From positions 68,767 to 132,766 of the forward strand of contig SVEE01000002.1 in the NCBI GenBank assembly GCA_015057525.1: 64,000 nucleotides of DNA. The letters are read 5' to 3'. This stretch comes from Lachnospiraceae bacterium. Lineage in GTDB: Bacteria; Bacillota; Clostridia; Lachnospirales; Lachnospiraceae. Below the pieces are notes generated by a model that saw only the letters and a program-made list of their open reading frames with translations, was not told where the DNA came from and ran no database searches. Shown in pieces: positions 1-64,000 of the stretch; positions within the stretch are counted from its first letter, which is position 1; every line of letters starts with the position of its first letter. The translations under genes were made by a program, and so were the position numbers.

Positions 1-1
1 A

Positions 2-1045
2 AATGATAGTAAGGTTATAATGCTTGGTGCTGGTGGTGCGGCAAGAGCCGTTGCATACATGTGTCTTAATTATGGTGCCAGTCAAGTGTACATTGTTAAT
101 AGAACTTATAATAATGCAAAAAAAATAGCTGACGATATGAATGCTGAATTTGGCAAAGTTGTTATTATTCCTATGGCTGCGGCATCATATAAGGATATAC
201 CAATGGATAAATATATTTTTATTCAATGTACATCTGTTGGACTACATGAAGGAGATGGGTTGCCTATTATCGATGATGAGAACTTTTATGATATGGCTGA
301 ATATGGAGTTGATTTAATATATAATCCAGCTAAAACGCCATTTTTAGAACTTCTGGATAAAAAAGGCAAAAAGACAATTAATGGCTTAAAGATGCTCCTG
401 TATCAAGGAATTATGGCATATGAATTATGGAACGAAGTTTCTGTAAACGAAGAACTGATTGAAAAGGTATATAAGGCTTTATGTCATGCAATTTATGGAC
501 AACAGCAGGATGAATCTCAGTCTGTGAAGGAAGATAATAAGAATAATATAGTGCTAATAGGTTATATGGGTGCAGGAAAAACAGCAGTAGGAGAGGCTTT
601 AGCTAAATCATATGGCTATGAATTTCTTGACACAGACAACTACATAGTCAATAAGGAAGGTATGTCTATAAATGATATTTTTGCCACTAAAGGTGAAGAA
701 TATTTTAGAGATTTAGAAACAAAGGTTGTTCAAGAATTAAAGAATAGTCTCAAAAATACAGTTATATCCACTGGAGGAGGCTTGCCTATTAGGGAAGAAA
801 ATAGAAAGTATTTGAAAGATTTGGGAAAGGTTGTATATCTTAAGGCTTCACCAGATACTACATATAAACGTGTGTCGGGAAATACTGAACGTCCTTTGCT
901 TGCAGGCGATAATATGTATGACAAAATATGTACAATGCTTAAAGATAGAATGCCTAAGTATGAGAATGCTAGTGATATAATAATCGATACAGATAATATG
1001 TCAGTGGTAAATATAGCAAAAAAAATACACGATAAAATTAATTAA
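2..1045 (+). CDS. aroE-aroK: Bifunctional shikimate dehydrogenase (C-terminal part) / shikimate kinase, 5'-truncated by window edge
   Basis: Frame stays open upstream of the listed ATG to the window edge (N D S K V I M). AroE Rossmann motif LGAGGAARAV and NRT; then GYMGAGKTAVG Walker A and LDTDNYI...STGGGLP typical of AroK. Confidence 0.9.
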   Translation, partial: NDSKVIMLGAGGAARAVAYMCLNYGASQVYIVNRTYNNAKKIADDMNAEFGKVVIIPMAAASYKDIPMDKYIFIQCTSVGLHEGDGLPIIDDENFYDMAEYGVDLIYNPAKTPFLELLDKKGKKTINGLKMLLYQGIMAYELWNEVSVNEELIEKVYKALCHAIYGQQQDESQSVKEDNKNNIVLIGYMGAGKTAVGEALAKSYGYEFLDTDNYIVNKEGMSINDIFATKGEEYFRDLETKVVQELKNSLKNTVISTGGGLPIREENRKYLKDLGKVVYLKASPDTTYKRVSGNTERPLLAGDNMYDKICTMLKDRMPKYENASDIIIDTDNMSVVNIAKKIHDKIN

Positions 1046-1056
1046 AAAAAATTCAT

Positions 1057-1121
1057 AAGTAATGGTGTAAAAGTATATTAAAAATATTTCGAAATATGCT
1101 TTTATACCATTACTTTTTTTC
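1057..1121 (+). terminator. Rho-independent terminator after aroE-aroK
   Basis: AAGTAATGGTGTAAAAGTATAT pairs with ATATGCTTTTATACCATTACTT (2 G-U), followed by a T run. Confidence 0.85.
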
Positions 1122-1150
1122 TTGAATATACGGTGTAATAATGCTATAAT
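1122..1150 (+). promoter_or_regulatory. Candidate sigma-A promoter of pnp
   Basis: TTGAAT (1122-1127), 17-bp spacer, TGC-TATAAT (1145-1150, extended -10). Confidence 0.75.
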
Positions 1151-1161
1151 AACTAAGATTG

Positions 1162-1255
1162 CATTAAGACCACACCGAGACTTCTGAAAATGTCATTTTT
1201 AGGTTAGACTTCATTGTGTAAAAGTGGTATTTTCAGTTGTTTCGGCGTCTTAATG
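1162..1255 (+). promoter_or_regulatory. Structured 5' leader of pnp
   Basis: Three nested pairings: CATTAAGAC/GTCTTAATG (1162-1170/1247-1255), CCGA/TCGG (1175-1178/1242-1245), CTGAAAAT/ATTTTCAG (1184-1191/1229-1236). Confidence 0.7.
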
Positions 1256-1282
1256 AAAAATATATTTTAAGGAGATATAAAG

Positions 1283-3370
1283 ATGTACAAGAAGTTTGAA
1301 ATGGAGCTTGCAGGCAGAACTCTTAGAGTTGATGTAGGCAGAGTTGCAAAGCAGGCAAATGGTGCAGCACTTATGCACTATGGTGATACAGTAGTGTTAT
1401 CTACTGCTACTGCATCAGAGAAACCAAGAGAGGGCATTGATTTCTTCCCACTTTCTGTTGAGTATGAGGAGAAACTTTACGCAGTTGGTAAAATTCCAGG
1501 AGGCTTTAATAAGAGAGAAGGTAAGGCAAGCGAGAATGCAATCCTTACATCAAGAGTTATTGACCGTCCTATGAGACCTCTTTTCCCTAAGGATTATCGT
1601 AACGATGTTACTCTTAACAATATGGTTATGGCTGTTGATCCAGAGTGTTCTCCAGAACTTACAGCTATGCTTGGTTCAGCTATAGCTACAGCTATTTCAG
1701 ATATCCCATTTGATGGTCCATGTGCAACTACACAGGTTGGACTTATTGATGGAGAATTTGTATTTAACCCTAACGCAACTCAGAATCTTGTTTCAGACCT
1801 TAAGCTTACTGTTGCTTCAACAAGAGATAAGGTTATCATGATTGAGGCAGGGGCTAACGAGGTACCTGAGGATAAGATGATTGAGGCTATATATGCAGCT
1901 CATGAGTTAAATCAGAAAGTTATTGCTTTTATTGACCAGATTGTTGCTGAGTGTGGTAAGCCTAAGCATGAATATACAAGCTGTGCAGTACCTGAGGAAC
2001 TTTTTGCTGCTATTAAAGAAATCGTTACTCCAGAGCAGATGGAGGTTGCTGTATTTACAGACGAGAAGCAGGTAAGAGAAGAGAATATCAGACAGATTAA
2101 GGATAAGCTTGAGGAAGCATTTGCTGATAACGAGGAGTGGTTAGCTGTTCTTGATGAAGCTGTTTACCAGTATCAGAAGAAGACAGTTCGTAAGATGATT
2201 CTTAAGGATCATAAGAGACCTGATGGAAGAGAGATTACTCAGATTAGAAAGCTTGCTGCTGAGACAGATATTATTCCTAGAGTTCATGGTTCTGCTATGT
2301 TTACTAGAGGACAGACTCAGATTTGCAACGTTGTTACTTTAGCGCCACTTTCTGAAGCTCAGAAGTTAGATGGTCTTGATGAGAATTTAACAACTAAGAG
2401 ATATATGCATCATTATAACTTCCCTTCATACTCTGTTGGTGAGACTAAGCCATCAAGAGGACCAGGACGTCGTGAAATTGGACATGGTGCCCTTGCTGAG
2501 AGAGCACTTATTCCAGTGCTTCCAACTGAAGAGGAATTCCCATATGCTATTCGTTCCGTATCAGAAACATTTGAGTCTAATGGTTCAACATCTATGGCTT
2601 CAACATGTTCATCATGTATGGCACTTATGGCAGCTGGTGTACCAATAAAGAAGATGGTTGCAGGTATTTCTTGTGGTCTCGTAACAGGAGATACAGATGA
2701 TGATTATGTACTTCTTACTGATATCCAGGGACTTGAAGATTTCTTTGGAGATATGGACTTTAAGGTAACTGGTACAACTGAAGGTATTACAGCTATTCAG
2801 ATGGATATTAAGATTCATGGTCTTACAAGACCTATCGTAGAGGGTGCTATTGCAAGATGTCGTGAGGCTAGAATGTTCATTATGGATACTTGTATGAAGC
2901 CAGCTATCGCTGAGCCAAGACCACAGGTTGGTGAGTTTGCACCAAAGATTATCCAGACTGTAGTTGATCCAGAGAAGATTGGTGAGATTATTGGTCAGAG
3001 AGGTAAGACAATCAACGCTATTATTGAAGAGACTGGCGTTAAGATTGATATAGATGATGAGGGAAGAGTATCTATCTGTGGTGTTGAGCAGGCAGGTATG
3101 GATAAAGCCCTTAAGATTATTCGTTCAATCGTTGATCCACTTGAGGTTGGTAAAACTTATGATGGCAAGGTTGTAAGAATTATGAACTTCGGTGCTTTTG
3201 TTGAGCTTTCACCTAACAAAGATGGACTTATCCATATTTCAAAGCTTGCAGAAGCAAGAGTTGAGAAGGTTGAAGATGTTGTTAACATTGGTGACGAGGT
3301 AAGGGTTAAGGTTCTTGATATTGACAGAATGGGCAAGGTAAGCCTTAGCTTAAAGGATGCAGATAAATAA
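1283..3370 (+). CDS. pnp: Polyribonucleotide nucleotidyltransferase (PNPase)
   Basis: Full length 695 aa; RNase PH repeats, KH domain (IIGQRGKTINAI) and C-terminal S1 domain; SD AAGGAGA upstream. Confidence 0.98.
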   Translation: MYKKFEMELAGRTLRVDVGRVAKQANGAALMHYGDTVVLSTATASEKPREGIDFFPLSVEYEEKLYAVGKIPGGFNKREGKASENAILTSRVIDRPMRPLFPKDYRNDVTLNNMVMAVDPECSPELTAMLGSAIATAISDIPFDGPCATTQVGLIDGEFVFNPNATQNLVSDLKLTVASTRDKVIMIEAGANEVPEDKMIEAIYAAHELNQKVIAFIDQIVAECGKPKHEYTSCAVPEELFAAIKEIVTPEQMEVAVFTDEKQVREENIRQIKDKLEEAFADNEEWLAVLDEAVYQYQKKTVRKMILKDHKRPDGREITQIRKLAAETDIIPRVHGSAMFTRGQTQICNVVTLAPLSEAQKLDGLDENLTTKRYMHHYNFPSYSVGETKPSRGPGRREIGHGALAERALIPVLPTEEEFPYAIRSVSETFESNGSTSMASTCSSCMALMAAGVPIKKMVAGISCGLVTGDTDDDYVLLTDIQGLEDFFGDMDFKVTGTTEGITAIQMDIKIHGLTRPIVEGAIARCREARMFIMDTCMKPAIAEPRPQVGEFAPKIIQTVVDPEKIGEIIGQRGKTINAIIEETGVKIDIDDEGRVSICGVEQAGMDKALKIIRSIVDPLEVGKTYDGKVVRIMNFGAFVELSPNKDGLIHISKLAEARVEKVEDVVNIGDEVRVKVLDIDRMGKVSLSLKDADK

Positions 3371-3412
3371 TTCACGAGATAATTTATTATTATATTAGAT
3401 GGAGGATAAATA

Positions 3413-5815
3413 ATGAGATTCGGATATTTTGACGATCCACATAAGGAGTATGTAATCGATAGACCAGATACCCCAGCTCCTTGGGCAAACTACTTGGGGT
3501 CACCTGAGTATGGTGCCATTATTTCTAATAACGCAGGCGGATATAGCTTCGTAAAGTCCGGTGCAAATGGTCGAATTCTAAGATATGTTTTTAATAACTT
3601 TGATCAGCCGGGCAGATATATTTATCTCCGTGACAATGATACAAAGGACTTCTGGTCAGCTTCATGGCAGCCAGTGGGTAAAGATTTAAATGAATATAAG
3701 AGTGAATGTCATCATGGTACAGGATATACTAATATCATGGCATCATATTCAGGCATTGACTCAGAGGCACTTTATTATGTGCCACTTGATAAGACTCATG
3801 AAGTGTGGAAGGTAAAGGTTACAAATAATTCTGACAAGCCTAGAAACCTTTCAGTGTTTGGATACTGTGAGTTTACTAATGATAATAATTATGAACAGGA
3901 TCAGGTAAATCTTCAGTATACGCTTTTTATCACAAGAACATATTTTGAGAATAACCGCATTAAGCAGGTTATTAATGAAAATGTAAATAAGGGTGCAGCT
4001 ATTAATGGTAGTGTTGTATTCAAGAGATTCTTTGGATTGGCTGGAGCTGACGTTAAGTCATATTCTGGTGACAAAGAAGCCTTTATTGGAAGATATCATT
4101 CGTATGCTAATCCAGTTGGTGTTGTTAATGGTGATTGCGGTAACAATTTAAATTATAACGCTAATGCATGTGGTGCTCTTGAGACAGAAGTTGTTCTTGC
4201 TCCAGGTGAAAGCAAAGAATTTGCATTTGTTCTTGGTATGAAATCTGATGATGATATGGATAAGGTTATGGCTTCCTACAGTGATGTTGTTAGCCAGACA
4301 GCTTCAGAGTTAGACGAACTTAAGACATATTGGCATGGTAAACTCTCACATTTACAGGTTAAAACACCTAGTGAAGAGTTTAATGCAATGATTAATACAT
4401 GGAATGCTTATCAGTGCTTTATGACATTTATATGGTCAAGAGCTGCGTCATTCTCATATTGTGGTCTCAGAAACGGATATGGTTATAGAGATACAGTTCA
4501 GGATATTCAGGGTATTATACATCTTGCTCCTGAGATGGCACTTGATAAGATCAGATTCATGTTATCAGCTCAGGTTGATAATGGAGGAGGACTACCTCTT
4601 GTTAAGTTTGACCACAATGCAGGTCATGAGGATACTCCTGATGATGCATCGTATGTTCAAGCAACAGGACATCCTGCATATAGAGCTGATGATGCATTAT
4701 GGTTATTCCCTACAGTATACAAATACATTGCTGAATCAGGTAATGTAGACTTCATCGATGAAATTATCGTTTTTGCTAATGGTGGTGAGGGTACAGTATA
4801 CGAACATTTGAAAAGAGCTATTGATTTCTCTATGAATAGACTTGGCAACAATAATATGCCAGCAGGTCTTCACGCTGACTGGAATGATTGTTTAAGACTT
4901 GGTAAGAAGGGTGAGTCAACATTCGTTGCCATGCAGCTTTACTATGCAATGACAGTTCTTCGTATGTTCTCTGAGATGAAAAATGATACAGAGTATATTG
5001 CTTATCTTGATAAAATACAGAAAGAATTGGGAGATACAATTCAGACAAAGTGTTGGGAAGAGGATAGATATATTCGTGGATACAAGGAAGACGGTATGAT
5101 TATCGGTTCTAAGAAGGATCCAGAAGCAAATATGTGGCTTAACCCACAGTCTTGGGCTGTAATTAGTGGACTTGCTTCCAAGGAACAGTCAGAGCTTGCT
5201 CTCGAATCTGTCCATAGAGAACTTAGTACACCATATGGATGTAGAGTAATGGCACCATCTTATGTGGATCATGCTTTTGAAGGTGCACTTATGTTGCTTT
5301 TCAATCCATCAACTAAGGAAAATGGTGGTATTTTCTCTCAGCCACAGGGTTGGATTATCCTTGCTGAGGCGCTTATGGGACATGGAGATAGAGCATTTGA
5401 ATACTTTGTAAATAGTTCTCCAGCATGCATGAATGATAAGGCAGAAATACGTAAGCTTGAGCCATATTGTCATGGACAGTTTACTGAAAGCTCAGAAAGC
5501 CCATTTGAAGGTAGATCCCATGTACACTGGTTAACAGGTACTGCATCTACAGTTATGGTAGGATGTGTTGAGGGTATTCTTGGTATGAGACCAGATTTTG
5601 GTGGTATCAAGATTGAACCAGCTATTTCATCTGAGTGGAAAGAACTTGAGATTAACAAGGACTTCAGAGGAAAGAAGTTACACATTGTAATCAACAATCC
5701 TAATGGAGCACAGAGTGGTTACAAGAGCCTTACTTTGAATGGAAAAGAATTAGATAGCAATTACATTCCAGCAGATATGCTTGCAGATGTAAATGAAATA
5801 GTTCTTACTATGTAA
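3413..5815 (+). CDS. GH94 family glycoside phosphorylase (cellobiose/chitobiose phosphorylase-like), intracellular
   Basis: MRFGYFDDPHKEYVIDRPDTPAPWANYLG N-terminus, ADWNDCLRLG catalytic region, HWLTGTAS C-terminal motif; no signal peptide. Substrate not assignable by eye. Confidence 0.88.
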   Translation: MRFGYFDDPHKEYVIDRPDTPAPWANYLGSPEYGAIISNNAGGYSFVKSGANGRILRYVFNNFDQPGRYIYLRDNDTKDFWSASWQPVGKDLNEYKSECHHGTGYTNIMASYSGIDSEALYYVPLDKTHEVWKVKVTNNSDKPRNLSVFGYCEFTNDNNYEQDQVNLQYTLFITRTYFENNRIKQVINENVNKGAAINGSVVFKRFFGLAGADVKSYSGDKEAFIGRYHSYANPVGVVNGDCGNNLNYNANACGALETEVVLAPGESKEFAFVLGMKSDDDMDKVMASYSDVVSQTASELDELKTYWHGKLSHLQVKTPSEEFNAMINTWNAYQCFMTFIWSRAASFSYCGLRNGYGYRDTVQDIQGIIHLAPEMALDKIRFMLSAQVDNGGGLPLVKFDHNAGHEDTPDDASYVQATGHPAYRADDALWLFPTVYKYIAESGNVDFIDEIIVFANGGEGTVYEHLKRAIDFSMNRLGNNNMPAGLHADWNDCLRLGKKGESTFVAMQLYYAMTVLRMFSEMKNDTEYIAYLDKIQKELGDTIQTKCWEEDRYIRGYKEDGMIIGSKKDPEANMWLNPQSWAVISGLASKEQSELALESVHRELSTPYGCRVMAPSYVDHAFEGALMLLFNPSTKENGGIFSQPQGWIILAEALMGHGDRAFEYFVNSSPACMNDKAEIRKLEPYCHGQFTESSESPFEGRSHVHWLTGTASTVMVGCVEGILGMRPDFGGIKIEPAISSEWKELEINKDFRGKKLHIVINNPNGAQSGYKSLTLNGKELDSNYIPADMLADVNEIVLTM

Positions 5816-5931
5816 AAAGGTAACCCTTAGTGGCTATTTAAAAAATATATATAGTGCTAAACTAAATCCAGTGAATGATTTGAGGTATTCAAAATAATTC
5901 ATGTGGGGTGTTTCATATATAATATGAAGAA

Positions 5932-5985
5932 GGAGAAAGTCTTGTTCGCAACCTTATGGTCTCGGTCAAGGCTTTTTCTTTTTTT
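5932..5985 (+). terminator. Rho-independent terminator
   Basis: AAAGTCTTG...CAAGGCTTT stem followed by TTCTTTTTTT. Confidence 0.7.
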
Positions 5986-6041
5986 ATATAAAACAACAAA
6001 TTATTATAATATTTTAATTTGAGTTTCGGATAATTAGACTA

Positions 6042-6070
6042 TTGTTTATTTTTTAAAGATGTGATATAGT
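6042..6070 (+). promoter_or_regulatory. Candidate sigma-A promoter of lipoprotein gene
   Basis: TTGTTT - 17 bp - TATAGT. Confidence 0.6.
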
Positions 6071-6107
6071 AACGCAGTATTTATAATTTTTTGGAAGGAG
6101 AAAGAAT

Positions 6108-6677
6108 ATGAAAAAAGGATTATTGAAAAAAATCACAGCATTATCTATGGTTGCTATTATGTCTCTTGGATTTGTAGGATGTGGTGACTCAGATAAGAAG
6201 GAAGAAAAAGAAGAAAAGAAAGAACCAGCAGTTGAGTTTAGCGAAGAGGTTTCTTTCGATGAGGCTACAGGTGAGTTTACTTACTTAGGTGTAGGTGGAA
6301 CAGTTCCAGAAGGCTACACTTATAGTGAAGATATGACTGCAGCTCAGACAGTATCATTTTTGTATCAGTCAGAGGATATGTCGGTTGTTAACGCATTAGT
6401 TGTTAATATCGATTACCAGAATCAGGTTGCTGAGGCTGATGCTATAGATCAGTTTGATACTCAGATTAAGGCAGTTTACGGAGATCAGTGTACATCAAAA
6501 GAAGTTACATATAATGGTAACAAGTGTACTGAGTGGGATATTGCTGATCCTAATGGTGCATATGGTGGACGTTCTGCTGTAATTTGCGATGGTGAAATGC
6601 TCATCTATGTTGAGTTTGTTACTGTAGGTGATGATGCTTCTGATTATGAAGCATTCATGAATACAGTTGTATACTAA
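6108..6677 (+). CDS. Secreted lipoprotein; domain similar to the C-terminal extracellular domain of the adjacent Ser/Thr kinase
   Basis: Signal peptide with lipobox (MSLGFVGC), K/E-rich linker; C-terminal VTYNGNKCTE...DASDYEAFMNTVVY. Confidence 0.8.
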   Translation: MKKGLLKKITALSMVAIMSLGFVGCGDSDKKEEKEEKKEPAVEFSEEVSFDEATGEFTYLGVGGTVPEGYTYSEDMTAAQTVSFLYQSEDMSVVNALVVNIDYQNQVAEADAIDQFDTQIKAVYGDQCTSKEVTYNGNKCTEWDIADPNGAYGGRSAVICDGEMLIYVEFVTVGDDASDYEAFMNTVVY

Positions 6678-6690
6678 GATAATAACATTT

Positions 6691-6724
6691 AAAGATGTCA
6701 GAAATACTCTGGCATCTTTTTTTT
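6691..6724 (+). terminator. Rho-independent terminator
   Basis: AAAGATGTCAGA aatac TCTGGCATCTTT then T run. Confidence 0.9.
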
Positions 6725-6733
6725 GTGCGTATA

Positions 6734-6762
6734 TTGTTTAATGTGACAAAATTTGATATACT
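6734..6762 (+). promoter_or_regulatory. Candidate sigma-A promoter of kinase gene
   Basis: TTGTTT - 17 bp - TATACT. Confidence 0.6.
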
Positions 6763-6815
6763 AATGAAGAATTTGTACTCTCGTAAATTTTTTTGTGGTA
6801 TTGGAGGATATCTTT

Positions 6816-8672
6816 ATGCAAAAGAGATATGATTATTGCCCTAATTGTATGCAGGCAACTAGTGACAATGAAAGATTTTGTAGTGGTTGTGGGTTTGATA
6901 TTGAAGGATATGAAGAGAAGGAACAGGCTCTCAAACCATGTACAATGTTAAAAGATAAATATATGGTAGGAAAAGTTATAGGTGTAGGAGGTTTTGGTGT
7001 AACCTATTTAGGATGGGATACAGTTCTTCAGACATATGTTGCAATTAAAGAGTATTTCCCTCAGTTTTTTGCCTATAGAACTTCAGAGATAACACAATCT
7101 CAGATTGTTCCTACGGATGCGAAGAAGGAACCATACGAAAAAGGTTTGAAACGTTATTTAGAGGAAGCTCAGAATTTATCAAAATTTTATCAGCTTCCTG
7201 GTATTGTTTCTGTTAAAGATTTCTTTTATGAAAACGGTACTGGCTACATTGTAATGGAATATATAGATGGTATTAACTTAAAACAATATCTTAATGATAA
7301 TGGTGGTAGAATACCAGAGTCCAAGGTACGTACTCTTATGAAACCAGTTCTTGAGTCTCTTATGGAGGTTCATGAAGCGGGACTTATTCACAGAGATATC
7401 AGTCCGGATAATGTAATGGTTGATAAGAAAAATAGAATAAAGCTTATAGACTTTGGATCAGTGAGAGATCAGTCAACTGAAAGTGAGAAAACATATACAG
7501 TTACATTAAAACATGGATATGCTCCATCAGAACAATATTATTCAAAGGGCAAACAGGGACCTTGGACAGATATATACAGTATATGTGCTACCATGTACAG
7601 AATGTTAACAGGAGTAAACCCACCAAATAGTATTGAAAGATTATCTGGTGATGAGTATGTTTCTCCAGCTTCACATGGAGTAAATGTTTCTCCTAAAATG
7701 GAATATGTATTACAAAAAGGATTAGCTGTTAAGCCAGAAGACAGATACCAAAATATTAAGCAGTTGATGGAAGATTTGTATGAAGGAAAGACTCCTGTAA
7801 ATAATGTACAAAACTCCATGATTCAACAGTCGGCAATGCAGCCGTCTTATAATGTTTCAAATGTGCAGCCCCAGGGAACTACACAATATACTACTCAGTA
7901 TCCTATACATAATATGTCTTATCAGCAAACAACGGGTTATACAGTACAGCCAGTTGCTCAGGCAAATAAGAAATCAAAGGTATGGATTCCTATAGTGATA
8001 GTTGTGCTTCTTCTTTGTGTTGTAGCAGGTGTGTTAGCTCCAGTTCTTTTGAAGTCTAATAATTCAGATGATAAAACCACAAGTTCGTCTGCTAACAATG
8101 ATAGAGATGATAAAACAACAGAAGCGACAACAGAAGCAACAACAGAAGCGACAACAGAAGTGACAACAGAAGCGACAACAGAAGCAACAACAGAAGCAAC
8201 AACAGAAACTGAGGTTACTGCGGATAGTTCCACTATTGTAGTGTTAGGTCCAAATGTATATTTAAAAGATGGATTTGATGTTACCCTCGATGAGAAATAT
8301 AAATACGATGAAACAACTTCCAACGAAGAAGAATATTATTATTTTGATGACTCAGAAGAAAGATGTTTTATGATTTTCTCGGGACCTACAGAAGGTGTTT
8401 CAGAAGAAGAGTACATACAATCCTTAGAAGATACCATGATAGAATCATATGGGGAAGAGAATTTTTTTACCGATGAGTATACATATAATGGACATGCTTG
8501 TACAGAATTTGGAGCTATTGATTATAGTGGAGATGAACCTTTGTACATATTGGTGGCATTTTGTTATAAGCCAGATGAATATGTTTGTGTTATGTACATG
8601 TCATATGATGATTCAGATGATTTCTATGATTATACAGATGCAATGAATACATTAAATTATACAAATTATTAA
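6816..8672 (+). CDS. Transmembrane Ser/Thr protein kinase with N-terminal zinc ribbon and extracellular sensor-like domain
   Basis: CPNC...CSGCG ribbon; GVGGFGVTYLG glycine loop, VAIKEYFP, HRDISPDN, DFGS; TM WIPIVIVVLLLCVVAGVLAPVLL; TTEA repeat linker; ATG at 6816 preceded by GGAGG is preferred to the listed GTG at 6795. Confidence 0.92.
   Translation: MQKRYDYCPNCMQATSDNERFCSGCGFDIEGYEEKEQALKPCTMLKDKYMVGKVIGVGGFGVTYLGWDTVLQTYVAIKEYFPQFFAYRTSEITQSQIVPTDAKKEPYEKGLKRYLEEAQNLSKFYQLPGIVSVKDFFYENGTGYIVMEYIDGINLKQYLNDNGGRIPESKVRTLMKPVLESLMEVHEAGLIHRDISPDNVMVDKKNRIKLIDFGSVRDQSTESEKTYTVTLKHGYAPSEQYYSKGKQGPWTDIYSICATMYRMLTGVNPPNSIERLSGDEYVSPASHGVNVSPKMEYVLQKGLAVKPEDRYQNIKQLMEDLYEGKTPVNNVQNSMIQQSAMQPSYNVSNVQPQGTTQYTTQYPIHNMSYQQTTGYTVQPVAQANKKSKVWIPIVIVVLLLCVVAGVLAPVLLKSNNSDDKTTSSSANNDRDDKTTEATTEATTEATTEVTTEATTEATTEATTETEVTADSSTIVVLGPNVYLKDGFDVTLDEKYKYDETTSNEEEYYYFDDSEERCFMIFSGPTEGVSEEEYIQSLEDTMIESYGEENFFTDEYTYNGHACTEFGAIDYSGDEPLYILVAFCYKPDEYVCVMYMSYDDSDDFYDYTDAMNTLNYTNY
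8115..8210 (+). repeat. In-frame 12-bp tandem repeat encoding (TTEA)n
   Basis: About eight ACAACAGAAGCN units, translated TTEATTEATTEATTEVTTEATTEATTEATTE. Confidence 0.9.
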
Positions 8673-8683
8673 TATGTTTTAGG

Positions 8684-8718
8684 AAAAAATGCTGGTTTTA
8701 TAAACCAGCATTTTTTTT
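8684..8718 (+). terminator. Rho-independent terminator
   Basis: ATGCTGGTTTATAAACCAGCAT followed by T run. Confidence 0.92.
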
Positions 8719-8762
8719 ATTATTTTGTACATAATATTTTTAATTTATATTAGGAGAATAAT

Positions 8763-9500
8763 ATGTCAGAAAATAAGAAAACAAACAATAATGAAGTAAC
8801 AAGTTGTACAAATGAATCCTGTAATAACATAGTCATTGAAAATTTTAATCAAGTATATTTAAATAAAAATCATAAAAAAAATAATGTTTTTCTGATTAAT
8901 ATTTTTGGTGAGATAGAGGGACATGAGCCGTCATCAAATATGAAATCTACAAAATATGAAATGCTATTGCCTATTCTTGCTTACATTGAAGACAACAATG
9001 ATATAGATGGTGTATTAGTTTTGATTAATACTGTAGGTGGTGATGTGGAATCAGGACTTGCCATAGCAGAAATGCTTGCAACCTGTAGCAAACCAAAGGT
9101 GTGCCTTGTGTTGGGGGGAGGTCATTCAATAGGGGTACCTCTTGCAGTATCAGGGGATAAAACCTTTATTGCACCTTCTGCAACTATGGTTGTTCATCCG
9201 ATTAGAGTGAATGGAACAGTACTTGGAGTCAGACAAAATTTTGAGTATATTGAGCGTATGCAGGACAGAATCATAGAATTCACAGCTAACCATAGTAATA
9301 TTTCTAAAGATAATCTTAAATCAATTATGTTCAATACATCAGAACTGACAAAGGACATAGGATCAGTGCTTATTGGCCAACAGGCTGTAGAATGTGGAAT
9401 TATAGATGAAGTGGGTGGAATAAGTGAGGCTATGAATTGTTTATACGACTTGATTAATAAACAGAAAAATAGTAAAATAGATTCGTATGAGCATTTATAA
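8763..9500 (+). CDS. tepA: ClpP-class serine protease, TepA family
   Basis: INTVGGDVESGLAIAEML and GGGHSIGVPLAVSGD (ClpP-like catalytic Ser); located immediately upstream of ftsK/spoIIIE as in Bacillus. Confidence 0.85.
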   Translation: MSENKKTNNNEVTSCTNESCNNIVIENFNQVYLNKNHKKNNVFLINIFGEIEGHEPSSNMKSTKYEMLLPILAYIEDNNDIDGVLVLINTVGGDVESGLAIAEMLATCSKPKVCLVLGGGHSIGVPLAVSGDKTFIAPSATMVVHPIRVNGTVLGVRQNFEYIERMQDRIIEFTANHSNISKDNLKSIMFNTSELTKDIGSVLIGQQAVECGIIDEVGGISEAMNCLYDLINKQKNSKIDSYEHL

Positions 9501-9568
9501 AGATGTTTATTTGGGGAAGTATTCCCCAGTACATATGGCTCTGCATATTGAGATAAGGAGAGAATGTG

Positions 9569-12274
9569 ATGGCGGGAACAAACAAAACCGGCAAAAGCAA
9601 TAATCAAACAAAGAAAAATACTAGAAAAACTCAAGGTGGAAGTAAGGGCAGAAATACTAGACCACAAGTTGATAATTCATACACTAAACAAAGAAAAGCT
9701 GCAGCTATGAAAGCTCTAGCAGAAGAAGGAGATAATTCAAGAAAAAGAGAAATATATCTTTTTATTTATCTTGCAGTGTCCATATTCTTATTGTGCAGTA
9801 ATTTTGGTTGGTGTGGAGTTGTAGGAAACTTCATATCCAGTATAATATTTGGATTATTTGGAACAGTATCTTACATTATTCCTATATTTGCATTTTTTAC
9901 AGCAGCCTTTTTATTTGCAAATGGAGCACAGAAGAAGATAGTAAAAAGAGTATCGTGTGCTGCGATATTTTTAGTAGTAATTGCATTTATATTCCAGCTC
10001 ATTGCAGGAGTGAAAGGGGTTGGAATCAAAGAGTTATATGTAAATGGTGCTGACCATGAACTGGGAGGCGGAGTGATTCTCGGTGGTTTAGTGATTTTGT
10101 TACATAAGCTCATTGGTTTGACTGGATGCATTATTGTTATTATTCTCATGGCAATTATTGGATTTATTGTGGTGATGGATGTATCTATTATTGATATGCT
10201 TAAAAACAATAATGATGATTTTGATGATGAAGATGAAGACTACAAAGATGAATTTGATTTTAATGCTCAACCTGCCAAAATGCAGAATAGAGATGTTCTT
10301 AATAGTATAAAGGTTCTTGAGAGTGAAGATAAGAAATCTAAGAAGAAGGTTAAGAATAAGATTGTTGATAAGGAAGAGGTTCATGAATTAAAACCTTTAC
10401 CTAACAATGATTTCTTTGCCCTTGAAGATGCTAAGCAATATGATTTTGATACAAATACAAAGGATTATAAAGAGGATTTCTTTAACAAACCTGCCAATTC
10501 CCTTGAGGATGAAAATGTTACGGTGCTTGAACCTGTAAAACGTCAGCGTAAGAAGACCAAAGAATCTACAGCACAGATGGAAGCGGAAAGAGATGCAATT
10601 GCAGAGAGCATAAGTGGAACAAGTGTTACAGCTACAAATCCAACAAAATCTCTTTCTGGGGCAAGATTTATAGATGAACCTACATCTGTAACACCAAAGA
10701 GTTCATTCACCAGTATGAATGAAAGAAATGCAGGTGTTACTTCAGAGAACAAAGTTACAGCTAATGCTACTGGAAAATCCCAGGATATGTCCACAAAAGA
10801 GTACATATTCCCACCAATAGATTTACTTAAAACAGCTAAGAACAAAGGTGGTAACAATGAAGCAGGTGTTAGAGAAACAGCTATGAAGCTTAAAAGTACA
10901 CTTGAGAACTTTGGTGTTAATGTTACTGTTACAGATTATAGCTGTGGTCCATCGGTAACAAGATATGAATTACAACCAGAACAGGGTGTTAAGGTTAGTA
11001 AAATTGTCAATCTTGCCGATGATATTAAACTTAACCTAGCAGCGGCAGATATTCGTATTGAGGCACCTATACCTGGCAAAGCAGCAATAGGTATAGAGGT
11101 TCCAAACAAAGAAAGTTCACCAGTGTATTTTAGGGATTTATTAGAATCAGATAATTTCAAAAAATTCCCTTCCAAAATAGCTTTTGCAGTTGGTAAGGAC
11201 ATAAGTGGACAAGTTATTGTTGCAGATATCGCAAAAATGCCTCATCTTCTTGTGGCAGGAGCTACAGGTTCGGGTAAGTCAGTTTGTATAAATACACTTA
11301 TTATGAGTATTTTATACAAGGCTAATCCTGATGATGTAAAGCTTATTATGGTTGACCCTAAACAGGTTGAGCTTAGTATATATAACGGAATACCTCATAT
11401 GCTGATTCCTGTTGTGACTGATCCAAAGAAGGCTGCAGGTGCACTTAACTGGGCAGTTATGGAGATGACAAACAGATACCAGCTTTTTGCTCAGTATAAT
11501 GTACGTAATCTTCAGGGCTACAATGATAAGGTTAAAGAAGTGACTGGTTCAGAACAGGGCAACGAGGAGATGAAGAAACTTCCTCAGATTGTCATTATTG
11601 TAGATGAGTTAGCTGATCTTATGATGGTAGCACATGGTGAGGTTGAAGATGCAATTGTTAGACTTTCACAGCTTGCAAGAGCTGCAGGAATACATTTGAT
11701 TATTGCTACACAGAGACCATCTGTAGACGTAATAACAGGTCTTATCAAGGCGAATGTACCTTCACGTATCGCGATGACTGTTTCGTCAGGTGTTGATTCT
11801 AGAACAATTTTGGATATGAATGGTGCGGAGAAGCTTCTTGGTAAAGGTGATATGCTGTTTTATCCAACAGGTTATCCCAAACCTGTTCGTGTACAGGGGG
11901 CGTTTTTATCTGATGATGAGATTGCAAATGTAGTTGATTTCATCAAGGAACAAACAGGAGACACCGTGTATGACGAAAAAATCACTAGTGAAATAGCAAA
12001 CAGCTCCGTTGGGGGAGCAACTTCATCAGGTGGTTCATCAGGTGGCTCAGACTTAGATGAATATTTTGTTGAAGCCGGTAAATTCATTATAGGTAAGGAT
12101 AAGGCTTCTATCGGAATGCTTCAAAGAGTGTACAAAATAGGATTTAATCGTGCGGCTAGAATAATGGATCAGCTTTCTGATGCAGGGGTAGTTGGACCAG
12201 AGGAAGGAACAAAGCCTCGTAAGGTTCTTATGACCATGGAAGAATTTGAAAATTATATAGAAGAGAATTTATAG
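9569..12274 (+). CDS. ftsK: DNA translocase FtsK/SpoIIIE
   Basis: N-terminal TM helices, GATGSGKSV Walker [13 protein letters not shown] Walker B, C-terminal gamma winged helix. Start ATG 9569 after AAGGAGAG; listed ORF begins at GTG 9566. Confidence 0.95.
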
Positions 12275-12283
12275 GAGAATAAT

Positions 12284-13954
12284 ATGTTAACGGATATACA
12301 AATAGCACAACAAACGGAATTAAACAATATTAAGGACGTTGCCGCTAAAATCGGCATAACGGAAGACGATTTAGAGATGTATGGTAAATATAAGGCTAAA
12401 TTATCTGACGAATACATGGATAGTGTTAAGGATAATAAGAATGGTAAGCTTGTTCTTGTTACTGCAATTAATCCAACTCCTGCAGGAGAAGGTAAGACTA
12501 CAGTAACTGTTGGACTTGGTCAGGCTATGTGTAAGCTTGATAAGAAAGCAGTGATAGCCCTTAGAGAGCCGTCTCTTGGACCATGTTTTGGTATTAAGGG
12601 TGGTGCTGCAGGTGGTGGCTACTCTCAGGTTGTACCAATGGAGGATTTAAATCTTCATTTTACAGGTGATTTTCATGCTATTACATCTGCCAATAACCTT
12701 TTAGCTGCTGTTATAGATAATCATATACATCAGGGTAATGCTCTTAGAATCGACCCTAAGAGAATTGTTTTTAAACGTTGTCTTGATATGAATGATAGAG
12801 CATTGAGAAGTGTTATTGTAGGTATGGGTAAAAAAGCTGACGGAGTAGTTAGACAGGATGGATTTGTTATTACAGTTGCATCTGAGATTATGGCTATTCT
12901 TTGTCTTGCTGAGGATATAAAGGATTTACAAGAAAGACTTAGCAAAATAATTGTTGCGTACAATTATGACAATGAGCCAGTAACAGCCGGAGAGCTTAAG
13001 TGTGTTGGTTCTATGACAGCACTTCTTAAGGATGCTATTAAGCCTAACATAATTCAAACTCTCGAACATACACCTGCACTTGTACATGGTGGTCCATTTG
13101 CTAATATTGCTCATGGTTGCAACTCTGTTAGAGCAACTAAAACTGCACTTAAAATAGCAGATTATGTTATCACAGAGGCAGGCTTTGGCGCAGACCTTGG
13201 TGCAGAGAAGTTCTTTGATATCAAGTGTCGTATGGCTGGACTTAAGCCAGATGCTGTTGTGCTTGTTGCTACAGTAAGAGCACTTAAATATAACGGTGGT
13301 GTACCTAAGACAGAACTTAACAATGAGAATCTTGATGCCTTAGCCAAAGGTATTGTTAATCTTGAAAAGCATATTGAGAATCTCCAGATGTATGGTGTGC
13401 CTGTTGTTGTTACTCTTAACAGATTTATTACTGATACAGATGCAGAACTCAATTTTATTAAAGAATTCTGCGAATCAAGAGGTTGCGATTTTGCTCTTGC
13501 TGATGTTTGGGCAAAAGGTGGTGAAGGTGGTATTGAACTTGCCAAGGCTGTTCTCAATACACTAGAAACCAAGGAAAGTAATTTCAAGGTACTTTATGAT
13601 GATAGTCTTTCTATAAAGGAAAAAATTGGTGAGGTTGCAACCAAAATATATGGTGCAAAGGATGTAACATATAGTTCAGAGGCTTCTAATGCAATAGCTA
13701 AGATAGAAGCTATGGGAATGGGCAACATGCCAGTATGTATGGCTAAGAATCAGTATTCCCTTTCTGATGATGCTTCACTTCTTGGTAGACCAGAAGGTTT
13801 CACAGTTAATATTAGAGAAGTATATGTAAGTGCGGGCGCAGGTTTTGTTGTTGCAATAACTGGAGCTATTATGACTATGCCTGGTCTTCCTAAGACCCCT
13901 GCAGCTGAGAGAATATTTGTTGATGATAATGGAGTTATTAACGGATTGTTCTAA
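12284..13954 (+). CDS. fhs: Formate--tetrahydrofolate ligase
   Basis: [18 protein letters not shown], 556 aa, full-length match to family pattern. Confidence 0.97.
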
Positions 13955-13981
13955 TATACTTTTTCTTTGTGGAGATTTAAT

Positions 13982-14821
13982 ATGAAGAAAAAAATAATGA
14001 CATTTGCTATATGTATATTTTTAATCTTATTATTAAACGGCTGTTCGGTGGCATCTGAGAAAGAAATAATAAGATATGCCAATGAAAAATATGGTGAAGC
14101 TACGCTTATAAGAACAGAAAAAATAGATGACGAAGAAGTTGTATGTTATTTTAAAGACAAGGAATATAGCTTTGAATATTTTGTTTCTAGCTATATGAAT
14201 GATATCGTTATAGATGGCGCTACCTTTGGCTCTACGGAAAACAAAGGTAGTAACTTTGATATTACATATTATAATTATATAAATGATACAATTAAAGATG
14301 AAATACATGATATAGAAGATAAGTATAATGTGAATATTTCTATATCTGATGGAACTTATATATATTACTTTGCTAGGATTTCATATAATTCAAATGATAC
14401 ATCAAATGCAGCTTTAGTGTCAGGAGAAGTAAGTGATTTATATACATCCATAGATTCAAGGCATTATTGGAAAGATATGGTAGTTGAGGTGTATGACTGT
14501 AGTGGAAACTACATAGGTTCATATCACTCTGAACAGAGTGCATGGATGACTCCTGAAGAAGAAATTGATTTAATTTACATTGATGCGATTGCGAGTCTTT
14601 CTCCTGATGCGGTTTATGTAGGAAAAGAGCAACATGTATTTTCTGAAACAGGAGTAAATATAAATAATGTTGTTCAGGTGTTAGGTAATCCTGAAGTGAA
14701 AGTAGATTCTATAGTGACGTATTATATGTTTATTGTTGACGATAAAGAATATTATATGTGTGATTTTATGATAACAAATGATATCGGTGGATATGAATGG
14801 TACACAAATTATAAAAAATAA
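13982..14821 (+). CDS. Uncharacterised lipoprotein
   Basis: MKKKIMTFAICIFLILLLNGC lipobox; ATG at 13982 after GTGGAG preferred to listed upstream start; no family recognised. Confidence 0.75.
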   Translation: MKKKIMTFAICIFLILLLNGCSVASEKEIIRYANEKYGEATLIRTEKIDDEEVVCYFKDKEYSFEYFVSSYMNDIVIDGATFGSTENKGSNFDITYYNYINDTIKDEIHDIEDKYNVNISISDGTYIYYFARISYNSNDTSNAALVSGEVSDLYTSIDSRHYWKDMVVEVYDCSGNYIGSYHSEQSAWMTPEEEIDLIYIDAIASLSPDAVYVGKEQHVFSETGVNINNVVQVLGNPEVKVDSIVTYYMFIVDDKEYYMCDFMITNDIGGYEWYTNYKK

Positions 14822-14845
14822 TATATATATTAAGGAGGATGAATA

Positions 14846-15685
14846 ATGGCACATATTATTGATGGTAAAGTTATTTCTAAACAGATAAAGGATGAATTAA
14901 AAGAGAAGGTTGCTCAGTTAAAGACTGAGGGCAAAGAGGTATGCCTTGCCGTTATTCAGGTTGGCAATGACCCAGCTTCAACTGTGTATGTTGGAAACAA
15001 GAAGAAGGCTTGCGAGTACATAGGTATAAAATCTCTTGCATATGAGATTCCAGAGGAGACAACAGAAGAAGAACTTCTTGGTATAATAGATAAGCTTAAT
15101 AAGGATGATTCAGTACATGGTATTCTTGTACAGCTTCCTGTTCCTGAGCATATAGATGAAGAAAAGATTATCAATGCAATATCTCCTTCTAAAGATGTAG
15201 ATGGTTTCCATCCTGCAAGTGTTGGTGCTTTAAGTATTGGACAAAAAGGTTTTGTTTCATGTACGCCAGCAGGTGTTATACAGCTTCTCAAACGTTCAAA
15301 TATCGAAATAGCAGGTAAGGAATGTGTTGTAATAGGAAGAAGTAATATTGTTGGTAAGCCAATGAGTATGCTTTTACTTAGAGAGAATGGAACAGTGACA
15401 ATATGTCATTCTAGAACTAAAGACTTAAAAGAGGTTTGTAAGAGAGCGGATATTCTTGTAGTAGCTATAGGAAAACCTAAAATGATAGATGCATCATATG
15501 TTAAAGAAGGTGCAACAGTTATTGATGTTGGCATTCATAGAGATGAGTCAGGTAAGCTTTGTGGTGATGTGGACTTTGACTCAGTTGAACCAATTGCAGG
15601 AGCAATTACACCTGTTCCAGGTGGTGTAGGTCCGATGACAATTGCGATGCTTATGAATAATTGTGTAGAAGCGGGAATGAATTAA
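14846..15685 (+). CDS. folD: Methylenetetrahydrofolate dehydrogenase/cyclohydrolase
   Basis: VGNDPASTVYVGNKKKAC, VVIGRSNIVGKPM, ITPVPGGVGPMTIAML. Confidence 0.97.
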   Translation: MAHIIDGKVISKQIKDELKEKVAQLKTEGKEVCLAVIQVGNDPASTVYVGNKKKACEYIGIKSLAYEIPEETTEEELLGIIDKLNKDDSVHGILVQLPVPEHIDEEKIINAISPSKDVDGFHPASVGALSIGQKGFVSCTPAGVIQLLKRSNIEIAGKECVVIGRSNIVGKPMSMLLLRENGTVTICHSRTKDLKEVCKRADILVVAIGKPKMIDASYVKEGATVIDVGIHRDESGKLCGDVDFDSVEPIAGAITPVPGGVGPMTIAMLMNNCVEAGMN

Positions 15686-15687
15686 AA

Positions 15688-17037
15688 ATGAATATACTTT
15701 TAGTTTCATTAGGCTGTGATAAGAATCTATGCGATAGCGAAGCTATGCTTGGATTACTTAGAGCCAACAATTACAATATTACAAATAATGAAGAAGACGC
15801 AGATGTTGTTGTGATTAATACATGTAGCTTTATTCACGATGCTATGGAGGAAAGTATTAATACTATTCTTGAGATGGCAAGACTAAAGGAAGGCAGATTA
15901 AAATATTTAATAGTTGCTGGATGCCTTGCAGAACGTTTTAAGGAAGAAATATTTGATGAACTTCCAGAGGTGGATGCATGTATCGGAACAACTGGCTTTG
16001 ACAAAATTGTTGAAGTGATTAATAGCCTTGAAAATAATGAAAAGGATAATAATATACCTGTTACATGTTTTGAGGATATAGACAAGCTTGTTGTTACAGA
16101 TACGGATAAGGTTATTACTTCAGGAACTTTTATGGGTTATCTTAAGATAGCAGAGGGATGTAATAAGTTTTGTACCTACTGTGTCATACCTCACATTAGA
16201 GGAAAATTCAGAAGTGTCCCAAAGGAAAATCTCATTAAAGAAGCTAATTACATGGCATCACAGGGTATAAAAGAAATAGTTCTTGTAGCTCAGGAAACAA
16301 CATGTTATGGTGTGGACTTGTATGGCAAGAAATGCCTTCACGAGCTTATACATGATATCGCTTCAATCGAAGGAATAGAGTGGATAAGAGTTATGTATTG
16401 TTATCCAGAGGAAATATATGATGAGCTTATTGATACATTTGCAAATGAACCAAAGCTTTGTCATTATATAGATATGCCTTTGCAACATTCAGAAGATAAT
16501 GTTCTTCATCGTATGGGTAGAAAAACTGACAAAAAGGCAATAATAGAAATTATCAATAAGTTTAGAAGTAAGGTTCCAGATATGGCTATTAGAACCTCTT
16601 TGATTTCTGGTTTTCCGGGTGAAAGCCAAAGTGAGCATGAATCTTTAATGGAATTTTTAGACGAGATGGAACTTGACAGAGTAGGAGTATTTACTTATTC
16701 TAGAGAGGATGGAACTCCAGCGGCTGGCTTTGATAACCAAATAGACGAGGAACTTGCGGCGACATGGAGAGATGAAATAATGGAGCTTCAGCAAGAAGTA
16801 TCCTTAGATAAAAATCTTGAAATGGTTGGCAAGAGTTACAAAGTAATAATAGAAGGATATTCACCGGAGGATGATGTATATGTGGGAAGAACCTACAAGG
16901 ACGCACCTAATGTGGATGGACTTGTATTTGTAAATTGTGATTATGAATTAATATCGGGTACAATAGTTGATGTTGTTATAACTGAAGCTGGACCTTATGA
17001 CTTAATAGGAGAGATAAAAGATGAATTTACCAAATAA
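15688..17037 (+). CDS. rimO: Ribosomal protein S12 methylthiotransferase
   Basis: SLGCDKNLCDSEAMLG; radical SAM CNKFCTYCVIP; TRAM C-terminus. ATG 15688 gives canonical N-terminus MNILLVSLGC. Confidence 0.95.
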   Translation: MNILLVSLGCDKNLCDSEAMLGLLRANNYNITNNEEDADVVVINTCSFIHDAMEESINTILEMARLKEGRLKYLIVAGCLAERFKEEIFDELPEVDACIGTTGFDKIVEVINSLENNEKDNNIPVTCFEDIDKLVVTDTDKVITSGTFMGYLKIAEGCNKFCTYCVIPHIRGKFRSVPKENLIKEANYMASQGIKEIVLVAQETTCYGVDLYGKKCLHELIHDIASIEGIEWIRVMYCYPEEIYDELIDTFANEPKLCHYIDMPLQHSEDNVLHRMGRKTDKKAIIEIINKFRSKVPDMAIRTSLISGFPGESQSEHESLMEFLDEMELDRVGVFTYSREDGTPAAGFDNQIDEELAATWRDEIMELQQEVSLDKNLEMVGKSYKVIIEGYSPEDDVYVGRTYKDAPNVDGLVFVNCDYELISGTIVDVVITEAGPYDLIGEIKDEFTK

Positions 17038-17560
17038 ATTAACAATTCTTAGAGTTATACTTATTCCATTTTTTCTTGTAGCACTTATGGTTGACGGAAT
17101 ACCATATGGCAAATGGATTGCTCTTGCAATATTTTGTATCGCGAGTATTACAGATGCGCTTGATGGACAGATTGCCAGAAAATATAATTTAATAACTAAC
17201 TTCGGCAAATTTATGGATCCACTTGCAGATAAGCTTCTTGTATGCTCAGCCATGATTGCAATGATTGATTTGGGTAGAATACCAGCGTGGGTTGTAATTG
17301 TTATAATAGCAAGAGAATTTATAATAAGTGGTTTCAGACTTGTTGCATCAGATAATGGCGTTGTTATTGCAGCAGGATGGTGGGGCAAGGTTAAAACTGT
17401 TGTACAGATGATTATGATAATTGTACTTATCTGTGATTTTGGTGGTAAGGTTGTTGGAATAATTGAAACGGTTCTTATATATGCAGCACTTGCTCTTACA
17501 GTTATTTCATTACTGGACTACTTAATTAAAAACAAATCTGTATTATCAGAAACTAAATAG
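17021..17560 (+). CDS. pgsA: CDP-diacylglycerol--glycerol-3-phosphate 3-phosphatidyltransferase
   Basis: CDP-alcohol phosphotransferase motif DALDGQIARKYNLITNFGKFMDPLADK; 17-nt overlap with rimO. Confidence 0.94.
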   Translation: MNLPNKLTILRVILIPFFLVALMVDGIPYGKWIALAIFCIASITDALDGQIARKYNLITNFGKFMDPLADKLLVCSAMIAMIDLGRIPAWVVIVIIAREFIISGFRLVASDNGVVIAAGWWGKVKTVVQMIMIIVLICDFGGKVVGIIETVLIYAALALTVISLLDYLIKNKSVLSETK

Positions 17561-17573
17561 GTAATCATAGAAG

Positions 17574-17603
17574 CAGGTTGTGGTAAATACGCGACCTGTT
17601 TTT
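17574..17603 (+). terminator. Rho-independent terminator
   Basis: CAGGTTGTG gtaaata CGCGACCTG TTTTT. Confidence 0.75.
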
Positions 17604-17654
17604 ATATATTTAATAAATATTGTCAAATATATAATTAATAAAAAGGGGATAAAT

Positions 17655-18125
17655 ATGATAGAAGATAAGTTGATTAAACTATTGAACGAAAAGAACATGA
17701 CTATTACTACAGCGGAATCTTGTACAGGTGGTATGATTTCATCTAGGTTAGTCAATGTTTCTGGAGCATCTGCTGTTTTAAATGAAGCATATGTAACTTA
17801 CTCTAACGAAGCAAAGTCTAGGAATTTGGGCGTTAGCAAAGAAACTATAGATAAATATGGTGCTGTATCTGAGGAAACTGCGAAAGAGATGGTTGAAGGG
17901 GTAGCTAAAAGAGCTTGTACTGATTGTGCCATTGCTGTCACAGGTATTGCTGGACCAGATGGAGGGACGAAGGAAAAACCTGTTGGAACTGTGTATGTGG
18001 GTTATTATATATGTGGTGAAAGTTTTGTAGAAAGATATAACTTTCAGGGAGACAGATATGAAATTAGAAAAAAAACAACAGACGAAGTTTTAACTAGAAT
18101 TTATAAAGAATTACAGAGAAAATAA
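17655..18125 (+). CDS. pncC: Stand-alone CinA C-terminal domain protein (nicotinamide-nucleotide amidase family)
   Basis: TTAESCTGGMISSRLVNVSGAS and VTGIAGPDGGTKEKPVGTVYVG; ATG 17655 after AAGGGG. Confidence 0.88.
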   Translation: MIEDKLIKLLNEKNMTITTAESCTGGMISSRLVNVSGASAVLNEAYVTYSNEAKSRNLGVSKETIDKYGAVSEETAKEMVEGVAKRACTDCAIAVTGIAGPDGGTKEKPVGTVYVGYYICGESFVERYNFQGDRYEIRKKTTDEVLTRIYKELQRK

Positions 18126-18184
18126 TCGTTAAATTAAGTTTAAATTTATTAAAAATAATTATTAAAAAATATGGATAGAATAGC

Positions 18185-18213
18185 TTGATTTAATATTTTA
18201 AAAGGTATATTAT
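18185..18213 (+). promoter_or_regulatory. Candidate sigma-A promoter of the decarboxylase operon
   Basis: TTGATT - 17 bp - TATTAT; followed by leader hairpin GGTTTTGT/ACAAAGCC (18230-18250). Confidence 0.6.
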
Positions 18214-18277
18214 ATACTCGGAAGAAATTGGTTTTGTTTTAGACAAAGCCTAAAATAAATTCAACGGAGGACTTAAA

Positions 18278-19702
18278 ATGAGTAACAAACTTACTTTGTC
18301 AGCAAGTGATAGAATAGCAGCTTTACTTGATGACTCAAGCTTTGTTGAAGTTGGTTCTTATGTTACAGCAAGAAGTACTGATTTCAACATGCAGGAAACT
18401 GATACTCCAAAAGATGGTGTTATTACCGGATATGGTGTTATCAATGGCAAATTAGTGTATGTTTACAGCCAGGATGCTAGTGTTCTTGGTGGTGCTATCG
18501 GCGAGATGCATGCTAAGAAGATTTCTAAAATCTATGACATGGCTATGAAGGTAGGAGCTCCTGTTGTAGGTCTTATTGACTGTGCAGGTCTTAGACTTCA
18601 GGAAGCTACAGATGCTATGAATGCGTTTGGTGAAGTATATTTGAAGCAGACTTTAGCTTCAGGTGTTATTCCACAGATTACTGCAATTTTTGGGACTTGT
18701 GGCGGTGGTGCGGCACTTATTCCAACATTAACAGATTTTACATTTATGACAAAGGAAGGCTCAAAGTTATTCGTTAACAGCCCTAATGCATTAGATGGAA
18801 ATAATTCTGCTAAGCTTGATACAGCTTCAGCTGATTATTTAAGCAATAATACTTCACTTGTTGATTTTGTATGTGAAGATGATGGACAGCTTCTTGCTCA
18901 GGTAAGAACACTTGTAGACATCCTCCCTTCAAACAACACTGATGATGAAGTTGCAGAGTGTGCAGATGATTTAAATAGAATTATTCCTAACCTTGATGGT
19001 TTTGCTGATGATGCAAGAGCAGTATTACAGAATGTTGCAGATGGCAATCTATTCATTGAAGTAAACAAGGACTATGAAAAGGGAATGGTTGTTGGTTTCA
19101 TCAAATTAAATGGTGCAACAATCGGATGTGTAGCTAACCAGGCTAAGGATGGCGGAGCAATGGTTACTGCTGACGGTGCAATGGTTGCTGCTGATTTTGT
19201 TAAGTTCTGTGATGCATTTAGTATTCCAGTACTTACATTAGTTAATGTTAAGGGATTTGTTGCAACAGTAGATAATGAGAAAGTTATTGCTGATGCAGTT
19301 GCTAAGCTTACTTATTCATATGCTGATGCTACAGTACCTAAGGTTACATTAGTAATGGGCGATGCTTTTGGTACAGCTTATACAGTAATGAACTCAAAGT
19401 CTATCGGCGCCGATGTTGTGTATGCTTGGCCATGTGCTAAGATTGGAACAATGGATCCAGAGATGGCAGTTAAGATTATGTATGAAAAAGAAATTGCTGC
19501 AGCTGATGACAAGACAGCTAAGGTTGCAGAGTTAAAGAAGGCATATGTTGAGTTACAGTCAAGTGCAATTGCAGCTGCTAAGAGAGGTTATATTGATGAT
19601 ATAATTGAGCCAGATGCAACTAGAAAGCGTCTTGTGGCTGTATTTGATATGCTTTACACTAAGAATGAAGATAGACCATATAAGAAGCATGGAGCAGTTT
19701 AA
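18278..19702 (+). CDS. Carboxyltransferase (methylmalonyl-CoA decarboxylase alpha / 12S transcarboxylase-like)
   Basis: Crotonase-fold carboxyltransferase motifs (DCAGLRLQEATDAMNAFGEVY, FGTCGGGAALIP, KDGGAMVTADGAM); 474 aa. Confidence 0.88.
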   Translation: MSNKLTLSASDRIAALLDDSSFVEVGSYVTARSTDFNMQETDTPKDGVITGYGVINGKLVYVYSQDASVLGGAIGEMHAKKISKIYDMAMKVGAPVVGLIDCAGLRLQEATDAMNAFGEVYLKQTLASGVIPQITAIFGTCGGGAALIPTLTDFTFMTKEGSKLFVNSPNALDGNNSAKLDTASADYLSNNTSLVDFVCEDDGQLLAQVRTLVDILPSNNTDDEVAECADDLNRIIPNLDGFADDARAVLQNVADGNLFIEVNKDYEKGMVVGFIKLNGATIGCVANQAKDGGAMVTADGAMVAADFVKFCDAFSIPVLTLVNVKGFVATVDNEKVIADAVAKLTYSYADATVPKVTLVMGDAFGTAYTVMNSKSIGADVVYAWPCAKIGTMDPEMAVKIMYEKEIAAADDKTAKVAELKKAYVELQSSAIAAAKRGYIDDIIEPDATRKRLVAVFDMLYTKNEDRPYKKHGAV

Positions 19703-19720
19703 AGAAGAGGTGACAACTAA

Positions 19721-20680
19721 ATGAAAATGAAGAAATTTTTAGTATTATTTTCCATGTTAGCTGTTATGTTTTCTTTAACCGGTTGTGATGAAGAGGTTGA
19801 AGCGCCGTTTGAGTATGATGGAACTGAAATTGTTATGGATGCAATGGAGGAGTTCCAGAAATACAAAGGTGTTTCTGATGAATATAAAGGATATTATCTC
19901 TCTTCAGGTACTGTTTATGAGCAGTCAGCAATTAAAGGTATAGATCAGGCAGTTAACAATGACAAGGTTGGAGAGTTCCAGGATTATAGTGAGTATTTAT
20001 CTTATGGTGAACTTTTCAATATGAATCTTGTCGATGCAAATATTGAAAATACAGAAGAGTATGTTTCTGTAACAATACTTAATAAAGCAGAAAAAAGAGA
20101 CGTTGAAATTACAATTAAGTATGTAGAAAATCCTGAATATTATATTACATGTGATCAGATAACTCAGGAATTATACGCTCAACTTGACCAAATGATAGCT
20201 ATGGGCTATACAGTTGAGGATCTTCTTGCTTTTGCAGGTTTTGATAATTTAGATGATTTTATGGATAATGAGTTACATTATTATATGAAGAATCAGGGTA
20301 TAGAACCATATATACCTGAGGAAATGGTAGTGTCAGCTGTATATTCAAAATCAGAGCTTATGGGACAGGCAGGTATGAATACGCTTATAGGTATGGGAAC
20401 TGTATTCGTTGTTCTTATATTTATTTCGTTTATAATCTCTCTCTTTAAGTATCTTCCAGCATTATTTGCTAAGAAGACTAAAGTACCTGAACCAAAGAAA
20501 GAAGAGGCTAAGGCAGCCCAAGCAGCATCAGTTGCACCTGCTGAGAATCTTATGAATGATGCAGAACTTGTTGCAGTTATTACAGCAGCAATTTATGCAG
20601 CTTCTGGAAATGCATCAGGTAGTGGTGCAGTAAGTAAAGATACACTTGTAGTTCGTTCAATTAGAAGAGCTAAGAAATAA
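19721..20680 (+). CDS. OadG-like gamma subunit with N-terminal lipoprotein-type extracytoplasmic domain
   Basis: SP with lipobox SLTGC, approx 180-aa extracellular region, single TM MGMGTVFVVLIFISFIISLFKYLP as in OadG, Ala/Lys-rich cytosolic tail; position in operon. Confidence 0.75.
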   Translation: MKMKKFLVLFSMLAVMFSLTGCDEEVEAPFEYDGTEIVMDAMEEFQKYKGVSDEYKGYYLSSGTVYEQSAIKGIDQAVNNDKVGEFQDYSEYLSYGELFNMNLVDANIENTEEYVSVTILNKAEKRDVEITIKYVENPEYYITCDQITQELYAQLDQMIAMGYTVEDLLAFAGFDNLDDFMDNELHYYMKNQGIEPYIPEEMVVSAVYSKSELMGQAGMNTLIGMGTVFVVLIFISFIISLFKYLPALFAKKTKVPEPKKEEAKAAQAASVAPAENLMNDAELVAVITAAIYAASGNASGSGAVSKDTLVVRSIRRAKK

Positions 20681-20703
20681 TAGATGTTTAGGAGGAATTT
20701 AAA

Positions 20704-21081
20704 ATGAAAAATTATAGAATTACAGTTAATGGTACAGCATATGATGTAGCAGTTGAAGAATTAGGTGCAGGCGCAGCTCCTGCAGCAGCTCCAGTAGCAG
20801 CACCAGCAGCTCCAGTAGCAGCGCCAGCGGCTCCTGCAGCAGCACCAGCAGCAAGTGGTTCTGCAGGTTCAGTTGTTGTTTCTTCACCTATGCCAGGTAA
20901 GATTTTAGGAGTAAAAGCAAATGTGGGTGCAGCTGTTAAGCAGGGAGATGTAATCCTTGTTCTTGAAGCAATGAAGATGGAAAATGAAGTTGTTGCTCCT
21001 CAGGATGGTACAATTGCAAGTATCAATGTTTCAACAGGTGATGCTGTGGAAGCTGGCGATACATTAGCAACATTAAATTAA
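20704..21081 (+). CDS. Biotin carboxyl carrier protein
   Basis: Biotinyl motif EAMKMENEV; Ala/Pro linker AAPVAAPAAPVAAPAAPAAAPAA. Confidence 0.95.
   Translation: MKNYRITVNGTAYDVAVEELGAGAAPAAAPVAAPAAPVAAPAAPAAAPAASGSAGSVVVSSPMPGKILGVKANVGAAVKQGDVILVLEAMKMENEVVAPQDGTIASINVSTGDAVEAGDTLATLN
20764..20855 (+). repeat. Ala/Pro-rich low-complexity linker of BCCP
   Basis: Imperfect GCAGCWCCWGTAGCAGC repeats in frame. Confidence 0.85.
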
Positions 21082-21126
21082 TACAAATTATTATTTGTAC
21101 CTATTAAATCAGGAGGTAACAGCTAG

Positions 21127-22257
21127 ATGAGCGGTTTTGTAGACGTATTAAAAAATCTCGCCCTTCAGACTGGTTTTGCAACGCTTACATGGAAACATTA
21201 TATTATGATTTTAGTGGCATGTTTTTTCATGTATCTTGCAATTGTTAAGGGATTCGAACCATTACTTTTAGTACCAATTTCATTTGGTATGTTTTTGGTT
21301 AACATGTTCCCTTCGATTATTGAGCCGGGCGGATTATTACATTATTTTTATTTATTAGATGAGTGGAGTATTCTTCCATCACTAATTTTCTTAGGTGTTG
21401 GTGCAATGACAGACTTTGGTCCCCTTATTGCAAATCCTAGGAGTTTTGTGCTTGGTGCGGCAGCACAGTTTGGTATTTATTCAGCGTATTTCCTTGCGTT
21501 CCTTATGGGATTTAACGGCAAAGAAGCAGCAGCTATATCTATAATTGGTGGTGCTGATGGTCCTACATCTATCTTCCTTGCAGGTAAGCTTGGAATGGGT
21601 GGAACTCTTATGGGTCCTATAGCAGTTGCTGCATATTCATATATGGCACTTGTACCTGTTATTCAGCCACCTATTATGAAGCTTCTTACAACAGAGAAAG
21701 AGCGTAAGATTAAGATGAGTCAGCTTCGCCCAGTAACTAAGCTTGAGAAAATCTTATTCCCAATTATTGTTACACTTGTTGTAGTTCTTATTCTTCCTAC
21801 AACAGCACCACTTGTTGGTATGCTTATGCTTGGTAACTTATTCAGAGAGTGTGGAGTTGTTAAACAGCTTACAGAGACAGCTTCAAATGCATTGATGTAC
21901 ATTGTAGTTATTTTACTTGGTACATCAGTAGGTGCTACTACAAGTGCAGATGCATTCCTTAATATAAGTACACTTAAAATTGTTGCTCTTGGTCTTATTG
22001 CATTCTCATTTGGTACAGCAGCAGGTGTTGTGTTTGGTAAGATTATGTGTAAGGCTACAAAGGGTAAGGTTAATCCACTTATTGGTTCTGCAGGTGTTTC
22101 TGCAGTTCCTATGGCAGCTAGAGTTTCACAGAAGGTTGGTGCAGAGGCAGACCCTACTAACTTCCTTCTTATGAATGCAATGGGTCCTAACGTTGCCGGT
22201 GTTATTGGTACAGCGGTTGCGGCAGGTACGTTCCTTGCAATATTCGGTGTTATGTAA
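21127..22257 (+). CDS. oadB: Na+-translocating decarboxylase beta subunit
   Basis: SIIGGADGPTSIF signature, multiple TM helices, GSAGVSAVPMAARVSQ. Confidence 0.95.
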   Translation: MSGFVDVLKNLALQTGFATLTWKHYIMILVACFFMYLAIVKGFEPLLLVPISFGMFLVNMFPSIIEPGGLLHYFYLLDEWSILPSLIFLGVGAMTDFGPLIANPRSFVLGAAAQFGIYSAYFLAFLMGFNGKEAAAISIIGGADGPTSIFLAGKLGMGGTLMGPIAVAAYSYMALVPVIQPPIMKLLTTEKERKIKMSQLRPVTKLEKILFPIIVTLVVVLILPTTAPLVGMLMLGNLFRECGVVKQLTETASNALMYIVVILLGTSVGATTSADAFLNISTLKIVALGLIAFSFGTAAGVVFGKIMCKATKGKVNPLIGSAGVSAVPMAARVSQKVGAEADPTNFLLMNAMGPNVAGVIGTAVAAGTFLAIFGVM

Positions 22258-22277
22258 AATTACAGGAGGTAAGATAA

Positions 22278-23687
22278 ATGGCAGTAGAAAAGAAACCGGT
22301 AAAGATTACCGAAACTATATTACGTGATGCTCACCAGTCGCTTATTGCTACAAGAATGACAACTGAGCAGATGCTCCCAATCATCGAGAAGATGGACAAG
22401 GTTGGATACCACTCAGTAGAGTGTTGGGGTGGAGCAACATTTGATGCATCACTCAGATTCCTTAAGGAAGATCCATGGGAGAGACTTAGAAAGATTAAAG
22501 ATGGCTTCAAGAATACTAAGCTTCAGATGCTTTTCAGAGGACAGAATATCTTAGGATATCGTCATTATGCAGATGATGTTGTTGAATACTTTGTTCAGAA
22601 GTCTATTGCAAATGGTATTGATATTATTCGTATCTTTGACTGTTTAAATGATATTAGAAACCTTGAGACAGCTGTTAAGGCTTCTAACAAGGAAGGTGGT
22701 CATGCGCAGATAGCACTTTCTTATACATTAGGAGAGGCATATACACTTGACTACTGGAAAGATATGGCTAAGAAGATTGAGGATATGGGTGCAAAGTCTA
22801 TTTGTATCAAGGATATGGCAGGACTTCTTGTTCCATACAAGGCTACTGAGCTTGTTACAGCTCTTAAGGAAAGTACATCACTTCCAATTCAGCTTCATAC
22901 TCACTATACTTCAGGTGTAGCTTCTATGACTTACATGAAGGCAGTAGAAGCTGGTTGTGATATTATTGACACAGCTATGTCACCACTTGCTCTTGGTACA
23001 AGCCAGCCAGCAACAGAGGTAATGGCTAAGGCATTTGAAGGTACAGAGTATGACCCAGGATTTGATGAGAACCTTCTTGTTGAAATCGCTGATTACTTTA
23101 AGCCAATGAGAGAAGAGTGGTTAGCAAATGGTCTTCTTAATCCAAAGGTTATGGGTGTTGATATTAAGACACTTCTTTATCAGGTACCAGGTGGTATGCT
23201 TTCGAACCTTGTATCTCAGCTTAAGGAGATGAATGCTGAAGATAAGTTCCAGGAAGTTCTTGAGGAAGTTCCAAGAGTTCGTAAGGACTATGGTGAGCCA
23301 CCTCTTGTTACTCCTTCAAGCCAGATTGTTGGTACTCAGGCAGTATTAAACGTTGTAACTGGTGAAAGATATAAGATGTGTACTAAGGAGTCTAAGGCTC
23401 TCGTTGCAGGTGAGTATGGTCAGTCTGTACTTCCTGTAGACCCAGAGGTTAAGAAGAAGGTAATTGGTGATCAGGAGCCTATTACTTGCAGACCAGCTGA
23501 TTTAATTGAAAATGAGTTGGATAAGCTTGAGAAGGAAATGGCACAGTACAAGCAGCAGGATGAGGATGTGCTTACTTACGCATTATTCCCACAGGTTGCT
23601 GTGGACTTCTTTAAATATAGAGAAGCTCAGCAGACAGGTATTGATGCATCTTTAGCTAATTCAGATAACAAGACTTATCCAGTATAG
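22278..23687 (+). CDS. oadA: Pyruvate/oxaloacetate carboxyltransferase (OadA / 5S transcarboxylase type, no biotin domain)
   Basis: ETILRDAHQSLIATRMTTEQMLP, ECWGGATFDASLRFL, HTHYTSGVASM; ends without biotinyl domain. Confidence 0.93.
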   Translation: MAVEKKPVKITETILRDAHQSLIATRMTTEQMLPIIEKMDKVGYHSVECWGGATFDASLRFLKEDPWERLRKIKDGFKNTKLQMLFRGQNILGYRHYADDVVEYFVQKSIANGIDIIRIFDCLNDIRNLETAVKASNKEGGHAQIALSYTLGEAYTLDYWKDMAKKIEDMGAKSICIKDMAGLLVPYKATELVTALKESTSLPIQLHTHYTSGVASMTYMKAVEAGCDIIDTAMSPLALGTSQPATEVMAKAFEGTEYDPGFDENLLVEIADYFKPMREEWLANGLLNPKVMGVDIKTLLYQVPGGMLSNLVSQLKEMNAEDKFQEVLEEVPRVRKDYGEPPLVTPSSQIVGTQAVLNVVTGERYKMCTKESKALVAGEYGQSVLPVDPEVKKKVIGDQEPITCRPADLIENELDKLEKEMAQYKQQDEDVLTYALFPQVAVDFFKYREAQQTGIDASLANSDNKTYPV

Positions 23688-23700
23688 TAAGTAAAATAAA

Positions 23701-23726
23701 GAGACGGGATAATTGTATCCCGTCTC
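23701..23726 (+). terminator. Strong hairpin, probable operon terminator
   Basis: GAGACGGGATAATTGTATCCCGTCTC; T tract is interrupted (TTAAAAAATTTT), so efficiency uncertain. Confidence 0.6.
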
Positions 23727-23748
23727 TTAAAAAATTTTGGAGTATAGA

Positions 23749-25131
23749 ATGTCGGATACAGTTAATAAAAAAGAAAATAAGAAATTATCTACAACAAAAA
23801 TAATATTATTAGGTTTTTTATGTGCAATTATTATTGGAACAATACTTTTATCACTTCCATGTGCTACTGTTAGTGGTGAAAGTAATGTTTTAACAGCACT
23901 TTTTACAGCTACAACATCCATTTGTGTAACTGGTTTAGTGGTTGTTGATACATTTTCATATTGGACTTTATTTGGGAAAATTGTAATTTTAATATTGATA
24001 CAGTTAGGCGGATTAGGTATTGTAGGTTTTACATCTGCAATCATGCTTGTCTTAAATAAGAAAGTTTCACTTAAGGACAGAATGATAATACAGGATGCAT
24101 ATAATCTTTCTACCTTACAAGGTGTTGTGAGATTTATAAAGAAAGTTATAATTGGAACATTCGTCGTTGAGTTTATAGGTATGCTTTGTTACCTCATAGA
24201 ATTCATACCAAGATTTGGTATAAAAAATGGAATTTGGTATGCGTTTTTCAATGCAATATCAGCATTTTGTAATGCAGGCATAGATATTATCGGAAATGAT
24301 AGTCTTATGTCATTTAATTCTTCACCAGTAGTTCTTATTACAACTATGATGCTTATTTTTAATGGTGGCATAGGATTTGTTGTTTGGTGGGATTTTTTAG
24401 ATATCGTAAGAAAGATAATCAAAAAGGAAATACAGTTAAAAGATTTCTTTAAAAAGCTTACAATTCATTCAAGAATTGTTTTATCGGTAACATTTTCGTT
24501 AATATTTGCAGGTGCATTTTTGATTTTTTTGTTTGAATATAATAATAAAGCCACAATCGGAGATATGACTTTGGGAGATAAAATACTCAATAGTATTTTC
24601 CAATCTGTTACATTGAGAACAGCTGGTTTTGCGGCTATAGACCAAGGTGGTTTGCATGAGACTTCTGTACTGGTTTCGATTGTACTTATGATTATTGGTG
24701 GTTCTCCTGTTGGTACAGCAGGTGGAATAAAAACGGTTACGTTTGTTGTTTTACTGTTTAGTGTTATTTCTGTTGTTAAGGGAAGAAAAGAAGCTATAAT
24801 TTATAATAGGAGTATAAATGATGAGCTTATTCGTAAATCACTGGCAGTTACATTTATTAGTGTATTTGTATTTTTTGTGTTTAGTATATTACTTATTGCA
24901 ACTAATGGTGTCACGCTTACTGATGCAACCTTTGAAATGGCGAGTGCTGTTGCAACGGTAGGTCTTACCAGAGGAATTACATCATCACTTAATTCTATAG
25001 GACAAATCATTGTTATTATTGCTATGTATTTAGGTAGAATAGGTCCTATATCAATGTTTATTGCATTTAGCAACAAATATACAATTAAAAACTCTTTGCA
25101 TTATGCTGAGGCAGATATAATAGTTGGATAA
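23749..25131 (+). CDS. ktrB: Trk/Ktr-type K+ uptake membrane subunit
   Basis: TrkH family selectivity filter motifs (TTSICVTGLVVVDT, GGSPVGTAGGIKT); ATG 23749 preferred to listed TTG 23737. Confidence 0.9.
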   Translation: MSDTVNKKENKKLSTTKIILLGFLCAIIIGTILLSLPCATVSGESNVLTALFTATTSICVTGLVVVDTFSYWTLFGKIVILILIQLGGLGIVGFTSAIMLVLNKKVSLKDRMIIQDAYNLSTLQGVVRFIKKVIIGTFVVEFIGMLCYLIEFIPRFGIKNGIWYAFFNAISAFCNAGIDIIGNDSLMSFNSSPVVLITTMMLIFNGGIGFVVWWDFLDIVRKIIKKEIQLKDFFKKLTIHSRIVLSVTFSLIFAGAFLIFLFEYNNKATIGDMTLGDKILNSIFQSVTLRTAGFAAIDQGGLHETSVLVSIVLMIIGGSPVGTAGGIKTVTFVVLLFSVISVVKGRKEAIIYNRSINDELIRKSLAVTFISVFVFFVFSILLIATNGVTLTDATFEMASAVATVGLTRGITSSLNSIGQIIVIIAMYLGRIGPISMFIAFSNKYTIKNSLHYAEADIIVG

Positions 25132-25148
25132 TATTGGGAGGTTAATAT

Positions 25149-25793
25149 ATGAGAAAATCATTTGCAGTTATTGGTCTTGGACGTTTTGGAAGAAGTATTG
25201 CCATGGAGCTTTCTAAATTAGGAGCTGATGTAATGGCGATAGATAATGATGAAGAGAAAGTAAACAGATTATCGGATTATGTTACATGTGCGATTAATAT
25301 TGATGTATGTGATACTGCTGCACTTAAGGATTCCGGTATATCAAATATGGATGCAGTTATTGTTGCTATGGCAGATTTTTTAGAGCCTAGTATTATGGGT
25401 GTTATAACTGCAAAGGATTTGGGTGTTCCACTTGTAATTGCCAAAGCGAGAGACCATGTTACAGGTGAAATATTAGATAAGGTTGGTGCAGATAAGGTTG
25501 TTTTTCCAGAGAGAGAATCTGGCAAAAGAATATCAAAACAGCTTATGTGTTCTGATTTTTTGGAATTTTTTGAAATATCAGATACAGTGAGTTTAATTGA
25601 ACTTATGCCAAAAAAAGAGTGGGTAGGACGTACCTTAAAGGAATTAAATCTTCGTAAGGAATATAAAATAAATGTTATTGCTGTCAAGGAAGAAAATGAT
25701 GTTAATGTAGTAATGGATCCAGACATTCCATTAAAAGCGGATTGTCCACTTATAATTACTGTAAAAAAGACTGATTTAAAGAGGCTTATGTAA
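25149..25793 (+). CDS. ktrA: K+ uptake regulatory subunit (TrkA-N + TrkA-C)
   Basis: VIGLGRFGRSIAMELSKLGADVMAID NAD-binding motif; RCK_C at C-terminus. Confidence 0.93.
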   Translation: MRKSFAVIGLGRFGRSIAMELSKLGADVMAIDNDEEKVNRLSDYVTCAINIDVCDTAALKDSGISNMDAVIVAMADFLEPSIMGVITAKDLGVPLVIAKARDHVTGEILDKVGADKVVFPERESGKRISKQLMCSDFLEFFEISDTVSLIELMPKKEWVGRTLKELNLRKEYKINVIAVKEENDVNVVMDPDIPLKADCPLIITVKKTDLKRLM

Positions 25794-27044
25794 ATGAAGG
25801 ATATTATTATAATTGGTGGCGGAGCAGCAGGTATGATGGCAGGCATAATGCTTGCAGAAAAAGGTTATAGCCCAACTATTATTGAGAAAAATGACAAATT
25901 AGGCAGAAAGCTTTTTATCACTGGTAAAGGAAGATGCAATCTTACTAATGACTGTGACACAGAGGAACTGCTTAAAAATGTTGTCACAAACTCAAAGTTT
26001 TTGTATAGTGCCTTTTATGGATTTGATTCAAATGCTACAATGAAGTTTTTTGAAGGCTTGGGTTTAGCAATAAAAACAGAAAGAGGAAACAGGGTTTTTC
26101 CAACATCTGACCATTCTTCTGATGTGATTAGTGTTATGACTACAAGATTAAAAAGACTTGGGGTTGAAATCAGGTTAAATACAGAAACTGTTCATATAGA
26201 TGTATTAGAAAAAGAAGATTGTAAGGCTGTTAAAGGGGTTAAAGTAAAAAATAATGCTGGAAAAGAAGAATATATAAGCTGTGAGGACGTTGTAGTTGCA
26301 ACAGGTGGAGTGTCTTATCCACTTACAGGTTCTACAGGTGATGGAGTAAAATGGGCAAAAGAACTTGGCCTTGATGTTGTTGAACCTAAGCCAGCATTAG
26401 TTCCTTTAGAGATTGAGGAAGTTTTTTGTAAGGATATTATGGGTCTTGCATTAAAAAATGTACAGGTCAAATTTAAAGCTAAAGTAAAAAATAAAGAAAA
26501 AACCGTATATTCTGATTTTGGCGAAATGCTGTTTACTCATTATGGTGTGAGTGGACCTGTTATTTTGAGTGCTTCATCTTATTTGGGAAAATATTTAGGA
26601 AATGATTTGAGGCTATACATAGACCTTAAACCTGCTATGACAGAGGAACAATTAAATGATAGATTATTAAGAGATTTTTCTCAAAATATAAACAAGCAGT
26701 TCAGAAATTCTTTGGGTGAGCTTTTACCCAAAAAGCTTATACCTGTTATTATAGAAATGTCAGGTATAGACCAATATAAAAAAGTAAATGAAATAACTAA
26801 AGAAGAAAGAATTAGCCTTATAAAGGTATTGAAAAGTATGGAACTTAAGGTTACAGGTTTGCGCGATTTTAATGAGGCAATTATCACTCAGGGTGGCGTA
26901 AGTGTAAAAGAAGTTAATCCACAAAATATGCAGGCTAAAAAGATTAAAGGACTAAGGTTTATCGGTGAAGTTCTTGATGTAGATGCTTTAACTGGTGGAT
27001 TTAATTTACAGATAGCCTGGAGTACAGCGGCTGCTCTTGAGTAA
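25794..27044 (+). CDS. HI0933-family NAD(P)/FAD-dependent oxidoreductase
   Basis: IIIGGGAAGMMAGIMLAE, GRKLFITGKGRCNLTND, TGGFNLQIAWSTA. Confidence 0.9.
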   Translation: MKDIIIIGGGAAGMMAGIMLAEKGYSPTIIEKNDKLGRKLFITGKGRCNLTNDCDTEELLKNVVTNSKFLYSAFYGFDSNATMKFFEGLGLAIKTERGNRVFPTSDHSSDVISVMTTRLKRLGVEIRLNTETVHIDVLEKEDCKAVKGVKVKNNAGKEEYISCEDVVVATGGVSYPLTGSTGDGVKWAKELGLDVVEPKPALVPLEIEEVFCKDIMGLALKNVQVKFKAKVKNKEKTVYSDFGEMLFTHYGVSGPVILSASSYLGKYLGNDLRLYIDLKPAMTEEQLNDRLLRDFSQNINKQFRNSLGELLPKKLIPVIIEMSGIDQYKKVNEITKEERISLIKVLKSMELKVTGLRDFNEAIITQGGVSVKEVNPQNMQAKKIKGLRFIGEVLDVDALTGGFNLQIAWSTAAALE

Positions 27045-27089
27045 GTATTCTGTTCTTAATATAAGTATTTTAATATAACTGAAAGGAGA

Positions 27090-27107
27090 ACGTCTAAATA
27101 TAGACGT
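27090..27107 (+). promoter_or_regulatory. Hairpin between SD and start codon of cmk
   Basis: ACGTCTA AATA TAGACGT perfect 7-bp stem, directly after AAGGAG (27083-27088), 10 nt before ATG 27118. Confidence 0.7.
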
Positions 27108-27117
27108 AGTATTAAAT

Positions 27118-27783
27118 ATGAATATAGCGATTGATGGACCTGCAGGTGCGGGAAAAAGTACCATTGCCAAATTGGTAGCAAAAGAGTTAGGATTTTTATA
27201 TGTGGATACAGGTGCAATGTATCGTTCAATAGCTCTTTATTTTATTGAAAATAATGTATCGTTAGATGATGAAGATGCTATTGATAATGCGTGTGACAAT
27301 ATTAATATTGAAATTAAGTATGAGGATGGTGTACAGCAGGTATACCTTAATGGCAAAAATGTTTCTTTGGAAATAAGACAAGAACAGGTAGGTAATATGG
27401 CTTCAAAAGTTGCAGCAAAAAAAGCTGTTCGCGACAAGCTTCTTTCCCTACAAAGAGATATTGCAGCTGACAATAATGTGATTATGGATGGTAGAGATAT
27501 AGGAACATTTGTCCTTCCAAATGCAGAGATTAAAATATATCTTACAGCTTCGGTAAAAACAAGAGCAAAAAGAAGATATGATGAACTTGTTTCTAAGGGT
27601 GAGAGTCCAGATATTAACAAAATTGAAGCTGATATTGAGCAAAGAGATTATCAGGATATGAACAGAGAAATAGCTCCATTAAAGCAAGCTGATGATGCTA
27701 TATTCCTTGATACATCTGATATGAATATTGAACAGGTAGTTGCCTATATATGTAATTTAACTAAAAATAAAAGTGGTGATTAA
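27118..27783 (+). CDS. cmk: Cytidylate kinase
   Basis: MNIAIDGPAGAGKSTIAK, MDGRDIGTFVLPNAEIKIYLTAS. Confidence 0.96.
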   Translation: MNIAIDGPAGAGKSTIAKLVAKELGFLYVDTGAMYRSIALYFIENNVSLDDEDAIDNACDNINIEIKYEDGVQQVYLNGKNVSLEIRQEQVGNMASKVAAKKAVRDKLLSLQRDIAADNNVIMDGRDIGTFVLPNAEIKIYLTASVKTRAKRRYDELVSKGESPDINKIEADIEQRDYQDMNREIAPLKQADDAIFLDTSDMNIEQVVAYICNLTKNKSGD

Positions 27784-29787
27784 ATGAGAGAAATAATTCT
27801 AGCTAAAACAGCAGGATTTTGTTTTGGTGTAAAAAGAGCAGTAGACACTGTTTATGAACAGGTAGAAAAATCCAAGATTGATAATTTCGAAGTTTATACT
27901 TACGGCCCTATAATTCATAATGAAGAGGTTGTAAGTGATTTGGAGTCGAAGGGTGTAACTATTATTCAGGATGAAGTAGATTTAGATAGATATATTTCTT
28001 CTGAAGAAAGTAAAGAATTTGGAGATTCATCTACAAAAAAACATATTGTTATTAGGTCTCATGGCACAGGTAAAGCTATTTATGATAAGCTTCAAAATGC
28101 AGGATTTGAGATTATTGAGGCCACATGTCCTTTTGTAAAGAAAATTCATAACATTGTTCTAGATGAAAGTGAAAAAGGAAGTACGATTGTTATAGTTGGA
28201 GATGAGAATCATCCGGAGGTTCAAGGTATAAAGGGCTGGTGTAAAAATGAACCAGTTATAATTGATTCCATAGAAAAAGCCGAAAAAAATGCTGAAAAAT
28301 ATGGAGATAACATTGCTTTAGTATCCCAAACTACATTTAATAGTATTAAATTTAAAGATTTAGTTGAATTTTTTCGAAAAAAATATTATAATGTTACTGT
28401 TTATAATACCATTTGTAATGCAACAGAGGAAAGACAGAAAGAAGCTAAGAAATTGGCGGGGTTAGTTGACACTATGGTGGTTATAGGTGGTAAAAAAAGT
28501 TCTAATACACAAAAGCTGTATGAGATAAGTAAAAATGAATGCATAAATACTTACTTTATTCAGACACTCGTTGACTTGGATTTAACTGTTATTGAATCCG
28601 CTAAGAGGGTAGGTATTACAGCTGGGGCATCTACCCCAAATCATATTATTAAGGAGGTTCATGACAGTATGTCAGAATTAAGTTTCGAAGAATTATTAAA
28701 GCAATCAGAAGAAAATGAGAGCAAAATTAAACCAGGTAGCGTGGTTGAAGGAAAAGTAATTGGTGTTAAGCCTGAGGAGATTATCGTTGATATTCAGTAT
28801 AAGGCTGATGGTATAATTACAAGAAATGAGTATTCTAATACTCCAAATATTGATTTAACAACAGTTGTTAATGTAGGTGATCCTATAACTGTTAAGGTTA
28901 TTAAGACTAATGATGGTGAGGGTCAGGTTCTTCTTTCTTATAAGAAAGTTGCAGCTGAGAAGTCTTATGAGAAACTTGAGGAAGCATTCGAGAACGAGAC
29001 AGTTCTTAAGGCTAAGGTTACTCAGGTTCTTGAAGGTGGACTTAGTGTTAATGTTGAGGAGTGCAAGGTATTTATTCCTGCAAGTCTTGTTTCAGATACT
29101 TATGAAAAGAATCTCGATAAGTTTATGGATCAGGAGATTGAATTTGTTATTACTGAGTTCAATCCAAAGAAGAGAAGAATTATTGGTAATAGAAAGAAGC
29201 TTGTAGCTGCTAAGAAGGCAGAAGATGCTAAGAAGCTTTTTGATTCAATAAAGGTTGGAGATGTTGTTGAAGGAACAGTTAAGAATGTTACAGCATTCGG
29301 TGCATTCATCGATTTAGGTGGAGCAGATGGACTTCTTCATATTTCTGAAATGTCATGGGGAAGAATTGATGATCCAAAGAGTGTATTGAAGGTTGGAGAT
29401 TCAATCAAGACATTTATCAAAGATATCAACGGCGAGAAGATTGCTCTTTCTCTTAAGTTTGATGATGCTAATCCATGGATTGCAGCAGCTGAGAAGTATG
29501 CAGTTGGAACAGAAGTAACAGGTAAGGTTGCTAGAATGACAGCATTCGGTGCTTTCATTGAATTAGAGCCAGGTGTTGATGCACTTCTTCATGTATCACA
29601 GATTTCTAACGAGCATGTTGAGAAGCCAGAAGATGTATTTAAGATTGGTCAGGAAATTACTGCTAAGGTTGTAGACTTCAAGCAGGAGGACAAGAAGATT
29701 AGTCTTAGCATTAAGGCTATGCTTAAAGAAGAGGTAGCTGAGGAAGCTCCTGCAGAAGAAGTAGTTGAGGAAGTAACTGAGGAGTAA
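27784..29787 (+). CDS. ispH-rpsA: HMB-PP reductase fused to ribosomal protein S1-like protein (four S1 repeats)
   Basis: AKTAGFCFGVKRAVDTV, RSHGTGKAIYDKL, GITAGASTPNHIIKEV (IspH); four S1 domains from about residue 315. Confidence 0.95.
   Translation: MREIILAKTAGFCFGVKRAVDTVYEQVEKSKIDNFEVYTYGPIIHNEEVVSDLESKGVTIIQDEVDLDRYISSEESKEFGDSSTKKHIVIRSHGTGKAIYDKLQNAGFEIIEATCPFVKKIHNIVLDESEKGSTIVIVGDENHPEVQGIKGWCKNEPVIIDSIEKAEKNAEKYGDNIALVSQTTFNSIKFKDLVEFFRKKYYNVTVYNTICNATEERQKEAKKLAGLVDTMVVIGGKKSSNTQKLYEISKNECINTYFIQTLVDLDLTVIESAKRVGITAGASTPNHIIKEVHDSMSELSFEELLKQSEENESKIKPGSVVEGKVIGVKPEEIIVDIQYKADGIITRNEYSNTPNIDLTTVVNVGDPITVKVIKTNDGEGQVLLSYKKVAAEKSYEKLEEAFENETVLKAKVTQVLEGGLSVNVEECKVFIPASLVSDTYEKNLDKFMDQEIEFVITEFNPKKRRIIGNRKKLVAAKKAEDAKKLFDSIKVGDVVEGTVKNVTAFGAFIDLGGADGLLHISEMSWGRIDDPKSVLKVGDSIKTFIKDINGEKIALSLKFDDANPWIAAAEKYAVGTEVTGKVARMTAFGAFIELEPGVDALLHVSQISNEHVEKPEDVFKIGQEITAKVVDFKQEDKKISLSIKAMLKEEVAEEAPAEEVVEEVTEE
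28651..28671 (+). promoter_or_regulatory. Candidate internal ribosome binding site and start codon for free S1
   Basis: AAGGAGG (28651-28657), 11 nt, in-frame ATG 28669 giving MSELSFEELLKQSEENESKIKPGSVVEG. Confidence 0.6.
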
Positions 29788-29792
29788 TATAC

Positions 29793-30572
29793 ATGGCATA
29801 CGGGTACAATGAATTCAAAAAGGATGTTTATGGTTTGACAAACATTAATTTGGAAATGTACAAGGAACGCCAGATGAAAAGAAGAATAGAGTCTCTGATA
29901 TCCCGCAAAGGATTTGATGGATTTGAGAGTTTTTTCAAAGGTATGAAACAGGACGAAGGTCTGCTTCGTACCTTTGTTAGTTATTTAACTATTAATGTAT
30001 CTCAATTTTATCGCAATCCTGTACAGTGGGAAAATCTTGAGAAGGAGATTATTCCTTATCTTAAGAAGAATTTTGGAGATAAAGTTACTATCTGGAGTGC
30101 GGCTTGTTCAACAGGTGATGAACCATATACATTAGCGATGATTTTTTCTAAACATTATTCGCTAGACAAGATAAAGATTATTGCAACAGATATAGATGAG
30201 GATGTTCTTGCTTTTGCTAAAGAGGGTGTGTATTCTGAAAAAAGCTTAGTGGACTTACCTAAGGTTTATTTGGATAAGCATTTTGATAAGCTTGACAAAG
30301 GTCTTTATAAGATTTCTGATGCAATTCGCAATTGTATAACATTTAAGAAACATAATTTGCTTGAGGATAAATATTTCTCAGACATAAACATGATAGTTTG
30401 CCGTAATGTGGTAATATATTTTACTGATGAAGCAAAGGATTCTGTATATAGAAAGTTCCATAATTCCCTTTCTAAGGATGGTATTTTGTTTATTGGTAGT
30501 ACAGAGCAGATTATTAGAGCAAAATCATTAGGTTTTGATACATTGCGAACATTTTTCTATAAAAAGATGTAA
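29793..30572 (+). CDS. cheR: Protein-glutamate O-methyltransferase CheR
   Basis: LTINVSQFYRNPVQWENLEKEIIP, WSAACSTGDEPYTLAMIF, MIVCRNVVIYF. Confidence 0.95.
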   Translation: MAYGYNEFKKDVYGLTNINLEMYKERQMKRRIESLISRKGFDGFESFFKGMKQDEGLLRTFVSYLTINVSQFYRNPVQWENLEKEIIPYLKKNFGDKVTIWSAACSTGDEPYTLAMIFSKHYSLDKIKIIATDIDEDVLAFAKEGVYSEKSLVDLPKVYLDKHFDKLDKGLYKISDAIRNCITFKKHNLLEDKYFSDINMIVCRNVVIYFTDEAKDSVYRKFHNSLSKDGILFIGSTEQIIRAKSLGFDTLRTFFYKKM

Positions 30573-30598
30573 TCAAGTAAAATTATTATAAATTTTTC

Positions 30599-30627
30599 TT
30601 GATTTATATTTAAGTATATGTTATATT
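30599..30627 (+). promoter_or_regulatory. Candidate sigma-A promoter of rplS
   Basis: TTGATT - 17 bp - TATATT with TG extended -10. Confidence 0.65.
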
Positions 30628-30643
30628 AGTGGAGTTGTGAAAA

Positions 30644-30697
30644 GTGGGACGGTCCTCTGTATATATTTATATAAGAACGTCTAATATATTTAGGAGG
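30644..30697 (+). promoter_or_regulatory. Possible L19 autoregulatory leader
   Basis: Short structured leader: GGACG/CGTCT outer pairing with TATATATTTATATA inner hairpin upstream of AGGAGG. Assignment tentative. Confidence 0.35.
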
Positions 30698-30706
30698 TCA
30701 CACAGG

Positions 30707-31057
30707 ATGAATACAAGTGAAATCATCAAGAGCATTGAAGCTGCTCAGATTAAAGAAGTAACAGAGTTTAATGTTGGTGATACTATTAAGGTATACGCTA
30801 AGATTAAAGAAGGTAACAGAGAAAGAGTTCAGGCTTTCGAGGGTACTGTTCTTAAGAAACAGGGTGGAAGCTGCAGAGAGACTTTCACAGTTAGAAAGAA
30901 TTCTAACGGTGTTGGCGTAGAGAAGACTTGGCCACTTCATTCTCCAACTATTGAGAAGATTGAAGTTATCAGAAGAGGTAAAGTTAGAAGAGCTAAGCTT
31001 AATTACTTACGTGAAAGAGTTGGTAAGAAGGCTAAAGTTAAAGAACTTGTTAAATAA
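30707..31057 (+). CDS. rplS: Large ribosomal subunit protein L19
   Basis: [28 protein letters not shown]...[28 protein letters not shown] 30707 after AGGAGG, listed ORF start too long. Confidence 0.97.
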
Positions 31058-31072
31058 TAACTCATTTATAAG

Positions 31073-31102
31073 ATGACTGGAGCAAAAACTCCAGTCATTT
31101 TT
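31073..31102 (+). terminator. Rho-independent terminator after rplS
   Basis: ATGACTGGAG CAAAAA CTCCAGTCAT TTTT. Confidence 0.92.
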
Positions 31103-31163
31103 AAAATCATGAAATTGTAACTTGGTTGCAATCTTTGTGTATTAATTTGTTTGGTGGTTATGT

Positions 31164-31769
31164 ATGAGTAATATTAAGAGGAATAGAAAACGCTACAGCA
31201 AAGAATTTACATTTAGACCGAGACGTTTTGCATTAAATAGAAAGAAGATTGTGCGAGAAATCTTTAATTGGTTTTTACTTATTTTAATTGCAGCAATTAC
31301 CGGTTATGCAATTGTCACTTTTTTATTTCAGACAGTTACAGTTGTTGGTCCATCTATGGGTAATACTCTTAAGGATGGAGAAGTAGTTATTGTTAATAAA
31401 ATTACGTATAAATTTAATGACATAGAAAGATATGATATTATTGCATATTCTGAGGTTGACAAAAAATCTTATTACGATATTAAAAGAGTAATAGGACTTC
31501 CAGAGGAAACTGTTCAGATTGTGGATGGATATATTTATATAAATGGGGCAAAGCTTGAGGATTTGCCATTTGATGACTATATTTTATCAAGTGGTAATGC
31601 GAAAGAAGAAATTGTTTTAGGTGATAATGAGTATTTTGTTATAGGAGATAACGTAAATAATAGTGAGGACTCACGATATACTAATGTTGGTAATATTTCT
31701 AAGTCTGAAATACTTGGAAAAGTTGTTTATATCTACAGTCCAGAAGAGAGTAGAGGAAAGATAGAATGA
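31164..31769 (+). CDS. lepB: Signal peptidase I
   Basis: VVGPSMGNTLKDGE (Ser), YDIKRVIGLPEE (Lys), FVIGDNVNNSEDSRY. Confidence 0.93.
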   Translation: MSNIKRNRKRYSKEFTFRPRRFALNRKKIVREIFNWFLLILIAAITGYAIVTFLFQTVTVVGPSMGNTLKDGEVVIVNKITYKFNDIERYDIIAYSEVDKKSYYDIKRVIGLPEETVQIVDGYIYINGAKLEDLPFDDYILSSGNAKEEIVLGDNEYFVIGDNVNNSEDSRYTNVGNISKSEILGKVVYIYSPEESRGKIE

Positions 31770-32608
31770 CAGATATTCAATGGTATCCCGGTCATATGAC
31801 TAAAGCTAAACGTATGATGCAGGAGGATATAAAGCTTATAGATATTGTTGTAGAGTTAGTTGATGCTAGAACACCTTTAAGCAGTAAAAATCCTGATATT
31901 GATCAGTTAGCTCAAAATAAATACAGACTTATAATATTGAATAAAAATGATTTGGCTGACCCAAGTGTAACAAGTAAATGGGAAGCCTATTATAAGGAAA
32001 AAGGTTTTTTTGTTGCATGCATGGATGCAAGAAAGAATACAGGTATGAAGGCAATTACTGATATGATTCAGGAGGCTTGCAAAGAAAAAATAGAAAGAGA
32101 CCGTAAGAGGGGAATAATTAATCGACCTATCAGAGCTATGATTGTTGGTATTCCTAACGTAGGTAAATCTACGTTTATTAATTCATATGCTAAAAAGGCT
32201 TGTACAAAGGTAGGAAACAAGCCAGGAGTAACTAAGGGCAAACAGTGGATTAGAATAGGCAAAAATGTTGAACTTCTAGACACACCAGGTATATTGTGGC
32301 CTAAATTCGAAGATCAAAATGTTGGCCTTAGATTAGCGTATATTGGCTCAATTAATGATAATATTATTATCAAAAGTGAGATGGCCATAAGTTTCATAGA
32401 ATTTTTAAAAAATAATTATTGTAATGCACTTAAAGACAGGTATAATATAGAGTGTGACAAGGAGTGTCATGAAATATTGGCAGATATTGCTATTGTAAGA
32501 AAATGTCTGTTGAAAGGTAATGAACCAGATTTAGATAAGGCAGCTAACTTATTGTTTGATGATTATAGAAGTGGTAAGTTAGGTAGAATTAGTCTGGAAA
32601 CACCTTAA
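31766..32608 (+). CDS. rbgA: Ribosome biogenesis GTPase RbgA/YlqF (circularly permuted)
   Basis: QWYPGHMTKAKRMM, NKNDLAD before GIPNVGKSTFIN, LLDTPGILWPKF. Confidence 0.95.
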   Translation: MTDIQWYPGHMTKAKRMMQEDIKLIDIVVELVDARTPLSSKNPDIDQLAQNKYRLIILNKNDLADPSVTSKWEAYYKEKGFFVACMDARKNTGMKAITDMIQEACKEKIERDRKRGIINRPIRAMIVGIPNVGKSTFINSYAKKACTKVGNKPGVTKGKQWIRIGKNVELLDTPGILWPKFEDQNVGLRLAYIGSINDNIIIKSEMAISFIEFLKNNYCNALKDRYNIECDKECHEILADIAIVRKCLLKGNEPDLDKAANLLFDDYRSGKLGRISLETP

Positions 32609-32629
32609 AAAAAATTAGGAGTGACTCAT

Positions 32630-33535
32630 ATGAGCAAAGATATCAAGGAAACTGAAAATTTAACTGATGATAAGGTTGAAGAAGTTGTAGAAAAAACAGA
32701 AGATGTGATAGAAGAAACAGAAGATGCTCTTGCAGAAATTGCCAAGGATAAGGAAGCTAAGCTTCAAGCTAAACTAGAAAAGAAAGAGGCAAAGAAAGCA
32801 GCTAAACTTGCTAAAAAGGCAGCAAAGAAGGGCTCAGATAGTCAAGAAAATGAGCAATCAGATAATGTTGGTAATGCAGATGTGTCAGAAGTAAGTACTG
32901 CTGTTAAAGAAGGCAAAGAATCTGAAGAAGCATCTAAAGAAGATGAACCAGCACCCAAAAAGATAAAGAGGAAAAAGGAAAAAGAAGAGAAAAACCCTGA
33001 GGATATTAATATTGTCAGCGAGCTTCTTAACCTTATTATTTACATAGGAATTGTAGTTCTCATTTGTTATTTTGTGATTACTTTTGTTGGTTGCCGTTCG
33101 AGAGTTGATGGTGATTCAATGAATCCTACTCTTGAGGATGGAGATAATTTATGGGTGGATAAGTTGTCTTATACTTTTGGCGACCCAGACAGATTTGATG
33201 TAATTATATTTAATTATAACGAGGATACAACATATGTTAAGCGTATAATTGGACTTCCAGGAGAGACTGTGCGTATAGATATTAACGGTAATATATATAT
33301 TAATAATAAGCTACTCGTTGAGTCATATGGTAATGAGGTTATTCAGCCTACTAATATTGGTAGAGCAAGTGTAGATGTTGTGTTAGGTGAAGGAGAATAC
33401 TTTGTATTAGGTGATAACCGTAATAACAGTTCGGATAGTAGATGGCCTGATGTAGGTAATGTTCATGAGGATGACATTTTAGGAAAGGTTGTTTTGCGTA
33501 TTTATCCATTCACTAGTATTGGAGCTATAAAATAA
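32630..33535 (+). CDS. Second signal peptidase I with about 130-aa charged cytosolic N-terminal tail
   Basis: RVDGDSMNPTLEDGD, YVKRIIGLPGE, FVLGDNRNNSSDSRW; preceding K/E-rich tail; ATG 32630. Confidence 0.9.
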   Translation: MSKDIKETENLTDDKVEEVVEKTEDVIEETEDALAEIAKDKEAKLQAKLEKKEAKKAAKLAKKAAKKGSDSQENEQSDNVGNADVSEVSTAVKEGKESEEASKEDEPAPKKIKRKKEKEEKNPEDINIVSELLNLIIYIGIVVLICYFVITFVGCRSRVDGDSMNPTLEDGDNLWVDKLSYTFGDPDRFDVIIFNYNEDTTYVKRIIGLPGETVRIDINGNIYINNKLLVESYGNEVIQPTNIGRASVDVVLGEGEYFVLGDNRNNSSDSRWPDVGNVHEDDILGKVVLRIYPFTSIGAIK

Positions 33536-33541
33536 AAATTT

Positions 33542-33586
33542 ACCCGCTTTCACTGCGTTTATTTATTCGAGGGAGAGCGGGTTTTT
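33542..33586 (+). terminator. Rho-independent terminator
   Basis: CCCGCTTTC ... GAGAGCGGG TTTTTT. Confidence 0.85.
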
Positions 33587-33623
33587 TAACATTATAAAAG
33601 TGTTGCTTAATTAGGAGAATAGT

Positions 33624-34391
33624 ATGAACATAGGAGAAATAAAAAAGGAATTTAAGGCATTAGATTATGATTCGCCGGAGTCGATTTTGGAGTTTATAAA
33701 TAATCATAAAACTGATGAAAGAAGTGGAGTTATTTCTATTATTGAATCTGCAAACAAAAAATTAGATGCAATAAATAAAGAAATAATTCGTTCAGATAAG
33801 ATGCTTTCTTTTGAGAGAAAGTATTATGAATTAGGAAATCAATATATATGTGGTATTGATGAGGTCGGTAGAGGACCTTTGGCAGGACCTGTAGTTACAT
33901 GTGCAGTTATCCTTCCTAAGGATGAAAAAATATTATATTTAAATGACTCAAAACAGCTTTCAAAAAAGAAAAGAGAGGAATTATATGATATAATAATAGA
34001 TAAAGCCGTTGCATATGGAATAGGAATAGTTTCAGAACAGCGTATAGATGAAATTAATATACTTCAGGCAACCTTTGAAGCTATGAGAATGGCTATTAAT
34101 AATTTGGGAATAAAACCCGATATTTTATTAAATGATGCAGTTAAAATTCCAGATGTTGACATACCTCAGGTACCTATAATTAAAGGTGATACCTTGTCAG
34201 CATCTATTGCTGCAGCCAGTATTGTGGCAAAGGTTACAAGAGACAGAATGATGGAAGGATATGGCGAAATATATCCAGAGTATGATTTTGGAAGCAATAT
34301 GGGATATGGTTCAGCAAAGCATATTCAGGCTTTAAAGGATGTGGGTCCATGCCCAATACATAGAAGAACATTTATTGGTAATTTTATTTAG
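33624..34391 (+). CDS. rnhB: Ribonuclease HII
   Basis: CGIDEVGRGPLAGPVVTCAVIL, SIAAASIVAKVTRDRMM. Confidence 0.96.
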   Translation: MNIGEIKKEFKALDYDSPESILEFINNHKTDERSGVISIIESANKKLDAINKEIIRSDKMLSFERKYYELGNQYICGIDEVGRGPLAGPVVTCAVILPKDEKILYLNDSKQLSKKKREELYDIIIDKAVAYGIGIVSEQRIDEINILQATFEAMRMAINNLGIKPDILLNDAVKIPDVDIPQVPIIKGDTLSASIAAASIVAKVTRDRMMEGYGEIYPEYDFGSNMGYGSAKHIQALKDVGPCPIHRRTFIGNFI

Positions 34392-34412
34392 AATTATTAT
34401 AGAGGGGATTAC

Positions 34413-36182
34413 ATGAATATTTCTGATTCAAATTATAATGTTAATAATTCTTATACTGGAAATATTGCAGTTTCTGCCGGAAAAGGTCAGGAAACTGTAA
34501 ATACAAGCAGTCTTTCAGGTAACGCTCAGATTTCGCAGGTTGCTGAGGGTCAGATTTTTCATGGTCAAATTCAAAACATAACTGGTGATCAGGTTAATAT
34601 TCTTCTTGCCAATAACAAGACATTAATTGCACATATGACAGAGTCCTTAACTATGAACATAGGAGATTCTCTTAATTTTTTAGTAAAAGAAAATAATGGG
34701 ACTAATGTGGTGATTAAGCCTTTTAATCAAGAAGCTAACATGATGAAGGATAACGCTATTTTTAAAGCATTGGAATTAAACGGTTTATCTCCATCAGAAA
34801 AAAATTACCAGATTGCGGAGGCATTGATGAATAAAAATATGCCCCTCGATAAGGCATCAATGCAGAAGGTTATGCAACAGGCATATAAGTTTCCAGATGC
34901 ATCTATAGATACTCTTGTTTCTATGAACAAATTAAATATTCCAGTTACTGAAAGTACAATTACCCAATTTAACGAATATATGACTAATAATCATCAGATG
35001 GTCAATAATTTGAATTCTCTAGTCAACGATATTGCAACTATGACAAATGAGATAATAAATAATATACCTACAGGTGAAGGTACGTCAGCAGCTAGTGGCT
35101 TAAATGATTTGATTAATTTTAATTCAACCTTATTGGGAAGCATATCTGATAATGTTGATGTTTCGGTGATGGATTTTAAAACACTTATTTCAGAATCTAT
35201 TTCCCAAAATAATACATGGGATGCCAATATAAATCAAAACGTAAATACCGCTAATTTAGCAAGCGGTGCACCTTCTATGTCAGGTGAAGTACTCACTGAT
35301 ATATCTAATAGTACTATTTTGTCAAACAACATTACAGAATTGTCAAATAACTTTTCTATAAACGAAGCTAATGTTTCGGATGTGTTTAAACAACTTTCTG
35401 ATTTAGGATTTAATGAAAACACACTCAATACTGTAATCAAGGAATCAGAAAGTCCTATGCAACTTATGAACAATATAAATAAGCTTCTTAGCGATGCAAA
35501 AGAGGTGGGTATGGAATTGCCACCAGAGCAAATCAAAGATTTACTTAAGTCGGATAGTTACATGAACTTGTTCACAGAAGTTGTAAAGAAAAAGATGACT
35601 CTTGATCCGAACAATATGAAGGATCCACATGAGCTTGATGATTTATACAAAAGCTTGTATGATAAGGCAGGCAAGTTGCTGGAGAATTTCTCGGGAAGTG
35701 GAAGTTCGGGACAAAATTTGGCTGATAGTGCAAAGTCTATGCAGGATAAAATTGAATTCATACAGAATCTCAACGAAATGTATGCCTATGCACAGATTCC
35801 TGTAAGTATATCTGGAAAGGATATGAATTCTGAACTTTTTGTTTATATGAACAAAAGAAGTATTAAAGAATCAAAAGAGGAAGTTAGTGCATTGCTCCAT
35901 CTTGATATGGATCATTTAGGTCCTACAGATGTACATGTAAGTCTTCGTGGTACTACAGTCCATACAAAATTTTATGTTGAGGACGAAGAGAGCGCACGTA
36001 TTATAGACGAACATATGAATATGTTGGAAAAAGCAGTAAATGATAATGGATTTTCTCTTACCAACGAAGTAATAACAAGAGAACCTACATTAAACGTAGG
36101 AAATAATATGGTTGTAAAAGAGATGCTTGGCGATGATTTGGAGCAAAGTGTAAAAAGATATACCTTTGATATTAGAATGTAG
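34413..36182 (+). CDS. FliK/hook-length-control-like protein (YlqG-like position)
   Basis: C-terminal LHLDMDHLGPTDVHVSLRGTTVHTKFYVEDEESARIIDEHMNMLEKAVNDNGF resembles the Flg_hook domain; lies between rnhB and the FlhB-like gene as ylqG does in B. subtilis. Confidence 0.65.
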   Translation: MNISDSNYNVNNSYTGNIAVSAGKGQETVNTSSLSGNAQISQVAEGQIFHGQIQNITGDQVNILLANNKTLIAHMTESLTMNIGDSLNFLVKENNGTNVVIKPFNQEANMMKDNAIFKALELNGLSPSEKNYQIAEALMNKNMPLDKASMQKVMQQAYKFPDASIDTLVSMNKLNIPVTESTITQFNEYMTNNHQMVNNLNSLVNDIATMTNEIINNIPTGEGTSAASGLNDLINFNSTLLGSISDNVDVSVMDFKTLISESISQNNTWDANINQNVNTANLASGAPSMSGEVLTDISNSTILSNNITELSNNFSINEANVSDVFKQLSDLGFNENTLNTVIKESESPMQLMNNINKLLSDAKEVGMELPPEQIKDLLKSDSYMNLFTEVVKKKMTLDPNNMKDPHELDDLYKSLYDKAGKLLENFSGSGSSGQNLADSAKSMQDKIEFIQNLNEMYAYAQIPVSISGKDMNSELFVYMNKRSIKESKEEVSALLHLDMDHLGPTDVHVSLRGTTVHTKFYVEDEESARIIDEHMNMLEKAVNDNGFSLTNEVITREPTLNVGNNMVVKEMLGDDLEQSVKRYTFDIRM

Positions 36183-36190
36183 GTGATAAT

Positions 36191-36505
36191 GTGGCTTATA
36201 ATAATTTTAATATAGATAAGAAGGGCAAGGCTCCAGATAAGAAAAAGGCCGTAGCGTTGATGTATGATCCTAGTAATCAGGCTCCTCAGGTTGTTGCAGC
36301 AGGTCAGGGAGCAATTGCAGAACGAATTATTGATACTGCAAAGGAAAGTGATGTTCCTTTATACAAAGATACTGATCTTACTAATACATTGCTTAAGCTT
36401 GATATAGGTGATTGTATTCCACCAGAGTTGTATGGAGTTGTAGCAGAGATACTTGTATATGTAGACAAGATGGACAAAATCAGGTCTAAGATTGATAGGA
36501 TGTAA
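36191..36505 (+). CDS. FlhB C-terminal cytoplasmic domain-like protein (YlqH-like)
   Basis: KKKAVALMYDPSNQAPQVVAAGQGAIAERIIDTAKESDVPLYKDTDLTNTLLKLDIGDCIPPELYGVVAEILVYV matches FlhB-CC pattern; GTG start. Confidence 0.85.
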   Translation: MAYNNFNIDKKGKAPDKKKAVALMYDPSNQAPQVVAAGQGAIAERIIDTAKESDVPLYKDTDLTNTLLKLDIGDCIPPELYGVVAEILVYVDKMDKIRSKIDRM

Positions 36506-36506
36506 T

Positions 36507-36875
36507 ATGGATAATAAAAGACTGACAGGTGGAGAAAAAGAGCAAATTGCTGTAGATTATCTTCGCCAAAAGGGATATTTTATAATAGAGACTAATTTTA
36601 GAATACGTCAGGCTGAGATTGATATTGTTGCTAGAGATAATGCTACAATTGTGTTTGTTGAGGTAAAATACCGTTCTACAGATAAGTCGGGTCATCCGTT
36701 GGAGGCGGTTGATTTTAGAAAACAACAAAGAATTTCAAGAGCGGCTCTTTCTTATATAAGCAAAAATAAAATAAGTCTTGATAATACGTCAATTAGGTTT
36801 GATGTAATAGGAATTTTAGGTAAAAAAATTACGCATGTTGAAAATGCATTTTGTTTTAGGGGTGATTTTTTATAA
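36507..36875 (+). CDS. YraN/UPF0102 family protein
   Basis: GEKEQIAVDYLRQKGYFIIETNFRIRQAEIDIVARDNATIVFVEVKYR. Confidence 0.93.
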   Translation: MDNKRLTGGEKEQIAVDYLRQKGYFIIETNFRIRQAEIDIVARDNATIVFVEVKYRSTDKSGHPLEAVDFRKQQRISRAALSYISKNKISLDNTSIRFDVIGILGKKITHVENAFCFRGDFL

Positions 36876-37822
36876 TGGAAACATTTAAGTTAAAGCTTAA
36901 TCCAGACAAACTACTTGCCAATCAAGAAATCGGATACAATTATATTAACGGATATTCCTTCAAGAATAGAAGCACTAAAATATCGTATGCTTCTGTTAAA
37001 GATGATGCAGGGAAAACAATTAAGGTTCCAGTCATAAAATATAAAATATTTGATGAATATGATGATATTATTCACGGTTTTTCAACAAGAAAAGGTGGCG
37101 TTAGCCGTGCTCATTTGTCATCACTTAATTTAAGCTTTACCAGAGGTGACAGGACAGAGAATGTTATGGAAAATCATAGAAGATTTGGTGAAGCATGTGG
37201 ATATGATTATACCAGATTAGTATTTTCAGATCAGGTCCATTCTACTAATATTTATGAGGTTACCCAAAAAGATATTGGAAAAGGAATTATTAATGAAAGT
37301 GATATTAAGGGAATAGATGGACTTGTTACAAATGTTCCTGGTATTCCTCTTATAACATTTTATGCAGACTGTGTCCCTTTATATTTCTATGACCCAATTA
37401 AAAAAGTAGTTGGTTTAGCTCATTCAGGATGGAAGGGTACAGTGGAAAAAATTGGAACTAAAATGATTAATAAGATGGTGGATAATTATGGTTCTAATCC
37501 ATCAGATATCATTTGTGCTATTGGGCCGTCCATTTGCCAGGATTGTTACGAAATAAGCAAGGATGTTGCGGATAGATTTAAGGATATGTTTAAACCTGAA
37601 AATAATAAGCAAATGATGATAGATAAGGGTGGTGACAAGTATCAGTTAGATTTGCATAAGGCATGTAAATTTAACTTTATGGAAGCAGGTGTTCTTGAAG
37701 AACATATTGCAATGCCAGACCTTTGTACATGTTGTAACGATGATTTACTTTTTTCCCATAGAAAGACACGGGGTATGAGAGGGAATTTGGCCGCTGTAAT
37801 CATGCTCAAAGATAATGCATAG
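36875..37822 (+). CDS. pgeF: Peptidoglycan editing factor PgeF / YfiH (laccase-domain) family
   Basis: GFSTRKGGVS, DQVHSTNI, YADCVPLYFYDP, AHSGWKGTVEKI, CTCCNDDLLFSHRKT. Confidence 0.92.
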   Translation: METFKLKLNPDKLLANQEIGYNYINGYSFKNRSTKISYASVKDDAGKTIKVPVIKYKIFDEYDDIIHGFSTRKGGVSRAHLSSLNLSFTRGDRTENVMENHRRFGEACGYDYTRLVFSDQVHSTNIYEVTQKDIGKGIINESDIKGIDGLVTNVPGIPLITFYADCVPLYFYDPIKKVVGLAHSGWKGTVEKIGTKMINKMVDNYGSNPSDIICAIGPSICQDCYEISKDVADRFKDMFKPENNKQMMIDKGGDKYQLDLHKACKFNFMEAGVLEEHIAMPDLCTCCNDDLLFSHRKTRGMRGNLAAVIMLKDNA

Positions 37823-37837
37823 ATAGGATGACTTAAT

Positions 37838-39169
37838 ATGAAAAAACATTTAATACAAGGAATTGAAGAAGGAAGTATTGCTGAAGAACTTGAAATTGAA
37901 TCGGGAGATATGCTTGTATCCATCAACGGAAAAGAAATTGAGGATATTTTTGATTACCATTATCTTCTTGAAGATGAATATTTGGAAGTTTTAATTGAGA
38001 AGGCTGATGGAGAAGAATGGTTACTTGAGGTAGAAAAGGACCCAGATGAAGATTTGGGCCTTTGTTTTGGTGAATCACTCATGGATAAGTACAGAAGCTG
38101 TCACAATAAATGTGTATTCTGTTTCATTGATCAAAATCCTCCAGGGATGAGGGGAACCATATATTTTAAGGATGATGATACAAGGTTATCATTTTTGCAG
38201 GGTAATTATGTATCTCTTACAAATTTACAAAAAAAGGACATAGAAAGAATTATTGAATATAAGCTTGCTCCAATTAATATATCTGTCCATACAACTAATC
38301 CTGAACTTAGATGTAAAATGCTCAACAATAGATTTGCAGGACGAGTTTTAGAGTATATGGATATGCTTTATGAAGCAGGTATACCTATGAATGCTCAAAT
38401 AGTACTATGTAAAGGATTAAATGATAAGCAGGAACTGAGACGCACTATTTCAGATTTGATGAAATATGCTCCTTTGATTGAAAGTCTTTCTATAGTTCCT
38501 GTTGGTTTGTCAAAGTATAGAGAGGGTCTTTATCCCTTAGAACCATTCAACAAAGAGGATGCAATTGAGCTTATAGATATTGTTGAAGAATATCAGGATA
38601 TTGCTATGGAAAAATACGGCTATCATTTTGTCCATGCAAGTGATGAATGGTATATTAATGCAGGAAAAGAAATTCCTGATGAAGACAATTATGATGGATA
38701 TGTTCAGCTTGAAAATGGTGTTGGTATGGTGAGATTACTTCTTGATGGAGTTGATGAGGCTATTACCCAGTATTTAGATGAAAATGGCGGAAAAACCTTC
38801 CAAAATGAATTTAAAGTTTCCACAATAACAGGCGTATTAGCACAGGATGTTATGCGTCAAGTTGCATCTAAAATAAAAGTGGGGGCACCATTAGTTGATT
38901 TAAATGTTTATCCAATTATAAATAACTTCTTTGGAGAAAAAATAACAGTTACCGGACTTCTTACAGGAAGGGATATTGTGGAACAGCTTAGCGGCAAGGA
39001 ACTGGGTGATGCATTACTTTTGCCTTGTAATGTTTTAAAAGCTGATGAGGATATTTTTCTTGATGACATGACTCTTGCAGAACTTCAAAATGCTTTACAA
39101 GTTCCGGTGATTATTGTACAATCAAACGGTGTAGATATATTTAATTCGATAATTGAAATGGAGAAATAA
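37838..39169 (+). CDS. DUF512 family protein: PDZ-like N-terminus plus radical-SAM-like CxxxCxxC
   Basis: [65 protein letters not shown]; directly upstream of der. Confidence 0.9.
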
Positions 39170-39171
39170 TA

Positions 39172-40494
39172 ATGAGTAGACCGGTTGTAGCTATAGTAGG
39201 AAGACCTAATGTAGGCAAATCTACTCTGTTTAACACCTTGGCAGGAGATAAAATTTCTATTGTACAGGATACTCCTGGTGTTACTAGGGATAGAATATAT
39301 GCTGATGTAACTTGGCTTAATTATAATTTTACGATTGTTGATACTGGTGGTATAGAGCCAGAGAGTAGTGATATAATTTTAAAGAGCATGAGAGAACAGG
39401 CGGAGATAGCAATATCTACGGCTGATGTTATTATGTTTATAACTGACGTACGTCAAGGACTTGTGGATGCTGATGGTAAAGTAGCAGACATGCTAAGACG
39501 TTCAGGCAAGCCTATTGTATTGGTTGTTAACAAGGTTGACAGCTTTGAAAAGTTTATGCCAGATGTATATGAATTTTATAATCTTGGCTTAGGAGACCCA
39601 CAGCCTGTGTCTGCGGCTTCTCAGCTTGGTCTTGGAGATATGCTTGACGAGGTAGTTAAGCATTTCGATGATTCTGCAACTGAGGAAGAAGAGGATACTA
39701 GACCTAGAATTGCAATAATAGGTAAGCCAAATGTAGGTAAGTCATCAATAATCAACAAGCTTTTAGGCGAGTCCAGAGTTATTGTGTCTGACATTGCAGG
39801 AACAACAAGAGATGCAATTGATACAACAATAACAAGAAATGGAACAGAGTATGTTTTTATTGATACTGCTGGACTTAGAAGAAAAAATAAAATCAAAGAG
39901 GAAATAGAAAGATACAGTATCATTAGAACTGTGTCTGCTGTTGAAAGATGTAATGTTGCAGTATTAGTTATTGATGCAACAGAAGGTATAACAGACCAGG
40001 ACGCTAAGATTGCAGGTATAGCACATGAACGTGGAAAAGGTATGATTATTGCTGTTAACAAGTGGGATGCTATAGCCAAGGATGACAAGACTATATATAA
40101 GTTTACTAATGATATAAGGCAGAAGTTATCCTATATGCCTTATGCAGAGCTTCTTTTTGTATCGGCTGAAACAGGACAGAGATTACCTAAGCTTTTTGAG
40201 ACCATAGATGCGGTAATAGAGAATCATTCGTTGCGTGTTGCTACAGGTGTATTAAACGAGATTATGTCGGAGGCTGTTGCACTTAATCAGCCACCTTCTG
40301 ACAAGGGTAAGCGTCTTAGACTTTATTATATAACTCAGGTATCAGTTAAGCCACCTACCTTTGTTATATTTGTAAATGATAAAGAATTAATGCATTTCTC
40401 TTATACAAGATACATTGAGAATAAAATAAGAGAAGCCTTTGGCTTTATGGGAACACCACTTAAATTTATTATACGTGAGAGGAAAGAGAAATAA
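39172..40494 (+). CDS. der: Ribosome-associated GTPase Der (EngA)
   Basis: Two G domains: [13 protein letters not shown] and [15 protein letters not shown]-like C-terminus. Confidence 0.97.
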
Positions 40495-41162
40495 TGATAT
40501 TAGCTAGAATATTGTGTCTTCTTGGAGGCTATGGTTTTGGTCTCATTCAAACTTCATATATCTATGGAAGAATGAATGGTATAGATATAAGAGAGCATGG
40601 AAGTGGTAATGCAGGAACAACAAATGCACTTCGTGTTCTTGGTAAGAAAGCAGGAATTATAGTATTTTTTGGTGATTTATTTAAGGCGATTATCGCATGT
40701 GTTATTGCTAGATTAATAATAACTAATATATATCCAGATGAACTTTACTTGTTCCTTGCCTATACAGGACTTGGAGTTGTTTTGGGACATAATTTCCCAT
40801 TTTATCTTAAGTTTAGAGGTGGTAAGGGTATTGCTGCAACTGGCGGAGTTATTGTGGGCTTTTTAGATCCTATTATGATTCTTTCTGCAGCGGTTGTATT
40901 CTTTGGACTTTGTATAATAACAAGATATGTGTCGGTGAGTTCTATTGTTCTTGTTATTTCTTTTGCAGTTGAATATATCATATTTGCTTTGAATGGTAGA
41001 TTTGGTTTTAATATGGATGAATCTGTTTCTAAAAATGCAATGGTTGAAAGTATAATAATTATTGTATTTTTAACAGGTATGGCTATATTTAGACATAGAG
41101 CAAATATAAAGAGACTTATTAATCATGAGGAAAACAAATTAGGTAGCAAGAAATCCGCTTAA
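40494..41162 (+). CDS. plsY: Glycerol-3-phosphate acyltransferase PlsY
   Basis: DIREHGSGNAGTTNALRVLG, GHNFPFYLKFRGGKGIAATGG; ATG overlaps der stop. Confidence 0.96.
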   Translation: MILARILCLLGGYGFGLIQTSYIYGRMNGIDIREHGSGNAGTTNALRVLGKKAGIIVFFGDLFKAIIACVIARLIITNIYPDELYLFLAYTGLGVVLGHNFPFYLKFRGGKGIAATGGVIVGFLDPIMILSAAVVFFGLCIITRYVSVSSIVLVISFAVEYIIFALNGRFGFNMDESVSKNAMVESIIIIVFLTGMAIFRHRANIKRLINHEENKLGSKKSA

Positions 41163-41181
41163 TTTGTGATTGGAGGATATA

Positions 41182-42189
41182 ATGAAGATAGGTGTTTTGG
41201 GTGCAGGAAGCTGGGGTACAGCTCTTACAGTATTATTATCTGGAAATGGACATGAAGTTACAGTATGGTCAATAGATAAAGAAGAAATAGCAATGTTGAA
41301 AGAACACAGGGAGCATAAGACAAAACTTCCTGAGGTTAAGATATCAGAGGATGTTCTTTTTACATCAGATATTAACGAAGCAATAGAAGATGCAAAGATG
41401 ATAGTTATGGTTGTACCTTCTCCTTTTATAAGAAGTACTGCAAAGCTTGCTGCTCCTTATGTTAAAGAAGGACAGATAATTGTCAATGTATCAAAAGGTA
41501 TTGAAGAAAGTACACTTATGCTTTTGGATGAAATTATTAAAGAGGAGATTCCTTGCGCCAATGTGGCAGTTCTTTCTGGACCAAGTCATGCTGAGGAGGT
41601 TGGAAAGGGTATGCCTACAACTGTAGTTGCAGGTGCTTATGACAAGGAAACTGCTATGCTTATTCAGGACGTATTTATGTCAGACTTCTTCAGAGTTTAT
41701 ACAAGTCCTGATGTTGTTGGCATAGAACTTGGAGGAGCATTAAAGAATGTTATTGCCCTTGCAGCTGGAGTATCGGATGGTCTTGGCTGTGGTGATAACG
41801 CTAAGGCGGCTCTTATAACTAGAGGTATAGTTGAAATAACTAAGCTTGGTGTTGCTATGGGTGGAAATATGCTTACATTTGCAGGTTTGTCAGGAATTGG
41901 TGATTTGATAGTAACCTGTGCATCTGTACATAGTAGAAATAGAAAAGCAGGATACCTTATGGGTCAGGGTAAAACATACAAAGAAGCCATGGATGAAGTC
42001 AAGATGGTTGTAGAAGGGGTATATTCTGCTAAGGCTGCATTATTACTTAGCAAAAAATATGGTATAGAAATGCCTATTGTGGAGATGATTAACAAAGTTT
42101 TATTTGAAAATTTAAGCTCCAAAGAAGCCATGGTTGCATTACTTACTCGTATGAAAACTAATGAGTCAGCTGATTTATCATGGGAATAA
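41182..42189 (+). CDS. gpsA: NAD(P)H-dependent glycerol-3-phosphate dehydrogenase
   Basis: MKIGVLGAGSWGTALTVLL; LGGALKNVIALAAGVSDGLG; ATG 41182 after GGAGG. Confidence 0.97.
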   Translation: MKIGVLGAGSWGTALTVLLSGNGHEVTVWSIDKEEIAMLKEHREHKTKLPEVKISEDVLFTSDINEAIEDAKMIVMVVPSPFIRSTAKLAAPYVKEGQIIVNVSKGIEESTLMLLDEIIKEEIPCANVAVLSGPSHAEEVGKGMPTTVVAGAYDKETAMLIQDVFMSDFFRVYTSPDVVGIELGGALKNVIALAAGVSDGLGCGDNAKAALITRGIVEITKLGVAMGGNMLTFAGLSGIGDLIVTCASVHSRNRKAGYLMGQGKTYKEAMDEVKMVVEGVYSAKAALLLSKKYGIEMPIVEMINKVLFENLSSKEAMVALLTRMKTNESADLSWE

Positions 42190-42206
42190 AACACTGAGGT
42201 GAGAAA

Positions 42207-43220
42207 ATGAGTTTAAGAACAATTTCTCGAGAAGAAATTACTCTTTTGAAAAATAAAAGAAAAAAGAAAATAAATAAAATTATAGCATGTATTTTTTCTC
42301 TTATTCTATTGTGTGGAATAGGAGTTGGAACATATTTTTATATAGATCACTATGATAACAACATAAAAAAAGGCAAAGAAATCAACACTGGTACAAAGGT
42401 TTCCTTGGGTAATTCAGATAGTAATGTTATACCATATGAAACTTTAGATGAATATCCAGGAATAATAACAGATGGAACAGCTACAGATGCTACAGAAGAG
42501 CAAGTGGCTGAGACTACAGAAGAAGTTACAACAGAGTTTGTTGTGCCAGAGACTTCTTTACCACCTGTAGAAGAGATTGCTGGTAATGACTGGTACGATG
42601 AAGAGACTTATGTATTACATGAAGGACCAGTGGATTTATCATATTTCGATAATGCAGTTTTTATTGGTGATTCCAGAACTGAGGGGCTTATTTTATATGG
42701 TGGAATACCTAATCTTAATGGTTTTTGCTATAAAGGATTAAGTATTGATAAGCTAGATTCACTTTATCAGATATATGTTCCCGAACATGGAAGTGGTTAT
42801 TCTTGCTTTGAGGCAATTGAAATGACAAAGTATGATAATTATTATTGTATGTTTGGAGTTAATGAATTAGGCTGGGTTTATTTGGATGTATTTATCGAGT
42901 ATTTTAATGAACTCATCGAGCAGATAAGAGCTACTAATCCAGATGCAACAATATATGTTCAAAGTGTTTTACCTGTTTCTGAATATGAATCAGCAACAAG
43001 TAGCGTATATACTCAGGAGAGAGTAAAACAGCTTAATGATATGCTTATCGAAATGTGCCAGAACAGAAAGGATGTAATTTATCTTGATACGGCTGCCAGT
43101 GTAACTGGCGAAGATGGTTTTCTTCCTGAAGAAGCTGCAGCAGATGGAATTCATTGTAATGCTGACTATTGTAAGCGTATGCTTCAGTATATAAGATATC
43201 ATGTTTATGACAAAAAATAA
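42207..43220 (+). CDS. Membrane-anchored SGNH/GDSL-type hydrolase
   Basis: N-terminal TM; T/E-rich linker; blocks FIGDSRTEG, MFGVNELG, ADGIHCN. Confidence 0.8.
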   Translation: MSLRTISREEITLLKNKRKKKINKIIACIFSLILLCGIGVGTYFYIDHYDNNIKKGKEINTGTKVSLGNSDSNVIPYETLDEYPGIITDGTATDATEEQVAETTEEVTTEFVVPETSLPPVEEIAGNDWYDEETYVLHEGPVDLSYFDNAVFIGDSRTEGLILYGGIPNLNGFCYKGLSIDKLDSLYQIYVPEHGSGYSCFEAIEMTKYDNYYCMFGVNELGWVYLDVFIEYFNELIEQIRATNPDATIYVQSVLPVSEYESATSSVYTQERVKQLNDMLIEMCQNRKDVIYLDTAASVTGEDGFLPEEAAADGIHCNADYCKRMLQYIRYHVYDKK

Positions 43221-43224
43221 TTGT

Positions 43225-43283
43225 AATACCTTCATTTATTATTACATATACATTTAATAGTGTAATAGATAAATGGAGGTATT
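43225..43283 (+). promoter_or_regulatory. Long hairpin sequestering the spoIVA SD (also terminator-like)
   Basis: TACCTTCATTTAT (43227-43239) pairs with ATAAATGGAGGTA (43269-43281), TATTAC (43240-43245) with GTAATA (43262-43267); followed by TTTTT. Confidence 0.75.
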
Positions 43284-43286
43284 TTT

Positions 43287-44747
43287 ATGGACATCTATAA
43301 AGATATAGAGCTTAGAACCAAGGGGGAAATATATATGGGTATTGTAGGCCCTGTGAGAACAGGTAAGTCTACATTTATAAAAAGGTTTATGGAGCTCTTA
43401 GTTTTGCCTGCAATTGTGGATGACTATGGTAAAATTACAGCCAAAGACGAGTTGCCACAATCTTCAGGAGGACGTACCATTATGACCACTGAACCTAAGT
43501 TTATACCTAAGGATGCAGTGGAAGTTATTCTTGAGGATGGAGTAAACTTTAAGGTCAGAATGATTGATTGTGTTGGTTATATGGTTCAGGGTGCTGAGGG
43601 GCATGAAGAAGATGGAGTAGAAAGATTGGTGAAGACCCCTTGGTTTGACTATGATATTCCTTTCACAAAGGCGGCTGAGATTGGCACCAGAAAGGTAATT
43701 CATGACCATTCAACAGTAGGTATTGTTGTAACTACGGATGGAACAGTTACGGATATAGATAGAGGCTATTATATTGATGCAGAAAGACGTACAATAGATG
43801 AATTAAAGTCTATAGGTAAACCATTTGTGGTGATTTTAAATTCTAGCCGACCTGCTTCTGATGATACCATTGAATTGGCAGAGGAAATGTCAGAGGAATA
43901 TGGTGTTGCTGTAATTCCTGTAAATTGTGACCAGTTAAAGGGAAGTGATATAAATACAATATTTGAGAATTTGCTTATGGATTTCCCTGTAAATGCACTC
44001 AACTTTTATATACCAAAATGGATTGAGGCTTTAGATAACTCTAATGAAATTAAGAAATATATAATAGAAAACTGTAAAAATATGTTTTCAAAAATAAAAC
44101 ATATGAAGGATTTGTATGAGGAAGATTGTGAACTGCTTGAATACATAGATGCAATAGAGATGGATTCCATAAGTATGGCTGAAGGAAATATTAATCTTAA
44201 GATAAAGGTTAATGATAAATATTACTATGAAATGCTTTCAGATATGATGGATTGTTCTATAAAGAATGAATACGAATTTATTCGTGAAATAAAGGATATG
44301 GCAAAAACCAGAAAACAATGTATAAAGGTTAGTTCAGCTTTAGTACAGTCCTTAAAAACAGGCTACGGTTCCGTAACACCTGAAGAAGATGAAATTAAGC
44401 TTGATGAACCAGAGTTAATAAAATCTGGAAACAAATATGGAGTAAAAATCAAAGCACAGGCTCCTTCTATACATTTAATCAAAGCAAATATTACAACAGA
44501 GATTGCACCAATAATCGGTTCGGAGGAACAAGCAAAGGACTTGATAAAATATATAGGAAAGGATAATATGGATAATGATAATATTTGGTCCGTAAATATA
44601 TTTGGTAAAACAGTAAAACAGCTTGTAGAGGATGGCTTAAAAACAAAAATCAATAAAATAAATCAGGAAAGTCAACAAAAGTTACAGGATACAATGGAGA
44701 AAATAGTTAACGATTCAAACGGTGGAATGGTTTGCATAATAATTTAA
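43287..44747 (+). CDS. spoIVA: Stage IV sporulation protein A
   Basis: MDIYKDIELRTKGEIYMGIVGPVRTGKSTFIKRFMELLVLP; 486 aa. Confidence 0.97.
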   Translation: MDIYKDIELRTKGEIYMGIVGPVRTGKSTFIKRFMELLVLPAIVDDYGKITAKDELPQSSGGRTIMTTEPKFIPKDAVEVILEDGVNFKVRMIDCVGYMVQGAEGHEEDGVERLVKTPWFDYDIPFTKAAEIGTRKVIHDHSTVGIVVTTDGTVTDIDRGYYIDAERRTIDELKSIGKPFVVILNSSRPASDDTIELAEEMSEEYGVAVIPVNCDQLKGSDINTIFENLLMDFPVNALNFYIPKWIEALDNSNEIKKYIIENCKNMFSKIKHMKDLYEEDCELLEYIDAIEMDSISMAEGNINLKIKVNDKYYYEMLSDMMDCSIKNEYEFIREIKDMAKTRKQCIKVSSALVQSLKTGYGSVTPEEDEIKLDEPELIKSGNKYGVKIKAQAPSIHLIKANITTEIAPIIGSEEQAKDLIKYIGKDNMDNDNIWSVNIFGKTVKQLVEDGLKTKINKINQESQQKLQDTMEKIVNDSNGGMVCIII

Positions 44748-44791
44748 AATATGCTACAATCCTATAGCTAAAGTAAATTTGGAGAGGTACT

Positions 44792-45547
44792 ATGTCTACA
44801 GAAGGTAAATTGGAATTTAAGATTAATGAATTTGAAGGCCCTCTTGACCTTTTATTGCATTTAATCGACAAAAATAAATTTAATATTTTTGATATACCAA
44901 TAGTTGAGATTACTGAGCAATATTTGGAATATGTTAATCAAATGCAGGAAGCTAATTTAGATGTCATGAGTGAATTTTTGGTTATGGCAGCTACGCTCAT
45001 AAGTATTAAGGCTAAGATGTTACTTCCTAAGGAGGAAGAAAAGGACGATGAGGAGGAAGATCCTCGTGCGGAGCTTGTGAGACGTCTTTTGGAATATAAG
45101 ATGTATAAATATGCTTCTTATGAACTTAAGGATATGGAGTTAGATGCAGAAAAGGCATATTACAAAAATCCTTCTATTCCTCAGGAGATTAAAGACTATA
45201 AGGAAGAAATTGATCCTGCTGATGTTATAGGAGATGTAACCCTTGCTAAGCTTAACGAAATATTTAACCAAGTTATGCGTCGTACTGTAGACAGAGTTGA
45301 CCCAATTAGAAGCAAGTTCGGTACCATTGAGAAGGAAGAAGTTCGTATTGAGGACAAAATGGAAGAGATTAGAGCTAGCATAAGAGGTTTAAAGGGGATT
45401 AATTTTAGAACATTGCTGGAGGTTCAAGCATCAAGAATTAATATTATTGTTACATTTTTGGCAATTCTCGAGTTGATGAAAGTAGGAGATATAACAATAA
45501 AGCAAGACCAGATTTTTGGAGAGATTATTATTGATTCGTTAGAGTAA
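44792..45547 (+). CDS. scpA: Segregation and condensation protein A
   Basis: FEGPLDLLLHLIDKNKFNIFDIPIVEITEQYLEY. Confidence 0.96.
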   Translation: MSTEGKLEFKINEFEGPLDLLLHLIDKNKFNIFDIPIVEITEQYLEYVNQMQEANLDVMSEFLVMAATLISIKAKMLLPKEEEKDDEEEDPRAELVRRLLEYKMYKYASYELKDMELDAEKAYYKNPSIPQEIKDYKEEIDPADVIGDVTLAKLNEIFNQVMRRTVDRVDPIRSKFGTIEKEEVRIEDKMEEIRASIRGLKGINFRTLLEVQASRINIIVTFLAILELMKVGDITIKQDQIFGEIIIDSLE

Positions 45548-45571
45548 ATTTTCACATTTATTGGAGGAAAT

Positions 45572-46147
45572 ATGGAAGATAGCATAAAAAAAACAGAAGC
45601 AGCTATAGAAGCAATTTTATTTTCTATAGGTGATGCAGTGCCCTTAAAGGAACTTTCTAATGTATTGGAAATAGACGACAAAACTTTAGAAAAAATAATT
45701 ACAAATATGATGGATAAATATGAACAAGAAGATAGAGGAATAAGACTTGTAAAACTTGAAAATTCATATCAGCTTTGTACAAAAAATGAGCATTATGATG
45801 TTTTATCTAAGATTGTAAATATGCCTAAGAAACATAATCTTACTGATTCACTTATGGAAACATTATCTATCATAGCATACAAACAGCCAGTTACAAGACA
45901 GGAGATAGAAGCTATAAGAGGTGTATCATGTTCACACGCAATTAATAAGCTTATGGACTATAACTTGGTTGTTGAGGTTGGTAGACTGGATGCTATTGGT
46001 AGACCTATATTATTTGGTACTTCAGAAGATTTCCTTAGATGCTTTGGGGTTGCATCAATGGATGAACTTCCGATTATAACACCTGATAAGATAGAAGATT
46101 TTAAACAACAGGCTATGGAAGAAGCAAATATAATTGTTGAAGTGTAA
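45572..46147 (+). CDS. scpB: Segregation and condensation protein B
   Basis: IEAILFSIGDAVPLKEL; LETLSIIAYKQPVTRQEIEAIRGV pattern; follows scpA. Confidence 0.96.
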   Translation: MEDSIKKTEAAIEAILFSIGDAVPLKELSNVLEIDDKTLEKIITNMMDKYEQEDRGIRLVKLENSYQLCTKNEHYDVLSKIVNMPKKHNLTDSLMETLSIIAYKQPVTRQEIEAIRGVSCSHAINKLMDYNLVVEVGRLDAIGRPILFGTSEDFLRCFGVASMDELPIITPDKIEDFKQQAMEEANIIVEV

Positions 46148-46184
46148 AAAAAGTGACATCTGCATTAGCAGGTGCCACTTTTTT
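46146..46184. terminator. Bidirectional terminator between scpB and HD-GYP gene
   Basis: AAAAAAGTGACATCTGC atta GCAGGTGCCACTTTTTT. Confidence 0.88.
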
Positions 46185-46187
46185 AGC

Positions 46188-47273
46188 TTATAATAAACTC
46201 TCGATTGAAACATTTGATGTCTTTGATAAATCGATAAAGTTATTTTTTGTTTTTATCATTGGTTTAGAAAGACTTACTCTGTTGATATAGACAATATCGC
46301 CTTCTTCACCATTGCTAAGCTTAACCTTACAGTTCATGTAGCTATTAACAACACGTTCTAAAAATGTAAGAAGAAACTTAGGGTTGTATTTTCTAAGGCC
46401 GTCATCTTCAAAGTTACTAATAACGGTAAATGGACTTAAGGCTTTTCTATATACACGTTTAGCTGTCATTGCCTCATATATGTCTGCAATTGTAACAATC
46501 TGAGCACACCAGTCAATTTGGTTGTCTATTAAACCCAGTGGATAGCCAGTTCCATCACATTTTTCATGATGCATTAATGCTGAATATTGAATGTGAATAT
46601 CAGCTTTTTGTTTTTTTAGAAGCTCATAACCTTTTTTGGAATGAGTTTTAACAATATTATATTCTTCTGGTGTTAGTTTGCCTGGTTTTTTTATGATATG
46701 GTCAGGTATAGTAAGCTTTCCTATATCGTGAAGTAAACCACAGGATGTGAGTAATTCTACTTCGCTGGAATTAAGACCAAGCCAAGAACCAAAAATATTA
46801 CAAATCAAAGCAACATTAAGAGAATGATTAAAGGTTGAATCATCATAATCTTTAAGTGTTGAGAGCATAGTAAATATACTTAATGGGGAATCAGTTGCTT
46901 TAATGATATTAAGAGTGCTATTTAGCATTGCATCCACTTCAAGAGGTGCATTTTTATTGACGATATCGTTAAGGTGGTCACCTAAGTCTTCGATGTTCTT
47001 TTCATATCTGCGCTTGAACTTTTTATACTCAGGTGTATTTACTACGGTACTTGCATCAATTTCAAAACTTGAAAAAAGTTCGTTTTCGAATGAATCTATT
47101 TCTGCTGTTTCATCAGCGATTTCTACAAATAAAACATCATTATTGATGAGCTTATTAATGATACTTTTAGTGATGACTGTATCTTTAGGCAAAACTAAAC
47201 GACCCTTAGTGGAATATGTATCCGTAAGAGTTATCATACCTTCTTTTAATTCTGATGAAAAAATTGAGCTCAT
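46188..47273 (-). CDS. HD-GYP domain protein (putative cyclic-di-nucleotide phosphodiesterase)
   Basis: HDIGKLTIPDHIIKKPGKLTPEEY and HHEKCDGTGYPLGL. Confidence 0.92.
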   Translation of the reverse strand: MSSIFSSELKEGMITLTDTYSTKGRLVLPKDTVITKSIINKLINNDVLFVEIADETAEIDSFENELFSSFEIDASTVVNTPEYKKFKRRYEKNIEDLGDHLNDIVNKNAPLEVDAMLNSTLNIIKATDSPLSIFTMLSTLKDYDDSTFNHSLNVALICNIFGSWLGLNSSEVELLTSCGLLHDIGKLTIPDHIIKKPGKLTPEEYNIVKTHSKKGYELLKKQKADIHIQYSALMHHEKCDGTGYPLGLIDNQIDWCAQIVTIADIYEAMTAKRVYRKALSPFTVISNFEDDGLRKYNPKFLLTFLERVVNSYMNCKVKLSNGEEGDIVYINRVSLSKPMIKTKNNFIDLSKTSNVSIESLL

Positions 47274-47401
47274 GTGGTGGGTTGTTCCTTCGTAGATTTT
47301 TTTTCTTAATTATACAGTATTGATGGATATATTTCAATTATAAAGTATAGAATCGTTGAGGGATTAATATAATATTATGAGATTATAATTTAGGGTGAAA
47401 C

Positions 47402-48565
47402 GTGAAGAAACTAGTGAGTTTTGTTTTGATTTTTTTTCTTGTTTTTCAACTGATTACGCCAGTTTATGCTGAGGAGCTTAATGAAAATCAGTTATATTCA
47501 TTATCAGCTGCAATGATAGATGGAAACAATGGAAGATTGTTGTATGGTAAAAATCCTAATGAACAAAGAGCTATGGCAAGCACAACTAAAATCATGACAT
47601 TAATACTAGCTCTTGAATATGGTAATCTTGAAGACATTATAACCGTTAGTTCATATGCATCAAAGATGCCTGATGTGCAGCTGGGAATTAAAGAGGGGGA
47701 ACAGTATAAATTAGGTGATTTGGTTTATTCAATGATGTTAGAAAGTCACAATGATGTTGCTGTTGCAATAGCGGAACATGTGGGTGGAGACCTTGAATCA
47801 TTTATAAATATGATGAATAAGAAGGCTATGGAAATAGGTCTATCCAATACATATTTTTTAACTCCAAATGGACTAGATATGGAAGATGAGTCGGGTAAGC
47901 ATAGTAGTACTGCTTATGAAATGTGTTTGATTATGAAGTATTGTGTTATGGATTCGCCCATGAAAGAGGAATTTATGGCTATATGTCAAACAAGACAATA
48001 TACATTTTCTGACTACAATAATAAAAGAACCTTTACTGTAGATAATAAAAATGCACTGTTAGATAAAATGGACAATGTTCTAGCAGGGAAAACAGGATTT
48101 ACAGTGGATGCTGGGTATTGTTATGTATGTGCTGTTTCTTATGAGGATAAAGTTTATATTGTAGCTTTATTAGGTTGTGGCTGGCCAAATAACAAGGGTT
48201 ATAAATGGAAGGATGTAACAAAGCTTATAGATTATGGTAAATCAGAATTTGAATATGTAAAAATAATAGACAGAACGTATGATATTGGTGAAATAAAAGT
48301 AATTGACGGTATACAAGATGACAAGACAAAGCTTTATGTTACGGATGAGATAGAACTCCTTTTATGTAAGGATGATAAAGTTGACATTATATGTGAAAAT
48401 AAAGATGTCATATATGCACCGGTAACTAGGGGTGATGTTGTTAAAAAGCTAAATATATATATAAATGACGAATTTTATACAAGTGTAAATGTGTATGCGG
48501 AGGATTCCATAGATAAAATAGATTTATCGTATTGGGTGTATAGAATATTTGATATGTATTTTTAA
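47402..48565 (+). CDS. D-alanyl-D-alanine carboxypeptidase (DacB/DacF type)
   Basis: Signal peptide; STTK, SHN, KTG motifs (MASTTKIMTL, ESHNDVA, AGKTGFT); GTG start. Confidence 0.92.
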   Translation: MKKLVSFVLIFFLVFQLITPVYAEELNENQLYSLSAAMIDGNNGRLLYGKNPNEQRAMASTTKIMTLILALEYGNLEDIITVSSYASKMPDVQLGIKEGEQYKLGDLVYSMMLESHNDVAVAIAEHVGGDLESFINMMNKKAMEIGLSNTYFLTPNGLDMEDESGKHSSTAYEMCLIMKYCVMDSPMKEEFMAICQTRQYTFSDYNNKRTFTVDNKNALLDKMDNVLAGKTGFTVDAGYCYVCAVSYEDKVYIVALLGCGWPNNKGYKWKDVTKLIDYGKSEFEYVKIIDRTYDIGEIKVIDGIQDDKTKLYVTDEIELLLCKDDKVDIICENKDVIYAPVTRGDVVKKLNIYINDEFYTSVNVYAEDSIDKIDLSYWVYRIFDMYF

Positions 48566-48586
48566 TATGTAGTAAAGGAGATAAAA

Positions 48587-49357
48587 ATGGAAATATTTAA
48601 TATATGTGTTTGGGGAAAAGACAAAAGATTAGATGCTGTGGAACATTTTTTTTATGATAGGGGATATGATGTATATAGAGAGTTGGAATATATTGATAAG
48701 AATAGTATTTTGATTTTACCACCACCTGTCAATGAAGATATAGCGAATGTGTTGAAGGAGTATGTACATAGTGGTCAGATAATTTATGGTGGGGCAATAA
48801 GTGATGGAGTAAAAAAAATATTGGAACAGTGCAAATTATGGGATTACTTGAGCTGGCAAAATGTTGTTACTGAAAATGCTCGTTTGACTGCAAAAGGAAT
48901 TATCAAACAGGCAATTAATGTAGGTGCTATTTTTGAAGAAGCAAGTTGTCTTGTTACTGGCTATGGATTTTGTGGAAAAGAGATAGCAATTCAGCTTAAA
49001 AATTCGTTAGCTAATGTGGATGTTGCAGTAAGACGAAAGGAATTAAGAAGAGAAATAGAAAAAATAAATTGCGAATACGTTGATATTAATGATTTAAAAA
49101 TAAACAATTTAGAAAAATACAGTTATATTTTTAATTCTGTACCAGCTTTGATATTTGATAAGGATATTATTGATTTGCTTGCACCGGATGCTATGATTTT
49201 TGATATTGCATCAAAACCAGGCGGTACAGAATTTTCTTATTGTGTTGAAAAAGGGATATATGCAGTAAATAGTTTGGGAATTCCAGGAAAAGAATATCCT
49301 GATGAAGCAGGAAAGATTATAGCAAATGCAGTAAATGAGCATATAATATCTTTATAA
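48587..49357 (+). CDS. dpaA: Dipicolinate synthase subunit A
   Basis: LILPPPVNED, LTAKGIIKQAI, CLVTGYGFCGKEIA, FDIASKPGGTEF. Confidence 0.93.
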   Translation: MEIFNICVWGKDKRLDAVEHFFYDRGYDVYRELEYIDKNSILILPPPVNEDIANVLKEYVHSGQIIYGGAISDGVKKILEQCKLWDYLSWQNVVTENARLTAKGIIKQAINVGAIFEEASCLVTGYGFCGKEIAIQLKNSLANVDVAVRRKELRREIEKINCEYVDINDLKINNLEKYSYIFNSVPALIFDKDIIDLLAPDAMIFDIASKPGGTEFSYCVEKGIYAVNSLGIPGKEYPDEAGKIIANAVNEHIISL

Positions 49358-49388
49358 CAGAGAAAAAGTTATATGAAAGGATATTAAA

Positions 49389-49967
49389 ATGAAATTATCA
49401 GAGTGCAATATTGGTTTTGCCATCACAGGCTCATTTTGTACTTTTGATAAAATTCTTCCACAAATAAAAATTCTGAAAGATGAAGGAGCTAGAGTTTTAC
49501 CAATTTTATCTTTTAACAGCTATGGCATGGATACAAGATTTTTTAAATCTGAAGATTTTGTTTCATCTGTAGAAGAGATTACGGGAGAAAAAATAATAAA
49601 AACTGTACAGGGTGCAGAACCAATAGGACCTAAAAAAATGTTTGATATTATGATTATTGCACCATGTACAGGAAATACAATAGCAAAGCTATCTAATGGT
49701 ATTGTTGATACACCTGTTTTGATGGCTGCAAAGGCTCATTTGAGAAATAACAGACCCCTTGTTTTATCTGTATCTTCTAACGATGCATTAGGAATTAATT
49801 TTCAAAATATTGGCAAGCTGATGAATATGAAAAATATTTATTTTGTTCCTTTTGGTCAGGATGATTATGTAGGTAAACCTAATTCATTAATAGGTGATAT
49901 TAATAAAATAAAGGATACCTTGGAATACGCACTGGATGGGCAGCAAATACAACCGGTCATTATATAA
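49389..49967 (+). CDS. dpaB: Dipicolinate synthase subunit B (flavoprotein)
   Basis: IGFAITGSFCTFDKILPQIKIL, IIAPCTGNTIAKLSNGIVDTPVLMAAKAHLRNNRPLVL. Confidence 0.95.
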   Translation: MKLSECNIGFAITGSFCTFDKILPQIKILKDEGARVLPILSFNSYGMDTRFFKSEDFVSSVEEITGEKIIKTVQGAEPIGPKKMFDIMIIAPCTGNTIAKLSNGIVDTPVLMAAKAHLRNNRPLVLSVSSNDALGINFQNIGKLMNMKNIYFVPFGQDDYVGKPNSLIGDINKIKDTLEYALDGQQIQPVII

Positions 49968-49973
49968 ATATAT

Positions 49974-50002
49974 GCACCACATAGATAATGTGGTGCTTTT
50001 TT
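49974..50002 (+). terminator. Rho-independent terminator after dpaB
   Basis: GCACCACAT agata ATGTGGTGC TTTTTT. Confidence 0.92.
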
Positions 50003-50015
50003 GTGCTTTTATAAG

Positions 50016-51854
50016 TCATACTGAAAGAGAATATTTTCTCATCCAATAATTAATCTGAATTAGGTATGCAACCATCTGTGGTCCTGCCATTAATTGACCA
50101 TACCAAGGCTTTCCGTATTCCTTAGGTGCTTTAAGAAAGCTCTCCAACACAGGAAGGTTTAGATAACTTCTTATTGGTGATGATGTGTCATTTATTATTT
50201 CATTTAATCTATTTATTAAGATGCCTTCATATTCCGGATGATATGTCTTAGGATATGGGCTTTTAGGTCTATTCATAATTGATTCAGGAAGAAAATCTTT
50301 GGCGGCCTTTCTTAGCAAGCTTTTGGGCGTATTATCAGCTACCTTTATTTTCCAAGGAACATTGTATACATATTCTATAAGTCTATGGTCGGCAAAAGGA
50401 ACTCTTGCCTCTAAACCGCTATGCATAGATGTTCTATCCATACGGTCAAGTAATGTTTGCATGAACCAACGAATGTTTAAATAAGATATTTTTCTTAAGG
50501 TAGCTTCCTTTTTTGATTCCTCTGGGAGAATTTGTACTTCAGATATAGTTTTATTATATTTTTGACTGATATAGGCTTCCATATGAAGTGCGGCAGCAAA
50601 TTCTGAGTTAAGGATAGATTTTCTAAAGGAAATATCCTTCATCCATGGAAACGTCTGCTCCTGCATCATTTCCTCCTTGTGAAACCATGGATATCCACCA
50701 AATATTTCGTCAGCACACTCACCAGTTAAAGCTACTCTGTGATTTTTTGCTACTTCAGAACAAAAATATAGAAGAGAAGAGTCCACGTCAGCCATAGTTG
50801 GAAGTCCTCTTGAATCCACAGATTCTTCCAGCAAATCAGCTAGAATTTCATATTTACAGTTCAAATAGGTGTGGTCTGTCTCTAGAAAATCCTTCATTAT
50901 ATCAACATAAGGTCTGTCCTCAGAAGGTTGAAATGAATTTGCTTTAAAATGTATATTGTTATCCTCAAAATCAAAGGAATATGTGTGGGGTTTTTCTTTT
51001 GAATGTTTACAGCATATTGATGTGACTAAGGATGAATCTATACCGCCTGACAAAAATGTGCATATAGGGACATCGGAGATAAGCTGCATTCTAATACTAT
51101 CTTCAATGAGCCATTTGGTTTTTTCAAGAGTTTCTTCTGGTGTGTCATAATGAGGTGTACTTTTTAATTGATAATATAGTTTCTTTGTAAATGAGTTTTG
51201 AGAGTAAATTATTACTTCACCAGGCAATACCTCACGTATTCCTAAGAATACTCCTTGACCAGGTGTTTTTGCAGGACCAACTGTAAATATTTCGTTAAAA
51301 CCGTTAATGTCAATACAGGGTTTTACCTTCGGATATTCGAACAGGGTGTCTATCCTTGAAGCAAATACCAAGGTTTTACAGGATTGAGTATAATATAGTG
51401 GTTTGATTCCAAATCTGTCCCTGTACAAATATAAAGTCTGGTTACTCTGATCAAAGATAGCAATGGCAAAAATACCATTTAATTTGTTCACAAACTCTTC
51501 GCCCCAGTGTATAAAAGCAACACCTATTACCTCAGTGTCTGAATTTGTATTAAATTTATATCCTCGAGATATAAGCTCGTTTCTTATTTCTTTATAGTTA
51601 TATATTTCACCATTATAAATAACATGATATTTGTTTTCGTTGTGATATACAGTCATTGGCTGGGAACCGCCATTTATATCAATAATAGATAATCGGGTAT
51701 GTGCCAGACAACAGGAGTCGATTATTGAAAAGTTTTGCTCATTAGGACCACGCATTTTCATGCTGGATATCATTTGGTTTAAAATAGATATTGTTTTCTT
51801 TGGAGTATCACTAAAGTTGATTCTAGGATTAAAAAAACCAGCTATGCCGCACAT
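50016..51854 (-). CDS. asnB: Asparagine synthase (glutamine-hydrolysing)
   Basis: MCGIAGFFNP N-terminal Cys; LSGGIDSSLVT; glutaminase and synthetase domains. Confidence 0.96.
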   Translation of the reverse strand: MCGIAGFFNPRINFSDTPKKTISILNQMISSMKMRGPNEQNFSIIDSCCLAHTRLSIIDINGGSQPMTVYHNENKYHVIYNGEIYNYKEIRNELISRGYKFNTNSDTEVIGVAFIHWGEEFVNKLNGIFAIAIFDQSNQTLYLYRDRFGIKPLYYTQSCKTLVFASRIDTLFEYPKVKPCIDINGFNEIFTVGPAKTPGQGVFLGIREVLPGEVIIYSQNSFTKKLYYQLKSTPHYDTPEETLEKTKWLIEDSIRMQLISDVPICTFLSGGIDSSLVTSICCKHSKEKPHTYSFDFEDNNIHFKANSFQPSEDRPYVDIMKDFLETDHTYLNCKYEILADLLEESVDSRGLPTMADVDSSLLYFCSEVAKNHRVALTGECADEIFGGYPWFHKEEMMQEQTFPWMKDISFRKSILNSEFAAALHMEAYISQKYNKTISEVQILPEESKKEATLRKISYLNIRWFMQTLLDRMDRTSMHSGLEARVPFADHRLIEYVYNVPWKIKVADNTPKSLLRKAAKDFLPESIMNRPKSPYPKTYHPEYEGILINRLNEIINDTSSPIRSYLNLPVLESFLKAPKEYGKPWYGQLMAGPQMVAYLIQINYWMRKYSLSV

Positions 51855-51976
51855 AATGCCTCCATATACGTAGTTGTTATATTATATTCATAATGATAAA
51901 TTAGGTCACTTTAGGATGTTAATCATATTTAAATAAGACAATTAGTATAATGTATAAAAAGATTCTAGGATGATTC

Positions 51977-53185
51977 ATGAAAAAACTTGCAATATTTTTA
52001 GTTTTCATACTGGCTTTATGTGGTGTATATCCATATGACATGACTATGAATAGTAAAGCGGCTACAAAAACACAGGAAGAAATTATAAGTGCTATGGCAG
52101 ATGTTGAAATTAAATCTAAGTCAGCTATTCTTATCGAAGCTAGTACTGGTGAGGTAATATATGAGAAAAATGCAGATGAGAAATTAAAGCCAGCATCTGT
52201 AACTAAGGTTATGACTTTACTTTTGATTTTTGAGGCACTTGATGCTGGAGATATAACCTATGAAGATGTAGTAACTATATCAGAGCATGCAGCATCTATG
52301 GGAGGTTCCCAATGTTTTTTTGAGGCGGGGGAGGAACAAAGCGTACGAGATATGATAAAGTGTATAGAAATTGCATCAGGAAATGATGCTGCTGTAGCAA
52401 TGGCAGAGTATATAGCTGGAAGCGAAAGTGCCTTCGTTGAAATGATGAATGAGAGAGCTAGTGAATTAGGAATGATAAATACTAATTTTGTAAATGCTTG
52501 TGGGTTGGATGATGATAATCATTATACTTGTGCCAGAGATATTGGTATTATGTCCAGAGAGCTTATTGTTAATCATCCAGATATAGTAAATTTTTCAACA
52601 ATTTGGATGGACTACATAATACATAAAACAGGTAGAGGTGAATCAAGATTTGACCTTGCTAACACAAATAAATTTCTTAATATGTATAATGGTGCTACTG
52701 GATTAAAAACAGGATACACCTCTCAAGCAAAATACTGTATGTCCGCCACAGCTACAAGAGACGGGATTTCTCTCATAACTGTAATTATGGGTGCTGATAC
52801 AAAGGAAATACGAAATAGTGAAGCCTGTAAATTACTTGATTATGGTTTTGCTAAATGTGATTTATATGTGGATGATAATGTTATGCCAAGCAAGTATGAG
52901 GTTGAAGTAGCTAATGGGGAGACGGATAAGGTAACAGGATATTGTGAAAATACCAATGAAATTGTCCTTATAGACAAGAATGTTGAAGGTGTAGAGAAGA
53001 AAATAGTTAAATATAACAATATTAAGGCACCAATCTATAAAGATGATATAATAGGATGTGTTCAATATTCCTATGAAGGTAATGTTATTGATGAAGTGTT
53101 TATATATGCAAATGAGAATGTTGAAAAGGTAACATATAAAAACACATTATTTAATATGTTAGGAAGAATATTTATGGTAAAATAA
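51977..53185 (+). CDS. D-alanyl-D-alanine carboxypeptidase
   Basis: Signal peptide; ASVTKVMTL, ASGNDAAVA, GLKTGYT motifs. Confidence 0.93.
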   Translation: MKKLAIFLVFILALCGVYPYDMTMNSKAATKTQEEIISAMADVEIKSKSAILIEASTGEVIYEKNADEKLKPASVTKVMTLLLIFEALDAGDITYEDVVTISEHAASMGGSQCFFEAGEEQSVRDMIKCIEIASGNDAAVAMAEYIAGSESAFVEMMNERASELGMINTNFVNACGLDDDNHYTCARDIGIMSRELIVNHPDIVNFSTIWMDYIIHKTGRGESRFDLANTNKFLNMYNGATGLKTGYTSQAKYCMSATATRDGISLITVIMGADTKEIRNSEACKLLDYGFAKCDLYVDDNVMPSKYEVEVANGETDKVTGYCENTNEIVLIDKNVEGVEKKIVKYNNIKAPIYKDDIIGCVQYSYEGNVIDEVFIYANENVEKVTYKNTLFNMLGRIFMVK

Positions 53186-53245
53186 TTTGTCATGAGATAT
53201 AATGTTATCTATATGTGTAGTTAGATAAATTTTCGGGAGAAAAAT

Positions 53246-54124
53246 ATGTTAAAGGTTATAAGTTTTATTTGTATAATTCTATTATTGGCTATGATTTTTG
53301 TGGCTATTGAAAGTGTGATAGAATGTTCAAAAATAAAAATAACTAAATATACGTTAAAATCATCACATGTTAATGATAAATTAAAGCTTGTAATGATGGC
53401 GGATTTACATAATTGTAATCGACGGGATGACAATAAAAAAATGCTTGATGCTATTAGAAACGAAGCTCCGGACGTTATTATACTTGCAGGTGATATGATA
53501 GTGAGTCATTCGGATCAGGGTGAAGATAATAAAAAAACGGCTGGATTTATTGAAAAACTATCTAGTATTGCACCAGTATATTATGGTGTAGGTAATCACG
53601 AGAAACGAGCGATAATATCCGAAAAGAAATTAGTGAGCTTGTGGAAGGAATATATTTCTGTATTAAACAATAACGAAAACATACATTTACTTCAAAATCA
53701 AAAAGAAAGAATTGTGTTAAATGATACGCCTGTCTCCATTAGTGGATTAGATTTACACATTGATTACTATAAAAGGTTTGTTGAAAAAAAGCTTACAAGA
53801 GAAGATGTTGTTTCTTTTGTTGGTGAGTGTGACAAAGACTCCTTTAACATATTAATAGCCCATAATCCGGATTATTTTAATGTTTATGCAGAATATGGTG
53901 CACAGTTAATATGTTCAGGGCATAATCACGGAGGATTAATGAGATTACCTATATTAGGGGGAGTAATATCGCCAAGGCTTAGATTATTTCCTAAATATGA
54001 TTACGGTATTTACACTAAAAATAACAGTAATATGGTGCTTACAGGAGGTCTTGGAGCACACTCCATGAAGATAAGGGTTAACAATATTCCAGAAGTGGTT
54101 GTTTTGGATATAGCAAAAGAATAA
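53246..54124 (+). CDS. Membrane-anchored calcineurin-like metallophosphoesterase
   Basis: MADLHNCN, ILAGDMI, GVGNHE, IAHNPDYF, CSGHNHGG. Confidence 0.92.
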   Translation: MLKVISFICIILLLAMIFVAIESVIECSKIKITKYTLKSSHVNDKLKLVMMADLHNCNRRDDNKKMLDAIRNEAPDVIILAGDMIVSHSDQGEDNKKTAGFIEKLSSIAPVYYGVGNHEKRAIISEKKLVSLWKEYISVLNNNENIHLLQNQKERIVLNDTPVSISGLDLHIDYYKRFVEKKLTREDVVSFVGECDKDSFNILIAHNPDYFNVYAEYGAQLICSGHNHGGLMRLPILGGVISPRLRLFPKYDYGIYTKNNSNMVLTGGLGAHSMKIRVNNIPEVVVLDIAKE

Positions 54125-54142
54125 TATTTATTGCTAATATGG

Positions 54143-54171
54143 TTGAAAAAAATCTAGAATTAAAGTATTAT
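54143..54171 (+). promoter_or_regulatory. Candidate sigma-A promoter of L,D-transpeptidase gene
   Basis: TTGAAA - 17 bp - TATTAT. Confidence 0.6.
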
Positions 54172-54212
54172 AACCATGGCAAATTATAATTTTAATATAA
54201 GGGAAATATATT

Positions 54213-56006
54213 ATGGGTACTAAATTAAATGATGATTCAGTTAAGGAGACTGAAAATCAAGAAACAAAAGAGAATACAAGCAAAAAAGACTCTGAAAAAT
54301 CAGCTATTGAGGAAGCGATTGATAAAAAGATAGCTGATATGAAAAAGGACGAGGATGGGGATTCTAAAGAGGATGAGAATAAGAATTCTAAAGAGGATAC
54401 GACAGATATAATAAAAGACTCTAAAAAGGAAGATGAGGAATCTGACAAGAAAGAAGAATCCGACAAGATAAAAGATTCTGAAAATAGTGAAGAAAACTCA
54501 GATAAGAAGGATAATAAAACTTCATCCTTAGCGGATGAGGTGCCTGGGTTAGTTATACAAACACCATACATTGATTCATCAGTTGCCAAGAGTAAAAATA
54601 AGAAGAAAGTTCGCTTGGTTGTTCTTTCTACAATTCTTGCAGCTTTAATAATTGCATATGTAGCAGGAGTTATATATTATTCTAAATATTTTAATAGTAA
54701 CACATATCTTAATGGATATGACATCTCAGGTAAAACTGTTGAAGAAGTAGAAACTATGCTCAATGATATGGTTTTTTCAGGCTACAATCTTGAAATACAG
54801 TTTAAGAATGATACGCAAATTCTTAATGTGGGAGATGGAAATATGTATGTTGAGCCTGCCACACCGATTAGCGTATACAAAAACAAGCAAAATCCTTTCT
54901 TGTGGTTGTTTAACATCAATGCGGAAAATAAATATTTTGTTGATTATAGAGTTTGTTATGATGAAGAGGTATTATCGGCATATATTAATACCTTTGATGT
55001 GATGAAAACTGAGAATATGACTCCTTCAATAGACGCATATGTTAAATTTGAGGAAGGAGAAGCCGTTATTGTTCCTGACATAACTGGAACTGTTCTTGAT
55101 AAAGAACTTGTTTTAGTGGCAGTTAAGGAAGCTTTAGATAGTATGTCATCATTTGTTAATATTGATGAGAAAATGTGTTACATACCTGCAGATATAAGAA
55201 GTGATTCGCCATCTGTTCTTGAAGCATATGATAATGCCGTAGATTATTTATCAATAGAGGCAAGTTTTGAATTCTGCGAGGATTACACATATACACTCAC
55301 AACAGAAGAACTTGCTCTTATGGCATATATTGATGATAACGGGGAAGTTCAGATAAGCAAAACAAACGTTAAAATGTTTGTTGAAGATTTTGCGGATAGA
55401 TTCACAACTGTGCAGGAAGACAGAAAATTTGTCACACATAACGGAGACCTTATTTTGGTTGAAGGTGGTAAATGGTATGGCTGGGTTATAAATGCGGAAG
55501 AAGAATTTGAAGAATTCTATAACCTTATAATCACTAAAAAAAGCTTTACAAAAGAACCAGTGTGTGACAGAAGAGGCTATTCATATAGTGAAATCAATGA
55601 TATTGGAGATTCCTATGTTGAGATAGACCTTACACAACAACACGTTTATGTGTATATAGATGGTGAACTTGAAACCCATTCCCGTTGCGTTACAGGAGAT
55701 GAAAGTTCTGGGCATGGTACTCCTGGTGGAGTTTATAGTATTACATATATGGCGCTTGATGTTGTTCTTAGAGGTGCTGATTACGAATCCCCAGTTACAT
55801 TCTGGATGCCTTTCAATGGCGGCATTGGATTGCATGATGCAACATGGAGATATAGCTTTGAGGACGATACTTATTTGTACGATGGTTCTCATGGTTGTGT
55901 TAATTTACCATGGGAGAATGCCAGAGATATATTTTATTTGGTAGAGTCGGGTATGCCTGTAATATGTTATTGGGAAGATGAAGTTACTTTCCTTGAGGAG
56001 GAATAA
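54213..56006 (+). CDS. YkuD-family L,D-transpeptidase with acidic cytosolic tail and PG-binding-like domain
   Basis: TM VRLVVLSTILAALIIAYVAGVIYY; YLNGYDISGKTVEEVE; HGTPGGVYSI...GIGLHDATWR...GSHGCVNLPWENAR. Confidence 0.93.
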   Translation: MGTKLNDDSVKETENQETKENTSKKDSEKSAIEEAIDKKIADMKKDEDGDSKEDENKNSKEDTTDIIKDSKKEDEESDKKEESDKIKDSENSEENSDKKDNKTSSLADEVPGLVIQTPYIDSSVAKSKNKKKVRLVVLSTILAALIIAYVAGVIYYSKYFNSNTYLNGYDISGKTVEEVETMLNDMVFSGYNLEIQFKNDTQILNVGDGNMYVEPATPISVYKNKQNPFLWLFNINAENKYFVDYRVCYDEEVLSAYINTFDVMKTENMTPSIDAYVKFEEGEAVIVPDITGTVLDKELVLVAVKEALDSMSSFVNIDEKMCYIPADIRSDSPSVLEAYDNAVDYLSIEASFEFCEDYTYTLTTEELALMAYIDDNGEVQISKTNVKMFVEDFADRFTTVQEDRKFVTHNGDLILVEGGKWYGWVINAEEEFEEFYNLIITKKSFTKEPVCDRRGYSYSEINDIGDSYVEIDLTQQHVYVYIDGELETHSRCVTGDESSGHGTPGGVYSITYMALDVVLRGADYESPVTFWMPFNGGIGLHDATWRYSFEDDTYLYDGSHGCVNLPWENARDIFYLVESGMPVICYWEDEVTFLEEE

Positions 56007-56007
56007 T

Positions 56008-56832
56008 ATGACTGAAATGATGATGGATTTACAAAAAGCATATGACAGTATTAAGGATAAGATTCCCTTTACTCCAGATGTTGCCCTTGTTTTGGGCTCA
56101 GGTCTTGGAGGATTTGCTGAGCATATAGAAGATAAGGTTTATATACCTTATAATGAAATAGACGGTTTTCCTGTGTCTACAGTTGTTGGACATGCAGGGA
56201 CATTTGTGTGTGGACATATTGGTGATGTAAAGATAGTTGCCATGCAGGGTAGAGTTCACTACTATGAAGGATATTCTATGGATAAGGTGGTTATGCCTAT
56301 CCGTATAATGAAGTTGATGGGAGCAAAAACTCTTATTTTAACCAATGCTGCTGGTGGAATGAACTTTGATTTTGTTCCAGGTGATTTAATGATGATAACT
56401 GATCATATTACATCTTTTGTTCCATCACCACTTATTGGCAAAAATATAGAGGAACTTGGCACTCGTTTTCCTGATATGTCACATGTATATGATGCTGATT
56501 TACAAAATATTATGAAGGAAACAGCTTCAAAACTTAATATTGAATTAAAGCAGGGTGTATATTTACAGACTACTGGTCCAAATTACGAAACACCTGCGGA
56601 AATCAATATGTACAGAAGCCTTGGCGCTGATGCTGTTGGTATGAGTACTGCGTGTGAAGCTATGGCTGCCATGCACATGGGTATGAGAATAGCAGGAGTT
56701 TCATGTATAACAAACCTTGCGGCAGGTATGAATAAGACACCTCTTAATCATAAAGAGGTGGGAGATACTGCTAATATGATTGCAGATAAATTTACAGCAT
56801 TAATTAAAAACTTTATTATAAATATAAAATAA
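56008..56832 (+). CDS. punA: Purine-nucleoside phosphorylase
   Basis: LVLGSGLGGFAEHI, GRVHYYEGYSMDKV, LTNAAGGMN; ATG 56008 after GAGGAGG. Confidence 0.95.
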   Translation: MTEMMMDLQKAYDSIKDKIPFTPDVALVLGSGLGGFAEHIEDKVYIPYNEIDGFPVSTVVGHAGTFVCGHIGDVKIVAMQGRVHYYEGYSMDKVVMPIRIMKLMGAKTLILTNAAGGMNFDFVPGDLMMITDHITSFVPSPLIGKNIEELGTRFPDMSHVYDADLQNIMKETASKLNIELKQGVYLQTTGPNYETPAEINMYRSLGADAVGMSTACEAMAAMHMGMRIAGVSCITNLAAGMNKTPLNHKEVGDTANMIADKFTALIKNFIINIK

Positions 56833-56852
56833 TTTACCAAAGAGGTAATTCT

Positions 56853-59279
56853 ATGAACAAACAACAGTTTAAACAATTGATAGACAGCAGAATTGTAATG
56901 CTTGATGGTGCTACAGGAAGTAATCTTATGGCTTCAGGCATGCCTATGGGGGTATGTCCAGAAAAATGGATTTTGGATAATCCTAAGCACATTATTAAGC
57001 TTCAGAGAGAATATATAAAAGCAGGAACAAATATTTTACTTGCACCTACATTTACTGCAAACAGAATTAAACTTTCTGAATATGGTTTAGCTGACAAGAT
57101 AATAGAAATTAATAAAGGTTTAGTTGCACTTTCGAAGCAGGCTATTGCTGAGGAAGGACATCGAGGATATGTTGCTGGTGATATAACAATGACAGGCAAA
57201 CAGCTAAAGCCTATTGGAGATTTAGAACTAGAAGAGTTGATAGATGTATATAAAGAGCAGGCAAAGATTCTTCTTGAAGCAGGAGTAGACCTTTTTGTGG
57301 TTGAAACAATGATGAGTCTTGCTGAGGCAAGAGCTGCTCTTATTGCAATAAAAGAGATTTGCGACCTTCCAGTTATGGTTAGTATGTCATTTAATGAAGA
57401 TGGTAAAACATTATTTGGGGCTTCTCCTGAATCGGCAGTTGTTGTATTACAATCTCTTGGGGCTGATGCTGTGGGAATAAATTGCTCTACAGGTCCTGAT
57501 GAGATGGTGCCTCTTGTGAAAAGAATGATGCAATACGCTAAGGTTCCGGTATTTGCAAAACCAAATAACGGTTTGCCAGAGCTTATGGATGGAAATACCG
57601 TTTACAATATGACACCAGAAGACTTTTCAAATGCAGTTGTAAAGTTAGTTGATGCGGGAGCTAGAGCTGTAGGTGGTTGCTGTGGTTCGACACCAAAGCA
57701 TATTGAAGCATTAAAGAAGAAAATAAGATATTCAGGTGCATCTGCAGAATATTCTGTGAAAACAAGAGTTTTGGCCAGTGAACGTCAGGTTGTAGACATT
57801 AATCTTAATGATAATTTCTTTGTTATTGGTGAAAGAATTAATCCTACTGGCAAGAAGAAACTTCAAGAGGAACTTAGAAATGGCAAATTCGATTTGGTTA
57901 TTTCTATGGCTGAAGAGCAGACAGAATGTGGAGCAAAGGTTCTTGATATAAATATGGGTATGAATGGAATAGATGAGCTTGATATGATGAAGAAAGCTAT
58001 CTATGAGGTTACAAGTGTAACTGATTTACCACTTTGTATTGATTCAAGCCATATAGATGTTATAGAAGCTGCACTGAGAATATATCCGGGACGTGCTCTT
58101 ATTAACTCGATACCATACGAAGAAAAGAAATGTAGACCTCTTATGAGGATTGCGGCAAAATATGGTGCAATGTGTATTTTACTTCCACTTTCGGATAAGG
58201 GTCTTCCTGAAAATTTGGAAGAGAAAAAAGATATTATCAATAAACTTCTTCAGATTGCGGATGAAGAAGGTGTTTCAAGAGATGATATAGTGGTAGATGG
58301 ACTTGTTGCAACAGTTGGTGCTAACAGGATGGCTGCCATAGAAACCTTAGATACAATCTCATATTGTAAATACGAATTAGGTTTGCCTACTGTTTGTGGT
58401 CTTTCTAATATATCGTTTGGTTTGCCAGAACGTATAAATGTTAATACAGCATTTTTAACCATGGCTATTGCAAGAGGTCTTACTATGGCTATATGTAATC
58501 CGGGTCAGGCTCAGCTTATGAATGCAGCTTATTCAGCAGATTTATTATTAGCTAAGGATGATTCAGACAATATATATGTTAACAATGTTATTCCTGTTAC
58601 TCAAAGCAGTGATATGACAGTTAAGTCAGCCGGCAAGGATAATATTAAGGGTAGTGATGTATATATTGATGTAGTTAAAGGTAATAAAACTTCTATAATA
58701 GAAGATGTAAAAAAAGCATTAGACTCAGGCAAAAAGCCTCAGGACATAATAGATAATGATTTGATACCTGCGGTCAATAAAGTGGGAGAACTGTTTGAAG
58801 CTAAGAAATATTTTCTTCCACAGCTTATTGCTGGAGCTACAGCTATGGATATGGCAATAGAATATATAACTCCTTTATTACAGTCGGATAGTGTTAAAGA
58901 ACCAAAGGGAACAGTTGTAATTGCAACTGTTGAAGGAGATATTCATGATATTGGCAAAAATCTTGTATCATTAATGCTTAAAAATTATGGTTATAATGTG
59001 ATTGACTTGGGCAAAGATGTACCTAAGGAGGTCATTTTAAAGGCTGCAAAGGAGCATAAAGCAGATATCATTGGATTATCAGCACTTATGACTACAACTA
59101 TGATGCGAATGAAGGACGTTGTTGATGCAGTCAAAAAAGAAAAATTAAAACATAAAGTTATAATAGGTGGAGCAGTGGTCTCACAAAGTTTTGCTGATGA
59201 AATAGGTGCTGATGGATATTCAAAAGATGCCAATGAAGCAGTTAAGGTTGTTGAGAGACTATTGACAGAAGATTGTTAA
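56853..59279 (+). CDS. metH: Cobalamin-dependent methionine synthase lacking the C-terminal AdoMet reactivation domain
   Basis: LDGATGSNLM, GINCSTGP, GGCCGSTPKHI (Zn); GERINPTGKKK pterin domain; EGDIHDIGKNLV B12 motif; ends after B12 domain. Confidence 0.93.
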   Translation: MNKQQFKQLIDSRIVMLDGATGSNLMASGMPMGVCPEKWILDNPKHIIKLQREYIKAGTNILLAPTFTANRIKLSEYGLADKIIEINKGLVALSKQAIAEEGHRGYVAGDITMTGKQLKPIGDLELEELIDVYKEQAKILLEAGVDLFVVETMMSLAEARAALIAIKEICDLPVMVSMSFNEDGKTLFGASPESAVVVLQSLGADAVGINCSTGPDEMVPLVKRMMQYAKVPVFAKPNNGLPELMDGNTVYNMTPEDFSNAVVKLVDAGARAVGGCCGSTPKHIEALKKKIRYSGASAEYSVKTRVLASERQVVDINLNDNFFVIGERINPTGKKKLQEELRNGKFDLVISMAEEQTECGAKVLDINMGMNGIDELDMMKKAIYEVTSVTDLPLCIDSSHIDVIEAALRIYPGRALINSIPYEEKKCRPLMRIAAKYGAMCILLPLSDKGLPENLEEKKDIINKLLQIADEEGVSRDDIVVDGLVATVGANRMAAIETLDTISYCKYELGLPTVCGLSNISFGLPERINVNTAFLTMAIARGLTMAICNPGQAQLMNAAYSADLLLAKDDSDNIYVNNVIPVTQSSDMTVKSAGKDNIKGSDVYIDVVKGNKTSIIEDVKKALDSGKKPQDIIDNDLIPAVNKVGELFEAKKYFLPQLIAGATAMDMAIEYITPLLQSDSVKEPKGTVVIATVEGDIHDIGKNLVSLMLKNYGYNVIDLGKDVPKEVILKAAKEHKADIIGLSALMTTTMMRMKDVVDAVKKEKLKHKVIIGGAVVSQSFADEIGADGYSKDANEAVKVVERLLTEDC

Positions 59280-59366
59280 AAGGTTAAAATAAACTTTAGC
59301 AATTTTTGAGGATAAATATTATCTCTGGCAAGGAACAGAGAATATAGTCGAAAGGTGGATACATAT

Positions 59367-59858
59367 ATGAAGAAGATGGTATTATCATTATTGGTTGACA
59401 ATACCTCAGGTGTTTTGAGTAGAGTTTCTGGAATGTTCAGTCGTAGAGGATATAACATTGACAGCTTATCAGTTGGTGTTACAGAAAATCCAAAATATTC
59501 TCGTATGACAGTTGCTGTTAGCGGTGACGATAGAATATTAAGCCAGATTAAGAAACAGCTTTTGAAGCTTGAGGACGTTATTTCTATTACAGAACTTAAG
59601 GATGGAGAGTCTGTTTGTAGAGAACTTATTCTTGTTAAGATTAAGACAACTCTTGAAGAAAGACAGCAGATTATTTCCCTTGCAGATGTATTTAGAGCTA
59701 AGGTTGTCGATGTATCCAAGGATTCGGTTATGATAGAGATTACAGGTAACATTAGTAAGGTTGAGGCATTTATAACATTGCTTGATGGCTTTACTATCGA
59801 AGAGATGGTACGTACAGGACTTACAGGTCTTACAAGAGGACACGGTATCTCAGAATAA
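59367..59858 (+). CDS. ilvN: Acetolactate synthase small (regulatory) subunit
   Basis: LSLLVDNTSGVLSRVSGMFSRRGYNIDSLSVG ACT domain; ATG 59367. Confidence 0.95.
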   Translation: MKKMVLSLLVDNTSGVLSRVSGMFSRRGYNIDSLSVGVTENPKYSRMTVAVSGDDRILSQIKKQLLKLEDVISITELKDGESVCRELILVKIKTTLEERQQIISLADVFRAKVVDVSKDSVMIEITGNISKVEAFITLLDGFTIEEMVRTGLTGLTRGHGISE

Positions 59859-59890
59859 TTTCAGGTCATTACTTACTTTAAAAGTAATAA

Positions 59891-60949
<1,059 letters not shown>

Positions 60950-60962
60950 GATTTAGTACTAA

Positions 60963-61003
60963 ATAGAACCTGGATCGGTATTAGGTCTGGGTTCTATTTT
61001 TTC
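60963..61003 (+). terminator. Rho-independent terminator after ilvC
   Basis: ATAGAACC...GGGTTCTAT followed by TTTTTTCTTTT. Confidence 0.82.
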
Positions 61004-61020
61004 TTTTAGGAGGGAATAAT

Positions 61021-61566
61021 ATGACCTGTCTTGAGGCACAATCGAATATTATGGCTTTTATCGAGCATAGATTGCCTGATGATCAGGTGGAAGATTTTGT
61101 TCGACATATGAAGTATTGTCCAAATTGTTTCGAGGAGTTGGAAATATACTATACTTTGATTGTTGGTATGAGACAGCTTGATGACAATACAGAATTATCT
61201 CATAATTTTACCCAGGATTTAAACGATGAATTAAATAAGCTAACTAGCAAGGTAAAGACAGCAAAAAGATTCAAGATTTCATCTTTTGGTGTGGTTTTTG
61301 CTGTAGCCGTAGCACTTTTAGTTGTATTTTATAATCATTGTCTTTCTAAAGTTTATAATATTGAACAGGTAATGCTTAAACAGAGTCAGGGAAATGAGTT
61401 CTTTTATGAATATTTTTCTGATTATATTGATTTTGAAGATAGGGATATCGTTGTAGAAATGACAACTGTCCCAGAGATTGCTGAACCTACATTTTATGAT
61501 ATAGTGCATTATTACAACATGAAACATGTAATAAATACAGATACTACAGATGAAGATACAGAGTAA
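61021..61566 (+). CDS. Membrane protein with N-terminal zf-HC2 (anti-sigma-like zinc finger)
   Basis: CLEAQSNIMAFIEHRLPDDQVEDFVRHMKYCPNC (HxxxCxxC); single TM; short extracytoplasmic tail. Confidence 0.75.
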   Translation: MTCLEAQSNIMAFIEHRLPDDQVEDFVRHMKYCPNCFEELEIYYTLIVGMRQLDDNTELSHNFTQDLNDELNKLTSKVKTAKRFKISSFGVVFAVAVALLVVFYNHCLSKVYNIEQVMLKQSQGNEFFYEYFSDYIDFEDRDIVVEMTTVPEIAEPTFYDIVHYYNMKHVINTDTTDEDTE

Positions 61567-61588
61567 GTTCGTTTTGGGAGGAATTACA

Positions 61589-64000
61589 TTGAATAATTTG
61601 TTATTAGTTGATGGAAATAGTATTCTTAACAGAGCATTTTACGGTTTACCAGACCTTACTACAAAGGATGGAAGACATACAAATGCTGTGTTAGGTTTTT
61701 TAAATATAATATTAAAAGTAATTGATGATATAAAAGCTACACATATATGTGTGGCTTTTGATGTTAAACATCCTACATTCAGACATGAAATGTACAAAGA
61801 ATATAAAGGTACAAGAAAACCTATGCCAGATGAACTTAGAGAGCAGGTACCTCTTATTAAAGAGGTTTTAAAAACTATGAATATAACCACCATAGAAAGA
61901 CCTGGATATGAGGCAGATGATATTCTTGGTACATTGTCACGAGTTGGAGAAAAAGAAGGCTATATGGTTACTGTTTTATCTGGAGATAGAGATTTACTTC
62001 AGCTTGCCACAGAACATATTTTAATTAAATTACCAAAGACAAAGGCTGGCAAAACTATAATAGAGAATTATTATTCCAATGATGTAGTGGAAGCTTATGG
62101 GGTAGATCCTGTCACATTTATTGACATGAAAGGTCTTATGGGAGATACTTCGGATAATATTCCAGGGGTTCCTGGCATTGGTGAAAAAACAGCAGGTAAG
62201 TTGCTTGTAGAATATGGCTCTTTAGACGGAATCTATGCTGGAATTGATTCTATGAAACAGAGCAAAATGAAGGATAATCTTGTTAACTTTAAGGAGCAGG
62301 CATACATGTCTAAGGAGCTTGCAACAATTAAACTTGATTGTGAACTTGATGTTAATCTTGAGGCTTCTTTGTATGACAATCCTTTTAATCAAGATAGCTA
62401 CAAGCTTTTTGACGAACTTGAATTTAAGAGCCTTTTGGGAAGATTTTCAGCAGAAAATAAAATAGAGGATTTTACTATATCCTATGAAGTTATTGAAGAT
62501 TATGATGAATTTAACAAAATAATTAATATGGCATCAAAGGAAAAGCTCATTGGTTTTGATATTATAACGCAAGGGGATGAGCAGGTAGCGTTATCCTTAT
62601 CTTTTGACGGTAAGAAAGCATATATATTAAAAATAATCAATTTTGTAACAGTAGATATGGTTTCTGATGCGCTTAAGTCCTTGTCTGACAAGGGCATTAT
62701 TCTTTGCTGTCTTGATATTAAGAGCAAACTTTCATATCTTAAGCTTTGTGATAAAGATAATATTTTTGATTGTGGTGTGGCAGGTTATTTACTTAATCCC
62801 CTTAAGGACCACTATGACTATGATGATATAGCAAGGGATTATCTTGGTATTTCTCTTGATGGCTACAAGGAACTTGTAGGAAAACAGGAAATAAATGTTT
62901 TTTCTATAGAATCTGAAAATATTGCAAAATATTCTTCGTATTGTTCGGCAATACCTGTAATGGCTTATGAGGTATTGATAGATAGACTTAAGGAACAGAA
63001 TATGTATGACTTATATAAAAATATAGAATTTCCTTGTGTATTTGCCTTATATGACATGGAAAAATATGGAATAAAAATAGATAAAGATGCTTTAGATAAA
63101 TATGGAAATAGTCTGAAAAATCGTATTGGAGAATTAGTTTCAGAAATATATGAGCTTGCAGGAGAGGAATTCAATATAAATTCAACGAAGCAGTTAGGTG
63201 AAATTTTGTTTGAAAAACTCCAGTTAAAAAGTGGCAAAAAGACAAAAACGGGATATTCTACAAGTGTAGAGGTGTTAGAAAAAATTTCAAATCAGCACCC
63301 TATAGTACCGCTTATTTTGGAGTATAGACAGCTTACTAAGCTTAATTCTACCTATGTTGAAGGTATGTCGTCTTACATTAAAGCAGATGGAAGAATACAT
63401 GGTAAGTTTAATCAAACAGTAACTGCAACTGGACGTATAAGCTCAACAGAACCTAATTTACAGAACATACCAACAAGATTACCTTTAGGAAGAGAAATCA
63501 GAAAGGTTTTCATTCCTGAAGATGGATATTGTTTCCTTGATGCGGATTATTCTCAGATAGAATTACGTGTTTTAGCTCATCTTTCTAATGATGAAACACT
63601 TATTGATGCTTATAAAAAGGATTCTGATATACATGCTGTAACTGCATCGGAGGTTTTTGATGTACCTATGGATGAGGTTACAGATCTTATGCGTAGAAAA
63701 GCAAAAGCGGTTAACTTTGGTATTGTTTATGGTATAAGTTCCTTTGGTTTAGGACAGGATTTGGATATATCACGTAAGGAGGCAGAGGGCTATATTGAAA
63801 AGTATTTTGCTACCTATGGAGGAATAAAGGCATTTCTTGATGATACTGTTAAAAATGCCAAAGACAACGGTTATACAAGTACAATATTTAATCGAAGAAG
63901 ACCTATACCAGAGCTTAAGTCTTCAAATTTCATGACAAGAAGCTTTGGGGAAAGAGCAGCTATGAATTCACCTATTCAGGGTACTGCAGCAGACATAATA
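61589..64000 (+). CDS. polA: DNA polymerase I, truncated by right window edge
   Basis: Not in ORF track. TTG 61589 after GGGAGGAA: LNNLLLVDGNSILNRAFYGLPDLTTKDG; later DADYSQIELRVLAHLS and RRKAKAVNFGIVYGIS. Confidence 0.95.
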   Translation, partial: MNNLLLVDGNSILNRAFYGLPDLTTKDGRHTNAVLGFLNIILKVIDDIKATHICVAFDVKHPTFRHEMYKEYKGTRKPMPDELREQVPLIKEVLKTMNITTIERPGYEADDILGTLSRVGEKEGYMVTVLSGDRDLLQLATEHILIKLPKTKAGKTIIENYYSNDVVEAYGVDPVTFIDMKGLMGDTSDNIPGVPGIGEKTAGKLLVEYGSLDGIYAGIDSMKQSKMKDNLVNFKEQAYMSKELATIKLDCELDVNLEASLYDNPFNQDSYKLFDELEFKSLLGRFSAENKIEDFTISYEVIEDYDEFNKIINMASKEKLIGFDIITQGDEQVALSLSFDGKKAYILKIINFVTVDMVSDALKSLSDKGIILCCLDIKSKLSYLKLCDKDNIFDCGVAGYLLNPLKDHYDYDDIARDYLGISLDGYKELVGKQEINVFSIESENIAKYSSYCSAIPVMAYEVLIDRLKEQNMYDLYKNIEFPCVFALYDMEKYGIKIDKDALDKYGNSLKNRIGELVSEIYELAGEEFNINSTKQLGEILFEKLQLKSGKKTKTGYSTSVEVLEKISNQHPIVPLILEYRQLTKLNSTYVEGMSSYIKADGRIHGKFNQTVTATGRISSTEPNLQNIPTRLPLGREIRKVFIPEDGYCFLDADYSQIELRVLAHLSNDETLIDAYKKDSDIHAVTASEVFDVPMDEVTDLMRRKAKAVNFGIVYGISSFGLGQDLDISRKEAEGYIEKYFATYGGIKAFLDDTVKNAKDNGYTSTIFNRRRPIPELKSSNFMTRSFGERAAMNSPIQGTAADII

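Follow-up and report, generated by a model that had tools for sequence, protein, structure and literature searches.

A hairpin that encloses the Shine-Dalgarno sequence of spoIVA and a predicted sigma-E promoter in Lachnospiraceae

How does a sporulation gene that closely follows a string of growth genes escape being expressed together with them? The question is raised by spoIVA in a 64,000-nt stretch of DNA (here, the window) from a Lachnospiraceae bacterium whose genome assembly comprises 2.35 Mb in 21 contigs. The window contains, in this order, a DUF512-like gene, der, plsY, gpsA, a gene for an SGNH/GDSL hydrolase, spoIVA, scpA, and scpB; SpoIVA and the GDSL domain were named by profile matches, and der, plsY, gpsA, scpA, and scpB from their translations. 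The hydrolase-like gene (42207-43220; PF13472, E 9e-15) closes the DUF512-der-plsY-gpsA-SGNH string, while spoIVA (43287-44747), encoding stage IV sporulation protein A, the spore coat morphogenetic ATPase, matches TIGR02836 with 619.5 bits (cut-off, 460) as well as PF09547, PF20438, and PF20439. Both genes and all features described below are on the plus strand. spoIVA is a sigma-E gene in Bacillus subtilis (PMC517825) and Clostridioides difficile (PMC3789822), and the genome analyzed here encodes sigE (TIGR02835, 376 bits; cut-off, 348.6) and also spo0A. Between the hydrolase stop codon (43220) and the spoIVA ATG (43287) are 66 nt with one strong hairpin. Farther downstream (47402-49357) lie a D-Ala-D-Ala carboxypeptidase-like gene that starts with GTG and a dpaA-like gene, both named from their translations, and inspection of their leaders by eye revealed no obvious long hairpin over the SD. 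Among 120 Lachnospiraceae genomes, spoIVA was not seen in 37, of which 32 are among 101 near-complete genomes; this pattern suggests repeated loss of sporulation.

An earlier note on this DNA had proposed that a hairpin beginning 5 nt past the hydrolase stop hides the whole Shine-Dalgarno (SD) sequence of spoIVA and is followed by a T-tract. In the minimum free energy fold of 43215-43300, the 5' arm (43225-43247) pairs with 43260-43266 and 43268-43283, giving 23 pairs, a single bulged base (43267) in the 3' arm (43260-43283) and, in read-through RNA, a loop at 43248-43259. The folding energy is −24.4 kcal/mol compared to −10.9 ± 2.4 kcal/mol for shuffled sequences (z, −5.7), and none of 200 shuffles reached it. 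The proposed arrangement is found in full: the stem starts at 43225, 5 nt after the end of the hydrolase open reading frame, the 3' arm contains the complete SD sequence GGAGG (43275-43279), and TTTTT (43282-43286) right after the stem fills the gap between SD and ATG in a terminator-like manner. A search of the region against Rfam gave nothing above the gathering score, and the only two models reported, both for microRNAs and far below that score, were taken as chance. A consensus scan for promoters and terminators found promoter-like sites at the shuffled rate only and did not list the spoIVA hairpin because its loop exceeds the 8-nt limit of the scan.

The two arms have changed together. 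Aligning 18 leaders from the same genus, we observed double changes that keep pairing at 11 of 20 stem pairs compared to 4.1 ± 1.4 in shuffled alignments, and none of the covariation measures was reached by any of 500 shuffles; kinship among the relatives means that the shuffles overstate independence, a bias that the one-per-genus and arm-swap comparisons below lessen but do not remove. When the partner was slid by 1-3 columns, the fraction of paired cells fell from 91% to 46-49%. RNAalifold returned a closely similar structure, in which 12 pairs are compensated. In an alignment-free comparison, cognate arms paired more stably than swapped arms both within the genus (−25.0 versus −16.4 kcal/mol; z, −9.5) and with one leader per genus (−18.3 versus −12.5 kcal/mol; z, −14.2), while 5' windows moved 30 or 60 nt upstream gave no cognate advantage. 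The compensatory changes that the earlier note had asked for in related genomes are thus present, and the pairing is conserved in orthologous leaders. Because the 5' arm is at the same time the spacer of the promoter described next, selection for pairing is the best explanation of why this arm is complementary to the SD region.

The earlier note had also seen in the loop a loose resemblance to a sigma-E −10 element. A sigma-E-type element is indeed present, but its fit is better than loose, and it extends from the uppermost part of the 5' arm into the loop. The predicted −10 element CATATACA (43245-43252) lies 19 nt downstream of the ATA of a predicted −35 element (43226-43228, within GTAATACC), so that the 5' arm holds both the −35 element and the spacer. 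ATA (alignment columns A6, T7, and A8) and CATATA are invariant in the 18 same-genus leaders. Among 110 scored Lachnospiraceae leaders, the distance from ATA to CATAYA is 19 in 86, 18 in 17, and 20 in 7. This near-fixed distance is needed by a promoter and not by a hairpin and, therefore, points to a promoter. Sigma-E promoters of C. difficile have an ATA −35 element and a −10 element in common with sigma-K (PMC3789822). From the promoter spacing, transcription is predicted to start at 43258-43260, about 6-8 nt past the −10 element. Consensus, near-fixed spacing, and conservation thus suggest that spoIVA has a stage-specific promoter of its own, whose position would leave the 5' strand of the hairpin out of the RNA.

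Such an RNA would have a free SD. A computed SD pairing probability of 1.0 was obtained for RNA with its start at or before 43227 and of 0.19 for RNA starting at 43257-43260, in agreement with the idea that RNA begun in the loop frees the SD. Across 85 nested leaders (i.e., those with the promoter inside the hairpin), mean SD pairing is 0.96 when the RNA begins upstream of the spacer and only about 0.3 when it begins at or after the −10 element. Since pairing is lost once the RNA starts at the −10 element, the lock requires exactly the promoter spacer. Taken together, covariation, promoter spacing, and release of the SD support the overall proposal of an SD-hiding hairpin with a promoter inside it. 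As a separate observation, the predicted short sigma-E RNA can form a 12-bp hairpin of its own (43279-43306; −9.5 kcal/mol; z, −2.7), in which the T-tract and the AUG pair with codons of MDIYKDI; by this modeling, it might dampen spoIVA translation in the gene's own transcript.

How widespread the lock is was assessed from the probability of SD pairing upstream of the nominal start site, set 27 nt before the start codon, with P > 0.8 as the criterion. This value was exceeded in 25 of 30 same-genus spoIVA leaders, 39 of 52 from other Lachnospiraceae genera and 9 of 19 from other families compared to 14 of 216 other genes and 1 of 44 genes with a codirectional neighbor at similar distance; the matched set of 44 genes is the weightiest control and supersedes a broader codirectional set contaminated by sporulation genes. 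After shuffling of the upstream part of the spoIVA leaders, P > 0.8 was still seen in 21%, and the claim is therefore carried by group statistics and not by each single case, single cases outside the genus being weaker. About 19% of the Lachnospiraceae leaders examined (20/106) do not qualify as nested. The upstream neighbor among relatives is the SGNH gene, gpsA or another gene, with gpsA directly upstream of spoIVA in several same-genus relatives, and the hairpin is kept throughout; we therefore consider that the element belongs to spoIVA. It is also present in 5 of 10 leaders in which the upstream gene has the opposite orientation, which counts against a role as an insulator. Five same-genus leaders have a loop that is about 35-40 nt longer, with an extra inner hairpin between the −10 element and the 3' arm, and retain the outer, SD-containing stem.

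The earlier note had further viewed the hairpin as a terminator for the hydrolase gene. Like an intrinsic terminator, the leader has a stable stem with a T-tract directly behind it. T-tracts are enriched over control genes: of the 7 positions preceding the start codon, at least 5 are T in 80% of nested leaders versus 6% of control genes, and 69% versus 3% contain a run of four or more T. SD pairing is weak in two same-genus leaders (L024 and L025, the latter from Eubacterium sp. MSJ-21), and a third (L026) barely qualifies as nested; each of these three has a separate classical terminator, GC-rich and with a T-run, directly before the promoter. Counted over 106 leaders, 3 of 86 nested and 4 of 20 non-nested ones have a separate terminator (p 0.02); that the scan finds one in only 4 of the 20 non-nested leaders counts against the insulator model. 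T-tract enrichment and the separate terminators of L024-L026 back the earlier view, and the spoIVA hairpin probably serves the vegetative gpsA/SGNH operon as an intrinsic terminator too; the case for termination is at least as strong as that for a translational lock.

We consider it likely that the hairpin is a dual insulator, combining a terminator and an SD lock, with the developmental promoter of spoIVA nested inside. In growing cells, read-through RNA from the vegetative gpsA/SGNH operon would form a hairpin of 20-plus bp followed by U5, and most polymerases would stop just before the spoIVA start codon. RNA escaping termination would have its SD locked in the stem and give little protein. 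The sigma-E RNA polymerase of the mother cell would use the −35 (43226-43228) and −10 (43245-43252) elements in the 5' arm and at the edge of the loop, and its RNA, starting in the loop and lacking the 5' arm, would form neither terminator nor lock and have a free SD. spoIVA would thereby be silent in vegetative cells, presumably to their benefit. The combination is favored over either function alone because of the T-tract enrichment and the distribution of separate terminators.

Four other explanations bear on these data. The hairpin could be only the intrinsic terminator of the upstream operon, with the SD lying in the 3' arm for lack of space and its concealment serving no purpose. The strong T-tract enrichment, the separate classical terminators in leaders whose nested hairpin has weakened or disappeared (L024-L026), and the tendency of nested hairpins and separate terminators not to occur together all fit this explanation. 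However, the stem spans the whole SD in nearly all species, though a terminator could sit upstream of the promoter; the T-tract is missing from nested hairpins before some other sporulation genes (L200, GGAGGAAACTAGTG; L201, GGAGGTAGTATTTTG) and is interrupted (TATTATT) in two spoIVA leaders (L004 and L020), interruptions that also speak against the dual insulator. We regard termination as the sole function as rather unlikely. The converse, a translational lock on read-through RNA with no real termination, as proposed for sigG of B. subtilis (PMC5942855), would account for the SD pairing of about 1.0 in long RNA and for the leaders without a T-tract, but the abundance of T between SD and ATG in nested leaders relative to control genes makes it improbable. 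It is more doubtful still that the hairpin acts within the sigma-E transcript to restrain translation of spoIVA, in the manner of the small hairpin at the sigG ribosome binding site (RBS), with the true start further upstream: the start site given here is a predicted one, which leaves room for this idea, but no other promoter with conserved spacing was found before 43225, and the conserved ATA/CATATA pair sits inside the hairpin. Finally, the view of the inverted repeat as an operator in the DNA, bound by a dimeric repressor (for example, SpoIIID) and brought to mind by spoIVA being a SpoIIID target in B. subtilis (PMC517825) and repressed by SpoIIID in C. difficile (PMC3789822), was rejected as highly implausible, since arm sequences that diverge widely among species while remaining complementary, with G-U in 187 of 1616 stem pairs, fit RNA pairing and not a fixed protein site.

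The dual insulator with a nested promoter may extend beyond spoIVA. A pattern search (CCYY, CATAYA, and RGGRGG), in which matches were picked by the look of the hairpin and not by gene function and which is not an unbiased survey, gave hairpin-forming matches mostly before sporulation genes. Leaders of the same build precede genes for cotS-like, PdaB-like, YabG, SpoIIID, superoxide dismutase, peroxiredoxin, and PRK06851-like proteins as well as D-Ala-D-Ala carboxypeptidase (dacB-like) and CspB-like genes, the hairpin of one CspB-like gene (L211) being weak. In the source genome, a CotS-family gene (L303; contig C7, about 154.6-155.6 kb) with a TTG start has a T7 tract and a nested hairpin, and its SD pairing is 0.99 in RNA from upstream and 0.20 in the short RNA. 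A match before rplM of the same genome forms no hairpin and was set aside as a chance match. Among spoIIID leaders, taken one per genus, about half exceed 0.8 SD pairing; that of the source genome has no SD lock, which counts against the insulator model. The spoIIID leaders (L213-L240) have a common block similar to CATACATTGTAAAAACA, and in many of them the −10 element itself belongs to the 5' arm and pairs beside the SD. Percentages from a survey of pdaB were set aside, since the profile does not reach the beginning of the protein and the start codons derived from it are unreliable. In other families, one gene each for superoxide dismutase, a PRK06851-like ATPase, and peroxiredoxin has a leader of the mother-cell type, which suggests possible sporulation roles for these genes. 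We tentatively propose, at somewhat less than even confidence, that mother-cell promoters in Lachnospiraceae and neighboring families are commonly nested in hairpin terminators that have the gene's SD as the 3' arm and the promoter spacer as the arm pairing with it. Sporulation genes in vegetative operons would thus be silenced across the regulon by an insulator that requires no protein.

The proposed arrangement would explain how a sporulation gene can lie close behind essential housekeeping genes without expression during growth and without a dedicated protein. It sharply predicts where RNA start sites and 3' ends should map. As a sequence signature, the layout could help to find mother-cell genes, such as that for the PRK06851-like ATPase, in uncultured gut bacteria, and, if the regulon-wide proposal is true, it marks mother-cell genes in genomes beyond culture.

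The underlying principle is already known, having been established for phage T4 gene e and I-TevI and proposed for B. subtilis sigG. With the SD inside a helix, a promoter placed to remove the 5' strand and compensatory changes in the arms, the spoIVA leader would be of this same kind, a lock on the RBS of read-through RNA. In the T4 late genes e, soc, 49, and I-TevI, as described in passages of PMC3014915 and PMC2988022, a helix in early read-through RNA hides the SD, and the late promoter overlaps the DNA of the 5' strand, so that late RNA lacks this strand and is translated. The resemblance to these genes drawn in the earlier note is fair in that read-through RNA hides the SD and the gene's own promoter overlaps the 5' strand; however, T4 involves phage genes and a phage sigma factor, and the passages describe no fused terminator, whereas spoIVA has a bacterial promoter of the sigma-E type. 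The closer precedent is sigG (spoIIIG) of B. subtilis. According to Mearls et al. 2018 (PMC5942855), transcripts running on from the spoIIG operon were proposed to be kept from translation by a large hairpin (Masuda 1988; Sun 1991), which RNA initiated at sigG's own promoter is unable to form. In both cases, a sporulation gene lies behind another transcription unit, and a hairpin of 20-plus bp would be absent from RNA made from the gene's own promoter. sigG is a forespore gene behind a sporulation operon, while spoIVA is a mother-cell gene behind a vegetative operon; unlike at sigG, the spoIVA stem runs directly into a T-tract next to the start codon, and the arrangement is met again before many genes and in many genera, with compensatory changes. 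Like an intrinsic (Rho-independent) terminator, the spoIVA hairpin is stable, is followed directly by T5, and lies at an operon end; unlike in an ordinary one, its 3' arm is the SD of the next gene, its T-tract occupies the space between that SD and the ATG, and the promoter of the next gene is contained in its arm and loop. In the open-licence literature, we came across no description of such a layout, either at spoIVA or in Lachnospiraceae, and the fusion with a terminator, the support from coevolution, and the recurrence before mother-cell genes appear, within the papers searched, to be new. In B. subtilis and C. difficile, sigma-E promoters likewise have an ATA −35 element, a CATAYA −10 element, and near-fixed spacing, but in the spoIVA leaders of Lachnospiraceae the spacer doubles as the antisense arm of a hairpin.
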